Below the pieces are notes generated by a model. It did not search any database. It saw nothing but the letters and a program-made list of their open reading frames with translations, and was not told the origin of the DNA. Positions 1 through 59,976 of a DNA stretch of 59,976 bases are shown here, piece by piece. The DNA comes from Calothrix rhizosoleniae SC01. Lineage in GTDB: Bacteria > Cyanobacteriota > Cyanobacteriia > Cyanobacteriales > Nostocaceae. Where the stretch lies: positions 1 to 59,976 of the forward strand of contig NZ_FYBH01000158.1 in the NCBI RefSeq assembly GCF_900185595.1, in the 5' to 3' direction. A program made the position numbers and the translations under genes. The number at the start of each line of letters is the position of its first letter. Positions within the stretch are counted from its first letter, which is position 1.

Positions 1-573
1 TTCGCTGAAAAATTACTACCACTTGCCCCTGAATGTGAATTTACAGGAGTAGACTTTACGGCACCAATGCTTGATATTGCTAGAGAAAGACTGGGAGAAT
101 GGGGAACATTATTAGAAGCTGATGTTGTTGATATGGATCTCAAAGATACTTTTGATATCGCTGTTTCTAGTGGAGGAGTTTGGGTAATAATTCAAGGAGA
201 TAATCGCACCGATCTTGGAACCCATTTAAAAGATATTGATCAGGATATCAAAGGATTAATTAATGTTGCCAAACATATACGTCAAGATGGATTACTACTG
301 CTGAGCATTCAGGGAGAACATAAAAATTATGAACAAAATCTTCCTTCGGGAATTGTCTATTCTCAAGAGATAGTAAATTTAATGGAGAATGATGAGACTA
401 AATCCATTGAGAAAAGTTATTTCTTTAAGAAAGACGGTAATATATTGGCTCAACAGAAGCTTAAATTGAATTTTACCAAGCAAGGAAAAAAAGAAGAAAT
501 TCTTGAACAAGCCGGGTTTGCTTTCGTTGGTATCCATGACAGTCAAAAATTTCATATTTATCGGAAGAAGTAA
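1..573 (+). CDS. Class I SAM-dependent methyltransferase, 3' part (5' end outside window)
   Basis: The reading frame is open from the first base, so the true start lies upstream of the window. The visible part (about 190 residues) begins inside the SAM-binding fold: the segment TGVDFTAPMLDIARERL is the usual end of strand beta2 with the acidic residue that binds the SAM ribose. It is followed by DVVDMDL and by FDIAVSSGGVWVI, the motif IV strand. The C-terminal half (QDGLLLLSIQGEHKNYEQNL, then a mixed alpha/beta tail) resembles small-molecule methyltransferases, but the substrate cannot be told. Motif I itself (the glycine-rich loop) is off the window. No operon partner is visible: the next gene starts 1.35 kb downstream. 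Methyltransferase fold confident; substrate unknown. Confidence 0.75.
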   Translation, partial: FAEKLLPLAPECEFTGVDFTAPMLDIARERLGEWGTLLEADVVDMDLKDTFDIAVSSGGVWVIIQGDNRTDLGTHLKDIDQDIKGLINVAKHIRQDGLLLLSIQGEHKNYEQNLPSGIVYSQEIVNLMENDETKSIEKSYFFKKDGNILAQQKLKLNFTKQGKKEEILEQAGFAFVGIHDSQKFHIYRKK

Positions 574-1928
574 TCATTGCATAGGATTTGTAGTTTATCG
601 AATTAGATAGGTAGTATTCACTTTTGGCGGATATATATTTTTTAGACCAACGATGCGATTGGGTTTCTATCGCCAATAATTATGTTTCTTCCAAAAGTGG
701 ATGCTCCCAGGAAATATTAGTGGTCGTTTTGACAACATCATCCCAAAATAAAAAATATCTCTCGAAAAGAGCCGCACACAATCCAAAATCCAAAATTGAA
801 TCACTAGTCGGTATAAATAGCATTTTTTATTCCACCCAGAAGCAATTCCACGGAGTGACACAAAAGTCAACCCTTTTCTTCTCCTCACTAAGGGTAGATT
901 TTTAATACTTCTGCTAAGGCAAGACATTGACACTCCCACGGTTACGCTAGGGTAAAGCCGATGGGTTTTGCGCTAAATTCTATAAAGATTTTTCAACAGA
1001 AAAATAGGCTGTTGAACAAGGATCACAACCCCCGATTTCTGTAAGTCGCTTTCGTTCAGGTGGGGTTATACCAATTCTCCAAAATAAAACTACACATGCA
1101 CAGCAGGAGGGAAGGGAGCAGGGGGAGAATTAAATTATCTGTAGCCAGGATTTAGAGAAATGGTATTAAATCCCCATCTGAATATCCCCCTGCTCCCCTC
1201 TTTTATGGGTAGGGATTTTGTATTTGGTAATTTTTTCTCCGTTTCAGCCGATGCTTAAACGCTGAAATGACCAAACCACGTTAGACAATTGAGAATTTTC
1301 TCAATTATTTCCGAGATTATGAAAACCCTACCCTTGAAAGTCCCCTGCCTTTTTTTGAACTAGTTTCTATTGTTAATCACCGTACAATAGTTGGTTGTGC
1401 TTCCGTTACATAAAAATTACCCAAAACTACCTATAACTAGACAAATATATACATATGTCATTTTGGTGTTTACTTCTTGCTTCGACTGGGGTAGTCGGCT
1501 ACTTCCCATCCACAAGCTGAAACTGTCTAACTGACAGCCGATGATAAATTAATTGCGGCGTTTTAATCCCGATCAATCTATCTGTTCTCCAAATTTAACC
1601 ATATCATCAAGCTACTATTTATAAGTGTTGCCAATGGCAGAATTATTAATTATTAAAAATTGAATTGGGGTAAAGAACAACAATGTCGTCCTACCTTCAT
1701 CACCGTAAATATGTATTAAAGTAAACCCCTATATCTGGACAAAATGAGTATATTTGTTAACTTATGGGTATAAATTAGATAATAGTTACTAGCCCTCTTT
1801 ATCCAACCTTACATTTACATTATTTAAGTTTCCGGGTCAGACAAAATTCTTGTATAATCAAAATGCCCCTGGGGGGGATTTTTCAGTATGATATCTTAAG
1901 TTAAGTTAAGTAACAAATCTTAAAAATT
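574..1928. other. Long gene-free region with degenerate repeats
   Basis: No supported gene in 1.35 kb. Open frames here (for example 624-905 on the plus strand) are low-complexity and lack ribosome-binding sites. The region holds a miniature inverted-repeat element (1068-1166, listed separately), G-rich and C-rich heptamer-like runs around 1107-1128 and 1185-1203, and a TAAGTTAAGTTAAGTAAC run just before the next gene. The stretch looks like decayed mobile DNA plus the promoter of the DUF3120 gene. Confidence 0.5.
1068..1166. mobile_element. Miniature inverted-repeat element, ATACCAATT family (copy D)
   Basis: A 99-bp unit begins ATACCAATTCTCC and ends GAGAAATGGTAT, giving terminal inverted repeats of about 13 bp with one or two mismatches. 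The interior contains a G-rich run of the AGGGAGCAGGGGG type and no coding capacity. The ends match three other elements in this window (13139-13244, 16746-17022, 26370-26499) only at the termini, so it is the most diverged member. Non-autonomous; no transposase in the window can be assigned to it. Confidence 0.5.
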
Positions 1929-2681
1929 TTGATTAATAACACCTTGTCAGCCTACGCTCCTAGTAAATCCTCAGTCCAACCCCTCGAACTGCAACAAAAA
2001 GCGGAGTTCTCGTGGTGGAGTAAACTAATAGCTCAAATAGTAGCTCAACAAACTTGGTTAGTATTTGCAGCAGCAGTTTTCCTGGTATCTGTGCCAGTGT
2101 TTATCGAAGCGCCATTGGTGCGATCGCTACCTTGGCTGAGTTTGGGATTAACAGCCCTTTGGGTATGGTTAAGCTTCTCATTAATGTCATATCCCACAAC
2201 ATACATCTGGGGAAATATACTGTATGGATTTAGCTGGAGTTGGTTGGCTGGTGGTATTTATTGGGGTTGGTTGCGTTGGGAACCCCTATGGCATTTACCA
2301 GTAGAATCTATTGGTTTACCATTTGTATTGTGGTTTTTGTTGACCAAGAATTGGGGTCAGATAGGTAACTGGTTTTATTTAGGTTCTTTACTGGGTACAG
2401 TTGTTACAGATATATATTTTTATACAGTGGATTTGATGCCTTATTGGCGACAAATTATGAGAGTAGAGCCAGAAAACATTGGGCCAATTTTGCACCAAGC
2501 ACTGTTAAAAGTACAAACGCCTGGGGGTGAAATATCGGCTTTGTTACTTGGCTTATTGTTGTTGATTGTAGGTATATTGCCTTTAAGTACCGGTAAGCTG
2601 CATTGGTATGCTTTTAGTGGAGCAGTTCTGAGTACTATATTGGTAGATAGCCTCTTTTTGTTAGCTGCGGTTGTAGCTTAA
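1929..2681 (+). CDS. DUF3120 family integral membrane protein
   Basis: A 250-residue polytopic membrane protein matching my recollection of the cyanobacterial DUF3120 family, whose function is not known. About six hydrophobic segments are visible: residues 42-62, 70-90, a Trp-rich region near 95-118 (NILYGFSWSWLAGGIYWGWL), 128-140, 148-168, 203-222 and 230-250. The conserved-looking core is WRQIMRVEPENIGPILHQAL, a soluble loop between the last helices. The start is uncertain: TTG at 1929 or TTG at 1944 are both possible, an in-frame stop lies just upstream (1911), and no strong Shine-Dalgarno sequence is present. It lies 0.5 kb ahead of psbU on the same strand but probably in a separate transcript. 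Confidence 0.75.
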   Translation: MINNTLSAYAPSKSSVQPLELQQKAEFSWWSKLIAQIVAQQTWLVFAAAVFLVSVPVFIEAPLVRSLPWLSLGLTALWVWLSFSLMSYPTTYIWGNILYGFSWSWLAGGIYWGWLRWEPLWHLPVESIGLPFVLWFLLTKNWGQIGNWFYLGSLLGTVVTDIYFYTVDLMPYWRQIMRVEPENIGPILHQALLKVQTPGGEISALLLGLLLLIVGILPLSTGKLHWYAFSGAVLSTILVDSLFLLAAVVA

Positions 2682-3179
2682 TTTTTTTGCTGTCTGTTTA
2701 TCACCCTTAAACCCTCATTTTTCATATTTTTAAATAAAATTGCTGGCAAGCATAGTAATAATAAATAACTGTCAATAGTGATAATCCTTGTGGAAATTCC
2801 CAACTGCAAAATGAAAACCCAACTGGGGTAGTTCATGAAGCTGTATATTAGTTTCTGATGACTGCTGTGTGTTTATTCAGCAATCGGCTATAAGCATAAG
2901 GTTGAAGGTAAAAGATGTAGAAGTAACAAAAATTAATATAAACCAGGGATATAGCTATTGGAGTTTTTTTAATAATCCGATTTACCTCCTGTGAACCATA
3001 TTTGGTAAGCAATGAAGGAATAATATACCTTTGGTTTGTGTAATCGATAATTTCTACAACTCCCTACCGATAGTGTGAAAAAAAGTCATATTCATCTTTG
3101 ACTAAATTTTTAGTAACTATGACCTAATGCTCCTAGCGGAAAGCTGGCATTTTAGCTTGATGGAAAGAGGTAGAAAATA
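2682..3179. other. Intergenic region upstream of psbU
   Basis: Nearly 500 bp without a gene. Nothing recognised apart from the psbU leader; a purine-rich AAGAGG at 3165-3170 sits nine bases before the psbU GTG start and acts as its likely ribosome-binding site. Confidence 0.5.
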
Positions 3180-3620
3180 GTGAAGCATTTAGCGCGTTTA
3201 TTAACAGTATTTAGTTTGTTAGTTGGTTTTTGTGGATGGTTTGCCACACCCCCAATAGCTCAAGCTGCCAACTTACAAAGTTTGGCTTTACCATCAGTCT
3301 CTATTTTGGCGGTTGAAGGTGGAGTAAAAAGGCGAAATCGGGCTGATGCGAAATTAGCAGATGTATATGGTGACAAAATTGATTTGAATAACACTAATGT
3401 GCGAGCGTTTCAGAGTTACCGAGGACTTTATCCAACTTTGGCAGCTACAATTATCAAGAATGCTCCCTACAATCAAGTAGAGGATGTCTTGAATATTCCA
3501 GGATTGAGCGAACGCCAACAAAAAATCCTTCAAGGTAATTTAGATAACTTTACGGTAAATCCACCAGAATCTCTCTTTAATGAAGGAGACGACCGCATTA
3601 ATCCTGGTATTTATAGATAA
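3180..3620 (+). CDS. psbU: Photosystem II 12 kDa extrinsic protein PsbU
   Basis: PsbU binds the lumenal face of photosystem II and stabilises the oxygen-evolving Mn cluster together with PsbO and PsbV. The 146-residue precursor starts with a twin-domain export signal: a basic tip (MKHLARL), a hydrophobic core to about residue 24, and a cleavage site after AQA (residues 27-29). The mature part has the family hallmark [20 protein letters not shown] followed by the helix-hairpin-helix stretch [15 protein letters not shown] and [15 protein letters not shown]. Length is normal for the family. Translation begins at GTG 3180, supported by AAGAGG nine bases upstream and by the signal peptide starting immediately. 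A hairpin at 3651-3678 probably ends the transcript, so the gene is monocistronic. Confidence 0.97.
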
Positions 3621-3650
3621 ATGCTTTAGTAGTTAATTTGACCCAATTTT

Positions 3651-3678
3651 ATCCCTCTCCTAGTTTCAGGAGTGGGAT
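3651..3678 (+). terminator. Candidate terminator hairpin after psbU
   Basis: ATCCCTCTCCT and AGGAGTGGGAT pair over 11 positions with one T-T mismatch around a 6-base loop, followed by ATTTTATC. It starts 30 bases after the psbU stop codon. Confidence 0.6.
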
Positions 3679-3737
3679 ATTTTATCAATGAAGGCACTCC
3701 AAATGAAAAATAATTTTCACCATCAATTATCTAAGTA

Positions 3738-3937
3738 GGGCTTGCTGAAAAAGTCTTTTGGTGGAGGTAGGGAGTAGGGAGTAGTTCCAGCCTCTTTATT
3801 TCTATTCTTTTTGCCAGAAAAAATAACAGATGCAAGGATTTTAAATCTAAAATCCTAATTTCCTTGCACGCCCTTCCCCCAATAAAATAGCCTCAAAGCA
3901 TTGATAAATAAATATTTTTCAGTTATTCAGCAGACCC
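3738..3937. mobile_element. 200-bp miniature element with 6-bp target duplication
   Basis: The ends GGGCTTGCTGAA and TTCAGCAGACCC form terminal inverted repeats (11 of 12 match as GGG(C/T)(T/C)TGCTGAA). The unit is flanked on both sides by the identical hexamer TAAGTA (3732-3737 and 3938-3943), as expected for a target-site duplication. The interior is non-coding and includes AGGGAGTAGGGAGTAG. No transposase is present, so it is a non-autonomous derivative of an unidentified insertion sequence. Confidence 0.65.
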
Positions 3938-3960
3938 TAAGTAGAATCTTCTTTCCCCCC

Positions 3961-4037
3961 TGCTCCCTGCTCCCTGCTCCCTGCCCCCTGCTCCTTGCTC
4001 CCTGCTCCCTACTCCCTGCTCCCTACTCCCTACTCCC
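3961..4037. repeat. Heptanucleotide tandem repeat (TGCTCCC)n
   Basis: Eleven consecutive 7-base units of TGCTCCC, with variants TACTCCC, TGCCCCC and TGCTCCT, ending 48 bases before the nadB start. Such short tandemly repeated repetitive sequences are typical of heterocystous cyanobacteria. Confidence 0.9.
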
Positions 4038-4085
4038 TGATTTCCAAATCATTGTTCAAGGAATGCAGGTTGCACAGTAGGATGA

Positions 4086-5825
4086 ATGATAACTCCATCA
4101 ATTCTTTTTCTGTCATCCACTACCTTGCCTCAAACAGATATTCCCCAACAATTTGATGTTCTTGTCGTCGGCGCTGGTGCAGCTGGTTTATATACAGCTT
4201 TGTGTATACCCCCTCACCTGCGAGTTGGCTTGATTACTAAAGAAACCGTTTCTTTATCTGCTAGCGATTGGGCACAGGGAGGTATTGCAGCAGCAGTAGC
4301 CCCGGAAGATTCCCCCAGTCTACATGTTGAAGATACCCTCAAAGCAGGAGCGGGTTTATGCGATCGCACTGCTGTTGAATTTATTGCCCAAAATGCTCCT
4401 AGCTGCATTCAATCTTTAGTAGACTTGGGAGTTGCTTTTGACCGTCACCAAGGTAATTTAGCATTAACCCTAGAAGCTGCTCACTCCCGTCACCGGGTTC
4501 TCCATGCGGCTGATACTACAGGGAGGGAAGTAACTACCACCCTCACTACCCAAGTATTAAAACGCCATAACATTCAGGTAATTCAAAAAGCTTTGGCTTT
4601 AGACCTATGGCTGGAACCACAAACCCAACACTGTCAAGGGATTAGTCTATTTTATCAAAATCAGATTTGCTGGATTAAGTCTGGTGCAGTTATCTTAGCT
4701 ACAGGGGGAGGGGGACAGGTATTTGCCCAAACCACCAATCCCGCCGTCAGTACGGGTGATGGAGTTGCCCTAGCATGGCGAGCAGGAGCCCAACTCCGGG
4801 ACTTAGAATTTGTCCAGTTCCATCCCACAGCTTTGACAAAACCTGGTGCTGATCGTTTCTTAATTAGTGAAGCTGTACGTGGTGAAGGGGCACATTTAAT
4901 TGATAACACAGGGCGACGTTTTGCCTTTGATTACCATAAAGATGGGGAACTGGCTCCTAGAGATGTGGTCAGTCGAGCTATTTTCAGTCATTTACAACAT
5001 ACATCCAGTCACCCCGCCACTGACAATGTATGGTTGGATATGCGTCCCATCTCCCCTGATAAAATTCGTCACCGTTTTCCTAATATTATTCAAGTTTGTC
5101 AGCACTGGGGCATTGATGTCTTCTGTGAACCCATTCCCGTAGCTCCAGCAGCTCACTACTGGATGGGAGGTATTGCCACAGATGTAAGTAACCACACCAA
5201 TATCCCTGGTTTATATGCTGTGGGAGAAGCAGCCAGCACAGGAGTACATGGAGCCAACCGCCTTGCTAGTAATTCTCTCCTAGAATGTATTGTGTTTGGG
5301 GCACAAATGACTAGGCTCAAGTTGGCAAATTTACCACCATCGGATGTATGCATACCAATTGTCAGGGAATTAGACTTATCTGAACATCAATGGCAAACTC
5401 AACAGCAAAAGCTACAAGAACTACGGCAAAATTTACCATGCCTGGTTTGGCAAAGTGCTGGGATTTCTCGCCTGGAATCAGGATTAACAGCTGCCATTTC
5501 TACGATTAAATCTTGGCAGCAGGAGTTTAATAATTTACCTTTAAGTCAATTTTTGTTCGCTCTCAAACCTCAAGAAACGATTAAGTTGGCTGCACCAGAT
5601 ATGGTAAGTAAATTACAGTTGTGGGCTGAAACTCGTAACTTACTAGATATCGCTTATTTGATTATTAACAGTGCTTTATTTAGAACTGAAAGTCGTGGAG
5701 GACACTACCGTACAGATTATCCTCACACCGATATTTCCTGGCAAGTTCATACCTTAGTACTGGGGAACAATTGGTGGAAATCTGCGAAAATCGACAAGTG
5801 TTCAGAATCAGCAGAGGGAAAGTGA
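4086..5825 (+). CDS. nadB: L-aspartate oxidase (quinolinate synthesis, NAD pathway)
   Basis: NadB oxidises L-aspartate to iminoaspartate, which NadA condenses with dihydroxyacetone phosphate to quinolinate, the first steps of NAD synthesis in cyanobacteria. The 579-residue protein belongs to the succinate dehydrogenase/fumarate reductase flavoprotein family. The FAD dinucleotide-binding motif VVGAGAAGLYTA lies at residues 27-38. It is followed by the family motif SDWAQGGIAAAV, the active-site region LEAAHSRHRVLHAADTTGRE, and the second FAD-contact block ATGGGGQVFAQTTNP. The substrate-site signature HPTAL, the GVHGANRLASNSLLECIVFG motif and the C-terminal helical domain ending ESRGGHYRTDYP are all present. 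The start at ATG 4086 gives a short N-terminal extension before the FAD domain. The stop codon is the first TGA of an 8-base tandem repeat. No partner gene lies next to it. Confidence 0.95.
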   Translation: MITPSILFLSSTTLPQTDIPQQFDVLVVGAGAAGLYTALCIPPHLRVGLITKETVSLSASDWAQGGIAAAVAPEDSPSLHVEDTLKAGAGLCDRTAVEFIAQNAPSCIQSLVDLGVAFDRHQGNLALTLEAAHSRHRVLHAADTTGREVTTTLTTQVLKRHNIQVIQKALALDLWLEPQTQHCQGISLFYQNQICWIKSGAVILATGGGGQVFAQTTNPAVSTGDGVALAWRAGAQLRDLEFVQFHPTALTKPGADRFLISEAVRGEGAHLIDNTGRRFAFDYHKDGELAPRDVVSRAIFSHLQHTSSHPATDNVWLDMRPISPDKIRHRFPNIIQVCQHWGIDVFCEPIPVAPAAHYWMGGIATDVSNHTNIPGLYAVGEAASTGVHGANRLASNSLLECIVFGAQMTRLKLANLPPSDVCIPIVRELDLSEHQWQTQQQKLQELRQNLPCLVWQSAGISRLESGLTAAISTIKSWQQEFNNLPLSQFLFALKPQETIKLAAPDMVSKLQLWAETRNLLDIAYLIINSALFRTESRGGHYRTDYPHTDISWQVHTLVLGNNWWKSAKIDKCSESAEGK

Positions 5826-5894
5826 TGGAGTGATGGAGTGATGGAGTGATGGAGTGATGGAGTGATGGAGTGATGGAGTGAGGGAGTGATGGGA
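5823..5894. repeat. Octanucleotide tandem repeat (TGATGGAG)n overlapping the nadB stop
   Basis: Seven perfect TGATGGAG units (5823-5878) followed by variants TGAGGGAG and TGATGGGA. The first TGA is the nadB stop codon. A pyrimidine repeat of the CCCTCTTT type follows at 5911-5946 and could pair loosely with it. The same purine/pyrimidine layout recurs at 34086-34190. Confidence 0.9.
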
Positions 5895-5972
5895 AGATGA
5901 GTCTAAATTACCCTCCTTCCCTCTTTCCCTCTTTCCCTCTTCCCACACTCCTCTGCTCCTGCCTATTCCTGA

Positions 5973-6941
5973 TTACTTAAAATAATCAGGGAAATTCTTA
6001 AAGTCACTGGGTCCTTTATATCCAGAAACTTCGGCGAGTCTTTTGAGGGGTTGTACGTTGGGGTACTGTTTACCATTAATTTCCCAAGTGGGGAAACCTT
6101 GAATCTTGGCTGCTTTACATAAATCAGGAGCAGCATTTTTCCCCTTAGGATCGCATTCAATAATATTTAGTTCTGTTGCAGCTGCTTTGCCAAATAATTG
6201 CTTTTGTTCATGGCAATGGGGACACCACCAAGCGGCATATTTTTTCGCCCCAATTTTTTTCAAATGCCTAGCCAGCTCTATTTCTGCTTTCCCAGAAGTG
6301 GTAGCAACTTCCCAACCTATTCCCTGTGTTGGTCGTCCTGTGGGAACAGGAGTAGCAGGTTGCCCAGCATTGGGGTTGTTGATATGGTTATACACCCCTA
6401 GGGTGCCAATTAGGGTCACCATTCCCACTACAATGGCAGTAAAGAAAATTTGCCCAATATCTTCCCAAGTACGACCAATGATGGTAAGTACCAACATAGC
6501 TAGGGAAAATGAAGCAGAAGCAATACAATAAGGACAAAATGCTTGAATTTTAAATGCTAGTAGATACATCAAGTATCCACTAAAGACAGTCATAGCGATC
6601 GCACCTGCTAGTAGGAGCAACCAAGTTAAATTTTCAATTTTTTGCCGCTGTTCTTTATTTTTTTCTGGCTGAAATGCTAGAGGTGCCAAGGCAAATATTG
6701 CCATTCCCACATATGCCAAGAAGCCAAACAAAGCTAGTGGCTGACCAAATACGGTTGCCCAAGGGCTAGAAAGTACATCATTACAGCCTTTACCACTAGC
6801 GTCAACCACGCAAGCTGCCTGACCTCCAGTTAACTTTTCAAAGGTGATGTAGGCTGTTGTTAATGCACCACAGGTGGCAATAGCGGCGATAATGAACCGT
6901 GACCATTTGTGAATCCAAGGAGTAGAACGACGGCGAATCAT
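5973..6941 (-). CDS. Vitamin K epoxide reductase (VKOR) fused to a thioredoxin-like domain
   Basis: A membrane disulfide-bond-forming enzyme: the VKOR part passes electrons from its thioredoxin-like partner to a quinone, oxidising cysteines of lumenal or periplasmic proteins. The 322-residue protein has four to five transmembrane helices (about 15-35, 68-90, 105-130, 137-157, 163-184). It carries the loop cysteine pair C44/C53, the quinone-proximal active site CPYC at 136-139, and a C-terminal thioredoxin-like domain with CPHC at 240-243 plus C263 and C275. This is the arrangement of cyanobacterial VKOR and plant LTO1. The gene converges on nadB across the octamer repeat. It has no strong Shine-Dalgarno sequence; the ATG is chosen because the basic tip MIRRR directly precedes the first helix. 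Confidence 0.92.
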   Translation of the reverse strand: MIRRRSTPWIHKWSRFIIAAIATCGALTTAYITFEKLTGGQAACVVDASGKGCNDVLSSPWATVFGQPLALFGFLAYVGMAIFALAPLAFQPEKNKEQRQKIENLTWLLLLAGAIAMTVFSGYLMYLLAFKIQAFCPYCIASASFSLAMLVLTIIGRTWEDIGQIFFTAIVVGMVTLIGTLGVYNHINNPNAGQPATPVPTGRPTQGIGWEVATTSGKAEIELARHLKKIGAKKYAAWWCPHCHEQKQLFGKAAATELNIIECDPKGKNAAPDLCKAAKIQGFPTWEINGKQYPNVQPLKRLAEVSGYKGPSDFKNFPDYFK

Positions 6942-6984
6942 AAAATTGCTATGGGAGAAAAGGTAATTAAATATTTATTAATTA

Positions 6985-7342
6985 TTGACTGCTCCCCTGC
7001 CTGAAGGCGAGGGGATTCTAAAAAGATGCTGCACGATGGGTTAAAACCCCGTCACTTCGCTTCTGATTAGCTGTCACCCAGATATAAATCCGGGTGGGGT
7101 GAGTCAAAGCACCCCTACACACTCCACTCAAGTCCAAGTGTTGTGCTTACTTTACGGATAATATTGGCTGCACCGTTACAATCTGCATTAATGTACCAAT
7201 TCATTGCAGTAGGTCATAAACCACGCTTTACTCTACGACCAGAAGATTTCCAATCATCGGGTTTCATCCCCTGTCTGAAGCACGAAACACCCAACTGTGT
7301 TTCTTTTTCTGGTGGGGCTTTCACCCTCTCGTTACACTTCCA
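6985..7342 (-). pseudogene. tnpB relic with 3' end of an IS200/IS605-type element
   Basis: On the minus strand the conceptual peptide from 7342 to 7115 reads GVSCFRQGMKPDDWKSSGRR, then VKRGL, an in-frame TGA, and NADCNGAANIIRKVS before the stop at 7115. This is the C-terminal end of TnpB (the IS605/IS1341-type RuvC-like nuclease), including the catalytic Asp of the NADCNGAAN motif. Everything upstream is missing. Downstream, at about 6985-7020, CCCCT...AGGGG pairs around an inner GCCT/AGGC stem, the usual subterminal hairpin of the right end of these elements. It is a dead remnant, not a functional transposon. Confidence 0.75.
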
Positions 7343-7392
7343 GTAACCATCACCTACTACCTACTACCCATTACCCATTCACCATTCCGTAG

Positions 7393-8241
7393 TTAAAAAT
7401 GTAGCTTCAATGGAGAAATAGATTTACTATCCTCTGGGGAATTCCAACTTTGGCGTGCTGCTTCTACAAATTGATTAACACGATTCGGATCAATGGGTAG
7501 CTCTCGGCGACCGTGACGTTTCAAAGAGCTAGAAACAATTACACCATCTGCCGCTTGCATAAGTTTAGCAATATTTGCCCAACTGGCTCCACTACCAATA
7601 AATACTGGTGTGCCTTTTGCTGCACTAGAAGCTAATTCCAAATCTTCCTGGCTGGGAGGACTACCTGTTGCCCAACCAGATAAAATTACCGCATCTGCCA
7701 GACCACGTTCAATGGTATCTTGCACTGCATTAGTCAAATTAATTATCCCTAGTGGTCTTGCGTGCTTCACTAGGACATCAGCCATGATTTTGACATCACT
7801 ACCTAGTTCTCGGCGATAGCGTAGTAATTGATGTGCCTCCCCTTCAATTAGTCCCTGATCCGTTGCCATGATACCGTTAAACACATTCACGCGGATAAAT
7901 TGTGCCTGTACACAACTAGCGATCGCTAAAGCACTTTGAGCATCATTCCGCAAGACATTCAGACCAATAGGTATTGTGATTAAGTTTTGTATCCTCTGGA
8001 TAATCACAGTCATGGCACTCACAACTGCCGGATCTACTTGGTTTTTCGTAAATGGTGCATCAAAAAAATTTTCGACAATAATTCCATCTACCCCTCCACT
8101 GGCTAAGGCTGTAGCTTCTTGCTCTGCCCGATCAATAACTGCTTTGAGATTACCTCCCCAACGAGGTGAGGTGGGAAGTGGTAGTAAGTGGACCACTCCA
8201 ATAATTGGCATTCTGGTTTTAAATACTTGATATAAGTCCAC
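7393..8241 (-). CDS. btpA: BtpA/SgcQ family protein, photosystem I biogenesis factor
   Basis: BtpA is a thylakoid-associated protein needed for stable accumulation of photosystem I reaction-centre proteins, known from genetics in Synechocystis. The 282-residue protein has the family's TIM-barrel-like pattern: PIIGVVHLLPLPTSPRWGG near the N-terminus, GVDGIIVENFFDAPF, the segment IRVNVFNGIMATDQGLIEG, ADVLVKHARPLG, and a C-terminal phosphate-binding-like region VFIGSGASWANIAKLM with ADGVIVSSSLKRHG. Length is normal. The frame opens at GTG 8241; ATG at 8211 is an alternative, but homologues I recall keep the MDLYQxFKTR start. No Shine-Dalgarno sequence is obvious. Neighbours are unrelated. Confidence 0.92.
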   Translation of the reverse strand: MDLYQVFKTRMPIIGVVHLLPLPTSPRWGGNLKAVIDRAEQEATALASGGVDGIIVENFFDAPFTKNQVDPAVVSAMTVIIQRIQNLITIPIGLNVLRNDAQSALAIASCVQAQFIRVNVFNGIMATDQGLIEGEAHQLLRYRRELGSDVKIMADVLVKHARPLGIINLTNAVQDTIERGLADAVILSGWATGSPPSQEDLELASSAAKGTPVFIGSGASWANIAKLMQAADGVIVSSSLKRHGRRELPIDPNRVNQFVEAARQSWNSPEDSKSISPLKLHF

Positions 8242-9084
8242 GTCTTTTAACTTATGAGGGAAGAATCCACAACTTTTAATTTGTATCAGGAATTTGGATT
8301 AGTTAACACTGTGATTGAGGCTCTCATCTTTGTCCTGGAACCTTTTGAGCATTGCTAATGTCCCTTTCCTGTACTATCTGTTCTTTCTTTCTATTAAACA
8401 AGTTTGGTATTGGTCGCTTGATGACCTCCCCCTTGGGATGGAATTTAACTTCAAAGCTCCCATAAGATATGTTAAGATAAAACCTGGCTATTAAGAGGAG
8501 TTTGCTACTCACAAAAAGTAATGTTCAGGAAATACCTTCCTTAACTCATTACTTTTAATTGAGAAACTTGTCTAAACCTGAGACTCTGTCCCAGGTCAAG
8601 TCAAAGCGAGAAGGTTTTATTACCGCCTTTCAGGCGTTGCGCCAGCGCGTTTTTCCTGAGGGTTAGAACTTCTCTACACAAGCCACTGGCATTTGGAAAA
8701 CAACCGAAAAATTATCGGTAGTCGATTATCCTACCTAAATCTTTTGGCTAATGTTGTCGCAAATGTCTGACCAAGGGCTGCTGACCACAGGGTAGATTAA
8801 AAACGCGGACGCTGGGGTAATATAAAGTGCCAAAGCGCGAAGTTGAAAAAATATTAAGTGCCTGATTTACCCAAAGACACTTTGATTTTCCTCTGACAAG
8901 GATATTAGTAAAAATATCATAACACGGCTTCTATTATTGAATGGGGTCAACACTTCCTAGGGAGTGAAAATGGTAGAGGAGAATATTGAAGTTAATCGGT
9001 CTGGAGTGATACCAAAATTCTGGAAATTCAGCAATAGCTGAAAATAATAACAATGAGGAAAAGCGGAAAATTAGTTCTTTAGAT
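8242..9084. other. Intergenic region between btpA and rimO
   Basis: About 840 bp separating divergent genes, with no convincing large gene. A 23-codon frame at 8970-9041 (ATG with GGGAG eight bases upstream) could be a leader peptide ahead of rimO, but this is weak. A palindrome-rich stretch GCGTTGCGCCAGCGCG near 8633 belongs to the interspersed repeats common in these genomes. Confidence 0.4.
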
Positions 9085-10404
9085 ATGGGTGAAAAGCCAA
9101 ACATTGCCATTGCTCACCTAGGTTGTGAAAAAAATCGCATTGATACAGAACATATGCTAGGTCTGCTGGTAGAAGCAGGTTATGGCGTAGATAACAATGA
9201 AAATTTAGCAGATTATGTAATTGTTAATACTTGTAGCTTTATTGAAGGCGCAAGGGAAGAATCTGTCAGGACTTTAGTGGAACTGGCGGAAGCAGATAAA
9301 AAAATTGTCATTACCGGTTGTATGGCACAACACTTTCAGGAGCAACTGTTAGATGAATTGCCAGAAGCAGTGGCAGTAGTCGGTACTGGGGATTATCAGA
9401 AAATAGTCAATGTTATTGAACGAGTAGAACAAGGAGAAAGAGTCAAACAGATCAGCGATGTGCCAACATATATAGCTGATGAAAACATTCCCCGCTATCG
9501 AACAACAACAGAAGGAGTTGCTTATCTGAGGGTAGCAGAAGGATGTGACTATAGTTGTGCCTTTTGTATCATTCCCCATTTGCGAGGCAAACAGCGATCG
9601 CGGACAATTGAATCGATTGTTAGTGAAGCAGAAGAGTTAGCCGCTCAAGGGGTAGAGGAAATTGTCTTGATTTCCCAGATTACTACCAATTACGGCTTAG
9701 ACATCTATGGCAAACCCAAGTTAGCAGAATTACTGCGGGCGCTGGGTAAGGTAAATGTGCCTTGGATTCGCATCCATTATGCTTATCCCACAGGATTAAC
9801 AACAGATGTACTGAATGCCATCAAAGAAACTGCCAACGTTCTTCCTTATTTAGATTTGCCTTTACAACATTCCCATCCGGAAGTACTGCGGGCAATGAAT
9901 CGTCCCTGGCAAGGGCGAGTCAATAACTCAGTGATTGAGCAAATAAAATCAACATTACCAGAAGCCGTTTTAAGAACAACATTTATTGTTGGCTTTCCCG
10001 GAGAAACAGAAGAACATTTTCAGCATTTATTGCAATTTGTCCAGCATCACCAATTCGATCATGTTGGTGTGTTTACTTTTTCCCCAGAGGTAGGTACAGC
10101 AGCCTACGATTTGCCTCACCAACTGTCTCAAGAAGTAATGGATGAACGGCGAGATGCCTTAATGACAGTACAACAGCCGATTTCTCTGCGAAAAAATCTC
10201 CAAGAAGTAGGCAAGGTGGTAGATGTACTGATAGAACAAGAAAATCCCCACACAGGAGAGTTAATTGGTCGTTCCGGCAGGTTCGCCCCAGAAGTTGACG
10301 GGCAGGTATATGTCCAAGGTGAAGTCAGATTGGGAACCATCGTGCCAGTATTGATCGAGAATGCCGATACTTATGACCTCTATGGTCAGGTAGTCCAGAA
10401 CTAA
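9085..10404 (+). CDS. rimO: Ribosomal protein S12 methylthiotransferase RimO
   Basis: RimO is a radical SAM enzyme that adds a methylthio group to an aspartate of ribosomal protein S12. The 439-residue protein has all three family domains. The N-terminal UPF0004 domain carries cysteines C14, C50 and C79 for the auxiliary iron-sulfur cluster. The radical SAM domain has [12 protein letters not shown] with C154, C158 and C161. The C-terminal TRAM domain starts around residue 370 ([13 protein letters not shown]) and ends near DLYGQV. The start [20 protein letters not shown] is the usual RimO opening and separates it from MiaB. The ribosome-binding site is weak. An RNA helicase gene follows after 86 bases on the same strand, possibly cotranscribed. 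Confidence 0.96.
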
Positions 10405-10490
10405 ATTGTTGGTTGTTAACCATTTCACCATTATTTTTAACAGCTAACTAAACCTAGATCAAAAATTAAACCAATACATTAGGAGACTTA

Positions 10491-11984
10491 ATGAATCTTT
10501 CGTTCCAAGAATTAGGCCTTTCCCAAGAACGTACTCAACAATTAGAAAAATTAGGCTTTACTGAGCCAACCAATATCCAACAGCAAGCAATTCCCCATTT
10601 ACTCAATGGACGTGATGTAGTTGGGCAATCACAAACAGGTACTGGTAAAACAGCAGCATTCTCCCTACCAATTTTAGAACAGTTAGATGTAAAGCACAAA
10701 GCTGTACAATCCTTGATTTTGGCTCCAACAAGGGAATTGGCAATGCAAGTCCATACTGCCATATCCAATTTCGTTGGCAAACAAGGAATACGGGTTTTAG
10801 CAACTTATGGTGGTCAATCAATTGACCGGCAAATTATGCAACTCAAGCGGGGAGTGCATATAGTTGTGGGTACCCCAGGAAGGGTAATTGACCTACTAGA
10901 TCGGGGTTATTTGAAACTGGATGCTGTGAAGTGGTTCGTTTTAGATGAAGCCGACGAAATGTTAAGTATGGGCTTCATCGACGATGTGGAGAAAATTCTG
11001 TCTAAAGCACCTAAAGAGAGACAGACAGCTTTATTCTCAGCAACTATGCCCCCTTCAATTCGACAATTGGTGAACAATTTTTTAAGATCACCAGTTACTG
11101 TTACCGTACAACAACCTAAAGCTGCACCCAACAAAATTAATCAGCTAGCATACCTAATTCCTCGTCACTGGACAAAAGCCAGAGCATTACAACCAATTCT
11201 GGAAATGGAAGATCCAGAAACCGCGATTATCTTTGTCCGTACTCGTCGTACAGCAGCTGAACTTACCAATCAATTACAAATTGCTGGACATAGTGTAGAT
11301 GAATACCACGGTGACCTATCCCAACAAGCTAGAGAACGGCTGTTAAAGAGATTCCGCAATCGCCAAGTACGCTGGGTAGTAGCTACAGATATCGCTGCAC
11401 GAGGATTAGATGTGAGCGAACTATCCCATGTAATTAATTTTGACCTACCTGATAGCCCAGAAACCTACGTACACCGAATTGGTCGTACTGGTAGAGCTGG
11501 GAATGAAGGTACGGCTATTTCTTTGGTACAACCCTTTGAACGGCGTAAACAACAGTCCTTTGAGCGTCACGTACGTCAAAGTTGGCAGGTATTAAGTATT
11601 CCTACTAGGGCACGAATTGAAGCACGACAACTAGAAAAATTACAAACTCAAGTCCGCGACACTCTGACTGGGGAAAGACTGGCATCCTTTTTACCCATTG
11701 TTAGCGAATTGAGTGAGCAATATGATGCCCATGCGATCGCAGCAGCAGCTTTACAAATGGCTTACGATCAAACTCGTCCAGCTTGGTTACAAGCCGAGGA
11801 AATTCCAGAAGAGCAGATGAGTAAGCCTCAATTACGGAGTGGTCGTCGTCAATCTGGTGATCGTAAACGTTCTTCTGATGAGGAAAGAAGATCATCTGCT
11901 CCAAAGCCAAAGCCAAGGATATCCCGTCGTGAAGCATCTATATCTCCCAGCCAAAACTTGGATTCTAGCAATGCCAATAGCTAA
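10491..11984 (+). CDS. DEAD-box ATP-dependent RNA helicase (Crh type)
   Basis: A 497-residue DEAD-box helicase that unwinds RNA duplexes using ATP. Motifs in order: Q-motif region FTEPTNIQQQAIP (23-35), Walker A SQTGTGKT (47-54), APTRELA (78-84), TPGR (128-131), DEAD (152-155), SAT (183-185), IFVRTRRTA, ATDIAARGLDV and the arginine-finger motif HRIGRTGRAG. A helical region and a basic, Arg/Ser-rich disordered tail (about 440-497, GRRQSGDRKRSSDEERRSS) follow, as in cyanobacterial cold- and redox-responsive Crh helicases. Which Crh paralogue it is cannot be settled here. AGGAG eight bases before ATG supports the start. Confidence 0.95.
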   Translation: MNLSFQELGLSQERTQQLEKLGFTEPTNIQQQAIPHLLNGRDVVGQSQTGTGKTAAFSLPILEQLDVKHKAVQSLILAPTRELAMQVHTAISNFVGKQGIRVLATYGGQSIDRQIMQLKRGVHIVVGTPGRVIDLLDRGYLKLDAVKWFVLDEADEMLSMGFIDDVEKILSKAPKERQTALFSATMPPSIRQLVNNFLRSPVTVTVQQPKAAPNKINQLAYLIPRHWTKARALQPILEMEDPETAIIFVRTRRTAAELTNQLQIAGHSVDEYHGDLSQQARERLLKRFRNRQVRWVVATDIAARGLDVSELSHVINFDLPDSPETYVHRIGRTGRAGNEGTAISLVQPFERRKQQSFERHVRQSWQVLSIPTRARIEARQLEKLQTQVRDTLTGERLASFLPIVSELSEQYDAHAIAAAALQMAYDQTRPAWLQAEEIPEEQMSKPQLRSGRRQSGDRKRSSDEERRSSAPKPKPRISRREASISPSQNLDSSNANS

Positions 11985-12305
11985 GTAATTAGTTGCTTAA
12001 ATCATGTGTCCTAGTCTGGATAATCTGGATTTATTTTGGTTAACCAGACTTGTACACTGGGGTTTAATATCATGTTCGGTTAAAGACTTATGGTTAAGAC
12101 TGCAAGGGGCAAGTAAGTCACTGCGTTGCACGGGTTAAGCGCGTTGTAGCAAGTGGCGTAACCCGAAGGGTGCAGGGGGAGAAAGAGTTTTAAGATGTTT
12201 GCACCATGATCCGAACCATAAGTAATCTCCCGAATTTGATATAAAACAGTGTCCAAAAACCGATCTTAACTTACTCAAAAATCGTGTAAATCAGAAAATT
12301 ATTGT
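11985..12305. other. Intergenic region with a palindromic interspersed repeat
   Basis: About 320 bp. It contains CGGGTTA...TAACCCG (12131-12165) in a stretch rich in GCG/CGC palindromes. A related segment in reverse orientation lies at 16870-16893 inside another element, so it is an interspersed repeat. No gene seen. Confidence 0.45.
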
Positions 12306-13100
12306 ATGCAAGATTTTTGGACAACAGTGCTGGAATTTTCCCAAACTACTAGTGTTAGGGTGGGAAAACAATTAATGCAAGATTTTGGACAAGTACAAGC
12401 TACACACAAAGCTGATGGTAGTTTAGTAACCCGTGCAGATCAATGGGCAGATAGGGAAATTCGAGATGCTATCGCTGCTAGTTTTCCTGGTTACGGTATC
12501 CTCACAGAAGAAGGAGAACAAGTCTTTCCTGGTACAGAATGGTGTTGGGTAATCGATCCTTTAGACGGGACAACTAACTTTACAAGGGGTATTCCTATTT
12601 GGTCAATATCTCTAGGTTTACTGTATAGAGGCGTACCTATTTTTGGTTATGTCTATTTACCAACCCTAGATGAAGCCTTTCATGGCTTTTGGCCAGGTAA
12701 ATCTGGCTTAACAACCCCCATAGGAGCCTTCCGTAACCATCATCCCATACATACTAGTAACGATGCTCCCAGCAGCCATCATTTTTTTAACCTTTGTTCC
12801 CGTAGTACAAGGGTAATGCAAACTAACTTCCCCTGCAAAATTCGTATGTTGGGTGTTGCTAGCTACAATTTCCTCACCGTTGCCGATGGCGCTGTATTGG
12901 GTTGTTTAGAAGCAACACCAAAGGTCTGGGATATTGCTGCTGCTTGGGTAATAGTCCAAGCTGCTGGAGGTGTGTGGGTATCCCTTGGTTCTGAACCCTT
13001 TCCACTATTATTAGAAATTGATTATAGCGATCGCTCTTTTCCTTCCCTTATAGTTAGTCGCAAGGAATTATTGTCTGTATTTACTCCTTTTTTGTCATAG
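12306..13100 (+). CDS. Inositol monophosphatase family phosphatase
   Basis: A Mg-dependent sugar or inositol phosphate phosphatase of the IMPase fold, 264 residues. The metal-binding motifs are complete: TEEGE with E68/E69, the signature WVIDPLDGTTNFTRG with D84 and D87 (81-95), and the C-terminal motif PKVWDIAAAWVIVQAAGG with the third metal Asp. Cyanobacterial members act on inositol-1-phosphate, histidinol phosphate or fructose-1,6-bisphosphate, and the sequence alone does not choose between them. The ATG at 12306 is followed immediately by the family's first helix. No operon partner. Confidence 0.92.
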   Translation: MQDFWTTVLEFSQTTSVRVGKQLMQDFGQVQATHKADGSLVTRADQWADREIRDAIAASFPGYGILTEEGEQVFPGTEWCWVIDPLDGTTNFTRGIPIWSISLGLLYRGVPIFGYVYLPTLDEAFHGFWPGKSGLTTPIGAFRNHHPIHTSNDAPSSHHFFNLCSRSTRVMQTNFPCKIRMLGVASYNFLTVADGAVLGCLEATPKVWDIAAAWVIVQAAGGVWVSLGSEPFPLLLEIDYSDRSFPSLIVSRKELLSVFTPFLS

Positions 13101-13138
13101 AAAGTACAGGGATGCAGAACTAGAAAAATTAAACAGTT

Positions 13139-13244
13139 ATACCAATTTGAAAAATGATTGCGACAAATGGAGATTGGATTTGAAAAACTTATGTAGTGAC
13201 TCTTTCACAATCTAAAATCTAAAATCTAAAATCCAAAATGGTAT
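13139..13244. mobile_element. Miniature inverted-repeat element, ATACCAATT family (copy A)
   Basis: A 106-bp unit with ends ATACCAATTTGAAAAATGA and CCAAAATGGTAT. The inner part ACTCTTTCACAATC is shared with copies at 16746-17022 and 26370-26499. Near the right end, four AATCTAAA/AATCCAAA-type units are arrayed. It stops 3 bp short of the histidine kinase stop codon. Confidence 0.65.
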
Positions 13245-13247
13245 TAC

Positions 13248-14972
13248 CTATTCTTTAACCTTCAGTGGTAAAGAAACAGTAAAAGTAGAACCCAATCCCA
13301 CTTCGCTTTGAACTACAATATCTCCCCCCATTAGTTGACAAAAGTAACGACTAATGGCTAAACCTAATCCCGTACCACCATACTTTTTAGTTGTGGAAGC
13401 ATCTCCTTGGGTAAAAGGTTGAAATAATCGTTGCTGTTGTTGTTCGGACATGCCAATGCCCGTATCGCTGACAGTAAAACGAATCATTGTCTGTGACTCA
13501 TTTCTCGATACATTCCCATTTTCCAGCTTGATATGCAAACTTACTTTGCCACAAGTTGTAAATTTAGCAGCATTGCTCAGTAAGTTTAACAGTATTTGCC
13601 GCATCCGTGTTTGATCAGCGTACATAGTTCCTATTTGCGGATCACAATTAAACTCTAAGCAGTTACCATTTTGATCCATCGCCGATTTAACCGTTAAAAC
13701 TAGATTATTAATCAAAGTTTTGACATCAAATGTCTCTGGATATAGAGTCATCTTCCCGGCTTCAATTTTGGACAAGTCGAGAATATCGTTGATCAATTCC
13801 AATAAATGTTTACCTGCTGTATTAATTGTTGCTAAATCAGTGACAAAATCTCCAGATAAACCTAAATCAGCAGCATCATCTTGTAACAATTGACTTAAGC
13901 CGATCACAGCATTTAGTGGGGTACGTAGTTCGTGGCTGACAATGGCTAAAAATTGACTTTTGGTCTTACTAGCGGCTTCTGCTTCTTCCTTGGCTTGTTG
14001 CAGTTGCTTGGTACGTTGGGATACTCTTTCAATCAGACGATTCAGGGATTTGGCTAATAAACCAATTTCATCATCCGTAGTTACAGGGGCTCGCAAATCG
14101 AAATTAGATTTCTTGGCGACTTGTTCAGCTATTTGAGTGACTGTAATCACAGGCTCAGCGATCGCTCGTGAAGTTCGCCAAGCAACTACTGCGGCGATCA
14201 TTACAGAGAGCAACATGCTCAAAAGAGAAATTAATCTCTCAACTAATTTGGCTTCTTCTAATTCCTTAGCCCGTTTTAGTTTCCGCGATTCAGCACTTTG
14301 TAAGATTTTGTCTAACTTTGACGACGACAATTCTAATTGTATGGCGATATTGCCACCCATGATTGCCAACAGTTTTTCCTGTTGTTGTGATAATTGCTGA
14401 GACTGCTGCGGTTTTTGCTCAACCTCTTCCAATATGGACTGAACTTGCAGAAAGTAGTTTTCTAAATTTTGCTCATATTCTTCTAATAAAGCTCTTAAAG
14501 TTTCTTGGGTGGCAGCTAAATCCCGAGGATAACGGTTAACAAAGCTAGCTATACTAGGCTGTAGTTCTTTCGCTTTGCGAATATATTGGAAGAACTTCTT
14601 TTTTTTATCAGTTAGTCGGGCTGGATCACTCAAAGCAGCAGCTAAATTCGCGCTCTGTAATTGCGCCCCAGCTACTGCATTTTGGTAGTTAGTTAGGAGT
14701 TGGGTTTGTGTTTGGGCACGGTAAAATTCCCTAGTTTCTCGCCCTCGATAGAAATTGGCACTTACGAACCCAGTTAAAGAACCAAAAAATCCAATCCCAA
14801 TTGCTAAAAAGTAACCATAACCTATTTTTTGATGGATACGCCAAGAACTGGCTTTTAGTTTCCTACTAGATGGAAATTCTATAGTCGGAAGCTCGTCCGT
14901 CAAGAGCTGCTCGGCTGACATATCTTGATTTTCCAAATTATTGTCAACAGCGGTTGGCTTTCGAGTTCGCAT
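13248..14972 (-). CDS. Membrane sensor histidine kinase with HAMP domain
   Basis: A 574-residue two-component sensor kinase. A cytoplasmic N-terminus of about 50 residues precedes the first transmembrane helix (52-74). A helical extracytoplasmic sensor region rich in Gln and Glu follows (about 75-245), then the second helix (249-266), a HAMP linker (268-320) and a short coiled coil. The HisKA domain has the phospho-acceptor H347 in VSHELRTPLNAVIG. The HATPase domain has the N box LLNLLSNAAK (N463, N467), G1 DTGIGM (503-508) and G2 GTGLGL (533-538). No receiver domain is fused. The four-helix-like sensor suggests a ligand-binding or mechanical signal, but the stimulus is unknown. No response regulator is adjacent, so it is an orphan kinase. 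The start codon has a reasonable GGAGA upstream. Confidence 0.93.
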   Translation of the reverse strand: MRTRKPTAVDNNLENQDMSAEQLLTDELPTIEFPSSRKLKASSWRIHQKIGYGYFLAIGIGFFGSLTGFVSANFYRGRETREFYRAQTQTQLLTNYQNAVAGAQLQSANLAAALSDPARLTDKKKKFFQYIRKAKELQPSIASFVNRYPRDLAATQETLRALLEEYEQNLENYFLQVQSILEEVEQKPQQSQQLSQQQEKLLAIMGGNIAIQLELSSSKLDKILQSAESRKLKRAKELEEAKLVERLISLLSMLLSVMIAAVVAWRTSRAIAEPVITVTQIAEQVAKKSNFDLRAPVTTDDEIGLLAKSLNRLIERVSQRTKQLQQAKEEAEAASKTKSQFLAIVSHELRTPLNAVIGLSQLLQDDAADLGLSGDFVTDLATINTAGKHLLELINDILDLSKIEAGKMTLYPETFDVKTLINNLVLTVKSAMDQNGNCLEFNCDPQIGTMYADQTRMRQILLNLLSNAAKFTTCGKVSLHIKLENGNVSRNESQTMIRFTVSDTGIGMSEQQQQRLFQPFTQGDASTTKKYGGTGLGLAISRYFCQLMGGDIVVQSEVGLGSTFTVSLPLKVKE

Positions 14973-15378
14973 CCCTCAAATCTCCTTGCCCTTCCGCAAA
15001 AGTTACCACATCTTCAGCGAACTATTAAAGAAGATTGACTACTAATTCGCCAATTCATAATCTTTTTTTTATAACTGAAGCAAATTATTGCTCAAAAATG
15101 AATTTAATTCCATTACTGATCGTTAAATTAACATACTACAAATTTAATACCACTAATTACACCTTAGGAACGGAATTTTACGGATATTTTACAGATTGCT
15201 CAAATCCAATAATAGCGAAAACCTCCAAGGACTACCAGAATTAGCCATCTGCATTCATATTCTGGTGTCTGGAGGTATACAGTTAATTTAAATTAAGTAA
15301 ACCCCATTACTACCCACATTAATTACTAATGATGGATAGTAATAAAGATTCTGCCGATAATCACTACTTGGGTTGTTA
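14973..15378. other. Intergenic region between histidine kinase and metK
   Basis: About 400 bp with no gene. A small dyad CCAGAAT...ATTCTGG lies near 15234-15265 and ATTACTA...TAGTAAT near 15306-15345, either of which could act in 3'-end formation of metK (minus strand) or in the kinase promoter. Confidence 0.35.
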
Positions 15379-16641
15379 CTAAGCGATCGCAGTGGGTTGT
15401 TTTTGACTAGCGGCTGCCTTCAACAATTCTGCCTTGTCAGTACGTTCCCAAGGCAAATCTAAATCATTCCGCCCAAAATGACCGTAAGCCGCGACGTCCT
15501 GATAAAAACGTCCGCCTCGTTCACTGGGTAGATTGCATAAGTTAAAGGTATGGATAATTCCAGCAGGACGCAGTTCAAAATTTTCTTGAACTAACTCTAG
15601 TAAGACTTGTTCGTCCACTGTGCTAGTGCCAAAAGTTTCCACAAGAATGCTCACTGGTTTAGCAACACCAATGGCGTAACTGAGTTGAACTTCACACTTT
15701 TGTGCCAAACCTGCTGCCACAATATTCTTAGCGACATAACGGCAAGCATAAGCAGCAGAACGGTCTACTTTTGTGGGGTCCTTACCGGAGAAAGCACCAC
15801 CACCATGACGAGAATAGCCACCGTAGGTATCAACAATGATTTTCCTACCAGTTAAACCAGCATCACCTTGGGGTCCACCAACTACAAACTTGCCAGTTGG
15901 GTTAACAAAGTAGCGTGTCTGGGAATCTGGTTTAAGTTCCAAATCACCAAACACTGGTTCAACTACCTTAGACCAGAGATCTTCCTTAATTTTTGCCAGT
16001 ATCCCTGCATCATCGGTAATATCCCCAATGCTGGGAGCATGTTGGGTAGAAATTAAGATGGTATCAATACCAACAGGTTTTCCGTCTTCATAAGCCACAG
16101 AAACCTGGGTTTTACCATCGGGACGGAGGTAGCTTAATTCACCAGTCTTGCGAACTGCTGCTAATCGGCGAGCAATACGATGGGCAAGACTAATGGGCAA
16201 AGGCATCATCTCTGGAGTTTCGTTACAGGCAAAACCAAACATAAGACCTTGGTCACCAGCACCAATCTTGTCGAACATCTCATCGCTCGATTCTTGGCGG
16301 GTTTCTTGGGCGCTGTCTACCCCTTGGGCAATATCAGGAGATTGTTCGTCTAGAGCAACAAGAATGCTAGCACTATTGGCAGAGAAGCCATTATCAGCAT
16401 CTACATAGCCAATTTCAGCGATTTTCTGGCGAGCAATATTAATATAATTAACATTGGCTTTAGTGCTAATTTCACCAGTTATCAGTACTAGCCCTGTATT
16501 GACCACAACTTCTGCTGCCACACGGCTATGGGGATCCTGCGCCAAAATTGTATCGATAATGGTATCGGAAATTTGGTCACAGACTTTGTCTGGATGTCCT
16601 TCGGTCACTGACTCGGAGGTAAATAGATAGCGATTAGACAA
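15379..16641 (-). CDS. metK: S-adenosylmethionine synthase (methionine adenosyltransferase)
   Basis: MetK makes S-adenosylmethionine from methionine and ATP, the methyl donor and radical source for several enzymes in this window. The 420-residue protein has the classical motifs: [20 protein letters not shown], the ATP-binding [15 protein letters not shown], the flexible-loop region, the phosphate-binding [16 protein letters not shown], and the C-terminal [10 protein letters not shown]-like block ([13 protein letters not shown]). The start is taken as TTG at 16641, giving [11 protein letters not shown] as in homologues. It is preceded by GAGGAGG with 8-base spacing, a near-perfect Shine-Dalgarno sequence that lies inside the longer frame starting at ATG 16689. 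Initiating at 16689 would waste that site and add 16 unconserved residues. Confidence 0.97.
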
Positions 16642-16745
16642 ATTTAATTCCTCCTCAAAAGAAATATTCAATTGCCTAGATTTTGACATCTAGATTGGCA
16701 ATCTTACATATATGGGATTAAATCATACCAATATTTTTACTACTA

Positions 16746-17022
16746 ATACCAATTTGAAAAATGATTGGGACAGATGGAAAGAAAGAAAAGCTGATATAGT
16801 AACTTTTTCACAATCCCAGACAGCTGTTCATGGAGGGAAATCAACGCCACTCATCTGTGGTGGGAAACCCCTACGGGTTGCGCTACTTGCTTTATGCCGG
16901 GAAACCCTTCCACCGCAATGACTTACCATCCGCAACACTGGCTCCCCAAGACCACACTGTCCTCAAAATTATTCGACTCAGGGCTGACAAAGAAGTATAA
17001 AATCTCAAACCCACAATGGTAT
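16746..17022. mobile_element. Miniature inverted-repeat element, ATACCAATT family (copy B, enlarged)
   Basis: The left end ATACCAATTTGAAAAATGA and the following block up to TTTTTCACAATC match copy C closely. The right end CACAATGGTAT closes the unit at 277 bp. About 150 bp in the middle (16825-16985) is a separate palindromic repeat, TGGCTCCCCAAGACCACAC and flanks, related to sequence at 37528-37610, so one repeat appears nested in another. Confidence 0.55.
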
Positions 17023-17159
17023 AACGGTGACTATTTTTTTCTTGATCAAAATTGCTGACTTTCTAGAGCATATTTTTTGAGAATCAAGGATATTTATGAA
17101 AATAGGGCTACTTATAATCAAGTAACCCTATTGTAATTGACAATTAAAGATTGTCTTGC

Positions 17160-18167
17160 TTATGCTTCTTGCATCGCTAGCTGGTTTTTTTGGGATGTTA
17201 GCTGCTCATATGTAGAACGCATCTTTAACCCTGTTAACACTTGGAATAGACCAGTTCCATTGTTAGAACCGGGGTACTCGCGGTGCTGTAGTAATAAATG
17301 GGTCATCTCACCTTGATATGTGGTAGAAGTATTGCTGAGATGGGTTTCGATGTAAATTACCTCATCAAGGTTGTCAAACTGACCATCAACCTCTAATACG
17401 GATACGTAACGACCGTAGTAAACATCGGAGCCATAGTACATTTGCATACCAGGGTAAGAACAAGTCAGTTTGCGTCCACAAGGAGTCCACTGAATTGTTG
17501 ATCCTTCATCAAAGAGGTAAACTGGCTCAAATCCTTCTTTATCTTCCCGTTGTAGCATCCGCACCCGCAGGACTTTGCGTTCTTTATCATCTTTAATTAA
17601 GTTGGTAGGTAATACTTGGATTACCACATCCGCAAACTCTCTTTGTGGTTCTATATAATTCTGAAAATCAGGTTTGCGAGCATTAATTGCTGCCAGAACA
17701 TCTTCATAACGGTGACCCCTTTCTGTCATATCCCGTTGAATTTTCCAGGCGATCTTGACTTCATCGCTGATATCCAGATAAACGCTGAAGTCTATCAATT
17801 CTCGTACCCGCTCATCATAGAGAGGATGCAACCCTTCAACCACAATAATATGATTTGGCTCTACCCTTTCTGGCGGATCAATTTCACCTGTTTCATGGTT
17901 ATAAATTGGTTTATCAATTGCTTGACCACTTTTGAGCGTTTTGATTTGCTCATACATCAAGTCAAAATTGTTAGCTCTGGGGTCCAGTGCAGTAATTTTT
18001 GTTTCTTTACGTTGTTTGCGATCCAAAGAATGATAATCATCTAAACAGATAACTGTCATTAGCTCTTCGCCAAATAAATCTATGAGGCGACGTAAAAATG
18101 TAGATTTTCCGCAACCTGAGTCCCCGGCTACTCCTATTAGTACAACCCTATCTGGCGTATTTGTCAT
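17160..18167 (-). CDS. prk: Phosphoribulokinase (Calvin cycle)
   Basis: PRK phosphorylates ribulose-5-phosphate to ribulose-1,5-bisphosphate, the substrate of Rubisco. The 335-residue enzyme has the P-loop GVAGDSGCGKSTF (12-24). The thioredoxin-controlled cysteine pair is C19/C41, with the short spacing typical of cyanobacteria, and a second pair lies in CGRKLTCSYPG near the middle of the protein; both are used for redox control and for the GAPDH/CP12 complex. Substrate motifs VICLDDYHSLDR and VVEGLHPLYDERVREL are present. The start at ATG 18167 is favoured because GAGGGGA lies seven bases upstream and homologues begin directly before the P-loop strand. The in-frame extension upstream to 18251 has no support. 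Confidence 0.97.
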   Translation of the reverse strand: MTNTPDRVVLIGVAGDSGCGKSTFLRRLIDLFGEELMTVICLDDYHSLDRKQRKETKITALDPRANNFDLMYEQIKTLKSGQAIDKPIYNHETGEIDPPERVEPNHIIVVEGLHPLYDERVRELIDFSVYLDISDEVKIAWKIQRDMTERGHRYEDVLAAINARKPDFQNYIEPQREFADVVIQVLPTNLIKDDKERKVLRVRMLQREDKEGFEPVYLFDEGSTIQWTPCGRKLTCSYPGMQMYYGSDVYYGRYVSVLEVDGQFDNLDEVIYIETHLSNTSTTYQGEMTHLLLQHREYPGSNNGTGLFQVLTGLKMRSTYEQLTSQKNQLAMQEA

Positions 18168-20714
<2,547 letters not shown>

Positions 20715-20762
20715 GACTAAATTTAGTTAGACTTAGTAAAAAAAAAGACTAATCTAATCCTA

Positions 20763-20787
20763 GTAGGGTGGGCATTGCTCACCCTAC
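20763..20787. terminator. Hairpin between petH and hom
   Basis: GTAGGGTG pairs with CACCCTAC, and the stem extends to 11 bp around a 3-base loop. It lies 48 bases after the petH stop and 33 before the hom start. No T-run follows, so it may be an interspersed palindrome acting as a partial terminator. Confidence 0.5.
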
Positions 20788-20819
20788 AATTGTTGTTGAT
20801 GAACTTTGGAGTTTGATTG

Positions 20820-22106
20820 ATGGCTATTAAGTTGGGAATCTTAGGTCTAGGTACTGTTGGTACGGGTACAGTGCAGTTATTATTAGATCATACTGGGCGA
20901 CATCCACTATTGGCAGAAATAGAAATTTATCGGGTGGGAGTTCGATCGCTAGATAAACCCAGGCAGGTAAAATTAGCGGATAATTTATTCACAACTGATT
21001 TAGAATCTATTGTCACCGACCCCCAGGTAGATATTGTCGTGGAATTAATTGGGGGATTGGAGCCTGCGCGATCGTTAATTCTCCAAGCTATCCAATGTGG
21101 AAAACATGTGGTGACGGCAAATAAAGCAGTAATTTCCCGATTTGGGGATGAGATTTTCACTGCTGCCAACCAAGCAGGGGTATATGTAATGTTGGAAGCT
21201 GCGGTTGCTGGGGGAATTCCAGTAATTAGTCCTTTAAAGCAATCTTTGAGTGTTAACCGTATTCATACGGTAACTGGTATTGTAAATGGTACAACAAACT
21301 ACATATTGACACGGATGCAGGCTGAAGGGGGGAACTTCGATGATGTTTTAGCCGATGCCCAACGTTTGGGTTATGCAGAAGCTGATCCCACTGCTGATGT
21401 AGATGGTTTGGATGCTGCCGATAAGATTGCTATTCTTGCTTCCTTAGCCTTTGATGGACGCATTAAACTGGAAGATGTTTATTGTGAGGGGATTCGCCAA
21501 GTTAGCAAGACAGATATTGCCTATGCTGAAAAATTGGGCTTTGTGATTAAATTATTAGCGATCGCCAAACAGGATAATTCATCTGCACCATTATCTGTGA
21601 GAGTGCATCCGACCCTAGTTGCCCATACCCATCCTTTAGCTAGCATTAACGGCGTTTATAATGCCATCTTAGTGGAAGGGGAACCTATTGGACAAGTAAT
21701 GTTTTTTGGGCCTGGTGCTGGTGCGGGAGCAACTGCTAGTGCTGTATCCTCAGATATTCTCAACTTGGTCGCAGAACTCAAAATTAGTACCGAAAATACT
21801 AATCCTCTGTTGACATGTAGGCATCATAGCTATAGTCAAATAGCACCCATAGAAGAACTTGTGACCAGATTTTACACCCGTTTCCTGACTAGAGATCAAC
21901 CAGGTGTAATTGGCAAATTAGGTACTTATTTTGGTCAATACGGGGTAAGTTTAGAATCTGTAGTCCAAACAGGGTTTCAGGGAGAGCTAGCAGAGATTGT
22001 GGTTGTGACTCACGATGTACGTCAAGGAGATTTTAACCAAGCATTGGCGGAAATACGTAGTTTGGATGCAGTACACAGTATTCCCAGTTTATTAAGAGTA
22101 CTTTAG
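20820..22106 (+). CDS. hom: Homoserine dehydrogenase
   Basis: Reduces aspartate semialdehyde to homoserine, the branch point towards threonine and methionine. The 428-residue protein has the NAD(P)-binding motif GLGTVGTGTVQLL (8-20), the catalytic-domain signature block GIVNGTTNYILTRM and ADPTADVDGLDAADKIAILA, and a C-terminal ACT regulatory domain from about residue 345 (FYTRFLTRDQPGVIGKLG), which in this family senses threonine. Length is typical of the long ACT-bearing form. GGAG eight bases before ATG 20820 supports the start; a TTG one codon upstream is unlikely. It follows petH after 105 bases and a hairpin, so cotranscription is doubtful. Confidence 0.96.
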   Translation: MAIKLGILGLGTVGTGTVQLLLDHTGRHPLLAEIEIYRVGVRSLDKPRQVKLADNLFTTDLESIVTDPQVDIVVELIGGLEPARSLILQAIQCGKHVVTANKAVISRFGDEIFTAANQAGVYVMLEAAVAGGIPVISPLKQSLSVNRIHTVTGIVNGTTNYILTRMQAEGGNFDDVLADAQRLGYAEADPTADVDGLDAADKIAILASLAFDGRIKLEDVYCEGIRQVSKTDIAYAEKLGFVIKLLAIAKQDNSSAPLSVRVHPTLVAHTHPLASINGVYNAILVEGEPIGQVMFFGPGAGAGATASAVSSDILNLVAELKISTENTNPLLTCRHHSYSQIAPIEELVTRFYTRFLTRDQPGVIGKLGTYFGQYGVSLESVVQTGFQGELAEIVVVTHDVRQGDFNQALAEIRSLDAVHSIPSLLRVL

Positions 22107-22218
22107 GTGAAGTACTAAGTTAATTAATAAATAACTTTATTAAGGCTATGGTATAAAACGTACATCATATGGCTTAATTTGATTAAACACCATTTTTAGT
22201 CTTCATAAAATAATCACG

Positions 22219-23325
22219 ATGACTAATACAAATCCTTCCGATCACGATTCATCCCCATCCAGAAATTTAGGGTTTGATGAATTCATTGCCATTTTTGTCG
22301 CTTTTACCACTATTGGAGCAATTCTATGGTGGTCATTATCTCGACAAACAACTGGCTGGCAATTTAGTAAGTTGCTATCTACCACACCCACACCATCTGT
22401 CTCCCCTACATCATCTATTTCTGATTTACAAGCTTCTTTATTTCCCACTCCCACTCCCACAGTTACTCCCACCATGAGCGGTGAGAGTGGGGACTCAACT
22501 GGAATCGCAGCAGGGGTAGCAGGAATAGCAGCAAGTGTACCTAAAATTATTGGCTCTCGAAATCAGGATACATCCCCATCGGCTGCGGATTTACCCAGAA
22601 TTGATTCATCAGCAATACTCCCAATTCCATTACCAGAGTCATCCCCAACTCCTGAAGCCACAAAAACCCCTGCATCAACTGCAAAAACACCTACGGATAA
22701 AAAATCAACTATTCCCCCTCCAATTGCCTTTACCGATATTCCACCGAACTTTTGGGGAGATAGATTTATCAAAATTCTTTCACAACGTGGTATGGTGGGA
22801 GGTTTTTCTGATTATACTTTTCGACCCAATCAACCTGTTAATCGGGCGCAATTCGCCGCCATGTTAAACAAAGCTGTTGATAAACAAGTTCCGGAAAAAG
22901 CATTAAATTTTAAAGATATCCCTGATGATTTCTGGGGAAAAACTGCCATTCAAAAAGGTATTGGTACGGGATTTTTACGAGGTTACCCAGATCAAGAGTT
23001 TAAGCCAAATCGACAAATTCCTCGGGTAGAAGTTTTGGTTGCTCTTGCTAGTGGGTTAAATCTGCCGATTCCTGACAATCCAGAGTCAGTTCTCAGCATT
23101 TATAAGGATGCCAAAGATATTCCCAAATATGCCATTGGTAAAGTCGCAGCAGCAACAATGAATCAGTTAGTAGTAGTACAGTCTCCTGAAGAGCAACTAC
23201 TTTCACCTAACGAAAAAGCTACTCGTGGAGAAGTAGCAGCTATGATCCATCAAACTTTAGTCAGGATGAAAAGATTAGACTCAATTGAGTCTCCCAATAT
23301 AGTGCGTCCTAAGACGGACTCTTAA
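22219..23325 (+). CDS. SLH-domain envelope protein with single N-terminal membrane anchor
   Basis: A 368-residue protein with a short cytoplasmic N-terminus, one transmembrane helix (about 20-41, FIAIFVAFTTIGAILWWSL), and a long Pro/Thr/Ser-rich linker (55-165) with repeated PTPT and SPTP patterns. Three S-layer homology repeats occupy about 170-360; SLH hallmarks are FTDIPPNFWGDRFI, GMVGGFSDYTFRPNQPVNRAQF and GFLRGYPDQEFKPNRQIPR (each within one repeat). SLH domains bind pyruvylated cell-wall polymers or peptidoglycan, so the protein probably tethers the inner membrane to the wall. The third repeat is degenerate. It starts 112 bases after hom and ends at a strong bidirectional hairpin. Confidence 0.88.
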   Translation: MTNTNPSDHDSSPSRNLGFDEFIAIFVAFTTIGAILWWSLSRQTTGWQFSKLLSTTPTPSVSPTSSISDLQASLFPTPTPTVTPTMSGESGDSTGIAAGVAGIAASVPKIIGSRNQDTSPSAADLPRIDSSAILPIPLPESSPTPEATKTPASTAKTPTDKKSTIPPPIAFTDIPPNFWGDRFIKILSQRGMVGGFSDYTFRPNQPVNRAQFAAMLNKAVDKQVPEKALNFKDIPDDFWGKTAIQKGIGTGFLRGYPDQEFKPNRQIPRVEVLVALASGLNLPIPDNPESVLSIYKDAKDIPKYAIGKVAAATMNQLVVVQSPEEQLLSPNEKATRGEVAAMIHQTLVRMKRLDSIESPNIVRPKTDS

Positions 23326-23335
23326 GGGTTTAACA

Positions 23336-23386
23336 ACATAAAAGTGGTCAAGCTTAGCAGCAAATTATACTTGACCACTTTTATGT
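23336..23386. terminator. Bidirectional terminator hairpin, 17-bp perfect stem
   Basis: CATAAAAGTGGTCAAG (23337-23352) pairs perfectly with CTTGACCACTTTTATG (23370-23385), plus one outer A-T pair, around a 17-base loop. It sits between the convergent SLH and CAAD genes. A/T-rich arms on both strands allow it to serve both. Confidence 0.75.
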
Positions 23387-23464
23387 ATGGTAAAAACAGC
23401 CGTAAATTAGCACTAAAATAAATATATGCCTAAATTACGAATGTTTCCGGATGTTTCCGACAAT

Positions 23465-23893
23465 TTATTTGTCTTGACCCATGACTTGTGATTTTAATGT
23501 AGTAATTTCACTAGTTAGCTCTTTCCTGCTCGCAGCATTGAGCAAATAGCGATAGACAAACCACACAGAATAACCAATACCAATCAACTCAAAGGTTGGA
23601 GCTACTAGGGGAATATCATTTAAAGCACCCAAAACAGCAAGGACAACTTTAACAGCAACTAACGCTCCAATAATTAAACCGACGCTAGTTAAGGGTTGTT
23701 TGTATTTATTAAAAAAGTTTCCCAGATATTCTGGCATTGAGCCTAAAAAGCTAGAAACTAATTCTCCATATTTTAGCCACTGTTCTTGAGATTCCATAGG
23801 CGGCTGAAGCTTAGTAATAGTTCCTGCTTGGTTATTTATCTCTGGTATCTGTGTCTCTGAAGACTTAGTTCCAATGGATTCCGGTTCTTGCAT
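23465..23893 (-). CDS. CAAD-domain (CURT1-like) thylakoid membrane protein
   Basis: A 142-residue membrane protein of the CAAD family: the domain first seen appended to cyanobacterial aminoacyl-tRNA synthetases and homologous to the plant CURT1 proteins that bend thylakoid membranes. A disordered N-terminus (1-35) is followed by an amphipathic helix (40-63, WLKYGELVSSFLGSMPEYLG). Two transmembrane helices follow (about 69-90 and 97-118) with the short turn NDIPLVAPT between them, then a C-terminal helix. No synthetase is attached, so this is the free-standing form that probably acts in thylakoid architecture. The ribosome-binding site is modest. Confidence 0.85.
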   Translation of the reverse strand: MQEPESIGTKSSETQIPEINNQAGTITKLQPPMESQEQWLKYGELVSSFLGSMPEYLGNFFNKYKQPLTSVGLIIGALVAVKVVLAVLGALNDIPLVAPTFELIGIGYSVWFVYRYLLNAASRKELTSEITTLKSQVMGQDK

Positions 23894-24185
23894 TTTTGCC
23901 TTCCGTTAATTCGACAGTTTAGTAAATCTAATCCAGACAGTAACCCCTAGAAGGTTGCTGAAACTGTTTATAGATTAGCGTCTTCGCACAACTGAGCTTG
24001 GGAGGGACCAAGGTTTTATTATGTTATAAACATAATTGCCTTTTCACCCCTAATACATCAACTACAGGGTAGAAGTTATATAGAGGTGATTGCATTCCCA
24101 GTTTATAACTCAATATTTTGTCCCCCACACTACAAATCATGCAAAAATCAGTCCACCTTTCGCTGACAAAAGTCTAAGTGCCGAT

Positions 24186-24230
24186 CTTAATTGATATTAA
24201 AGCTATCTTGAGTAGCGATAGTCAATTAAG
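24186..24230. promoter_or_regulatory. Bulged hairpin upstream of the CAAD gene
   Basis: CTTAATTGA (24186-24194) pairs perfectly with TCAATTAAG (24222-24230), with an inner CTATC/GATAG stem and an 8-base bulge on one side. It lies about 290 bases upstream of the CAAD start codon. A structured leader or binding site is possible; no function can be assigned. Confidence 0.35.
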
Positions 24231-24439
24231 ACACTGCAATAGATAGTAATATGTAATAAAAGTTTTTACCCATTTACCATATACAAACTTGGTAACCCCT
24301 TGGATAATAAGGTTTCAACTGATCACTGAGTAATCAGACCTCTCTAAATATAAAAATTTTCTATATTTTACTCATGAATATATTTGTACAAAGAAAGTCT
24401 GAATCCCCTGACATAATACTCTTGACTGTACTAATCAAG

Positions 24440-24475
24440 TAAAAACAAGCACCATAGTATTGCTAAGATGGTGCT
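24440..24475 (-). terminator. Rho-independent terminator of the pentapeptide-repeat gene
   Basis: Reading the minus strand, AGCACCAT and ATGGTGCT form an 8-bp perfect stem with a 12-base loop, followed by TGTTTTTACTTG. It lies about 43 bases after the stop codon. Confidence 0.7.
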
Positions 24476-24517
24476 GAATAGGTTGATTTAGTTAAGTTGA
24501 AGTCTCATGAATTTGAC

Positions 24518-24976
24518 TTAGTCCCAATCGGGCATATTTATTTGTCCTTTTCCACCAATACCAATACCTGTATGGAAAATTTGTGCATCGGTGATATTCA
24601 TATTCTTCATTGAAGCCTGGTATACATTTGAGTCAAAAATCTTGGCTCGGCTCAAATTAGCTTCATCCATATTAGCTTGCTTGAAATTCACATTGGTTAA
24701 CAATGCTGATGTCAAGTTAGCTTTTTTCAAAATAGCACCTGTTAAGTCAGAGCCTTCTAAATTGGCTTCTGTTAGGTTGGCTCCCTTTAAGTTAGCTCCT
24801 CGCAAATCCGCACCAATTAAGTGGGCTCCACTCAGATCTGCTCCTATTAAGTTACAGTTTCTGCATTCTCCCGTTGATAATAACTGCTTCAGATGTTGTG
24901 GGTTTTCTGCCTTGACTGTACTAGCAAACAAAAGGGGTGTTACTAGTGCTAACGTTGCTAAGATTTTGCGGATCAT
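24518..24976 (-). CDS. Secreted pentapeptide-repeat protein
   Basis: A 152-residue protein with an N-terminal signal peptide (MIRKILATLALVTPLLF, cleavage near VKA-EN at 23) and about 16 pentapeptide repeats of the A(D/N)Lxx type between residues 43 and 130 (LIGADLSGAHLIGADLRGAN and similar), which fold into a right-handed quadrilateral beta helix. A small cysteine pair C38/C41 precedes the repeats. A short Gly-rich tail follows. The function of such periplasmic or lumenal pentapeptide proteins is unknown. GGGGG upstream of the ATG and a clear terminator downstream frame it as a single-gene transcript. Confidence 0.9.
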   Translation of the reverse strand: MIRKILATLALVTPLLFASTVKAENPQHLKQLLSTGECRNCNLIGADLSGAHLIGADLRGANLKGANLTEANLEGSDLTGAILKKANLTSALLTNVNFKQANMDEANLSRAKIFDSNVYQASMKNMNITDAQIFHTGIGIGGKGQINMPDWD

Positions 24977-25335
24977 AACGCATCCCCCTATATCTAATTC
25001 AATTTAATTCCGTCTTATCCTCACAACTTAATTATCTCACTAAAATTCAAGATAATTAAGTACTTTATCGACAATTTATTTGTGATTTGGATCACAATAA
25101 TTGTTTTTTTATCCAAGACTATGGATGTAAGTGCGTATATACATGGGTTTTGAGAAATATGGTGATGGAAAAATATCCCAAAATCAGAGTGTTAAATATT
25201 TTTAAGACTGTCTCTAATTCTCATATTTTCTATACAAAAATTCTGATTTTACATATCATTATTACTGGCTACTCACCAGTAATTTGTCATGATATACTCA
25301 CAATGATTTTGAGATAATCATGAGTTAATTAGTAT
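24977..25335. other. Intergenic region
   Basis: About 360 bp, AT-rich. An open frame at 25087-25317 starts at TTG, has no ribosome-binding site and no recognisable features, so I do not call it. Nothing else seen. Confidence 0.4.
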
Positions 25336-26217
25336 CTACATGATTGGAGATGGCAATTCCAGAAATTCTCGTATATACTGGTTGACTAACTGGGGTTTTT
25401 CTTGCTGTACCCAATGACTGCAATTGCTAATATACTTAATTTGTAGTTGATTCACATAGCTTTGAGTTCCATAGGTGAGTTCTTTCCCCAAAGCAGCATC
25501 ATTCTCTCCCCAAATCATGAGTGTGGGCATATCCAGCTTTTGCCAATTTTTGGTTGATCTCTTTGATTTAAAAATATTCCGATAATAATTTAACATTGCT
25601 GTTAATGCCCCTGGTTGAGCAACAGCTTTTTTGAAGATGCTAATATCTTCTGAGGTAAAAGCAGTTTTATCTATTGCCATACCTTTAAAAACTTTTTCTA
25701 CCATTTTATAATCTGCTGCTTTTATATATAATTCTGGCAGCAAAGGTAATTGAAAAAAGAAAATATACCAACTACGCAATAATTGTCGAAAAGTATTTAA
25801 CCCCTGGCTCAATTTAGTAGGATGGGGAATATTCAGAACAATTAATTTCTCTACCATTTGCGGGTGAGTGTGAGCAAAATTCCAAGCAATCATACCACCC
25901 CAATCATGGGCTACTAAAATGCATTTTTCGTATCCTAATTCTGTAATTATACCCTCCACATCTTTGATGAATTCATCCATCACATAAGCAGATTTTTCTT
26001 GAGGTTTGTCGCTATTATTATAGCCACGCAAATCTACTGCAACTACTTTAAAATATGGAGAAAATTCTGGGATTTGATGTCGCCAGGAATACCAAAATTC
26101 AGGGAACCCATGCAACATTAGCATGAGAGGACCTTCACCCTGAGTAACATAGTGTAATTTTACACCATTGCTATGGATATATTCGTGTTGCCAATTATCT
26201 TGTGTAGAAGTCGCCAT
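25336..26217 (-). CDS. Alpha/beta hydrolase, epoxide hydrolase/haloalkane dehalogenase-like
   Basis: A 293-residue alpha/beta-hydrolase. The oxyanion-hole motif HGFPEFWYSW (36-45), the nucleophile elbow VAHDWGGM with D105 as nucleophile, the acid D240 in WGENDAALG and the catalytic H268 in CSHWVQQEKP are all visible. An aspartate nucleophile with HGFPE is typical of soluble epoxide hydrolases and related dehalogenases. The physiological substrate is unknown. The start codon is preceded directly by a (TTAGTTG)-type tandem repeat (26217-26311), leaving no normal Shine-Dalgarno sequence. Confidence 0.9.
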   Translation of the reverse strand: MATSTQDNWQHEYIHSNGVKLHYVTQGEGPLMLMLHGFPEFWYSWRHQIPEFSPYFKVVAVDLRGYNNSDKPQEKSAYVMDEFIKDVEGIITELGYEKCILVAHDWGGMIAWNFAHTHPQMVEKLIVLNIPHPTKLSQGLNTFRQLLRSWYIFFFQLPLLPELYIKAADYKMVEKVFKGMAIDKTAFTSEDISIFKKAVAQPGALTAMLNYYRNIFKSKRSTKNWQKLDMPTLMIWGENDAALGKELTYGTQSYVNQLQIKYISNCSHWVQQEKPQLVNQYIREFLELPSPIM

Positions 26218-26311
26218 CTGATAGTTGATAGTTGATAGTTGTTAGTTGTTAGTTGTTAGTTGTTAGTTGGTGGTTGTTAGTTGGTGGTTGTTGATTGTTA
26301 GTTGGTGGTTT
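26217..26311. repeat. Heptanucleotide tandem repeat (TAGTTGT/TAGTTGG)n
   Basis: About thirteen 7-base units of the GATAGTT, TTAGTTG and TGGTTGT types run directly into the start codon of the hydrolase gene on the minus strand. The same family recurs at 31242-31298. Confidence 0.9.
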
Positions 26312-26369
26312 ATGGTTAAAACAATATTGTCCTAAATATGCCCATTGCTATATTACAGACATCTTGCTT

Positions 26370-26499
26370 ATACCATTTTGGATTTTAGACTTCGTCGTGA
26401 GCGCTCAGTCGAGCCGTCAAACAATTTTGGATTGTGAAAGAGTTACTAAATAAGCTTTTCTTTCTTTCCATCTGTCGGAGTCATTTTTCAAATTGGCAT
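26370..26499. mobile_element. Miniature inverted-repeat element, ATACCAATT family (copy C, reversed)
   Basis: A 130-bp unit in reverse orientation: on the minus strand it starts ATGCCAATTTGAAAAATGA, continues with a block nearly identical to copy B (ACAGATGGAAAGAAAGAAAA), and ends CCAAAATGGTAT. A GAGCGCTC palindrome lies in the variable middle. Confidence 0.65.
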
Positions 26500-26651
26500 T
26501 AGTTTTTAAACTAGAAATAGTACTGAAATCAAAGAAAACACGTATTTATAGGTACTTCAATTATGAGGAGATTTTGAGCAGTGTAGTTTTATCTTGATTG
26601 AATATTCCCTAGAATCTCAATATACAACCAAAGAGAATCAAGCGATCGCAC

Positions 26652-27815
26652 ATGGGTAAAGTAGAAATTCGTGGTGTTTGGCTTACCAATACGGATAGCT
26701 CAGTACTTAATTCCCCGGAAAATATTGCTGAAGCAATGGAATTTCTCGCTGAGACAGGTTTTAATGTGGTATTTCCTGTGGTGTGGAATCGGGGAGTAAC
26801 CCTATATCCCAGTGCTGTGATGCAGAAAACCTTTGATGTGGAAATTAACTCAATGTACCAGGATCGAGATCCTTTAGGGGAAGTGGTGACACAAGCACGA
26901 AGGGTGGGACTAAAGGTGATTCCTTGGTTTGAATATGGCTTTGCTAGTTCCTATAATTTGCATGGTGGTTTATTGTTACAAAAGAAACCTGAGTGGAAAG
27001 CTTGTGATCGTCAAGGAAATTTACTGAAGAAAAATGGTTTTGAGTGGTTAAATGCTTTAGATTCTCAAGTACAGGATTTCCTGTTAAGTTTAGTATTAGA
27101 AGTTGTTACTAATTACGATGTAGATGGGATACAAGGGGATGATCGCTTTCCAGCATTCCCGAGTGAAGGTGGTTATGACGAAATCACAGTGAAGCGTTAC
27201 CATCAGGAATTTGGTGACAATCCCCCACCTAATCCTCTGGATAAACAATGGTTACAGTGGCGGGCGGATATTTTAACGGAATTTTTAGCACAGCTATATC
27301 AACAGGTAAAAGCAGTAAATCCAAATCTCATTGTATCAGTTGCTCCGAATATTTATGATTGGGGATTTAAGGAATACCTACAGGATTCATTGACGTGGCT
27401 GCAAAGGGGAATTGTAGATATGATCCATCCCCAGATTTATCGTCGAGACTTATTCAGTTATAAATATGTAATTGATCAATTATTAGGCAAACAATTTACA
27501 AATAAAACATTGTCAAGGTTAGCACCAGGAATGTTGATAAAAATTGGCTCTTATAATATTAGTACAGATTATTTAATCAGAGCAATTGAATATAATCGTG
27601 AGCATGGTATTCAAGGAGAAGTATTCTTTTTTTATGAAGGTTTGCGAGCCAATAATAATGCCTTAGCAAAGGTATTGAAAAAAAATATTTATAATTATCC
27701 AGCGACTTTCCCTTCTCTTGTAGAACTTTCTCGCAGCCGGGTTATTCAACAGCAATCAGTTTCTCTTTGGCAACGTTTATGGAGATGGGGAATAAATTTT
27801 TTCAATTTTTCATAG
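26652..27815 (+). CDS. Glycoside hydrolase family 10-like (GHL10) protein
   Basis: A 387-residue (beta/alpha)8-barrel protein of the GHL10/DUF187 type, related to glycoside hydrolases. Family blocks: EIRGVWLTNTDSSVL at the N-terminus, GFNVVFPVVWNRGVTLYPS, the strand ending VIPWFEYGF, NALDSQVQDFLLSLVLEVV, DGIQGDDRFPAFPSEGGYDE (an acidic catalytic-type loop), SVAPNIYDWG and MIHPQIYRRD. No signal peptide is visible, so it may be cytoplasmic or exported by another route. The substrate is unknown; relatives are thought to act on peptidoglycan or polysaccharide. It converges with capA across a short hairpin. The ATG lies just after a GCGATCGC octamer, with no clear Shine-Dalgarno sequence. Confidence 0.85.
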   Translation: MGKVEIRGVWLTNTDSSVLNSPENIAEAMEFLAETGFNVVFPVVWNRGVTLYPSAVMQKTFDVEINSMYQDRDPLGEVVTQARRVGLKVIPWFEYGFASSYNLHGGLLLQKKPEWKACDRQGNLLKKNGFEWLNALDSQVQDFLLSLVLEVVTNYDVDGIQGDDRFPAFPSEGGYDEITVKRYHQEFGDNPPPNPLDKQWLQWRADILTEFLAQLYQQVKAVNPNLIVSVAPNIYDWGFKEYLQDSLTWLQRGIVDMIHPQIYRRDLFSYKYVIDQLLGKQFTNKTLSRLAPGMLIKIGSYNISTDYLIRAIEYNREHGIQGEVFFFYEGLRANNNALAKVLKKNIYNYPATFPSLVELSRSRVIQQQSVSLWQRLWRWGINFFNFS

Positions 27816-27836
27816 ATTGAGTAGTATTAGTCACAA

Positions 27837-27860
27837 ACAGATGAAATCTCAAACATCTGT
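27837..27860. terminator. Small hairpin between convergent GHL10 and capA genes
   Basis: ACAGATG and CATCTGT form a 7-bp stem with a 10-base loop in the 55-bp gap between the two convergent genes. Weak but well placed. Confidence 0.4.
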
Positions 27861-27870
27861 ACAACTTCAC

Positions 27871-29028
27871 TTAATTAATCTCTAAAATTTCCCCTTTTGG
27901 ATTAATTTTAATTGGAGTATTCGGGAAATCTTTTTTAGTCAGGTACCGTACAAGTTTGACAGTGCGATATTTTTTATCTACATATGGAATCCCTTGTTTA
28001 TTCATCATCAAAGGGATAATCTTTGCTGATTCTAAATTCCCCTGAGAGTTAAATTTGGTTTCCAAAATCATTGAATGACCTTTCTTGCCTAAAGTAGATA
28101 AGGTACGGTATCCTAAAAAATTACCTAAAGAATAGGCAATTAATTTTCCTTTATACATTTCCATAGCTCTTGGTACATGGGGGCCATGCCCAATTACTAA
28201 ATCTGCACCTACATCAATCATTCTCCGGGCAAATAAGACAGAATTACCTCGATTTTCCCCATAGAAAAATTCAACTTTATTCCTAGTACGGATGGCATTA
28301 TTCCCTTCTGCCCCAGCGTGCATAGAAATCACAACAATATCAGCCTTTCTTTGAGCTTCTTTAACTAGTAATTCAGCTATTTTTATGTCATGAACAGAAT
28401 TATGAAAATCATAGGGAGAAAAGCCAATTATAGCAATTTTAATTTGATTCTTTTCAATAAAGAGAATTTTATTTTTATGACCTACAACTTTAATACCAAC
28501 GGATTCCAAATTATTTTGAGTATCCTGTAAACCAATATTTCCAAAGTCTAATGTATGATTATTGGCAATATTGAATACATTAAATCCGACTTTCGCCAAC
28601 AAATTTTTATATTGAGGAGGAGAACGAAACGCAAAAATTTGTCCTTTAGTGATATCCTTACTGCTATAACGATAGTTAGTTAGACTACTTTCCAAGTTAC
28701 CAAACAGAACATCAGCTCTTTGAAAATGGGTTCTAATTGAATTGGGAATCAAGCGATCGCTATTTTTTGGTAACCTATAATTAGGGTAGTTTGTGCCCGG
28801 AATCACATCTCCAACCGCTTGGATGATAACTGATTGGGTGACAGACTGTTGATTCTCAGCACCAGGTGTTGGGGATTTACTGACTGAAAATGGAGTTTGA
28901 ATAGTACTAGCTGCATCTGATATCTGCTGTGTACCAAAGTGAGCAAATGCTACTATACTTAAACTTGCAAAAATACAGCTACCGATAGTTGTTATAAATA
29001 GAGAATGCCTTAATTTTACTTTTGCCAC
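27871..29028 (-). CDS. CapA family protein (PGA_cap, metallophosphoesterase-like)
   Basis: A 385-residue exported or membrane-anchored protein with an N-terminal hydrophobic segment (10-30), a Ser/Thr-rich spacer, and a PGA_cap domain. Motifs: AVGDVIPGTNYP, VLFGNLESSLT, FNIANNHTLDFG, VVISMHAGAEGN, DLVIGHGPHVPRAMEMYKGK and YSLGNFLG. These match the metal-binding Asp, Asn and His positions of the calcineurin-like fold. In Bacillus, CapA/PgsA takes part in poly-gamma-glutamate capsule export; in cyanobacteria no ligase genes lie nearby, so a role in another envelope polymer is more likely. The frame starts at GTG 29028, directly before the basic tip of the anchor. Confidence 0.88.
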   Translation of the reverse strand: MAKVKLRHSLFITTIGSCIFASLSIVAFAHFGTQQISDAASTIQTPFSVSKSPTPGAENQQSVTQSVIIQAVGDVIPGTNYPNYRLPKNSDRLIPNSIRTHFQRADVLFGNLESSLTNYRYSSKDITKGQIFAFRSPPQYKNLLAKVGFNVFNIANNHTLDFGNIGLQDTQNNLESVGIKVVGHKNKILFIEKNQIKIAIIGFSPYDFHNSVHDIKIAELLVKEAQRKADIVVISMHAGAEGNNAIRTRNKVEFFYGENRGNSVLFARRMIDVGADLVIGHGPHVPRAMEMYKGKLIAYSLGNFLGYRTLSTLGKKGHSMILETKFNSQGNLESAKIIPLMMNKQGIPYVDKKYRTVKLVRYLTKKDFPNTPIKINPKGEILEIN

Positions 29029-29665
29029 AGTTTTATACGTTTAATTATGGCTTTAATCTAACCAAGGACTTTCTACATATTACAGGGAATATATATGTAA
29101 AATATACTAGATCATCTATCTTTTATGCGTATTATTACTTAAGTGATTTAAATGAGCTAATTAAAGGCAGGGGAGCAGTCAAATACATAATCGTAGTAAA
29201 AGCTACTAATGTCTGATTTGTGAGTTTATCCTTTGTCCAGAACCCTTGACAAGCATCACAATTTGTAAAGTTGCTCAAAATTATGGAAATTCCTCATTTT
29301 ACCTGGGAAACCTCCACGGAAATTGATTTTGATAATAATTAACTAAAAATAAATATCCCTAAAAGTACCCCTAATTAGAACTCACAAGTGCTATAACATC
29401 ATCAGTTTGAGACAGAGGCAAATAAATAGAACAACTGATTAATGATTGATGAATTTTGTTGAGAAAAGCAAATTATCGTCCAAATTCTCAGAACCTTGCG
29501 ATATCAATAAAAATTATGTGTGAAAAATATATCAATCAAGTCGCCTATTGCTGGCTAGGCTTTAAACCCAATTTTTTTGGTAAAGTAGAATTTAATAAGA
29601 CAATTTATGTGAGCAATTTCACTGTAGTTACTGTTGTTCAATTACAAGCTGGTGGGTGACGAGTG
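29029..29665. other. Intergenic region upstream of the coiled-coil gene
   Basis: About 640 bp between divergent genes, AT-rich. A 67-codon frame at 29456-29659 starts at TTG, has no ribosome-binding site and no family resemblance, so it is not called. Confidence 0.4.
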
Positions 29666-31198
29666 ATGAATGAAGCTGAAAACCCAAATAACAAGGCTGT
29701 GAACAAGTCCTTGAATGATCCTAATTCCCTACATTCAGAAGAACAGGCGATTTGCCCCTTTTATTCTGTTATACCCCATCAGAATATGGCAATGCCCCAA
29801 TTATCACCAGCAGCTGAGCCAATAGAAAATGAACCATTAACAATAAATATAGATATAAATAAACCTGAATCAGACTGGGTTGCTGAACCCGATAGTGAAA
29901 AACAAGCACTAATTGATACTGAGTTTCAAAAAATTCTAGATCTAAATCAAGAGTTACGTGCTGATAATGATGATTTATATCATCAGGTGGAGGAGCTCAA
30001 ACAAATTTTGGCTGATACAGAAGAGGCTTTGCAATTACAAAATAAGCGTTCTAGTATCTCAGAATCAATGCTCAGCCAACAAACTCAAGAGCTAAGTGCA
30101 GCCCAAGAACAGATTAAAAACCTGTTTACAGAACTAGACACTACGATACAAAAAGCCCAACGTCACGAAAATCTAACAGAGAGTTACAAGGCACATTTAG
30201 AACTGAGTCAACAACGCCTCGCCCAGTTGGAAAGAGAATGTGCGATCATTCAAGCAAATTACGACGAACAATCTAACCGCCTACTGCAATCAGAAAATGT
30301 TTGTCGGGAATTACGTACAAGATTAATGCGACAGCAGCGTCAAACATTACAATTTAAAGCTGCTTTGGAAAAATGTTTAGATGCACCAGTACCAACAGGG
30401 GATTTCCTAGAGGATATTAGTAGTAAATCTAATGAGTGTGATCACAATAGCAAATTTTCTCAAGTAGCTAATTCAGTATTTTCTCATAAAAACCCCATTC
30501 AACCTTGGTCAGCAGATTCTGAATCTGATACAGATGATTTGCATCACACTTGGGAGGAATTATGTTTATTGTCATCTGATGCGATAGAAGCCACTTTAGA
30601 AGCAGAGGCTAGGGATGCACAACCCTTAAACTGGAAATTTGATCCTACATTACCTTCAATTAGGAATACCCCATCAGAGCAGGAATTGTCTACAGAAGAT
30701 ACGGAAGATGATGAATCTACACCAACTCATCCATGGGATGAAAAATTAGATCGTGCCATCCAAGATTTATTGGCAAATCAAAACTCATCCATTTCATTAG
30801 AGGCGATCGCTCAATCTGAGTCAAATCCACTGCCGAACAATAGTGAGAATGATTCACCTTTTGCAACGGAACCTGAGGGAGAAAGTGTCTCTACATCTAT
30901 GGTAGATAACGAGGAGACAGATAAACCTATTGTACCAATTGTGGAAACAGTAGATAGTGATATCTCCATCGCACCAATTGTGGAAACTATAGCAGCAGTA
31001 GAAACAGAAGATTATTGGTCTGATGTACCCCAAGTTTCACCTTTTGAGGTAATAGAGGCTGCTAAATCTGATAATTCATGGGATGAATACACAGATGAAC
31101 AGAGTTCTCCTTCGCCAGTAATATATCCAGAACGCCCACCTAAAGGCAGAAAATCTTTGGCATCCGTGGAATTACCCAATTTTAGACCAGATAAATAA
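29666..31198 (+). CDS. Large acidic coiled-coil protein, function unknown
   Basis: A 510-residue soluble protein not recognised as a characterised family. The N-terminal 85 residues are low-complexity. A long coiled coil runs from about 85 to 245 (heptad-rich, for example IKNLFTELDTTIQKAQ and RLAQLERECAIIQANY) and ends in LRTRLMRQQRQTLQFKAALEK, a short basic helix of the kind conserved in cyanobacterial proteins of this architecture. The C-terminal half is acidic and probably disordered, with near-repeats of (A/I)PIVET and a Lys/Arg-rich end (RPPKGRKSLASVELPNFR). That final segment may be a docking motif. Filament- or cell-shape-related roles are possible but unproven. The start is ATG 29666 or the overlapping GTG 29663. 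Confidence 0.75.
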   Translation: MNEAENPNNKAVNKSLNDPNSLHSEEQAICPFYSVIPHQNMAMPQLSPAAEPIENEPLTINIDINKPESDWVAEPDSEKQALIDTEFQKILDLNQELRADNDDLYHQVEELKQILADTEEALQLQNKRSSISESMLSQQTQELSAAQEQIKNLFTELDTTIQKAQRHENLTESYKAHLELSQQRLAQLERECAIIQANYDEQSNRLLQSENVCRELRTRLMRQQRQTLQFKAALEKCLDAPVPTGDFLEDISSKSNECDHNSKFSQVANSVFSHKNPIQPWSADSESDTDDLHHTWEELCLLSSDAIEATLEAEARDAQPLNWKFDPTLPSIRNTPSEQELSTEDTEDDESTPTHPWDEKLDRAIQDLLANQNSSISLEAIAQSESNPLPNNSENDSPFATEPEGESVSTSMVDNEETDKPIVPIVETVDSDISIAPIVETIAAVETEDYWSDVPQVSPFEVIEAAKSDNSWDEYTDEQSSPSPVIYPERPPKGRKSLASVELPNFRPDK

Positions 31199-31241
31199 AT
31201 GATTGAGGTATAGCAGTCGCCATTATGTTCAGGACGTTTTT

Positions 31242-31298
31242 CAGTTGTTAGTTGTTAGTTGGTGGTTGGCGGTTGGTGATTGTTAGTTGTTAGTTGGT
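31242..31298. repeat. Heptanucleotide tandem repeat (TTAGTTG/TGGTTGG)n
   Basis: About eight 7-base units of GTTAGTT and GTGGTTG type between the convergent coiled-coil and phosphatase genes; same family as 26217-26311. Confidence 0.85.
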
Positions 31299-31335
31299 CA
31301 ATTAATGCACAAGTACATAACCATGAAAAATTTGA

Positions 31336-33576
31336 TTAATTTGTGGACGCGCCGGGATTTTGAGGATTATTTATTGCTGGTATAGTATTACATGGACTGC
31401 TTTCACCAGCTCGTAAAACTTTGACTTTAGCCTCTTTCAGTTGCTTTAAATTCACCCGCAAAATTTGTGCTTCTCCTGGTGGTGTTTTGTTAGGATCGTT
31501 ACATACTCGCAGTTCAATAAACGCACCTCCGGTATCAGAAGCCGAGACACTCGTAGGTGTTGTATTTATAACCTCTAAATAGCTTTGATTTGTTAAAGAG
31601 ACTTTCTCATTAAATTTAGTTGTATTTTGAGTTGTTCTAATAACCCACCCCGGCTTTAAGTTGTCCAAGCTTCGTGTTACTACTGGGGAGCTAGTTGAAT
31701 TTATGCCAGGATTTGATTGGGGAGATGATGTAAAAGATGGATTTAATGGACTGGAATTATTAATCAGTCTTCTAATTGAGAACCCAAGGACAGCTGCCAC
31801 AATTACCAAAGGGAAAATAACTAACAACTGCAAGGGAATCTTAAACTTTCTCCCTGGAACAGTATCAACAACTACTTGGGTGTCTTGCTCGCTGTCCCTA
31901 CTCTCTTCTGGCATCTCCGTTGGCACCTTTGATTCTTCCTCTACTACTGGCGTGGGAGATGTATCAATTAAGGCAGGATCTACTGATACTTCTGGTTCTG
32001 AGTATTGAACTTGACAGTGCATTAGGGCAATGGTGATATTATCATGACCATTTTGAGTATTAGCAATTTCTACTAACTTGTTAGCAACATCGTTAATTTC
32101 GACCTTATCTGTCAGCAAGGGCAATATTTCTGTATCCCAATACTCCTCTACCCTGTCAAAATCACTTAATCCGTCAGAGCACAACAGGAATACACTATCT
32201 TCATCAACAATGAAGCGCTGAGCTGTTGGATGGAGAGAACTACTGGGACTCATTCCTAATGCCTGTACCAAGGAGCCAGCGCCATTCTGTTGGACTGCTT
32301 CTCTATATATGGCATAACCCAAACGGACTTCTCGCGAGGCAACATCATCATCAAGGGTAACTTGATAGCAGCCTTGGCGAGTAATCCAATAAGCGCGGCT
32401 ATCACCCACATGAGCTATGTATACTTCATGACCGATAGGTAAACCTATAACCAAGGTTGTGCCCATGCGTTGACGACCTTGGCGATTTTCGCGATCATTT
32501 TGTTGGCTGATTTTGTCATTGGCAGCTGATGCGGCTTTTTCCAAGTCCGCAATCACTGTGGAGGGATCTAAGTGTTCAGGTGGTACTTTGGTTAGTTCAG
32601 ATACCTGCTGTTGGACAGTTTTAATGGCTAAATCAGAGGCGACATTCCCTCCTTCATGGCCACCGATTCCGTCACAAACAATCGCTAAAGCCGTGCTTTG
32701 AGGAGGTTTACTAATGGTACTACCAGTTAGAGGATAACAAGCATCTTCATTCCGTTGACGACTGGGCCCAGTATCTGTTCTAGTCGTAATTGTTACCCTA
32801 TTTATTTGCGATCGCCCTACCACTGATAGTCCTTGATCTAAGACATTAATTAGTTGTTCGGGAGAATAAATTTTTTGTTGAATTAAATCTTCTGTAATTT
32901 GATTAATTAAATCTGTGATTGCTGGCTTGCTCGCAGGTAAGGATTGCTGCCAAAATTTACCCAAATCAACTAAGGAAGGGGTTACTGCTTGATTGTCAGG
33001 ACTTAGGTCTAAAAGTCTTACCAACGAACCTTCGATCCTGATTAATTCCGGTGACAGCAAACTAGAAGCCACGCCCTCACTCGCCAAAGGTTGCCAAAGA
33101 TGGGCAATTTGCCACAACCAATTTAGTTGCTTCATGGCTGTAGCATTTTCCCAAGCAGTAATTAAATTATCGTAAAGCTTTACTTTTTGGGATTCTGGTT
33201 CTGAAAATAGAGGTGGGTTTTCTAGAAGCAATATTTCCTGTGAGGATGGCTCATCTGACAATTTCAACACCCCATATACCTGGGGTATGTGTAAGCGGTA
33301 AGGAAATAGTCTCAAATAAGGTCTAATTGCCTGTAAAGTTTCCAACTCTGGGGATTGGGGCAATAAAGCAGGTTTGGTGTCTAATAAGATTGATTGCTCA
33401 ATGACTAAATAGCGTTCTAATAATATATCTCCAGGGTTGCCCTTTGTTTCCCCATTTCCCGATACCCATAAGAAACGTTTAGGTAATGGAGCAGCACATT
33501 GCTGACAAAACTTATGAGTCAGGGGGTTAGGAGCCTGACATTTTGGACAGTAGAGCTTTGCCCCTTCATTTTCCAT
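31336..33576 (-). CDS. Membrane PP2C-type Ser/Thr phosphatase with N-terminal zinc ribbon
   Basis: A 746-residue protein phosphatase of the PPM family. An N-terminal zinc ribbon (C10, C13, C24, C27; YCPKCQAPN...FCQQCAAPL) is followed by a 220-residue region resembling a degenerate protein-kinase fold with no catalytic residues, then the PP2C domain (about 265-515). The domain carries RTDTGPSRQRNEDACY, CDGIGGHEGGNVASD, HVGDSRAYW, CSDGLSD and GHDNITIAL, so all metal-binding Asp residues are present. A single transmembrane helix near residue 590 (LLVIFPLVIVAAVLGFSI) and an extracytoplasmic C-terminal domain follow. This suggests an envelope-sensing phosphatase opposing Hanks-type kinases. ATG 33576, with GGTGGGA upstream, is preferred to TTG 33597. 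Confidence 0.9.
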   Translation of the reverse strand: MENEGAKLYCPKCQAPNPLTHKFCQQCAAPLPKRFLWVSGNGETKGNPGDILLERYLVIEQSILLDTKPALLPQSPELETLQAIRPYLRLFPYRLHIPQVYGVLKLSDEPSSQEILLLENPPLFSEPESQKVKLYDNLITAWENATAMKQLNWLWQIAHLWQPLASEGVASSLLSPELIRIEGSLVRLLDLSPDNQAVTPSLVDLGKFWQQSLPASKPAITDLINQITEDLIQQKIYSPEQLINVLDQGLSVVGRSQINRVTITTRTDTGPSRQRNEDACYPLTGSTISKPPQSTALAIVCDGIGGHEGGNVASDLAIKTVQQQVSELTKVPPEHLDPSTVIADLEKAASAANDKISQQNDRENRQGRQRMGTTLVIGLPIGHEVYIAHVGDSRAYWITRQGCYQVTLDDDVASREVRLGYAIYREAVQQNGAGSLVQALGMSPSSSLHPTAQRFIVDEDSVFLLCSDGLSDFDRVEEYWDTEILPLLTDKVEINDVANKLVEIANTQNGHDNITIALMHCQVQYSEPEVSVDPALIDTSPTPVVEEESKVPTEMPEESRDSEQDTQVVVDTVPGRKFKIPLQLLVIFPLVIVAAVLGFSIRRLINNSSPLNPSFTSSPQSNPGINSTSSPVVTRSLDNLKPGWVIRTTQNTTKFNEKVSLTNQSYLEVINTTPTSVSASDTGGAFIELRVCNDPNKTPPGEAQILRVNLKQLKEAKVKVLRAGESSPCNTIPAINNPQNPGASTN

Positions 33577-34203
33577 AGTTTTCCCACCGCTCGGCAATTG
33601 GCATGTTTTTCTAAAGGTATTGAGTGACGGTAAGCAAGACCGTTGTTTATTGTTGATACATCCAACCTTGGATTATGATTGTAACTTGTGGATGAAACTA
33701 GATGCTAATACTGGGTTGACATTTTCATTTCGATTTGGAGCATAGTTGATATTTGGCTAATGGCTTGAGAGTAGATGTTAACAGTTTTTTGTGAAAATAC
33801 CTGAAGTTGATACCCAAAGTTACCACCTTTGAACCACCATGTTTGTGTTTATGAATAACAATCTCATCAAAAAAGGTACATGTCACTCTTCATTATTTAA
33901 TATATAAATGAAATGACCGGCAAAAAAATTAAATTAATTAATCATAAATTAAAGATGATTCTCAGGATTAGGGAGAGAGATATTTTTATTATTTAACTTG
34001 ACTGTGAATCAGCAGGGGGAAAAGGTGCTATTAGCAAGGATGAATGTGGTTTTTCCCCTGCTGTGGAGGGTAGAGCATCAATTCAGTGAGGGAGTGAGGG
34101 AGTGAGGGAGTGATGGTTGATTGTTGATGGTTGGGAGTTAAGATTTTTTATCTTTCCCTCTTTCACTCTTTCCCTCTTTCCCTGCTCCCTTGTTTCTTTG
34201 AAT
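33577..34203. other. Intergenic region with purine/pyrimidine tandem repeats
   Basis: About 630 bp. It holds three GTGAGGGA octamers plus variants (34086-34115) followed by a pyrimidine run of the TTTCCCTC type (34150-34190), the same arrangement as after nadB. No gene seen. Confidence 0.55.
34086..34190. repeat. Octamer repeat (GTGAGGGA)n with facing pyrimidine repeat
   Basis: Units GTGAGGGA x3 then GTGATGGT, a spacer, then TTTCCCTC/TTTCACTC units. The two halves are roughly complementary and could form an imperfect long hairpin just downstream of the phytase-like gene (minus strand). Confidence 0.7.
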
Positions 34204-35628
34204 TTACTGTGATTTTCCAGGAGTTTCAAGTAACAAGGGCTTGCTGATTCTGATGGTAATAAACTCTGTGTTGTCTATTCTTTTGGGCTTTCTACCCATG
34301 CTATCAGCATAATTGTTGTCATTAATTACCAGTAAGGTTTGGGCATCTATAGGTAGTACACTTTCAATGGTGACAAACGGGAATGTAAATTGACAATTTT
34401 TTTTACCGTTACCACTAATACACTTGGGGTCAGATATATTCAGCAGATCCACTAATAATTCTTTCGCTACAAACCCATTTTTATCTATTCTCGATATGTC
34501 TATTTTATAAATACGTTTGAATTTTGCTGGTGTGCGAAATTCTTGATTTAGAGGATATCCTTGACGATGATCACGCTCAATTACAAGAAATTCTCGATCA
34601 TTGATCGCTGTCAGCTCACCAATGGCATAATCTTGGTTTTCCAGTTTATAGGAAAAAACTTGACCTGTATAATTTTTTCTATCTAAGTCAAATTCATGGA
34701 TCAGTAAACGCTTTTTTTGGGGGTCGTCTTTTAAGGCTCCCTCTAACATTACATATAGTTTACTCCCACTGGCATTAATAGCCATGCCTTCAAATCCCCT
34801 GGAACTTCCTAAATTTGCAGCTGCGACTCGAGATGTACGATTGGATAAATTTTCTAAAGTGGGATGTTCGGGGGACTTGACAAAATTTAACTTGCCAAAA
34901 TTGAGAAAATTAGGTAAAGCAATAGGGACTGTTAGTAATTCACCATTGGCACCAAAATTTAATAAAAATGGACCAAATTCATCTCCAATCCAATAACTAC
35001 CATCACTAATACGTTGGAAAGATTCGATATCAAAGTCTCCTCCTGTTAATAAACGATTGGCTCTCATGTTTTTGTTAACAGGAATTTGACTGTTGGGATA
35101 AAAATGACCATCACCTACTATAGGCCATTGGAGTCGGCGATGACGATCATTTAGTTCTACGAAGCTGCGGTGATTAAAACTTGATAATCTTTCCCCTGTT
35201 TGCACATCCACAGGAAAAACTGTACCTGTGACAAAATCGGGTTCTACACCATAGATACGCAATAAATAATCATAGGAATTACTTTTAGCACCAAACCCAT
35301 TGTCAGAAATGACTAGGTAAGTACCTGGTTTTGGTCCAGAAATAACTGCTGAAAACCCTTGTACTGGTTGAGCCTGGATAAAAGGGACGGTGCGATTAGT
35401 TTGCTTAAATTGACCAGATGTTGAACCAGGAGCAAAAGTGTCAGCACTTAAGATAGCTCTACCAACAAGTTCAGCTCCTAGGACATGGGAGGTGAGCAAA
35501 AATGAGGAAAATAGAATCGACTGCAAGTGCAAAATTAGTTTTACAGTCCACAATTTATTCATCGATAAAGAAAAGTTGCAAAAAATTATCAACCATACCC
35601 AGAAAAATTCAGGAGCTAGAAAATCCAA
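34204..35628 (-). CDS. Exported esterase-like phytase-family protein
   Basis: A 474-residue protein with the 'esterase-like activity of phytase' beta-propeller domain. After the hydrophobic N-terminus the propeller starts at VGRAILSADTFAPG. Landmarks are QGFSAVISGPKPGTYLVISD, DGHFYPNSQIPVNK, the signature GGDFDIESFQRISDGSYWIG, DEFGPFLLNF, RGFEGMAINASG and SVLPIDAQTLLVINDNNY. Relatives are secreted calcium-dependent enzymes or phosphodiesterases; the substrate is unknown. Two hydrophobic stretches (7-22 and 30-50) precede the domain. TTG 35628 has a textbook AGGAGG eleven bases upstream; ATG 35562 would give a conventional signal peptide ending at VLGA but has no Shine-Dalgarno sequence. I keep the TTG start with that reservation. 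Confidence 0.85.
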   Translation of the reverse strand: MDFLAPEFFWVWLIIFCNFSLSMNKLWTVKLILHLQSILFSSFLLTSHVLGAELVGRAILSADTFAPGSTSGQFKQTNRTVPFIQAQPVQGFSAVISGPKPGTYLVISDNGFGAKSNSYDYLLRIYGVEPDFVTGTVFPVDVQTGERLSSFNHRSFVELNDRHRRLQWPIVGDGHFYPNSQIPVNKNMRANRLLTGGDFDIESFQRISDGSYWIGDEFGPFLLNFGANGELLTVPIALPNFLNFGKLNFVKSPEHPTLENLSNRTSRVAAANLGSSRGFEGMAINASGSKLYVMLEGALKDDPQKKRLLIHEFDLDRKNYTGQVFSYKLENQDYAIGELTAINDREFLVIERDHRQGYPLNQEFRTPAKFKRIYKIDISRIDKNGFVAKELLVDLLNISDPKCISGNGKKNCQFTFPFVTIESVLPIDAQTLLVINDNNYADSMGRKPKRIDNTEFITIRISKPLLLETPGKSQ

Positions 35629-35791
35629 ATTTTTATCTTCCTCCTGGTAGAAATTCTCTATCCAACTGAAAAACTTGTATTTTTCTTTGAAGTTGGAAGT
35701 ATTGACTTAATTTGCAGGATTTTCTGTATTTATCCAGAGGAATAATGCTGATTATGGATACTAGCTTCTGAAAAATTCTCAGTAAAAACTC

Positions 35792-36151
35792 TTATTGAGC
35801 CTCACCACTAGCAACTTGAGGTAGCCCCATGCTGTAGTTATTCACGCGAGCCGACAGATTATAGCTGACTTCACCTTTTTGGAGGAGCGATCGCACATAA
35901 TGTTCTAGATCTGAGCCAATACGCCGGAGGTTATAATCTGTGAGGTCTTCGCCACTGGATGCTTCTACTAGGTCATCAAACTTGCGATATACCTTTTGCA
36001 GAGCGTCTTCATTCCAATTAAATTCATTATCTGGGTCAATATCTAAGGTTAAGACCTGATTGCTAGGAACGAGTTCGCCATCCCGGTCAATTTCCCCTGC
36101 AAAAATACGAATATGACGGGTTGTAGACTTGAGCAGCATCGGGTTGTCCAT
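35792..36151 (-). CDS. ndhM: NAD(P)H-quinone oxidoreductase subunit M
   Basis: NdhM is an oxygenic-photosynthesis-specific subunit of the NDH-1 complex that supports cyclic electron flow and CO2 uptake at the thylakoid membrane. The 119-residue protein has the family blocks LLKSTTRHIRIFAGEI, DNEFNWNEDALQKVYRKFDD, LVEASSGEDLTDYNLRRIGS, DLEHYVRSLLQKGEVSYNLS and the C-terminal NYSMGLPQV. Length and N-terminus (MDNPMLLKSTTRH) agree with homologues I recall. Same strand as the phytase-like gene 163 bases downstream, but no functional link. Confidence 0.96.
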   Translation of the reverse strand: MDNPMLLKSTTRHIRIFAGEIDRDGELVPSNQVLTLDIDPDNEFNWNEDALQKVYRKFDDLVEASSGEDLTDYNLRRIGSDLEHYVRSLLQKGEVSYNLSARVNNYSMGLPQVASGEAQ

Positions 36152-36930
36152 AACGGATATAGATGTAGGAATTGGGTGAATTATACTGCAATCATTGTAG
36201 ACCCTATCTTCGGACTTAAATGCTTTTGCCTCAAAAGCTTTTCTGCACCAAAGTCCTATTTATTAAAATTATTTTCAGCGAGAATAATTAAATATTTTAT
36301 GCTTATATGTCATGGAACTACAAATTTTTCATTGCAGTCAGGTAATTATTCTTCTACATAGAAAACTAATATCAGGTGGACTTCTATGGAAACTTTGTTT
36401 AATACTCAAATTCTTGTCTATGAAACCAATTGTACTCCTAATCACCTACTCCATTTATATGCCTCTATTTATTGATGAAAAAAAACGTACATCTAGTGTT
36501 TTTACGTAATTGTCGAAAAACAACGTTTTCATAGGCTTAATTGACGTTTGTCTCGCAATTTTACTTACGTGTAACTACCTTTTTTTTTGTAGTAAGCAAA
36601 ACATTTATTGACGTGAACATGAAGTTGCTGTAAAAACACTTTAACAAGGTTGGGCAACTTCTTACAGAAACTTTATTGTATGGAATCCGAAAAACTGAAT
36701 AATGGTTATGGCTTGTTTTAAACTTGACTAGTTCAGCATAATCACAACCTAGGCGGTGAAAATTTAGCTAGAGAAAAATACAGGAGAGTGAAATGCAATA
36801 CCAATCTTGTTTGTTAATTGATAACCTTGATTAAATTCACACAATTTAGACCTCGAGTACAATAAATTATTTTGACTGGCAAGATGGCTCCTCACTTTTA
36901 TTACCAACTAGTAAAGGAATCCGAGAAACT
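36152..36930. other. Intergenic region upstream of the small heterocyst-type gene
   Basis: About 780 bp. It contains AAGTTGC...GCAACTT with an overlapping CTGTAA...TTACAG pair (about 36622-36672), a possible structured leader, and a run of nine T residues near 36582. No gene called. The size suggests a regulated promoter for the 93-residue gene downstream. Confidence 0.4.
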
Positions 36931-37212
36931 ATGAACTCTAAAGCATTACCACGTCAGGTTAATCCCATTGAAGTCGGGGTTTATGAATGCGATATCCATC
37001 TCAAATTTAGATTCATCGAAGAAAAAAGCCTATTGGGTGATCGTGATCAGTTGTTACAGGTACTGCTAGAAGCTCTGGCTGATGGCTCGGATGAATTTTT
37101 AGATATGTTACACCAAGCAATTAAAGTAAAAGAAGCATCCGAACTTACGGCTTCCCCAGAAATGCGAAGACAACTTATGCGTTTACGCAATTCAATGGAA
37201 AATAATCAATAG
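36931..37212 (+). CDS. Small soluble protein resembling the Npun_R1517 heterocyst-differentiation family
   Basis: A 93-residue acidic protein beginning MNSKALPRQVNPIEVGVYEC, with a predicted beta hairpin (residues 12-31, VGVYECDIHLKFRFIEEKS), then helices (LLGDRDQLLQVLLEALADG and EFLDMLHQAIKVKEASEL) and a C-terminal motif SPEMRRQLMRLRNSMEN. From memory it resembles a Nostocales family annotated as Npun_R1517 family heterocyst differentiation regulator; I cannot verify this by search. No DNA-binding fold is obvious, so 'regulator' rests on annotation alone. It stands alone behind a long intergenic region. AGGAATCC upstream of the ATG is a weak ribosome-binding site. Confidence 0.65.
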   Translation: MNSKALPRQVNPIEVGVYECDIHLKFRFIEEKSLLGDRDQLLQVLLEALADGSDEFLDMLHQAIKVKEASELTASPEMRRQLMRLRNSMENNQ

Positions 37213-38336
37213 TGAATAATATCTATTCATGTAGTCGTCAATAGTTTATCAGGCATAAAACAATGGATGTTTCCAATTTGCCTATTTGCCTGTTTACTGC
37301 GTCCAGTGAGTTTGTTTGGGTAATCTGACCTTATGGATAATCCCCTAGGTCTTTTTAACTTAATTTCCATCTGTAGAGTCTACAGTAGCTCACACCCTTT
37401 GCACTACGGACATAATTTGGGTGCCTACTAATGCAGTCAAATAATTTTGGATTTTGCGGAAAGTTGAGTCAGTCCGGTCTTGGGGTCTCACGCCACTCCG
37501 CACAAGTCGGGGAACCCGCCCATGCAGGTGGCTCCCCAAGTAGAGAAACTGACGTTGCGGTGCGGTGAGTGTAGTGTGGTCTTGGGAGTTCCTCCCATGA
37601 ACAACTACTGTGCTTCTTGCTCCCTTCGGGAGAGCTGAGTCGCTTTCGCGACACGCTGCGCGAACGCTAACAGAGGAGCTTTGCTAGCACGGAGCATCTC
37701 CGTTCGGCGAAGCCGTGCCGAAGGCTCAGGAGATACCCAAAGAGGGTTTGTCCCCGTTGAGCAAAACTTTCAAGACGGATTGTGGATTGATCCCATTTCT
37801 AAAGTCAGGGGATTGCATTTTTCTATTCTTGGGTCATTCCTTGTTTCTAGCAAGGGTGAATGTTATTTATATTTATTCAGGGTCATTAATTCAATTATTC
37901 AATTGTCAACTTTGTTTTGATTTATGAGAAGGTTTTAGCTTTTTACTAACTTCATTGCATTTCCTATTCTGGTGACTTGGGTAACCTCAAAATTAATGTT
38001 TTTCAATTTATGCCATAGACACCATAGGTATAAAGTTCCCAAATATTTGGGTGGCTCGGCATTAATTAACCTGATATTGGGATTGGTATTTATTGGAAAT
38101 GACGAACGAATCACTTAATAATGTATGGCAGTAGCCATGATTTTTAGGACTTTTTTCTGTTCCCTATTCTCTTTCAGCCAAAATATTGTGTCCGTAATAT
38201 ATATTTATACAATGCTAGATGTATGTATTGAAATCTAAGGAAAATTTAGCAGTTTCGGTAATTCGATTTCCAGCTAGCCATTTTTGACTGGCTGCTGGCG
38301 AATAAATTTTTGTATGCCTAGATTCCCTGAAAATAG
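37213..38336. other. Gene-free region rich in interspersed palindromes
   Basis: About 1.1 kb without a supported gene. The first half carries the palindromic repeat block 37443-37735 (listed separately). The rest is AT-rich. Open frames here overlap the palindromes and look like by-products. Confidence 0.5.
37443..37735. repeat. Interspersed palindromic repeat block
   Basis: A GC-rich island in AT-rich surroundings, made of consecutive small palindromes: TTCGCG...CGCGAA (near 37643-37663), CGGAG...CTCCG (37691-37703), TTCGGC...GCCGAA (37703-37723). Its left part (GGCTCCCCAAG, GTGTGGTCTTGGG and CCATGAACAACT) is related to the insert in the element at 16746-17022. Possibly a non-autonomous or RNA-structured repeat; no coding potential. 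Confidence 0.6.
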
Positions 38337-39032
38337 TCAATCTGCTAAACCATGTTCTAAAGCAAACCTGACTAATTCTGTACGGCTATTGGTACCTGTT
38401 TTGCTAAATAAACGGCTAACGTATTTTTCAACATTGCGAACACTGGTATCTAAGCGACGGGCAATTTCCTTGTTCATTAATCCTTCTGCTACCAAATTTA
38501 AAACACTCTGTTCTCTGGGCGTTAAGTCAATTTTAAAAGGTGCAGGGGATTGGGATATGGCAGTTCTTTGAGTTAATAAGGCTTTTATTTGAGCAATTTG
38601 ATTGGCAAGTTCGGCAAGATCTGGTGTTTCGCCATTTTCGGAGATGGCTGGAGTTTTACTGATTCTTCGAGCTAGCAAGTTTTCTACTATGGCGATTAAT
38701 TCATCTGGATCGAAAGGCTTGGGAAGATAAGCGTCTACACCAGCTTGATAACCTTGAATGCGATCGCTTGTCATCCCTTTGGCAGTTAAAAAGATAACTG
38801 GCAAAGACTGAAAACGCGGGTCTTCACGCATTTGTTGGAGGAATTGATAGCCATCCACCTGGGGCATCATAATGTCGGAAATTACTAGATCAGGTGTACT
38901 GTGCTGCATCAGTTCCCAACCTTCATTGGCATTACTAGCAACTTGAACACTGAATCCGCTTTCTTGTAAATAATCTCTGACTGCTTCACGTAATCCAGGT
39001 TCATCATCTACCAGTAATAGTTGTGCTGACAT
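38337..39032 (-). CDS. NarL/FixJ-type response regulator (Ycf29/Rre1-like)
   Basis: A 231-residue transcription factor. The receiver domain has the acidic pair D9/D10, phospho-acceptor D53 in ISDIMMPQVDGY, T83 and K105. A helical linker (125-165) leads to a LuxR-type helix-turn-helix (about 166-228, DLTPREQSVLNLVAEGLMNK and EIARRLDTSVRNVEKYVSRL). The overall layout is that of the cyanobacterial and plastid Ycf29/Rre1 class, though it may be a paralogue. The adjacent genes are unrelated and the nearest histidine kinase is 23 kb away. It is divergent from the pigment block, 0.5 kb upstream of it, so a role in pigment regulation is possible but unsupported. Confidence 0.9.
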   Translation of the reverse strand: MSAQLLLVDDEPGLREAVRDYLQESGFSVQVASNANEGWELMQHSTPDLVISDIMMPQVDGYQFLQQMREDPRFQSLPVIFLTAKGMTSDRIQGYQAGVDAYLPKPFDPDELIAIVENLLARRISKTPAISENGETPDLAELANQIAQIKALLTQRTAISQSPAPFKIDLTPREQSVLNLVAEGLMNKEIARRLDTSVRNVEKYVSRLFSKTGTNSRTELVRFALEHGLAD

Positions 39033-39543
39033 TTAAACTTTCCTTGACGCTACACTTTTCCAATGTACCGAAATTGGTGATGCATTGGTAAAACTAAAGG
39101 CTTGCAGGAGGGGTGAGTAGGTGCTCACAGGTGTAGGCTTTTTACAATTGGGTGTTGGTAAGACTTGGAGGACAACCCCCATAATCTCCCAAGGGGGATA
39201 AGACAAGGGAGGAAAACCGAACCCTAAAAGTACGGTTACCAACAATACAAACTGGTTAAAAAGCCTATTTGACCGTTGAACAATCGTCCTTGTCTACCTG
39301 TCTTCTAATCTCCCAACTCTAGCCTCAATCGAAATGTTAAAAACCTACCCTTGTGAGGTGAATAGGTGGAGGGCTGAGTAGGTATTTTTTTGGGCGTGAG
39401 GATATCAATTTCAGTGAATTTATCCATTGTTTACTGACATCCTCCAACAGTCAGTATAAATACTCACAGATTCTCTTGGCTAGTCCAGTCACAATCCAAA
39501 AAAAGCTAAATTATCAACACCTTAAAAGTTGAGGATTCATGAA
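39033..39543. other. Intergenic region between response regulator and pigment block
   Basis: About 510 bp separating divergent genes, expected to hold both promoters. It contains repeated AGGTG(A)ATAGGTG-like text near 39355-39385. No recognised factor site. Confidence 0.35.
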
Positions 39544-39744
39544 ATGAGCAATAATCCTGTTGGTCAAATGACTTGGAAGCCACCTGGAAGTAAGGAATGC
39601 TCTTTGCATTTACGTCTCCATTCTTCAGAACCTTGGAGACACTACAAGGAATTTCCTGAATACGTCATTCCCGATCCACAAGGGTTTTCTGAAGGCTATG
39701 CCACCTTTATCGCCCTACGAAAAAAGAATTGGGACTTTATTTGA
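39544..39744 (+). CDS. Small conserved-looking 66-aa protein upstream of pebA
   Basis: A 66-residue protein starting at ATG 39544, preceded by GAGGA eight bases upstream; an in-frame TTG at 39529 has no such support. The sequence is non-repetitive and rich in Trp, His and Pro (MTWKPPGSKECSLHLRLHSS, EPWRHYKEFPEYVIPDP, ATFIALRKKNWDFI), looking like a folded mini-protein and not a chance frame. I do not recognise the family. It is on the same strand as pebAB, 356 bp ahead, so it might be linked to bilin or phycobiliprotein metabolism, but this is only proximity. Confidence 0.6.
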   Translation: MSNNPVGQMTWKPPGSKECSLHLRLHSSEPWRHYKEFPEYVIPDPQGFSEGYATFIALRKKNWDFI

Positions 39745-40100
39745 CAATATCACTTTATGTTAACAAATATTAAAATTTGACATAAAGACTTGACTTAATT
39801 CTGGAATATTAAATTTATAGAGGCTTGGACTGAATAGAACATGGCTGAGAACAAGTCAGCCCCTCATGGATTTTTTCCACAATCAACCATGAAAATACTT
39901 CCTTCATTCTTTCACTCCTTCACCCCCCCCATTTTCAAGTTAGTCTCTCAGGGGAAAATGTAGTGCAAGAATTTTTCCTGCAATTGGAGGGTAACTCTGA
40001 TCAAGTCATGATTTAATAGCATATTACGGATTGTTGCTTTATCTCCAAAAGGAGAGACAACAGTTTTTCCCATATCCTATGCTGAAAAAATAGAGATGCT
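39745..40100. promoter_or_regulatory. pebA upstream region with leader hairpin
   Basis: About 356 bp. In the leader, TGTTG and TCTCC (40032-40046) pair with GGAGA and CAACA (40051-40062), forming a bulged hairpin with an AAAA loop that ends 38 bases before the pebA ATG. A spaced TGCAAG...CCTGCA pair lies near 39967-39985. I looked for the RcaC L-box known from chromatic-adapting strains and did not find a match. Confidence 0.35.
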
Positions 40101-40850
40101 ATGAGTCATGGCTCCATGTATAAACCTTTTCTTGAGTACTTAGAGCAAGAATTGTTTAAAAGATTCGACTTGCAAAAACGGTCGATTCCAGAAGGACTAG
40201 AATCCCGAGTGAGTGAAAGGGGAAAAAACCCTGCTACCATTCGCAGCTGGTGTTATCAATGTCCACAATTGCGTAAGATCCGCTACACGTATATTGATGC
40301 AGGAGAAAGTGCCCAAATTTTCAATAGTGTCATCTATCCCAGCAATCAGTACGATGTACCCCTATTAGGGATTGATTTTCTGTCTTTTGGTAAGGTTAAA
40401 AATCTGATTGTCTTGGACTTTCAACCTCTGTTTCAAGATGCTGAATACCAGCATAAATACATAGATCAGTTGAAAGTATTACACGACAATTACCCAGACC
40501 TAGCACAAGACTTAGGCATGAAGTTCTATGATGCCAATCAGTATTTTTCTAAATATCTGTTATTTGCAAAAACAGACCCGGAAACCGTTGCTACACGTCT
40601 ATTTGCAGCATATAAGGAATATTTGACTTTATATTGGCGAATGCTGGAACGGGCTGAACCACTCACAGAACCGGAAGATATCCAGCGAGTTGTGCAAGCG
40701 CAAAAAGATTATGACCAATACAGTGCTGAAAGAGACCCTGCATCTGGCTTATTCAGTAGCTACTTTGGTCATGAATGGTCAGAACGTTTCCTCTATGAAT
40801 TTCTATTTGAAGATGCTGTTCCTCTAGCAGCCAGTACCAACAAAAGGTGA
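40101..40850 (+). CDS. pebA: 15,16-dihydrobiliverdin:ferredoxin oxidoreductase
   Basis: PebA carries out the first two-electron reduction of biliverdin IXalpha to 15,16-dihydrobiliverdin, using ferredoxin. The 249-residue protein belongs to the ferredoxin-dependent bilin reductase family. Distinctive PebA features are SIPEGLESR, TIRSWCYQCPQLRKIRYTYI, DAGESAQIFNSVIYPSNQYD, PLLGIDFLSFG, DFQPLFQDAEY and the C-terminal YSAERDPASGLFSSYFGHEW. The pattern NSVIYP plus GxDxLxFG separates it from PebB ([18 protein letters not shown]). pebB follows after 54 bases, the usual pebAB operon; dihydrobiliverdin is passed on to PebB by direct channelling. Confidence 0.95.
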   Translation: MSHGSMYKPFLEYLEQELFKRFDLQKRSIPEGLESRVSERGKNPATIRSWCYQCPQLRKIRYTYIDAGESAQIFNSVIYPSNQYDVPLLGIDFLSFGKVKNLIVLDFQPLFQDAEYQHKYIDQLKVLHDNYPDLAQDLGMKFYDANQYFSKYLLFAKTDPETVATRLFAAYKEYLTLYWRMLERAEPLTEPEDIQRVVQAQKDYDQYSAERDPASGLFSSYFGHEWSERFLYEFLFEDAVPLAASTNKR

Positions 40851-40904
40851 ACAAAAGTTAAAACTGCAATGGCTCACTGATAACTTAATAACTGAATCAC
40901 TGAA

Positions 40905-41651
40905 ATGACTCTCTATCAGCCGTTTTTGGATCATGCAATTTCATATATGGAATCGCGCCTAGATCTAATGTCATATCCTATACCTGAAGGATTTGAGTCT
41001 AAGACTGCTACCGTTGGTAAGGGAAAAAATGAAGCAACTGTTGTCACCACCAGTTATGCTTTCCAAACTCCGAAATTGCGACAAATTCGTGCTGCTCATG
41101 TGCAAGGGGGGAAGGCTCTGCAAGTCCTAAATTTTGTCATTTTCCCACAATTGAACTACGATCTACCTTTTTTTGGGGCAGATTTAGTTACATTGCCGGG
41201 AGGGCATTTAATTGCGCTGGATATGCAACCTTTATTCCGTAATGACCTAGCATATCAAGCTAAGTATACCGAGCCAATTCTACCCATGTTTTCTGGCCAC
41301 CAAGAGCATTTAAGTTGGGGAGGGGATTTCCCGGAGGAAGCACAGCAATTTTTCTCTCCAGCTTTTCTATGGACTCGTCCTCAAGAAACTAGTGTGGTGG
41401 AAACTCGAGTATTTGCAGCTTTTAAGGATTACTTGCAAGCTTACCTGGATTTTGTTGAACAGGCAGAACCCGTGAGGGACTCCCAAGGGTTACAAGATAT
41501 TGAAGCAGCTCAATTGCGATATCTGCGCTACCGGGCAGAAAAAGACCCTGCACGGGGTATGTTCAAACGTTTTTATGGAGAAGAGTGGACAGAGGAGTAT
41601 ATTCATGGCTTCTTATTTGATTTGGAACGAAAATTGTCCTCTGTAAACTAA
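40905..41651 (+). CDS. pebB: Phycoerythrobilin:ferredoxin oxidoreductase
   Basis: PebB reduces 15,16-dihydrobiliverdin to phycoerythrobilin, the red chromophore of phycoerythrin and some phycocyanins. The 248-residue protein has the PebB signature [56 protein letters not shown] and [20 protein letters not shown] with [12 protein letters not shown]. With pebA it forms a complete route from biliverdin to phycoerythrobilin, so the organism is able to make phycoerythrin or a phycoerythrobilin-bearing biliprotein; no cpe genes lie in this window. The ATG lacks a strong Shine-Dalgarno sequence, consistent with coupling to pebA. Confidence 0.95.
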
Positions 41652-42092
41652 ACCTATACAGCTGCTTGGTTATACAGTTAAATGCACAAATAACAAACTA
41701 CGGCCAGAATTTTCAAACTGTATGTTTTTTGTGTAAACTGTTGTTTTTTTGCAAATGGCAATGCTGTTAAGGAATGTAAAGAAAATACATTATTTAAAAA
41801 TAATTTGTAACAGAACAAGGGGCGGCGGCATTGTATAAAATGAATTTGGGAGGAAAACTATATTTTTCAGGTTGTCCAGATTGTTGATGAGCAAAGTATT
41901 CCAGTCTTTCATAATTAATATAAATTTTTGTGAAAAAAGATATAACCTGGAAGCCAAGAAACCTTAGACTGATACATTGATATCTGTTGTTGCTTCTTCC
42001 CATCTGCTCAGGCAGCCTGATATCAGAAATTGGCTGATATTTTCAGTTTTCAACCCAACAATTCTTAGTCAAACTACTAGGAGATTCAATCG
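41652..42092. promoter_or_regulatory. cpcB promoter and leader region
   Basis: The 441-bp gap is long enough for an independent cpcBA promoter. A candidate -10 box TATAAAAT lies at 41834-41841, though a well-spaced -35 is not evident. An AT-rich dyad ATTATTT...AAATAAT lies near 41789-41805. GGAG at 42081-42084 is the cpcB ribosome-binding site. Confidence 0.35.
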
Positions 42093-42611
42093 ATGTTAGA
42101 TGCATTTGCAAAAGTAGTTTCCCAAGCTGATGCCAGAGGTGAATATATCAGCCCTGCTCAGTTGGATGCCCTGAGTGCAATGATTGCAGACGGCAACAAG
42201 CGTATGGATGCTGTGAACCGCATTACCAGCAATGCTTCCGCTATTGTGGCTAATGCAGCTCGTTCTTTATTTTCCGAACAACCTCAACTGGTTGCTCCTG
42301 GCGGTAATGCTTACACCAGCCGTCGTATGGCTGCTTGCTTGCGCGACATGGAAATTATTTTACGATATGTTACCTACGCTACCTTTGCTGGTGATGCCAG
42401 TGTACTAGAAGACCGTTGTCTCAATGGTCTACGGGAAACCTACTTGGCATTAGGAACTCCTGGAGCTTCCGTTGCAATAGGCGTAAACAAAATGAAAGAA
42501 GCCGCGATCGCGATTGCGAATGACTCCAGTGGTATCACTAGAGGTGATTGCAGCTCCTTAATGTCAGAAATCTCTGGCTACTTTGATAAAGCTGCTGCTG
42601 CTGTGGCATAA
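42093..42611 (+). CDS. cpcB: C-phycocyanin beta subunit
   Basis: The beta subunit of the phycobilisome rod protein phycocyanin, 172 residues of globin-like fold. Chromophore-binding cysteines C82 and C153 are in place ([18 protein letters not shown] and [10 protein letters not shown]), and N72 in [10 protein letters not shown] is the site of the conserved asparagine methylation. The segment is the phycocyanin type, not phycoerythrocyanin: the C153 loop and the [14 protein letters not shown] block match CpcB. It is somewhat divergent from the main Nostoc cpcB I recall (for example [20 protein letters not shown]), so it may be a second gene copy. cpcA follows after 97 bases, but no linker (cpcC/D) or lyase (cpcE/F) genes follow. 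Confidence 0.95.
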
Positions 42612-42708
42612 GCCAAATAATTCTGAATTAAGCTGACATATTAATATTTAATGTCAGTTGGAAAAATAATATCAACCAAAAGTTTGTCAAAAGGGAGATA
42701 CCAAAGTA

Positions 42709-43197
42709 ATGAAAACCCCCCTGACCGAAGCCGTTGCAGCTGCTGATTCCCAAGGTCGTTTCCTTTCCAATACAGAAATCCAAGCTGCATTTGGTCGTTT
42801 TCAACGTGCTAGTGCAGGCTTAGAGGCAGCAAAAAGCTTGAGTGCTAATGCATCCAGATTATCTGAAGGTGCAGCTCAAGCAGTATATAACAAGTTCCCC
42901 TACACCACCACAATGGAAGGTCCTACCTACGCTTCCACAGCTACAGGCAAGGCTAAGTGTGTACGTGATATCGGTTACTACTTGCGGATAATTACTTACT
43001 GCCTAGTTGCAGGTGGTACAGGTCCCATGGATGATTATCTGATCGGTGGTTTGGCAGAAATCAACAAGACCTTTGAATTGTCTCCTAGTTGGTATATTGA
43101 AGCTCTCAAATATATCAAAGCCAACCACGGTTTAAGTGGTGATGCTGGTGGTGAAGCAAATACTTACATCGATTATGCGATCAACTCTCTAAGCTAG
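42709..43197 (+). CDS. cpcA: C-phycocyanin alpha subunit
   Basis: The alpha subunit of phycocyanin, 162 residues, pairing with CpcB to form the (alpha-beta) monomer of rod discs. Chromophore attachment is at C84 in [18 protein letters not shown]. Other family blocks are [60 protein letters not shown] and the terminal [19 protein letters not shown] with normal spacing lies upstream. A GCCCGGA...TCCGGGC dyad 13 bases after the stop closes the transcript. The absence of downstream cpcC/D/E/F genes means attachment of the bilin and rod assembly depend on genes elsewhere. Confidence 0.95.
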
Positions 43198-43209
43198 AGA
43201 ATTTATTTA

Positions 43210-43267
43210 GCCCGGAGAAGGTAAGCAGCTGTTAGCAGGTAGTTAGGAGTTGTTTATCTTTCCGGGC
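43210..43267 (+). terminator. Long-loop dyad after cpcA
   Basis: GCCCGGA (43210-43216) and TCCGGGC (43261-43267) pair perfectly across a 44-base loop that itself has CAGCTG and weak stems, followed by AGTTTTATG. A 3'-end or mRNA-stability element for the cpcBA message. Confidence 0.5.
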
Positions 43268-43523
43268 AGTTTTATGCCTAATATTACAAAATAGAGTAGC
43301 CAAAAAAGTAAAAAATTAGCAATTGCTGATATTTTATTTAGAATCATACGGGCAGGGATGCACATCCCACAGGAGTTTTTTTTTATATGTAGCCTTGTAT
43401 TTCATTTACCTGCAATGTGCTGTATTTTTTAGATGGATAGGATTTTTGTTGGTCAAAGCATGATAAAGGTGTTTCAAACCTGAAGACATTTTATCTCTTG
43501 AAGAACGATATCAAAACTGTCTC

Positions 43524-43779
43524 ATGTTGAATCCCCATACCGAAAATATTGAGTCATCATTACTAACAGATAAAAGTAACAATGGTGAGTCTTTAACAGT
43601 AGAACAAGCGATAAACCTAATGGCATAGCTTCGCTTACCGACTTTCACGAATTATTACACAATTAGAAAAATTAGTAGAATAATATACGAATTTAGCAGT
43701 GCATACCTGTGTAATTAGGGCACAGCAACAAATCAATGATAATGGAGATAATTATAAAGATGGATTGAGAAAGAAATAA
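43524..43779 (+). pseudogene. Decayed small gene
   Basis: A frame from ATG 43524 encodes 34 residues (MLNPHTENIESSLLTDKSNN to SLTVEQAINLMA) and stops at 43628. The next frame then continues with a similar-style protein, SRIITQLEKLVE, stop, YTNLAVHTCVIRAQQQINDN, ending at the TAA at 43777. One frameshift near 43628 and one point stop near 43681 would join them into a single protein of about 85 residues. The family is not recognised, and the joining is my reconstruction. Confidence 0.35.
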
Positions 43780-43824
43780 TATCTTCCTCAATCTCCTATT
43801 ATTCTGTTCTCTATCCCTTGTTTT

Positions 43825-44043
43825 CTAATCTTCGTCCCAAGTTTCCACAACCAGTAATTCGCTGACAGGGTCTTGCATAGTAAAGCCGAATTCTAACAGT
43901 TCCTGTTTCCAGTACTGCCATTCGTTGCCATATAGTAAAGCAATTTTCCAAATGCTATCAGTAGGCTTGATGATATTAGAGTCCAAGAGTGATTGCACAT
44001 TACGCTGCAATTTCACCATGGGGTGAATCACTTTCTGGGTCAT
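43825..44043 (-). CDS. DUF4327 family protein
   Basis: A 72-residue soluble protein of the cyanobacterial DUF4327 family, function unknown. It reads as two helices (HPMVKLQRNVQSLLDSNIIK and DSIWKIALLYGNEWQYWKQE) followed by a short acidic tail (LLVVETWDED). Length and architecture match the family. It stands alone, convergent towards cpcBA, with no evident partner. The ATG has little ribosome-binding context. Family assignment is from recall; no function is implied. Confidence 0.8.
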   Translation of the reverse strand: MTQKVIHPMVKLQRNVQSLLDSNIIKPTDSIWKIALLYGNEWQYWKQELLEFGFTMQDPVSELLVVETWDED

Positions 44044-44611
44044 AACTTAAATTTAATTCAGATTTCCTTTGGTAAATACTTAATCAAAACTGCTATTCGC
44101 TTGATTATTGCCGATGCGTAGAATGTATGCTTTCTGGCGAAGCAAGTCTTAACTCCCTAACTATACCATAAATATTTTGACAAATAAATCAACTAGATCG
44201 GATTTTGTACGGTAATTACTACTTAGGGGTTCGTTATTGATGCTGGTAGCGATCGCTAGATATATTGAATATACAGCTCATAGCTTAAATATCAGGAAAC
44301 TTGAAGAAATAAATCCTCTCACAGTTATTAGTTAGGGAAGTCTTTTGTACTTCACGCAGCTATTACTACAATTAAGCGATCGCCTTTATTGTTTTACATA
44401 TCCCATTTACTATATTAGTATGCTGTGATTGCTTGATTAATGAGTAGCACATATTACTTCATTTATTTATTTCAAAAGATTAATATTGCAATGGTTATAT
44501 ATTTATTTTGCGTGTATAGAGTAAAATAAATAGTAAAAAATTTATCTTTGGATGATAGTTTTCAGGTACTAGTGGGTATCCTCTTAAACAAAGAGCTTTT
44601 AGGGGTGACAG
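44044..44611. other. Intergenic region
   Basis: About 570 bp between divergent genes, AT-rich with two GCGATCGC octamers (near 44250 and 44377). No gene or clear structure seen. Confidence 0.4.
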
Positions 44612-45046
44612 ATGACTAGTACTGATAAAGAGTATATGATGGCTCGCCAAAAGCGATCGCAAAGAATTAAAAAAATTGTGGGTTTGGTTTCACTGGTTAG
44701 TTTTTCCAGTTCTATGGTATTTGCAGCAGTTCCGGCAATTAAAAATGCCATTGAGAATGATACATTATCACAGTCGCAAGCTGCATCTGTGGAGTCTTCC
44801 TTAAAAAAGCAGGCGAAAGGTTTTGAGTTAGTTTTACAGCGAGAACCGGATAATAAAACTGCTTTGGAAGGATTGGTACGTTTGCGGTTAGCTCTCAAAG
44901 ATGAAAAAAATGCGATCGCTCCTCTGGAAAAGTTAGTGGAGTTACAACCTGAGAGGGAAGATTACAAAGTTGCTTTGGAGCAGTTGAAGAAGGGGGTGGG
45001 TAAGGAGAGAGAGTCAGAGCGAAAATTAGATAAAAAACTTAATTGA
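44612..45046 (+). CDS. Small membrane-anchored TPR-like protein
   Basis: A 144-residue protein: a basic N-terminus (ARQKRSQRIKKI), one hydrophobic segment at about 22-40 (IVGLVSLVSFSSSMVFAAVP) that is either a signal anchor or a cleavable signal, then three helical pairs of tetratricopeptide type (FELVLQREPDNKTALEGLVR, LRLALKDEKNAIAPLEKLVE, LQPEREDYKVALEQLKKG). The C-terminus is highly charged (KERESERKLDKKLN). TPR proteins of this size act as scaffolds in envelope or photosystem assembly in cyanobacteria; the partner here is unknown. It is 132 bases upstream of the glycan operon on the same strand. GGGG lies upstream of the ATG at 44612; ATG 44636 is an alternative. Confidence 0.8.
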   Translation: MTSTDKEYMMARQKRSQRIKKIVGLVSLVSFSSSMVFAAVPAIKNAIENDTLSQSQAASVESSLKKQAKGFELVLQREPDNKTALEGLVRLRLALKDEKNAIAPLEKLVELQPEREDYKVALEQLKKGVGKERESERKLDKKLN

Positions 45047-45178
45047 TATTGTCTAATTATCGAATCTAACAAAAATCCTCTTCACCACATGAAATTAACT
45101 AAGATTACTTGGATGAAATAATCTTTCTTGTTAATGAGACTTCAGAGGCTTCAACATAAGAAATTTATAGATACAACT

Positions 45179-46375
45179 ATGAAAAATTTTGCTTACGATG
45201 TTTGTATCATTGGTGGATTAGGTCATGTAGGCTTACCTTTAGGTATTTCTCTCGCAGAAACAGGGAAAAAGGTAGTTTTATATGATATTAATCCTAGAAC
45301 TATATATAAGGTTTCTCAAGGAGAAATGCCTTTTGTTGAACAAGGTGCTGAACCTGCTTTACAAAAAGTTTTAGAGCGAACTTTATTTATTTCTGATGAC
45401 AAACAAGTAGTTGCAAATAGTTACTTCTTAATTGTCGTAATTGGGACTCCAGTAGATGAGCATTTAAACCCTCAATTTACTTTATTTAAAAGATTTTTTA
45501 ATGATATTATTGAATTAATTTCTGATGAGCAACATATTATCCTACGTAGCACAGTTTATCCAGGTACAACAGTAAAAATAAAGAGTTATCTAGAATCTCA
45601 AAATAAACAAACTAAAGTTTCTTTTTGCCCAGAAAGAATCGCAGAAGGCAAGGCAATGGAAGAATTAAAGTCCTTACCACAAATTGTATCTTCTTTTGAT
45701 TCCATAGCTGAGGATGAAGCCAAGAAATTATTTGAATCACTCACAGATGAAATTATATTTTTAACTCCAATAGAAGCAGAACTATCTAAATTATTTACTA
45801 ATTCGTGGCGATATATTCAGTTTGCTATTTCTAATTATTTTTATCAAATTGCCACTCAAAATAATTTAGACTTTTATAAAATTTACGATGCGATCACATA
45901 CAAATATCCTAGAGCAGCAAATTTCCCTGCTCCTGGTTTTGCGGCAGGTCCATGTTTGCTGAAAGATACTATGCAGGTAGCAGCTTATAGTAGTAATAGC
46001 TTTTTTATGGGTCATACCGCTATGTTGGTGAATGAAGGCTTACCCAATTTTATTGTGCATAGATTACAAGAAAAATATCAACTGAAACAAAAGACAGTGG
46101 GTATATTGGGAATGGCATTTAAAGCTAACAATGATGATAAAAGAGAGTCACTTTCTTACAAACTTAAAAAAGTTTTAGAATTTGAAGCCAAAGAAGTATT
46201 GTGTTCAGACGTATATATTCAGGAAGATAATTTTGTGACATCAGAAAAATTAATAAATAATGCAGACATTATCATCTTAGCCACTCCTCATCAGGAATAC
46301 CAAAATTTAACTATTAATGAAGATAAAATTTTAGTTGATGTTTGGAATTTTTATGAGCGAGGAGGGCTATTCTAA
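45179..46375 (+). CDS. Nucleotide-sugar dehydrogenase (UDP-glucose/GDP-mannose dehydrogenase family)
   Basis: A 398-residue enzyme that oxidises a UDP- or GDP-sugar to the uronic acid in two NAD-dependent steps. The Rossmann motif GGLGHVGLP (12-20), central-domain region FCPERIAEGKAMEEL and catalytic cysteine C259 in AAGPCLLKDTMQ are present, as is the C-terminal domain (VGILGMAFKANNDDKRES). The exact sugar cannot be told. ATG 45179 gives the MKNFxYDVCIIGG opening that I recall for this cyanobacterial subgroup; an in-frame TTG at 45128 adds unconserved residues. It abuts the epimerase gene exactly (TAA then ATG), so it begins a tight operon. Confidence 0.9.
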   Translation: MKNFAYDVCIIGGLGHVGLPLGISLAETGKKVVLYDINPRTIYKVSQGEMPFVEQGAEPALQKVLERTLFISDDKQVVANSYFLIVVIGTPVDEHLNPQFTLFKRFFNDIIELISDEQHIILRSTVYPGTTVKIKSYLESQNKQTKVSFCPERIAEGKAMEELKSLPQIVSSFDSIAEDEAKKLFESLTDEIIFLTPIEAELSKLFTNSWRYIQFAISNYFYQIATQNNLDFYKIYDAITYKYPRAANFPAPGFAAGPCLLKDTMQVAAYSSNSFFMGHTAMLVNEGLPNFIVHRLQEKYQLKQKTVGILGMAFKANNDDKRESLSYKLKKVLEFEAKEVLCSDVYIQEDNFVTSEKLINNADIIILATPHQEYQNLTINEDKILVDVWNFYERGGLF

Positions 46376-47395
46376 ATGAAAATTTTAGTAACTGGATCAG
46401 CAGGATTTATTGCTGGATATTTAATAGAAGACCTTTTGCAACATGGTCATGAAATTGTAGGAATTGATAATTTTTCTAAATATGGTAAAGTGACCAAAAG
46501 TTATGACAATAATCCTAATTACGACTTTGTAGAAGGGGATGCGAAAGATGTTAATCTCCTGAAAGAATTAATAGCAGATTGTGACCAAGTAGTAGCAGGT
46601 GCTGCTATGATTGGTGGAATATCTTTGTTTCACGAATATGCCTATGACTTATTAGCAGAAAATGAACGTATTATCGCTTCTACTTTTGATGCTGCTATTT
46701 GGGGTTTGAAAAATAGAACACTGAAAAAAGTTAATGTTATCTCATCCTCAATGGTATTTGAAAGTACCAACCTCTTTCCTACGCCTGAAGGTGAACAATT
46801 AAAATGTCCTCCTCCTCTATCTACCTATGGATTCCAAAAATTAGCGTGTGAATACTATGCTAAAGGAGCATGGGAACAATATCAATTACCCTACACAATA
46901 ATTAGACCTTTTAATTGTATTGGTACCGGGGAGAAAAGGGCTTTATGTGATAAAGAAATCTCCTCTGGGAATATTAAATTAGCCATGAGTCATGTTGTAC
47001 CAGATTTAGTACAAAAGATTTTAAAAGGTCAAGATCCTTTGCATATTTTAGGTGAAGGCAATCAAATCCGTCATTACACTTATGGGGGAGATTTAGCTAA
47101 AGGTATTAGAATTTGCATCGAAAGTGAAAAAGCAATTAATGAAGACTTTAATCTCTCGACACAAGTATCAACTACAGTCTTAGAATTAGCTGAATTAATT
47201 TGGCAAAAAATTAAAGGGGAGAAGCCATTTAATTATATCTCTGATCAACCTTTTAAATATGATGTGCAAAAACGGATTCCTAATGTAGATAAAGCCAGGA
47301 ATATTTTAGGATTTGAGGCTACTACTTCTTTAAGTAAATCTTTAGATGAAATTATCCCCTGGGTTGAAGAACAAATATATGTAGGAGGAATATGA
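46376..47395 (+). CDS. NAD-dependent sugar epimerase/dehydratase
   Basis: A 339-residue short-chain dehydrogenase/reductase of the extended type, working on nucleotide sugars (UDP-glucose 4-epimerase-like). The NAD motif TGSAGFIAGYL (6-16), the Ser of SSSMVF (123-128), and the catalytic Y151 and K155 of STYGFQKLACEYY are present. The substrate loop RPFNCIGTGEKRA and the C-terminal block IPNVDKARNILGFEATTSL are typical. It starts directly at the stop of the sugar dehydrogenase and its own stop overlaps the next start by four bases (ATGA), so the three genes are translationally coupled. Together they would supply one or more modified sugars. Confidence 0.9.
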   Translation: MKILVTGSAGFIAGYLIEDLLQHGHEIVGIDNFSKYGKVTKSYDNNPNYDFVEGDAKDVNLLKELIADCDQVVAGAAMIGGISLFHEYAYDLLAENERIIASTFDAAIWGLKNRTLKKVNVISSSMVFESTNLFPTPEGEQLKCPPPLSTYGFQKLACEYYAKGAWEQYQLPYTIIRPFNCIGTGEKRALCDKEISSGNIKLAMSHVVPDLVQKILKGQDPLHILGEGNQIRHYTYGGDLAKGIRICIESEKAINEDFNLSTQVSTTVLELAELIWQKIKGEKPFNYISDQPFKYDVQKRIPNVDKARNILGFEATTSLSKSLDEIIPWVEEQIYVGGI

Positions 47396-48309
47396 AACCA
47401 ATTAAAGTTGGCATTAAATTATTTGGAATCGATACTTTTGATATTAATAAACAGGGAAATATTCAGGGAGATGAATTAATTGGGAGAGGATGGCAAAAAT
47501 ATCTCGCTAGACATGAACAAATAGATAGAGCAGATATTTATGGTGCACAAGATGCCATGATGGATGATTTAGATGTGGTAATTCATTTTAATCCTTTCCT
47601 TGACTTACATCCCACTGCTAAAAATATTCTTTATCTGCAAAATGCTTTTCCAAAAGAAGCATATCCAGGGGGAACAGTAGGAGTTTTTCATCAAATTAAA
47701 GATAGATTTGATGGTCATATTTACACTAGTAAGCGACTACAGCAAGCTTGTGGAGAAGGTGTAGTTGTAGAATTTGCCACAGATCCAGAATTTTTTCAAC
47801 CTCAACCTGCGGGTAAATATGACTTTCCTGTTTCCTTTGTTGGCAATGGTATCAGAAGTCCTTACGTGAATCAGAGATATATTGCTCCTGCTTTACCTTT
47901 TAATTTAGTCATATACGGCAATATGTGGGAATATCCTTTCTCTGAAGTCTGGCAAGGAAAACTACCTATGCCCGATTTACCTACATTGTACTCAGATTGT
48001 TCTATTAATTTGAATGCTCACATTGCCCAACATGCTGAATTAGATACGATTAACTTAAGAATTTACGACATTTTAGCTTGTGGAGGTTTTGTTTTATCAG
48101 ATCATGTAGACTCTCTGGTTGAAACATTTGGTGATTTAGTACCTATTACTGATGGGTATGAGGATGAATGGGCTAAGATTACTTACTACTTATCTAATCC
48201 TGAAGCAAGAAAGAAAAAAGCAGAAGAAGGGAGAAAATTAGTTCTTAGTAATCATAGCTATGAATATAGGATGGAAACGGTAGGTCAGTATCTGAAAGAA
48301 ATTTTGTAA
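47392..48309 (+). CDS. Glycosyltransferase, CgeB-like GT4/GT-B type
   Basis: A 305-residue GT-B-fold glycosyltransferase, similar to the CgeB group found in surface-polymer clusters. The N-terminal half (VGIKLFGIDTFDINKQGN to VVIHFNPFLDLH) forms the acceptor lobe. The C-terminal lobe has FVGNGIRSPYVNQRYI, LYSDCSINLNAHIAQHAELD and the donor-binding block RIYDILACGGFVLSDHVDSL with EDEWAKITYYLSNPE. The overlap with the epimerase stop (ATGA) indicates coupled translation. The sugar and acceptor are not deducible. Confidence 0.85.
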   Translation: MKPIKVGIKLFGIDTFDINKQGNIQGDELIGRGWQKYLARHEQIDRADIYGAQDAMMDDLDVVIHFNPFLDLHPTAKNILYLQNAFPKEAYPGGTVGVFHQIKDRFDGHIYTSKRLQQACGEGVVVEFATDPEFFQPQPAGKYDFPVSFVGNGIRSPYVNQRYIAPALPFNLVIYGNMWEYPFSEVWQGKLPMPDLPTLYSDCSINLNAHIAQHAELDTINLRIYDILACGGFVLSDHVDSLVETFGDLVPITDGYEDEWAKITYYLSNPEARKKKAEEGRKLVLSNHSYEYRMETVGQYLKEIL

Positions 48310-48340
48310 AAAATAAATAGATTGACATCGAAGAAAAGTC

Positions 48341-49009
48341 ATGGTTGATTTGACGAAGATTGAGGAAATTAATTCTGTTTGTATTGGTTATTCTGGTCAG
48401 CATCATTGGCAATTATTTAACCAAGTCTTAGCTAATCCTGATATTAAAAACATCTGTATTATTGGTGTTTATTATGGTAGAGATATTGCTTATATGAAGG
48501 CAATTTTACAGGAATTAGGGCGAACCGATTGTATGATTGTGGGAGTAGATAAATTTGAAGATAGTTTTTGTGAAGATTGGCCAGAAGAAAAGCGTGATTT
48601 AACTTGGCAAGAAGCTGGTTTTGGTCAAGCTCCTGATTTACAAAAAACTAGAGCAAATTTATTAAAACTAGGCTTAAGTGGTAATGTATTTTTAGTTGCT
48701 GATTCAGATGTTAATTTTTTACAAAATACTTCCCAAATTTTTGACTTAATTTATATAGATACATCCCATGATTATCAATCAGTTAAAAATCTAATTGATT
48801 TATCTTTAGCAAAAGTTAATCCTAACGGATTTCTGGCTGGTGATGATTTTTCGGATCAAGGTACTTGGGGAGTAGCAAAAGCAGTAAGAGAATCTTGCCC
48901 AAAATTTGATGTCTTTTATAACTGGATTTGGTTAGCAAAAGTTAGTGATTTAAGATTGAATAACAACAATCAAATCAAATCAAATAGTCGTTTAATTAGA
49001 AGAGAATAA
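48341..49009 (+). CDS. Class I SAM-dependent methyltransferase
   Basis: A 222-residue methyltransferase of the Methyltransf_24/cephalosporin-hydroxylase-like group. Motif I is ICIIGVYYGRDIAYM; the acidic ribose-binding strand is MIVGVDKFEDSF; motif IV is FDLIYIDTSHDYQSVKNLID; the metal- or substrate-site segment is VNPNGFLAGDDFSDQG. It lies 31 bases after the glycosyltransferase gene, so it is probably in the operon and may O-methylate a sugar. Frequent AAT/AAA codons match the AT-rich style of this operon, in contrast with the pigment genes. Confidence 0.85.
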   Translation: MVDLTKIEEINSVCIGYSGQHHWQLFNQVLANPDIKNICIIGVYYGRDIAYMKAILQELGRTDCMIVGVDKFEDSFCEDWPEEKRDLTWQEAGFGQAPDLQKTRANLLKLGLSGNVFLVADSDVNFLQNTSQIFDLIYIDTSHDYQSVKNLIDLSLAKVNPNGFLAGDDFSDQGTWGVAKAVRESCPKFDVFYNWIWLAKVSDLRLNNNNQIKSNSRLIRRE

Positions 49010-49104
49010 AAGAATCATGATAACAGGCAATAGTATTTTTTATTCTCTGTCAAACTTAGTTTTTTGCTATTAATATTAACTTAGAAACAAAGGAAATAAC
49101 TATT

Positions 49105-50430
49105 ATGAAAGTATTATTTAGTAATCCCCCTTGGTGGGAAAAAAAAGAAGGTAATTTTTGGCGTGCAGGTGTAAGAGCTGGTTCTCGTTGGCCTTTTACT
49201 TATTTTGTCAGATCAGCACCAGATCAATTTCAATTTGGTGACTACTTACCCTATCCCTTTTTTATGGGTTATGCAGCCACTTACACCCGTGAAAAAACTA
49301 AAACTGATGTTAATTTTCGAGATAGTATCGCTTTAAGAGAAAGCTATCAAACTTATTTTCAGCATTTGGAAGCTGAACAATATGAATACATTTTCATAGA
49401 AATAGCTACTCCTAGTTGGGAACATGATCAGAAATTAATTAGAGAAATCAACAAAATTCTCCCTGATTGCAAAATAGTTGTTACCGGACCAATTACAACG
49501 ACAAAATCAGAGTCAATTCTCAATCATTACCCAGTTTATGCCTGTATTCGTGGTGAGTACGAGAAAGGTAGTGTGCGCGTAATTAACGGAGAATCAGGTT
49601 TAATTGACTACGACCTTCTGACTACAGAAGAAATGAATCAATCACCTTTCCCTTACTTTGACGAATGGTATGCTCATCGTTATTGGGATGCAAATCCTAT
49701 TGGTCAAAGACCACCTCATGCTCAAATTTGGAGTAGTCGGGGTTGTCCTTTTAAATGTATTTTCTGTGTCTGGCCAGCTGCTATGACGGGAAATGACCCC
49801 GAAGGCAAAAATCCACGTACAGTCAGACAATATTCTCCAGAATACATGGAGGCTTTTATTCAGGAATTAATAGAACGCTATCAATACCAGTGTATTTACT
49901 TTGATGATGATACTTTCAATTTAGGTAATCGTCACGTTTTGCAAATGTGTGAGGTGATGAGCCGTATAGGGATTCCTTGGTCTGCCATGTGTCGTGCAGA
50001 TACAATTCCTTTAGACACTTGGAAAGTTATGAAAGAAAGCGGTTGTTTTGGGGTCAAATTAGGCTTTGAAAGTGGCAATCAATATGTAGTAGATAAAATC
50101 GTTAATAAACACCTGGACTTAGAAGATGCAAGTCAGGCAGTTTTTGAAATTAAACGATTAGGTATGACAGTTCATGGTACTTTCACCTATGGATTACCTG
50201 GAGAAACCCCAGAACAAATGTTAGATACTAAGCGATTTATTGCTTCTTTACCTTTTGATACTTATCAAGAATCGGGTACAGCAGAAATTGAAGGAACTCC
50301 TTTACATGCTCTGAGAGAAAAAGGTCAGTTAGATCGTTATCAGGGTGCGACAATGGATGGTAATTATCAGCGTCAAGTTGATGGAAATAAAAAGTTTCAA
50401 GGCTTAGTTGAAAGTCTGAGAAGTAACTAA
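49105..50430 (+). CDS. Radical SAM protein with degenerate B12-binding-like N-terminus
   Basis: A 441-residue radical SAM enzyme. The cluster motif GCPFKCIFCVW gives C214, C218 and C221. The N-terminal ~150 residues follow the cobalamin-binding fold (FFMGYAATYTREKTKTDVNF, IEIATPSWEHDQKLIREIN and KIVVTGPITTT), but the DxHxxG cobalamin ligand motif is replaced by NFRDSIALRES with no His, so B12 binding through that ligand looks lost. The core has IYFDDDTFNLGNRHV, MCRADTIP and GLPGETPEQMLDTK, all normal for this class. It probably modifies a sugar or lipid in the glycan pathway. It starts 95 bases after the methyltransferase gene. Confidence 0.88.
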   Translation: MKVLFSNPPWWEKKEGNFWRAGVRAGSRWPFTYFVRSAPDQFQFGDYLPYPFFMGYAATYTREKTKTDVNFRDSIALRESYQTYFQHLEAEQYEYIFIEIATPSWEHDQKLIREINKILPDCKIVVTGPITTTKSESILNHYPVYACIRGEYEKGSVRVINGESGLIDYDLLTTEEMNQSPFPYFDEWYAHRYWDANPIGQRPPHAQIWSSRGCPFKCIFCVWPAAMTGNDPEGKNPRTVRQYSPEYMEAFIQELIERYQYQCIYFDDDTFNLGNRHVLQMCEVMSRIGIPWSAMCRADTIPLDTWKVMKESGCFGVKLGFESGNQYVVDKIVNKHLDLEDASQAVFEIKRLGMTVHGTFTYGLPGETPEQMLDTKRFIASLPFDTYQESGTAEIEGTPLHALREKGQLDRYQGATMDGNYQRQVDGNKKFQGLVESLRSN

Positions 50431-50471
50431 AATAGATAGCATAATTTATTTAACAAGAGTAGGTAATCATT

Positions 50472-53400
50472 ATGAAAATTCTTATTGATGGAGTAGCATT
50501 CAGCCAAGCACAAGACCAAAAAGCTATTGATTTTTGGCAACAGCTTATGCCTAGGCTGACTCTTAGGTTAAAGGGAGAAAATATTTATTACCTGAATAGA
50601 AATTCAGATATAGATTTTCCAGACCTTACTAGTCTTCATAATCTATATGCTCCATCAGTGGATTATTCTTTATCTGCTTTAGAAGATCGACGTTTAGCTA
50701 GTTTGTGTCGAGAATTAAATATTGATGTATTTATTTCCACTTATAATACTTCCGCAGGCAGTGGAGTTAAAACTTTATTTATAGATTTAGGAAATAGTGA
50801 TGATGTAAATATCGTTAGTTCTAAACAGAGAAGTCTCAGATTTACATCCTTTTATTTAGCTATATATCAGGAAAACATCAAAGAATTACAAAAATATGTG
50901 AATTTAGCCTCTGAGAATATCCAGGCTATTTATGCAGATTCTAATCATGAATTAGACTGGATAACAGTTGCTAATTTTGTTGCTAAAACAACTATCAATC
51001 TAAGTGCATATCAACTTAGTCAAGAAGTTGCTCGCATTCAATTAGCAGAAGAGGAAGCAACTCAAGCAGAAGCGTTACAATTAAGAAAACAGGCTTACGG
51101 CGAAGAAGCATATAAGAATTTTTATCAATCAACAAGCTATAAAATTGAACAAAAGCAGAAGGCTAATTTAGCAACAATTGCTGGATTCAAATCATCTGTT
51201 AATTATGAATATGACGATAATTGGCAATTAACCACTCCTGTTGCTTTTCTTATTTTCAATCGCCCCGATACCACTGCCAGAGTTTTTGAAGTAATTCGTC
51301 AAGCTAAACCCCCTAAATTGTTAGTTGTTGCGGATGGTGCGAGAGTCGATAAACCGGGAGAAGCAGAAAAATGTGCTGCTACTAGAGCAATTATTAATCA
51401 AGTTGATTGGGAATGTGAAATACTAACTAATTACTCTGAAGTTAATTTAGGTTGTCGAAAAAGAGTAAGTAGTGGTTTAGATTGGGTATTTGAGCAAGTA
51501 GAAGAAGCGATTATTTTAGAAGATGATTGTCTTCCTCATCCCACTTTTTTCCGCTACTGTCAGGAATTGTTAGATAAATATCGTGATGATGAACGCATCA
51601 TGATGATTTCTGGTGATAACTTCCAATTTGGACAGAAAAGAACTGAATACAGTTATTATTTTTCCCGTTATGGTCATTGCTGGGGTTGGGCAAGTTGGCG
51701 TAGAGCATGGACAAACTATGATGATTATATGCAGAAATGGCCAGAATTAAGAGATAACGGTTGGCTTAATTCTGTCTTACAAAATGAGCAGACAATTGCT
51801 TACTGGTCAAAGATATTTCAAGGTGTTTATGATGGCTTTAATACTTGGGATTATATTTGGTTATTTACCCTTTGGGCGAATAATGGATTAACAATATTAC
51901 CCCATGAAAATTTAGTTTCTAATATTGGTTTTGGCTCTGGCACTCATACAATCATGAGTAATAGTCAATTTGCTAATATGCCCGTTGAAGTAATGAATTT
52001 TCCTCTAAAACATCCTAGGATGATAAACAGAAATATTGAGGCTGATGATTTTACAGAAAAAACACAATTTAGTGGTGTAATATCACAACCACAAAAAAGA
52101 GAAATAACATACACAAATACTATACAATCTGTACAAAAATGTAAGGTTTGCAACTCTGATTCTTTTCATCTCTCCACAGCAAAAATCCTCCAAAAATATG
52201 AGGTTAATTATTTTCAATGCTCTCACTGTGGTTTTGTACAAACGGAACATCCTTATTGGTTAGATGAGGCTTATTCAGAAGCGATCGCTGTTAGTGATGT
52301 TGGCTTAGTGTATCGTAATAACATCATGGCCAATATTACGGGTAAATTGCTATTCAATTATTTTGATCATCAAGCCAAATTTTTAGATTATGGTGGTGGC
52401 TATGGTCTTTTTGTGCGCCTAATGAGAGATCAAGGATTTGATTTTTACTGGTTTGATAAATTCTGTAAAAATATATTTGCCAGAGGATTTGATTTACAGA
52501 AAGACGACAAACAAAATTTAGAATTAATTACAGCTTTTGAGTTATTTGAACATCTAACTAATCCGTTACAGGAGTTAAAAGAAATTATTAATTTATGTCC
52601 TAACATTCTATTTAGTACAGAACTACTACCTGAAGATAATCCCACACCAGATAAGTGGTGGTATTACACCCCCCATGAAGGTCAACATATTTCTATATAT
52701 ACTCGAAAATCCTTAGAAATATTAGCCAGTAAGCATAATCTTAAACTACACACTAATGGGAAGTCTCTACACTTATTGACTACAAAAGAAGATTTACCAG
52801 AAAACTTGTTTGAACAATTAGCACAAAATGAGTTGCAACCTACCAACAAAGAATCACTGTTATCCCGTGATTTTAATCAAATAGTTAATAATATTGTACT
52901 AAAAGATAGAGGATTAAATGCTAAGGAATTAGAAATTAATCCAGAAACTCAACAACCAATTATTATATTTGATGGTGTATTTTTCCAACTTTATAAAACT
53001 GGCATTGCTCGTGTCTGGAGATCTTTACTACAAGAATGGGCAAATAATGAATTCAGTAAACACATTGTAGTCCTTGACCGTGCTGGTACTGCTCCTAAAA
53101 TACCTGGTATTAGATATCGCACTATACCAGCATATAGTTACAACAACACCGATGCTGATAGAGAAATGCTACAGCAAGTGTGTGATGAAGAAAATGCAGA
53201 TTTGTTTATCTCCTCCTACTACACTACTCCCATAACAACGCCTTCTGTATTCATGGCTTATGATATGATTCCTGAAGTCATGAGATGGGATATGAATAAT
53301 CCCATGTGGCAAGAAAAACATCGAGCTATTCAACAGGCATCTGCTTACATAGCAATTTCAAAACACACAGCGCACGACTTATCAAACTTTTTCACAAATA

Positions 53401-54425
53401 TATCGTTAGAGGATATTACCGTAGCTCGTTGTGGAGTTAAAAATACTTTTTCACCAGCTAAAGCAGAAGATATTAATGCTTTTAAAATAGAGTATGGTAT
53501 TACAAAACCCTACTTTATTCTGATTGGTGTAGGAACTGGTTATAAGAACAGTATCTTATTCTTCCAGGCTTTTTCCAAGCTTGCGACTAGCCAGGGGTTT
53601 GATATTGTTTGTACAGGGAGTGGTGGTGTATTAGCACCTGAATTTAGAAACCATTCATCCGGTAGCACTGCTCATATGTTGCAACTCAGTGATGAAGAAT
53701 TAGCAATAGCTTATTCTGGTGCAGTGGCATTAGTTTATCCTTCTAAATATGAGGGCTTTGGAATGCCTATAGCTGAAGCAATGGCTTGTGGTTGTCCTGT
53801 AATTACTTGTGCTAATGCCTCAATTCCAGAAGTCGCAGGAAAAGCAGCTATTTATGTGAATGATGATGACATAGAAGCAACAGTAAACGCTCTTTGCGAA
53901 GTACAGAAGCCTGTTATTCGTAATACTTTAATTGCTGCTGGTTTGGAACAAGTAAAGCAGTTTTCTTGGTCAACAATGGCAGATACTGTTAGTTCAGTGT
54001 TGATTAATACAACACCACTGTGTTTAAACCTGAAAGAAAATAACCTAATTGTTTTCCCTGATTGGAATCAGTCAGAAGAATCAATAGGTTTAGAGTTGCA
54101 AGCAGTAATTAAAACTCTGGCGACTTATCCTGATAGCCAAAAAACTACTTTACTAATTGATACTAGTAATATTGCTGTGGAAGACGCGGAAATGTTTTTA
54201 TCCAGTGTCGCTATGAATCTACTTATGGAATCAGATTTAGATATGACTGAGGAGTTACAGATTTCCTTAATTGGAGAGTTAAGCAATATTCAGTGGAAAA
54301 CTTTATTATCAAGCATTCAGGCAAGAATTATTTTGGAAAATGATAATCAAGAAGCTGTGATGAAATTATCAATGACAAAACTCCCACAGCGCAAACTTGA
54401 AAGCTTTCAACTCTCAGCAGTATAA
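50472..54425 (+). CDS. 1317-aa fusion: GT-B half-domain, GT2-like glycosyltransferase, methyltransferase, GT4 glycosyltransferase
   Basis: A very large cytoplasmic enzyme. Residues 1-110 are a stand-alone GT-B acceptor lobe (DGVAFSQAQ... DVFISTYNT) that resembles the lobe opening the GT4 unit at 834-930 (DGVFFQLYK... DLFISSYYT). Residues 253-500 are a GT-A glycosyltransferase (VAFLIFNRPDTTARVF, acidic EDD 350-352, GHCWGWASWRRAW). Residues 555-770 are a methyltransferase with a zinc-knuckle pair (CKVCNS, CSHCGF) and the SAM motif FLDYGGGYGLF (637-647). Residues 828-1175 are a GT4 enzyme with EGFGMPIAEAMACGCP, including the nucleotide-sugar Glu pair E1094 and E1102. Residues 1190-1317 are a C-terminal helper domain. 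It is last in the operon and followed by a strong terminator. Confidence 0.88.
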   Translation: MKILIDGVAFSQAQDQKAIDFWQQLMPRLTLRLKGENIYYLNRNSDIDFPDLTSLHNLYAPSVDYSLSALEDRRLASLCRELNIDVFISTYNTSAGSGVKTLFIDLGNSDDVNIVSSKQRSLRFTSFYLAIYQENIKELQKYVNLASENIQAIYADSNHELDWITVANFVAKTTINLSAYQLSQEVARIQLAEEEATQAEALQLRKQAYGEEAYKNFYQSTSYKIEQKQKANLATIAGFKSSVNYEYDDNWQLTTPVAFLIFNRPDTTARVFEVIRQAKPPKLLVVADGARVDKPGEAEKCAATRAIINQVDWECEILTNYSEVNLGCRKRVSSGLDWVFEQVEEAIILEDDCLPHPTFFRYCQELLDKYRDDERIMMISGDNFQFGQKRTEYSYYFSRYGHCWGWASWRRAWTNYDDYMQKWPELRDNGWLNSVLQNEQTIAYWSKIFQGVYDGFNTWDYIWLFTLWANNGLTILPHENLVSNIGFGSGTHTIMSNSQFANMPVEVMNFPLKHPRMINRNIEADDFTEKTQFSGVISQPQKREITYTNTIQSVQKCKVCNSDSFHLSTAKILQKYEVNYFQCSHCGFVQTEHPYWLDEAYSEAIAVSDVGLVYRNNIMANITGKLLFNYFDHQAKFLDYGGGYGLFVRLMRDQGFDFYWFDKFCKNIFARGFDLQKDDKQNLELITAFELFEHLTNPLQELKEIINLCPNILFSTELLPEDNPTPDKWWYYTPHEGQHISIYTRKSLEILASKHNLKLHTNGKSLHLLTTKEDLPENLFEQLAQNELQPTNKESLLSRDFNQIVNNIVLKDRGLNAKELEINPETQQPIIIFDGVFFQLYKTGIARVWRSLLQEWANNEFSKHIVVLDRAGTAPKIPGIRYRTIPAYSYNNTDADREMLQQVCDEENADLFISSYYTTPITTPSVFMAYDMIPEVMRWDMNNPMWQEKHRAIQQASAYIAISKHTAHDLSNFFTNISLEDITVARCGVKNTFSPAKAEDINAFKIEYGITKPYFILIGVGTGYKNSILFFQAFSKLATSQGFDIVCTGSGGVLAPEFRNHSSGSTAHMLQLSDEELAIAYSGAVALVYPSKYEGFGMPIAEAMACGCPVITCANASIPEVAGKAAIYVNDDDIEATVNALCEVQKPVIRNTLIAAGLEQVKQFSWSTMADTVSSVLINTTPLCLNLKENNLIVFPDWNQSEESIGLELQAVIKTLATYPDSQKTTLLIDTSNIAVEDAEMFLSSVAMNLLMESDLDMTEELQISLIGELSNIQWKTLLSSIQARIILENDNQEAVMKLSMTKLPQRKLESFQLSAV

Positions 54426-54500
54426 TCAAATACTTGTAGATGAGTATTTTCTGTTGTAATAGCTTAGCGATCGCTAACTAATAAATATTTGTCATTCCTA

Positions 54501-54543
54501 TAAGTCCGTCACTGAAACAGTATTCCCTTCAGTGGCGGACTTA
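54501..54543 (+). terminator. Terminator of the glycan operon
   Basis: AAGTCCGTCACTGAA (54502-54516) pairs with TTCAGTGGCGGACTT (54528-54542) over 15 positions with one G-T pair, plus one outer pair, and an 11-base loop. A TTATTAGG tail follows. Confidence 0.8.
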
Positions 54544-54680
54544 TTAGGATTTGGGTAAAATTTGGGTTGTCAAATTTTATGAATATTCCCAGGGATTGAT
54601 CACATTTGATGAATATAACACTACGTAATTAGGGCGCGGACATTGTTGAAGACTCAAACCTATGAACAGTAAACTTATTA

Positions 54681-54807
54681 AGTAGGTAGGCGTAAAAAAT
54701 TATCGTTTGGATAAGACAGGGGGCAGGGGGCAGGGAGCAGGGGGAAAAAGGGTTTTAGCCTTATTTACTTTTCTCCACATAGTTTGGTTTTATTGTGCCG
54801 ACTTACT
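54681..54807. mobile_element. 127-bp TA-flanked miniature inverted-repeat element (copy 1)
   Basis: Imperfect terminal inverted repeats (AGTAGGTAGGCG and the complement of GCCGACTTACT) with TA on each flank. The interior has a purine run of four CAGGGGG/CAGGGAG units. It is about 94% identical over the same 127 bp to the copy at 56614-56740 (seven differences by eye). TA target duplication is typical of IS630/Tc1-type mobilisation; no such transposase is in the window. Confidence 0.8.
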
Positions 54808-54869
54808 TACTTGCGCATAGCGCTATAGTGCTTAATGAACACTTCACTTTATTTTATAGGGGTACAAAC

Positions 54870-56225
54870 ATGGAAATTTATCAAAAAATTTGGGAAAATG
54901 ATGAAAATCAATTTTCCGTTAGTGCTCGCAATAATCAAGGGGAATGGGATAACGAAGATGCAGATATTCTCTTAGATGAGCAGGTTAAAGCCAGTGGAAA
55001 ACGAGAAATTGACTTGGCTACCCATCCTCTATTTCATCGTGTCAACGAAAGTAAGTTATTTGATGAGAGTACAACTTATGTTAGTTTCATCAATTTATTA
55101 GATAATTATGCCATTCGCTCTGTTGATCCAGAATTTACATCTGAAGAGGAAGCAGCAGAGCAACAAAAATTCTTGTCCTTAATTATTAAAACTAAACCCA
55201 TGCAGATTGCACGGGAATATATCAATGAGGAATTTGGAGAAAACTTATCTGAAAAACAATTTCAGCAGAAGCTCTATCATATCTGGTTTGAGTTATATAC
55301 TAACTATTACAAAGGAAAGTCAACTGATTATTGTTCTGGTTTTGAACATGTTTTTGTTGGTGAAGGTAAATTTAATCTTCAAGCAGGAAACAAGAAGGAA
55401 AACTTCGGTAAAATTTCCGGCTATCATTCCTGGATCAAGTTTTATCTAGATGAGAAAAATCAACGAGTCAATTATTTAGGTTATAAATATGATCTCAAAG
55501 GTGAAGATGGTTCTGCAAACCCCAATGTTGTCACCTTACAACAAGTCCAAAATGTGACTAATATGCGAGGAGATGTAATTGCTCAACTATTTAAAAAGAA
55601 AGGGGGATTTTTTGTTGGTCCTAGTCCGGAATGTGAAATAGCGATCGCAACAGTGGCTTTTTATGAAAGTGTATATGGCAAAATTCAAGACCAGCGACGG
55701 GCGACAATTAATGGAGCGACCTACGATTTAGTAATTTACCGCAATATTAATCCCAATGGCTCCCGAGGTGAGCTAATTCGTTCTTTCTTTCCTATTTTTC
55801 TAGGACTAGAAGAATTAGATGGGAAAGAAAAACCAGAAAAAGATGAGCCAGAAACAACACCTCCTGTAGTCAATCCCATAGACATTAATTTAAAAAATGA
55901 TGGTGTAGTAGTAATTACTTCTACCTTACCTAATCCCAGAGGCGTAGATGATGGTAATGAATGGGTAGAGTTGAAAAATAATACGAATCAAGCCATTGAT
56001 TTAACAGGTTGGCAATTACTAGATAAATTAGATCGTCCTCAACCTTTGAAGGGAACTATAGCAGCCAATGAAGTCAAACGTTTTAATATTACCCGCACTC
56101 ATCCAAGTGGGATGCAATTAACTAATAAATCAGGTTTGATTTCTTTGGAGGATGAAAAATCTAACTTGATTGCAAAAGTTAAATATTCCCGTGCTCATTC
56201 TGGTGAGGTTATAACATTTAATTAA
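54870..56225 (+). CDS. EndoU-family endoribonuclease with C-terminal lamin-tail domain
   Basis: A 451-residue protein. Residues 60-320 match the XendoU/EndoU RNase fold: GFEHVFVGEGKF with H160, SGYHSWIKFYLDEKNQ with H186, NYLGYKYDL, and FKKKGGFFVGPSPECEIAIA, whose Lys (one of 242-244) sits where the catalytic Lys belongs. EndoU enzymes cut RNA at uridylates in a metal-dependent manner. The spacing between the two His residues is 26, against about 16 in vertebrate XendoU, because of an insert. Residues 325-451 form an immunoglobulin-like lamin-tail domain (NEWVELKNNTNQAIDLTGWQ). No signal peptide is seen. ATG 54870 has AGGGG upstream; the open frame continues upstream into the mobile element to a TTG at 54795, which I reject. 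Confidence 0.85.
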   Translation: MEIYQKIWENDENQFSVSARNNQGEWDNEDADILLDEQVKASGKREIDLATHPLFHRVNESKLFDESTTYVSFINLLDNYAIRSVDPEFTSEEEAAEQQKFLSLIIKTKPMQIAREYINEEFGENLSEKQFQQKLYHIWFELYTNYYKGKSTDYCSGFEHVFVGEGKFNLQAGNKKENFGKISGYHSWIKFYLDEKNQRVNYLGYKYDLKGEDGSANPNVVTLQQVQNVTNMRGDVIAQLFKKKGGFFVGPSPECEIAIATVAFYESVYGKIQDQRRATINGATYDLVIYRNINPNGSRGELIRSFFPIFLGLEELDGKEKPEKDEPETTPPVVNPIDINLKNDGVVVITSTLPNPRGVDDGNEWVELKNNTNQAIDLTGWQLLDKLDRPQPLKGTIAANEVKRFNITRTHPSGMQLTNKSGLISLEDEKSNLIAKVKYSRAHSGEVITFN

Positions 56226-56273
56226 TGTAAAATACTGAATGCAGTCGATCATAATAAGGCAATAAATTCAACT

Positions 56274-56378
56274 TTTGGCATTGCTGATTTGAAGTATGAA
56301 ATTGACAAATAAGGTATTCACAATTCTTACTCTCCGAGCATTTGAAAGCAATTCATACCTGAATTCAGCAACGCCAAA
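56274..56378. mobile_element. 105-bp miniature inverted-repeat element
   Basis: Left end TTTGGCATTGCTGATTTGA and right end (complement) TTTGGCGTTGCTGAATTCA form long imperfect terminal inverted repeats, with further matching GTATGAA text inside each arm. Non-coding. A target duplication could not be defined with confidence. It sits 50 bp downstream of the EndoU gene and 28 bp before the split methyltransferase gene. Confidence 0.55.
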
Positions 56379-56406
56379 TTGAGAATTAATTATTCTTCTG
56401 GTAAAT

Positions 56407-57162
56407 ATGAGTATTCAAGCAGCATACGATCATTGGTCAGACACATACGATTCTGATGACAATTTTACACGAGATTTAGATCTAGCAGTCACCAGGGAAA
56501 TTTTGATTGGTTTGAGGTATAAATCAGTTATTGAGATTGGTTGTGGTACAGGTAAAAATACTGTTCTGCTTTCACAAATTGCTGAACAAGTTCATGCCAT
56601 AGATTTTTCAGTAAGTAGGTTGGCGTAAAAAATTATCGTTTGGATAAGGCAGGGGGCAGGGAGCAGGGAGCAGGGGGAACAAGGGTTTTAGGCTTATTTA
56701 CTATTCTTCACATAGTTTGGTTTTATTGTGCCGACTTACTTATCCATGATTGAAATAGCTAAAAAGAAAGTGAATTCAGCCAACGTGATATTTTCTACAG
56801 GGGATATAACAAAGGGATGGATTTATAGTGATGAATCAGCTGATTTGGTAACTTGTAACCTCGTTTTAGAACACATAGAAGAACTATCATTTATATTTTC
56901 CGAAGCATCTCGTGTATTAATGAAAGGAGGACAATTATTCATATCTGAGCTACATCAATTTAGACAATATAAAGGAGGAAAAGCTAATTTTCAAATCGAT
57001 AAAAATATTATTGAAATCGAAGCATTTTTACATCATATATCAGATTTTTTTAACATAGGAAAAAATCACAACTTCATCCTGGAAAACTTTCAGGAGTGGT
57101 GGCATGAACAAGATAAAAATAAACCACCAAGACTTGTATCATTCTTATTTATAAAGTATTAA
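56407..57162 (+). pseudogene. Class I methyltransferase split by a 127-bp mobile element
   Basis: The first part (56407-56613) encodes MSIQAAYDHWSDTYDSDDNF to HAIDFSV with motif I VIEIGCGTGKNTVLL. After the element, the frame resumes at 56743 with SMIEIAKKKVNSANVIFSTG, motif IV DLVTCNLVLEHIEELSFIF and a C-terminal part ending at 57162. Taking out 56614-56740 together with one TA copy (56741-56742) joins GTA directly to TCC ATG ATT in frame, giving an intact protein of about 208 residues (DFSVSMIEIAKKKV, the normal methyltransferase motif). The gene is therefore a recently inactivated small-molecule-type methyltransferase; no substrate can be assigned. Confidence 0.85.
56614..56740. mobile_element. 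127-bp TA-flanked miniature inverted-repeat element (copy 2)
   Basis: Same element as 54681-54807, flanked by TA at 56612-56613 and 56741-56742. It carries stop codons in the host frame (TAA at 56626). The purine run differs by one base from copy 1. It interrupts a methyltransferase gene, which proves insertion and marks the element boundaries. Confidence 0.85.
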
Positions 57163-57166
57163 ACTC

Positions 57167-57525
57167 CTAGCCATAGGAAAATTTGCAAGTACTTAAATTA
57201 AAGTTGATTGTCCAATCCGGAGCGAGTGAGAATACATTAGCAATCCCACCATTTTCTTGGCGATGAATCCTACTCCACAGAAACACGGAAATTTCAGGTA
57301 TAATTGAACGCCCGCCAGAGGTACAGCGAAGTTCAGAGAAAGCCCTGGCAATTTGTTTGAGTTTGACAATCAAATTAATAGCAGGTGCTAACTCTGTCTG
57401 AAGTGCGCTGTGTTCTCCTTGTGGCATAGGTTTTTAATGATACATCCATTAATATACTCACTGGGAGGTTCTGTCTCTGGCAGCTTGAGAAATTCATCTA
57501 GAGTATTAGAATATATCTGTAGCAT
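57167..57525 (-). pseudogene. Broken Uma2-family nuclease gene
   Basis: On the minus strand the N-terminal part starts at ATG 57525 (SNTLDEFLKLPETEPPSEYI, then NGCIIKN) and is followed, after a one-base frameshift in an A-run near 57432, by the Uma2-type continuation PMPQGEHSALQTELAPAINL, LRCTSGGRSIIPEISVFLWS and ENGGIANVFSLAPDWTI. The family core should continue with EILSPDQS-like text but instead diverges and stops at 57167, so the C-terminus is gone too. Uma2 proteins are PD-(D/E)XK-type putative endonucleases, extremely common in cyanobacteria. This one is dead. Confidence 0.7.
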
Positions 57526-57597
57526 TTAAAACATTCTAGTTAGGAATCATTGGTACTGTTACTTTTATTCTACAGATAACTCATTTACCTACATCAA

Positions 57598-59079
57598 TTA
57601 AGAATTTAATGGGTTCTTAGAAATTATTGCCTCAATTTTTTGCATTAGATACTCCCAACGCTTTTTATCTTCCTCGTATCTTGCATTTGCTTCTTTGACA
57701 TCTGTCTGACAGTGTGGACAAATCTCTTCATGGTTCCAAATAAACTGATTGCAGTTCTTGCACATTTCCAGTTTCGGCGGCACTCTCCCCTCTAGATGAT
57801 TGCCATCTTCGACTGTTGTTAGCTCTGAAGAATTTATTACAGGTTGAGCGATTCTTTGTCTTGGCATTTTTTCCCAGTCATATTCAGAACTTGTTGCACG
57901 CCCTGGGATTGGTTCTTGTATCAGTTCAAATTCACCAACAGCAAACGGACTTTGAGCCGCATCTTTGACCTTGCGAATTTTTTCCCGCAGCCCCTGTTTC
58001 TCTAACTCTAAAACCCTATGATGGCAGTAGGGATTATTTCCTGGTTTACCCAGAAGTGAATGGGAAGTCCAAGTACAGCCCCCTCGGCAAACGTCAGCGT
58101 AGTAGCAAGTTCGACAAAATCCCCATAAATCATCTATGGATCTGAGTCGTCCAAAGTGAATTTCTTCACTCGTATTCCAAATATCTTCAAGGGATAGGTC
58201 TCTGATATTACCTCCTGCATATCCTACAGTTGGAAGCGATGGACATCCTTTAACTGTACCGTCCGCTTCCAAACCAATAGCTGTTTGACCAGCAGTACAG
58301 CCGTTATAATGAGACGTAGAATTCCCTATGCTACGAAATTTATGCTCGTAAGGCCCAAAGTAACCAACATTGTTTCCAGGAACCATAGTTAGTCCTCTCT
58401 CAAGGGCTTCATCGAAGAGCCGAGCTAACAGAGGCATAAGTTCAAAAAGCTGGTATGGTTGTAAAATGATGTGGTCATTATCAACAGCATTTCCCATGGC
58501 CACTGTCAACTGAATCTGCCATTGCTGTGCGCCAGCGTCAATAATTTGATCCATTAACTGACTCAGCATAGGTATGGTTTCTGGACCAATTTGTGTATTA
58601 ACACTGCGATTTAGTCCTGCATCCTTGGCACGTCGCAAGGTATCAATTGCCATTTGATAGGATCCAGGTACTCCCCGTAGGCGATCGTGTAATTCTGGCA
58701 ATCCATCAATGGATACTCCAATTCCCTGTAATCCTGCCTCGATAGCCTCTTCAAGTTTCTCTTGGGTGAAATTAAGGGCACCTGTCTGTATGGCACAGTA
58801 GATATGATGATTTCTAATTGCTTTGACGATCTCCATCCAATCGCGACGCAAAAATGCTTCGCCACCAATCAGAGTTATTTCCCTTGTTCCCAGTTTAGCC
58901 AGCTGATCTACCACATCAAGACATTCTTGAGTTGTTAACTCATCGTGTCGGGGTTTACCTGCTCTAGAACCGCAATGCTGGCATTTAAGATTGCAGGCAA
59001 GAGTAATTTCCCAAACAACATGGACAGGGGTATGATGTCGATAATCATTCTCTGTGCGGGTTCTCGCTGGTGTTGGCAT
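57598..59079 (-). CDS. Radical SAM/SPASM peptide maturase (GDL-peptide associated)
   Basis: A 493-residue radical SAM enzyme. The SAM-cluster motif LACNLKCQHC gives C29, C33, C36. The SPASM domain binds auxiliary iron-sulfur clusters through C261, C279, C322, C325, C331, C335 and C352 (segments GCTAGQTAIGLEADGTVKGC and FCRTCYYADVCRGGC). A C-terminal zinc ribbon (CKNCNQ at 440-443 and CPHCQT at 454-457) is an unusual addition. Such enzymes install thioether, C-C or epimer modifications on ribosomal peptides. Its neighbour, read first on the same strand, encodes a 58-residue GDL-type peptide, so it is very probably the maturase. GGAGG lies nine bases before the ATG. Confidence 0.88.
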   Translation of the reverse strand: MPTPARTRTENDYRHHTPVHVVWEITLACNLKCQHCGSRAGKPRHDELTTQECLDVVDQLAKLGTREITLIGGEAFLRRDWMEIVKAIRNHHIYCAIQTGALNFTQEKLEEAIEAGLQGIGVSIDGLPELHDRLRGVPGSYQMAIDTLRRAKDAGLNRSVNTQIGPETIPMLSQLMDQIIDAGAQQWQIQLTVAMGNAVDNDHIILQPYQLFELMPLLARLFDEALERGLTMVPGNNVGYFGPYEHKFRSIGNSTSHYNGCTAGQTAIGLEADGTVKGCPSLPTVGYAGGNIRDLSLEDIWNTSEEIHFGRLRSIDDLWGFCRTCYYADVCRGGCTWTSHSLLGKPGNNPYCHHRVLELEKQGLREKIRKVKDAAQSPFAVGEFELIQEPIPGRATSSEYDWEKMPRQRIAQPVINSSELTTVEDGNHLEGRVPPKLEMCKNCNQFIWNHEEICPHCQTDVKEANARYEEDKKRWEYLMQKIEAIISKNPLNS

Positions 59080-59115
59080 AATTCATCCTCCACTTTATTC
59101 TCAATTTAGACATAC

Positions 59116-59217
59116 TCAGCATTAGACATCTCCAAAAAAGACTCATGAATCAGGGATTCATTCTCGGTTCCTTAGAGATGTCTAATGTTGACAGACGGCT
59201 ATTAGCCCTGTTAGCCG
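59116..59217 (-). promoter_or_regulatory. Structured RNA element between peptide gene and maturase gene
   Basis: Two hairpins lie in the gap. (1) ACGGCTA/TAGCCGT, a 7-bp stem that starts at the peptide stop codon. (2) A 17-bp stem with one G-T pair (59116-59132 with 59175-59191), whose loop holds a further ATGAATC/GATTCAT hairpin. Neither is followed by a U-run on the minus strand. A transcript-balancing attenuator or stability element is plausible. Confidence 0.55.
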
Positions 59218-59387
59218 TTCCTTTCAAGCTTTATAATTTCCAGCTTCAGAGCTTCAAGGGCGGCTGAGACATCACCCGCCTCTTTGAGCCACTCTTCGGC
59301 TTGCCGCGTCATAGCTTTCATCCTTTGCAGATCGCCCGAAGCTGCAGATTCATGGATAGCCGCTGCATATAAAAGTTGTATTGCCAT
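59211..59387 (-). CDS. GDL-motif (DUF1843-like) peptide, probable maturase substrate
   Basis: A 58-residue peptide: MAIQLLYAAAIHESAASGDL, QRMKAMTRQAEEWLKEAGDV, SAALEALKLEIIKLERNG. It matches my recollection of the DUF1843 family, whose members share an AIHEAxASGDL core and are found next to radical SAM/SPASM maturases, hence 'GDL peptides'. It has GDL at 18-20 and a related GDV at 38-40, one Trp (33), one Tyr (7) and no Cys. The region after GDL is helical and amphipathic. The start is firm: GGAGG eight bases before ATG 59387. An extended frame to 59459 has no ribosome-binding site. The modified residue is not predictable from sequence. Confidence 0.8.
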   Translation of the reverse strand: MAIQLLYAAAIHESAASGDLQRMKAMTRQAEEWLKEAGDVSAALEALKLEIIKLERNG

Positions 59388-59875
59388 TGTATTCGCCTCC
59401 ATTGAGATAACTAAACAATTTTTTTGGCATGAAACTGAGATACCTGTAAAAACTTGCAAAATGACCTGAAAACCCTTTTTCTATCTGGTTTTGATAATTT
59501 GATATAGTAGGCTCAAAAAAGCCGTGCTAATAACACAAAAGTCAAGGTTTTTGGGGTCATTTTGTTGGGAAAAATACAACCCTCAGCTCAATGCCAGTTT
59601 AGCTTTAAGTATTCACATCTATTTAATAAGAATTATCATTTTTTGAGCAAAGTATTGTTAAGTTCAGTTGCTTGATATTGCATTCATAATTTTGAGGAAG
59701 AAAAAAGGTAAATTCTATTGAACAATAGCAACTCGAATTTTATATATTGGTATGATAAAAATAGCCTTGTATTACTGTAAAAAGTCAAGGAACAAATATT
59801 AAATTGATCGGTAAGCGATCGCAGGATTAAAATTGAGAAAGTACTTGATTCGCATGGTCATTTTCCATGATTACT
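59388..59875. other. Intergenic region upstream of the GDL peptide gene
   Basis: About 490 bp, AT-rich, containing a GCGATCGC octamer near 59815 and two AGGTCATTTTG-like copies in reverse orientation (around 59455 and 59555). It should hold the promoter of the peptide-maturase operon; no box could be fixed. Confidence 0.4.
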
Positions 59876-59976
59876 TTATCGATACTCCTGCTCAAGAATT
59901 ACTCTAACTTCCGCATCTAGTAAGGGTATTTTTTTGATCACAACATCCCAAATAATGTCATAATCAATGCCAAAGT
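59876..59976 (-). CDS. HepT-like (DUF86, HEPN) RNase toxin, C-terminal fragment
   Basis: The frame is open from the right edge of the window and stops at TAA 59878-59876. The visible 33 residues read FGIDYDIIWDVVIKKIPLLD, then AEVRVILEQEYR. This is the tail of HepT-like HEPN RNases, where the catalytic RxxxxHxYF motif comes just before F(G)IDxxIxWDV; that motif and the start are outside the window. HepT toxins are usually paired with an MntA nucleotidyltransferase antitoxin, expected beyond the edge. The assignment rests on one conserved block. Confidence 0.6.
   Translation of the reverse strand, partial: FGIDYDIIWDVVIKKIPLLDAEVRVILEQEYR

Follow-up and report, generated by a model that had tools for sequence, protein, structure and literature searches.

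PlpX (IPR026482) is a radical SAM enzyme that removes tyramine at Xaa-Tyr-Gly (PMC11002830, PMC10533398). In the PlpXY system the precursor gene lies beside the enzyme gene, as in the locus described here, and the substrate consists of a Nif11 leader followed by a core. A second group of relatives, the DUF1842-DUF1843 proteins (PDB 8t0b family), is known from Burkholderia and Chromobacterium. Their DUF1843 part is attached C-terminally to a beta-barrel, and an invariant tyrosine lies just past a flexible linker. Stationary-phase cultures of Burkholderia thailandensis show a strong increase in DUF1842/DUF1843 transcripts (PMC12322963), while a related operon in Chromobacterium is induced approximately 30-fold by quorum sensing (PMC12114271).

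Pairs of a DUF1843 peptide and a TIGR03913 enzyme are already known as a family. No reaction has been assigned to them in the accessible literature; Scott et al. 2022 (Chem) may cover it. Unless reported there, the assignment of a site and a chemistry, the description of a zinc-ribbon module in the absence of PlpY, and the association with a methyltransferase would be new.

The DUF1843/TIGR03913 gene pair

The window, i.e. the whole stretch of 59,976 nucleotides that was analysed (Calothrix rhizosoleniae SC01, contig NZ_FYBH01000158.1), carries one such pair on the minus strand near its right end, with the following features:

59211 to 59387, minus strand: DUF1843 (PF08898) mini-protein, the predicted substrate, with a GGAGG ribosome-binding site and a three-helix model
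59367 to 59369, minus strand: codon of Tyr7, the predicted excision site (Leu6-Tyr7-Ala8), invariant in 82/82 domains and in a context like that of spliceotide XYG sites
59080 to 59210, minus strand: spacer between peptide and maturase genes with a strong RNA hairpin (approximately 20-bp stem, z = -3.7), hairpins being found in relatives as well
57598 to 59079, minus strand: radical SAM/SPASM maturase of 493 amino acids (TIGR03913, 752.5 bits), sister to TIGR04103
57709 to 57762, minus strand: C-terminal zinc ribbon of the maturase (C440-C457), present in 29/29 complete family members and in 0 PlpX-type enzymes
57579 to 57597, minus strand: deletion junction with the remnant of a methyltransferase start, GGTAAATGAG, identified by alignment with the Calothrix loci L003 (truncated) and L012 (intact)

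The original prediction had proposed a comparison with NCBIfam, and the searches placed the enzyme above the TIGR03913 cut-off of 591.75 bits and the peptide in DUF1843 (Pfam, 72.9 bits, residues 6-56), the latter being the sole DUF1843 match in this genome. The mini-protein counts 58 amino acids, begins MAIQLLYAAAIHESAASGDLQ and has as residues 1-22 the tryptic peptide MAIQLLYAAAIHESAASGDLQR. Its single tyrosine is found in the spacing Tyr7-x10-Gly18-Asp19-Leu20, and as it contains zero cysteines, thioether chemistry had been correctly excluded. The maturase gene follows after a gap of 131 nt, and GGAGG ribosome-binding sites were read from the sequence 7-8 nt upstream of both genes. The enzyme carries a complete radical SAM motif (C29-x3-C33-x2-C36), seven SPASM-region cysteines (C261, C279, C322, C325, C331, C335 and C352) and a four-cysteine zinc ribbon (C440-x2-C443...C454-x2-C457), exactly as originally counted. 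With an enzyme over the family cut-off, an adjacent DUF1843 peptide with Y-x10-GDL and the zinc ribbon, the locus is a member of the TIGR03913 system, and it is close to certain that the two products form a peptide-maturase pair. While relatives often encode two to three peptide copies, the window pair has a single one.

Among 386 cyanobacterial genomes, only that of the window holds an enzyme over the TIGR03913 cut-off, and the same applies to DUF1843 among 373 cyanobacterial genomes. Three of 399 Pseudomonadota genomes presented a strong TIGR03913-type enzyme, with DUF1843 adjacent in the same three. DUF1843 lacking a radical SAM neighbour had been named at the outset as evidence against a modification system, and no sound case of it emerged: the one further match in these 399 genomes is weak and has neither the Tyr segment nor a maturase. 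The pair was found too in Caulobacter, Nitrospirillum, Azospirillum, Niveispirillum, Tistrella and Lysobacter, in the Bacteroidota genus Aureibacter, and in a Burkholderiales-type genome (G519), a grouping inferred from its DUF1842-DUF1843 fusions. In the latter a TIGR03913 maturase adjoins the fusion, as it adjoins the peptide in the window, where the peptide is stand-alone instead of a domain on a beta-barrel. Maturase and DUF1843 were side by side in every lineage examined, and this adjacency and co-occurrence bear out the original reading of the colinear genes as a modification pair. Such a distribution points to an old pair, a mobile one or one that has often been lost; within the sample its two members are together. 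No recurring transporter or protease was found near the fuller DUF1843/TIGR03913 loci, the original prediction having seen none near the pair itself; on the upstream side of the peptide gene, the window's contig offers just 589 bp on which to judge this.

Kinship of the maturase with PlpX

The second-best NCBIfam family of the maturase is TIGR04103, the PlpX family (481 bits over residues 18-392, under its cut-off of 725), and the next family reaches 160 bits. Between TIGR03913 and PlpX-type enzymes identity is approximately 49%. In a tree of 58 enzymes with SH-aLRT supports, the TIGR03913 and PlpX-type groups each fall on one side of their own branch (88, 89), and together with two orphans they form one clade (97), the window enzyme belonging to the sister group and not to that of PlpX. 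Approximately 20 positions are common to both groups and missing in 13/13 outgroup enzymes, including R39, E67, I71, A75, G100, Q163, T192, Q207, N236, N237, P243, W337 and T338. The structural model of the maturase matches the general SPASM maturases SkfB, PqqE and SuiB, a comparison by which chemistries are not separable. C-C coupling, epimerisation and side-chain oxidation had originally been listed as possible chemistries; the list omits tyramine excision, the reaction of this sister family.

The invariant tyrosine of DUF1843

From maturase loci in three phyla, 82 distinct DUF1843 domains were collected. Tyrosine at alignment column 6 (Tyr7 in the window) is present in 82/82 and is the sole invariant residue. 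The residue before it is L, P or M in 96% of the domains and the one after it G or A in 93% (Gly 47%, Ala 46%, with few YM or YD), as in RPLYAVTI, IKPYGVAV and VLPYGVAI; the site of the window's mini-protein reads LYA, i.e. with Ala at +1. This Tyr motif is retained in stand-alone, tandem and DUF1842-fused forms. Three Tyr-motif units per protein occur in Lysobacter, and an additional RPLYAAPP or RALYGVPP is found in Tistrella and Niveispirillum. GDL, which gave the family its published name and on which the original prediction had focused together with GDV, is probably the wrong place to look, since its letters vary among relatives (G90 D78 L61 in the 82 domains, with GDM, GDR, GEL, GNL, NDV, GLL, GSL and others as variants) and Tyr7 is invariant. 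We regard Tyr7 as very probably the maturase's target.

The AlphaFold model of the mini-protein (mean pLDDT 85, lower over the first ten residues) comprises helices at 2-17, 20-37 and 41-57, with Tyr7 within helix 1. Because the GD of GDL (18-19) and the GD of GDV (38-39) are placed at the turns preceding helices 2 and 3, the 20-residue GDL/GDV spacing is a structural repeat, one of the two explanations first offered for it. The other, paired and equivalent modification sites, is not supported, given the varying letters and positions of GD and the fit to the helix turns. A search for PDB structural relatives of the model returned none that were significant.

Likeness of the tyrosine site to spliceotide precursors

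The substrate tyrosine of the PlpX-type systems is flanked by the same kinds of residues. In the PlpX-type loci collected, the Nif11-class precursors encoded next to the enzyme yielded 40 distinct YG core sites, e.g. QPLYGVV and RPLYGVI, with L, P or M before Tyr in 82%. The motif [LPM]Y[GA] was found in 93% of DUF1843 sites versus 2.5% of 2530 background tyrosines, and the longer P[LPM]Y[GA] in 41% of DUF1843 sites, 0.12% of background tyrosines and 55% of the Nif11-class YG sites. Since the DUF1843 domains are homologous, the match counts as one evolutionary observation and not as 82, namely a single coincidence at the level of the family, whose probability lies between about 1 in 40 and 1 in 800. 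An unsupervised comparison of the DUF1843 and precursor profiles aligned lYgvaI with lYGVvv only, a weak match (8 columns, p = 0.005). In a Tyr-context profile the DUF1843 sites ranked at a median percentile of 0.98 against background, with imperfect separation, as the DUF1843 tyrosines before the second GD turn (YGD) also scored fairly high. For this reason the profile was dropped as sole classifier and the simple motif frequencies are reported too.

Tyrosine repeats were also observed further away in the enzyme tree. A deep PlpX-type locus (L104, 431-1036) holds a precursor-like ORF with five QPKYGLPMPI repeats, and precursor-like ORFs beside related radical SAM enzymes carry TKYGINTP repeats in a near-outgroup locus (L111, 2662-2979) and TKYMPP repeats in another (L110, 1041-1358), none of the three having an NCBIfam match. 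Repeats of the Tyr-Gly/Met type thus appear to be a recurrent feature of the larger clade. Adjoining a deep PlpX-type enzyme is a small lipoprotein-like ORF (L106, 2703-3041), a possible XYG substrate, which has a zinc ribbon at its N-terminus and whose lipobox is followed by LAACYGAPPP.

The zinc ribbon and the absence of PlpY

A PlpY-like gene is present at 21 PlpX-type loci, and none was found at the DUF1843 loci. The DUF1843 peptide itself was considered as a PlpY homologue and rejected, as profile similarity was absent. All 29 complete TIGR03913-type enzymes carry a C-terminal zinc ribbon of the form CxxC-x10-CPxC, in contrast to the PlpX-type enzymes, none of which has it. The ribbon first noted as an extra of this enzyme is therefore present, but it is a trait of the family and not peculiar to one member. 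In genome G738 (L132, about 8845-9105) it is encoded on its own, by an 86-residue ORF that immediately follows the enzyme gene, in the position that PlpY occupies in PlpX operons. The DUF1843 domain of this genome has an unusual VYD site. On a Tropicibacter plasmid (L128, 3581-5347) a related radical SAM enzyme has a zinc ribbon at its N-terminus; DUF1843 was not found in the annotated stretch of this locus, where the neighbours are a second radical SAM gene and one for a trypsin-like peptidase. From these arrangements we infer that the zinc ribbon may be a detachable partner module.

Proposed reaction and alternatives

By analogy with PlpX, we favour, with moderate confidence, a splicease-type reaction in which tyramine is excised at Tyr7 of the DUF1843 mini-protein. 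The maturase would generate a 5'-deoxyadenosyl radical from SAM, and this radical would attack Tyr7. The tyramine part of Tyr7 (C8H9NO, -135.068 Da) would be removed and its leftover carbonyl rejoined to the Leu6 carbonyl, so that close to the beginning of helix 1 an internal alpha-keto-beta-amino acid, a ketoamide, would form at Leu6-Ala8. The helical part of the mini-protein could serve as recognition and display scaffold, with GDL and GDV marking the turns preceding helices 2 and 3, while the C-terminal zinc ribbon might stand in for the substrate-docking or partner role of PlpY. The product may act as an intracellular electrophile or protease inhibitor, as suggested by the spliceotides.

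The chief doubts concern the residue at +1, PlpY and the fold. PlpX substrates have Gly at +1 (XYG). Half of the DUF1843 sites, that of the window included, have Ala there instead (XYA), and YM or YD is found in a few. PlpY is needed with PlpX and is absent here, the tyrosine lies in a predicted helix of a small folded protein instead of a loose core behind a Nif11 leader, and the maturase scores below the PlpX family cut-off (481 vs 725).

Tyr7 could alternatively be altered with its backbone atoms kept, by cross-linking, by a bond (C-C or C-O) to a neighbouring residue, or by oxidation. Many such bonds are made by SPASM enzymes (PMC8326336), and a tyrosine that is invariant while +1 is not always Gly, unlike in PlpX substrates, would suit them. 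We consider this rather less probable, as the 82 domains hold no second residue near Tyr7 of comparable invariance and the spliceases are the nearest characterised relatives of the enzyme. It is unlikely that the peptide is instead a carrier, adaptor or antitoxin-like partner and that another protein is the maturase's substrate. Such a role would agree with the fusion of DUF1843 to the DUF1842 beta-barrel and with an earlier proposal that DUF1843 drives assembly; self-assembly, however, was not seen (PMC10994174), nothing else recurs at the loci save a methyltransferase in some, and the Tyr motif is kept in all three forms of the domain. Least probable is a change in helix 1 or around GDL that leaves the mass unaltered, such as epimerisation. 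Epimerases do exist among the radical SAM enzymes of RiPP pathways, and the plp cluster encodes PlpD along with PlpX (PMC11002830). The 25 top-scoring NCBIfam matches listed for the maturase include no radical SAM epimerase family, however, and the GDL letters vary and sit at helix turns.

Returning to tyramine excision, the reaction is now a prediction of a single mass at a single residue. If true, it would mean that a splicease can work on a folded mini-protein independently of PlpY, which would be of use for placing ketoamides in proteins. It would also give a chemistry to a gene family that is strongly induced in Burkholderia and Chromobacterium in stationary phase or by quorum sensing. 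More tentatively, DUF1843 might represent widespread folded mini-proteins that are spliced in place, leaderless and unexported, by PlpY-independent spliceases in which the ribbon replaces PlpY, the ketoamide working intracellularly and being altered by the methyltransferase in several lineages.

Methyltransferase, spacer hairpin and neighbourhood

A class I methyltransferase gene is located directly 3' of the maturase in Symploca, Oscillatoria, one Calothrix and Aureibacter (intact in L004 at 11482-12174, L005 at 11511-12170, L012 at 11496-12203 and L127 at 5402-5965), and five Caulobacter loci have a relative of it approximately 1 kb away. In the nearest Calothrix locus (L003, 9257-9411) the gene is truncated, with only its two ends left, while the deletion in the window begins just past the start codon. 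Because of this deletion, and because no copy of the maturase-linked methyltransferase was found elsewhere in the genome, what is left in the window may be a three-gene unit in reduced form.

The hairpin between the peptide and maturase genes has counterparts of unrelated sequence at the same spacer position in several other loci, not in all, and is a probable attenuator or processing site. Many RiPP operons make more peptide than enzyme, and the hairpin would fit a device with this outcome.

Elsewhere in the window, a 124-bp MITE-like element (56620-56745) is inserted in another class I methyltransferase gene (56407-57162, plus strand), and a further copy is located at 54679-54809. Since at least 40 copies with 99-100% identity are present in the same genome, very recent bursts are suggested. 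Finally, an XendoU endoribonuclease domain and a Lamin Tail Domain are joined in the product of the gene at 54795-56225, here in a bacterial genome.
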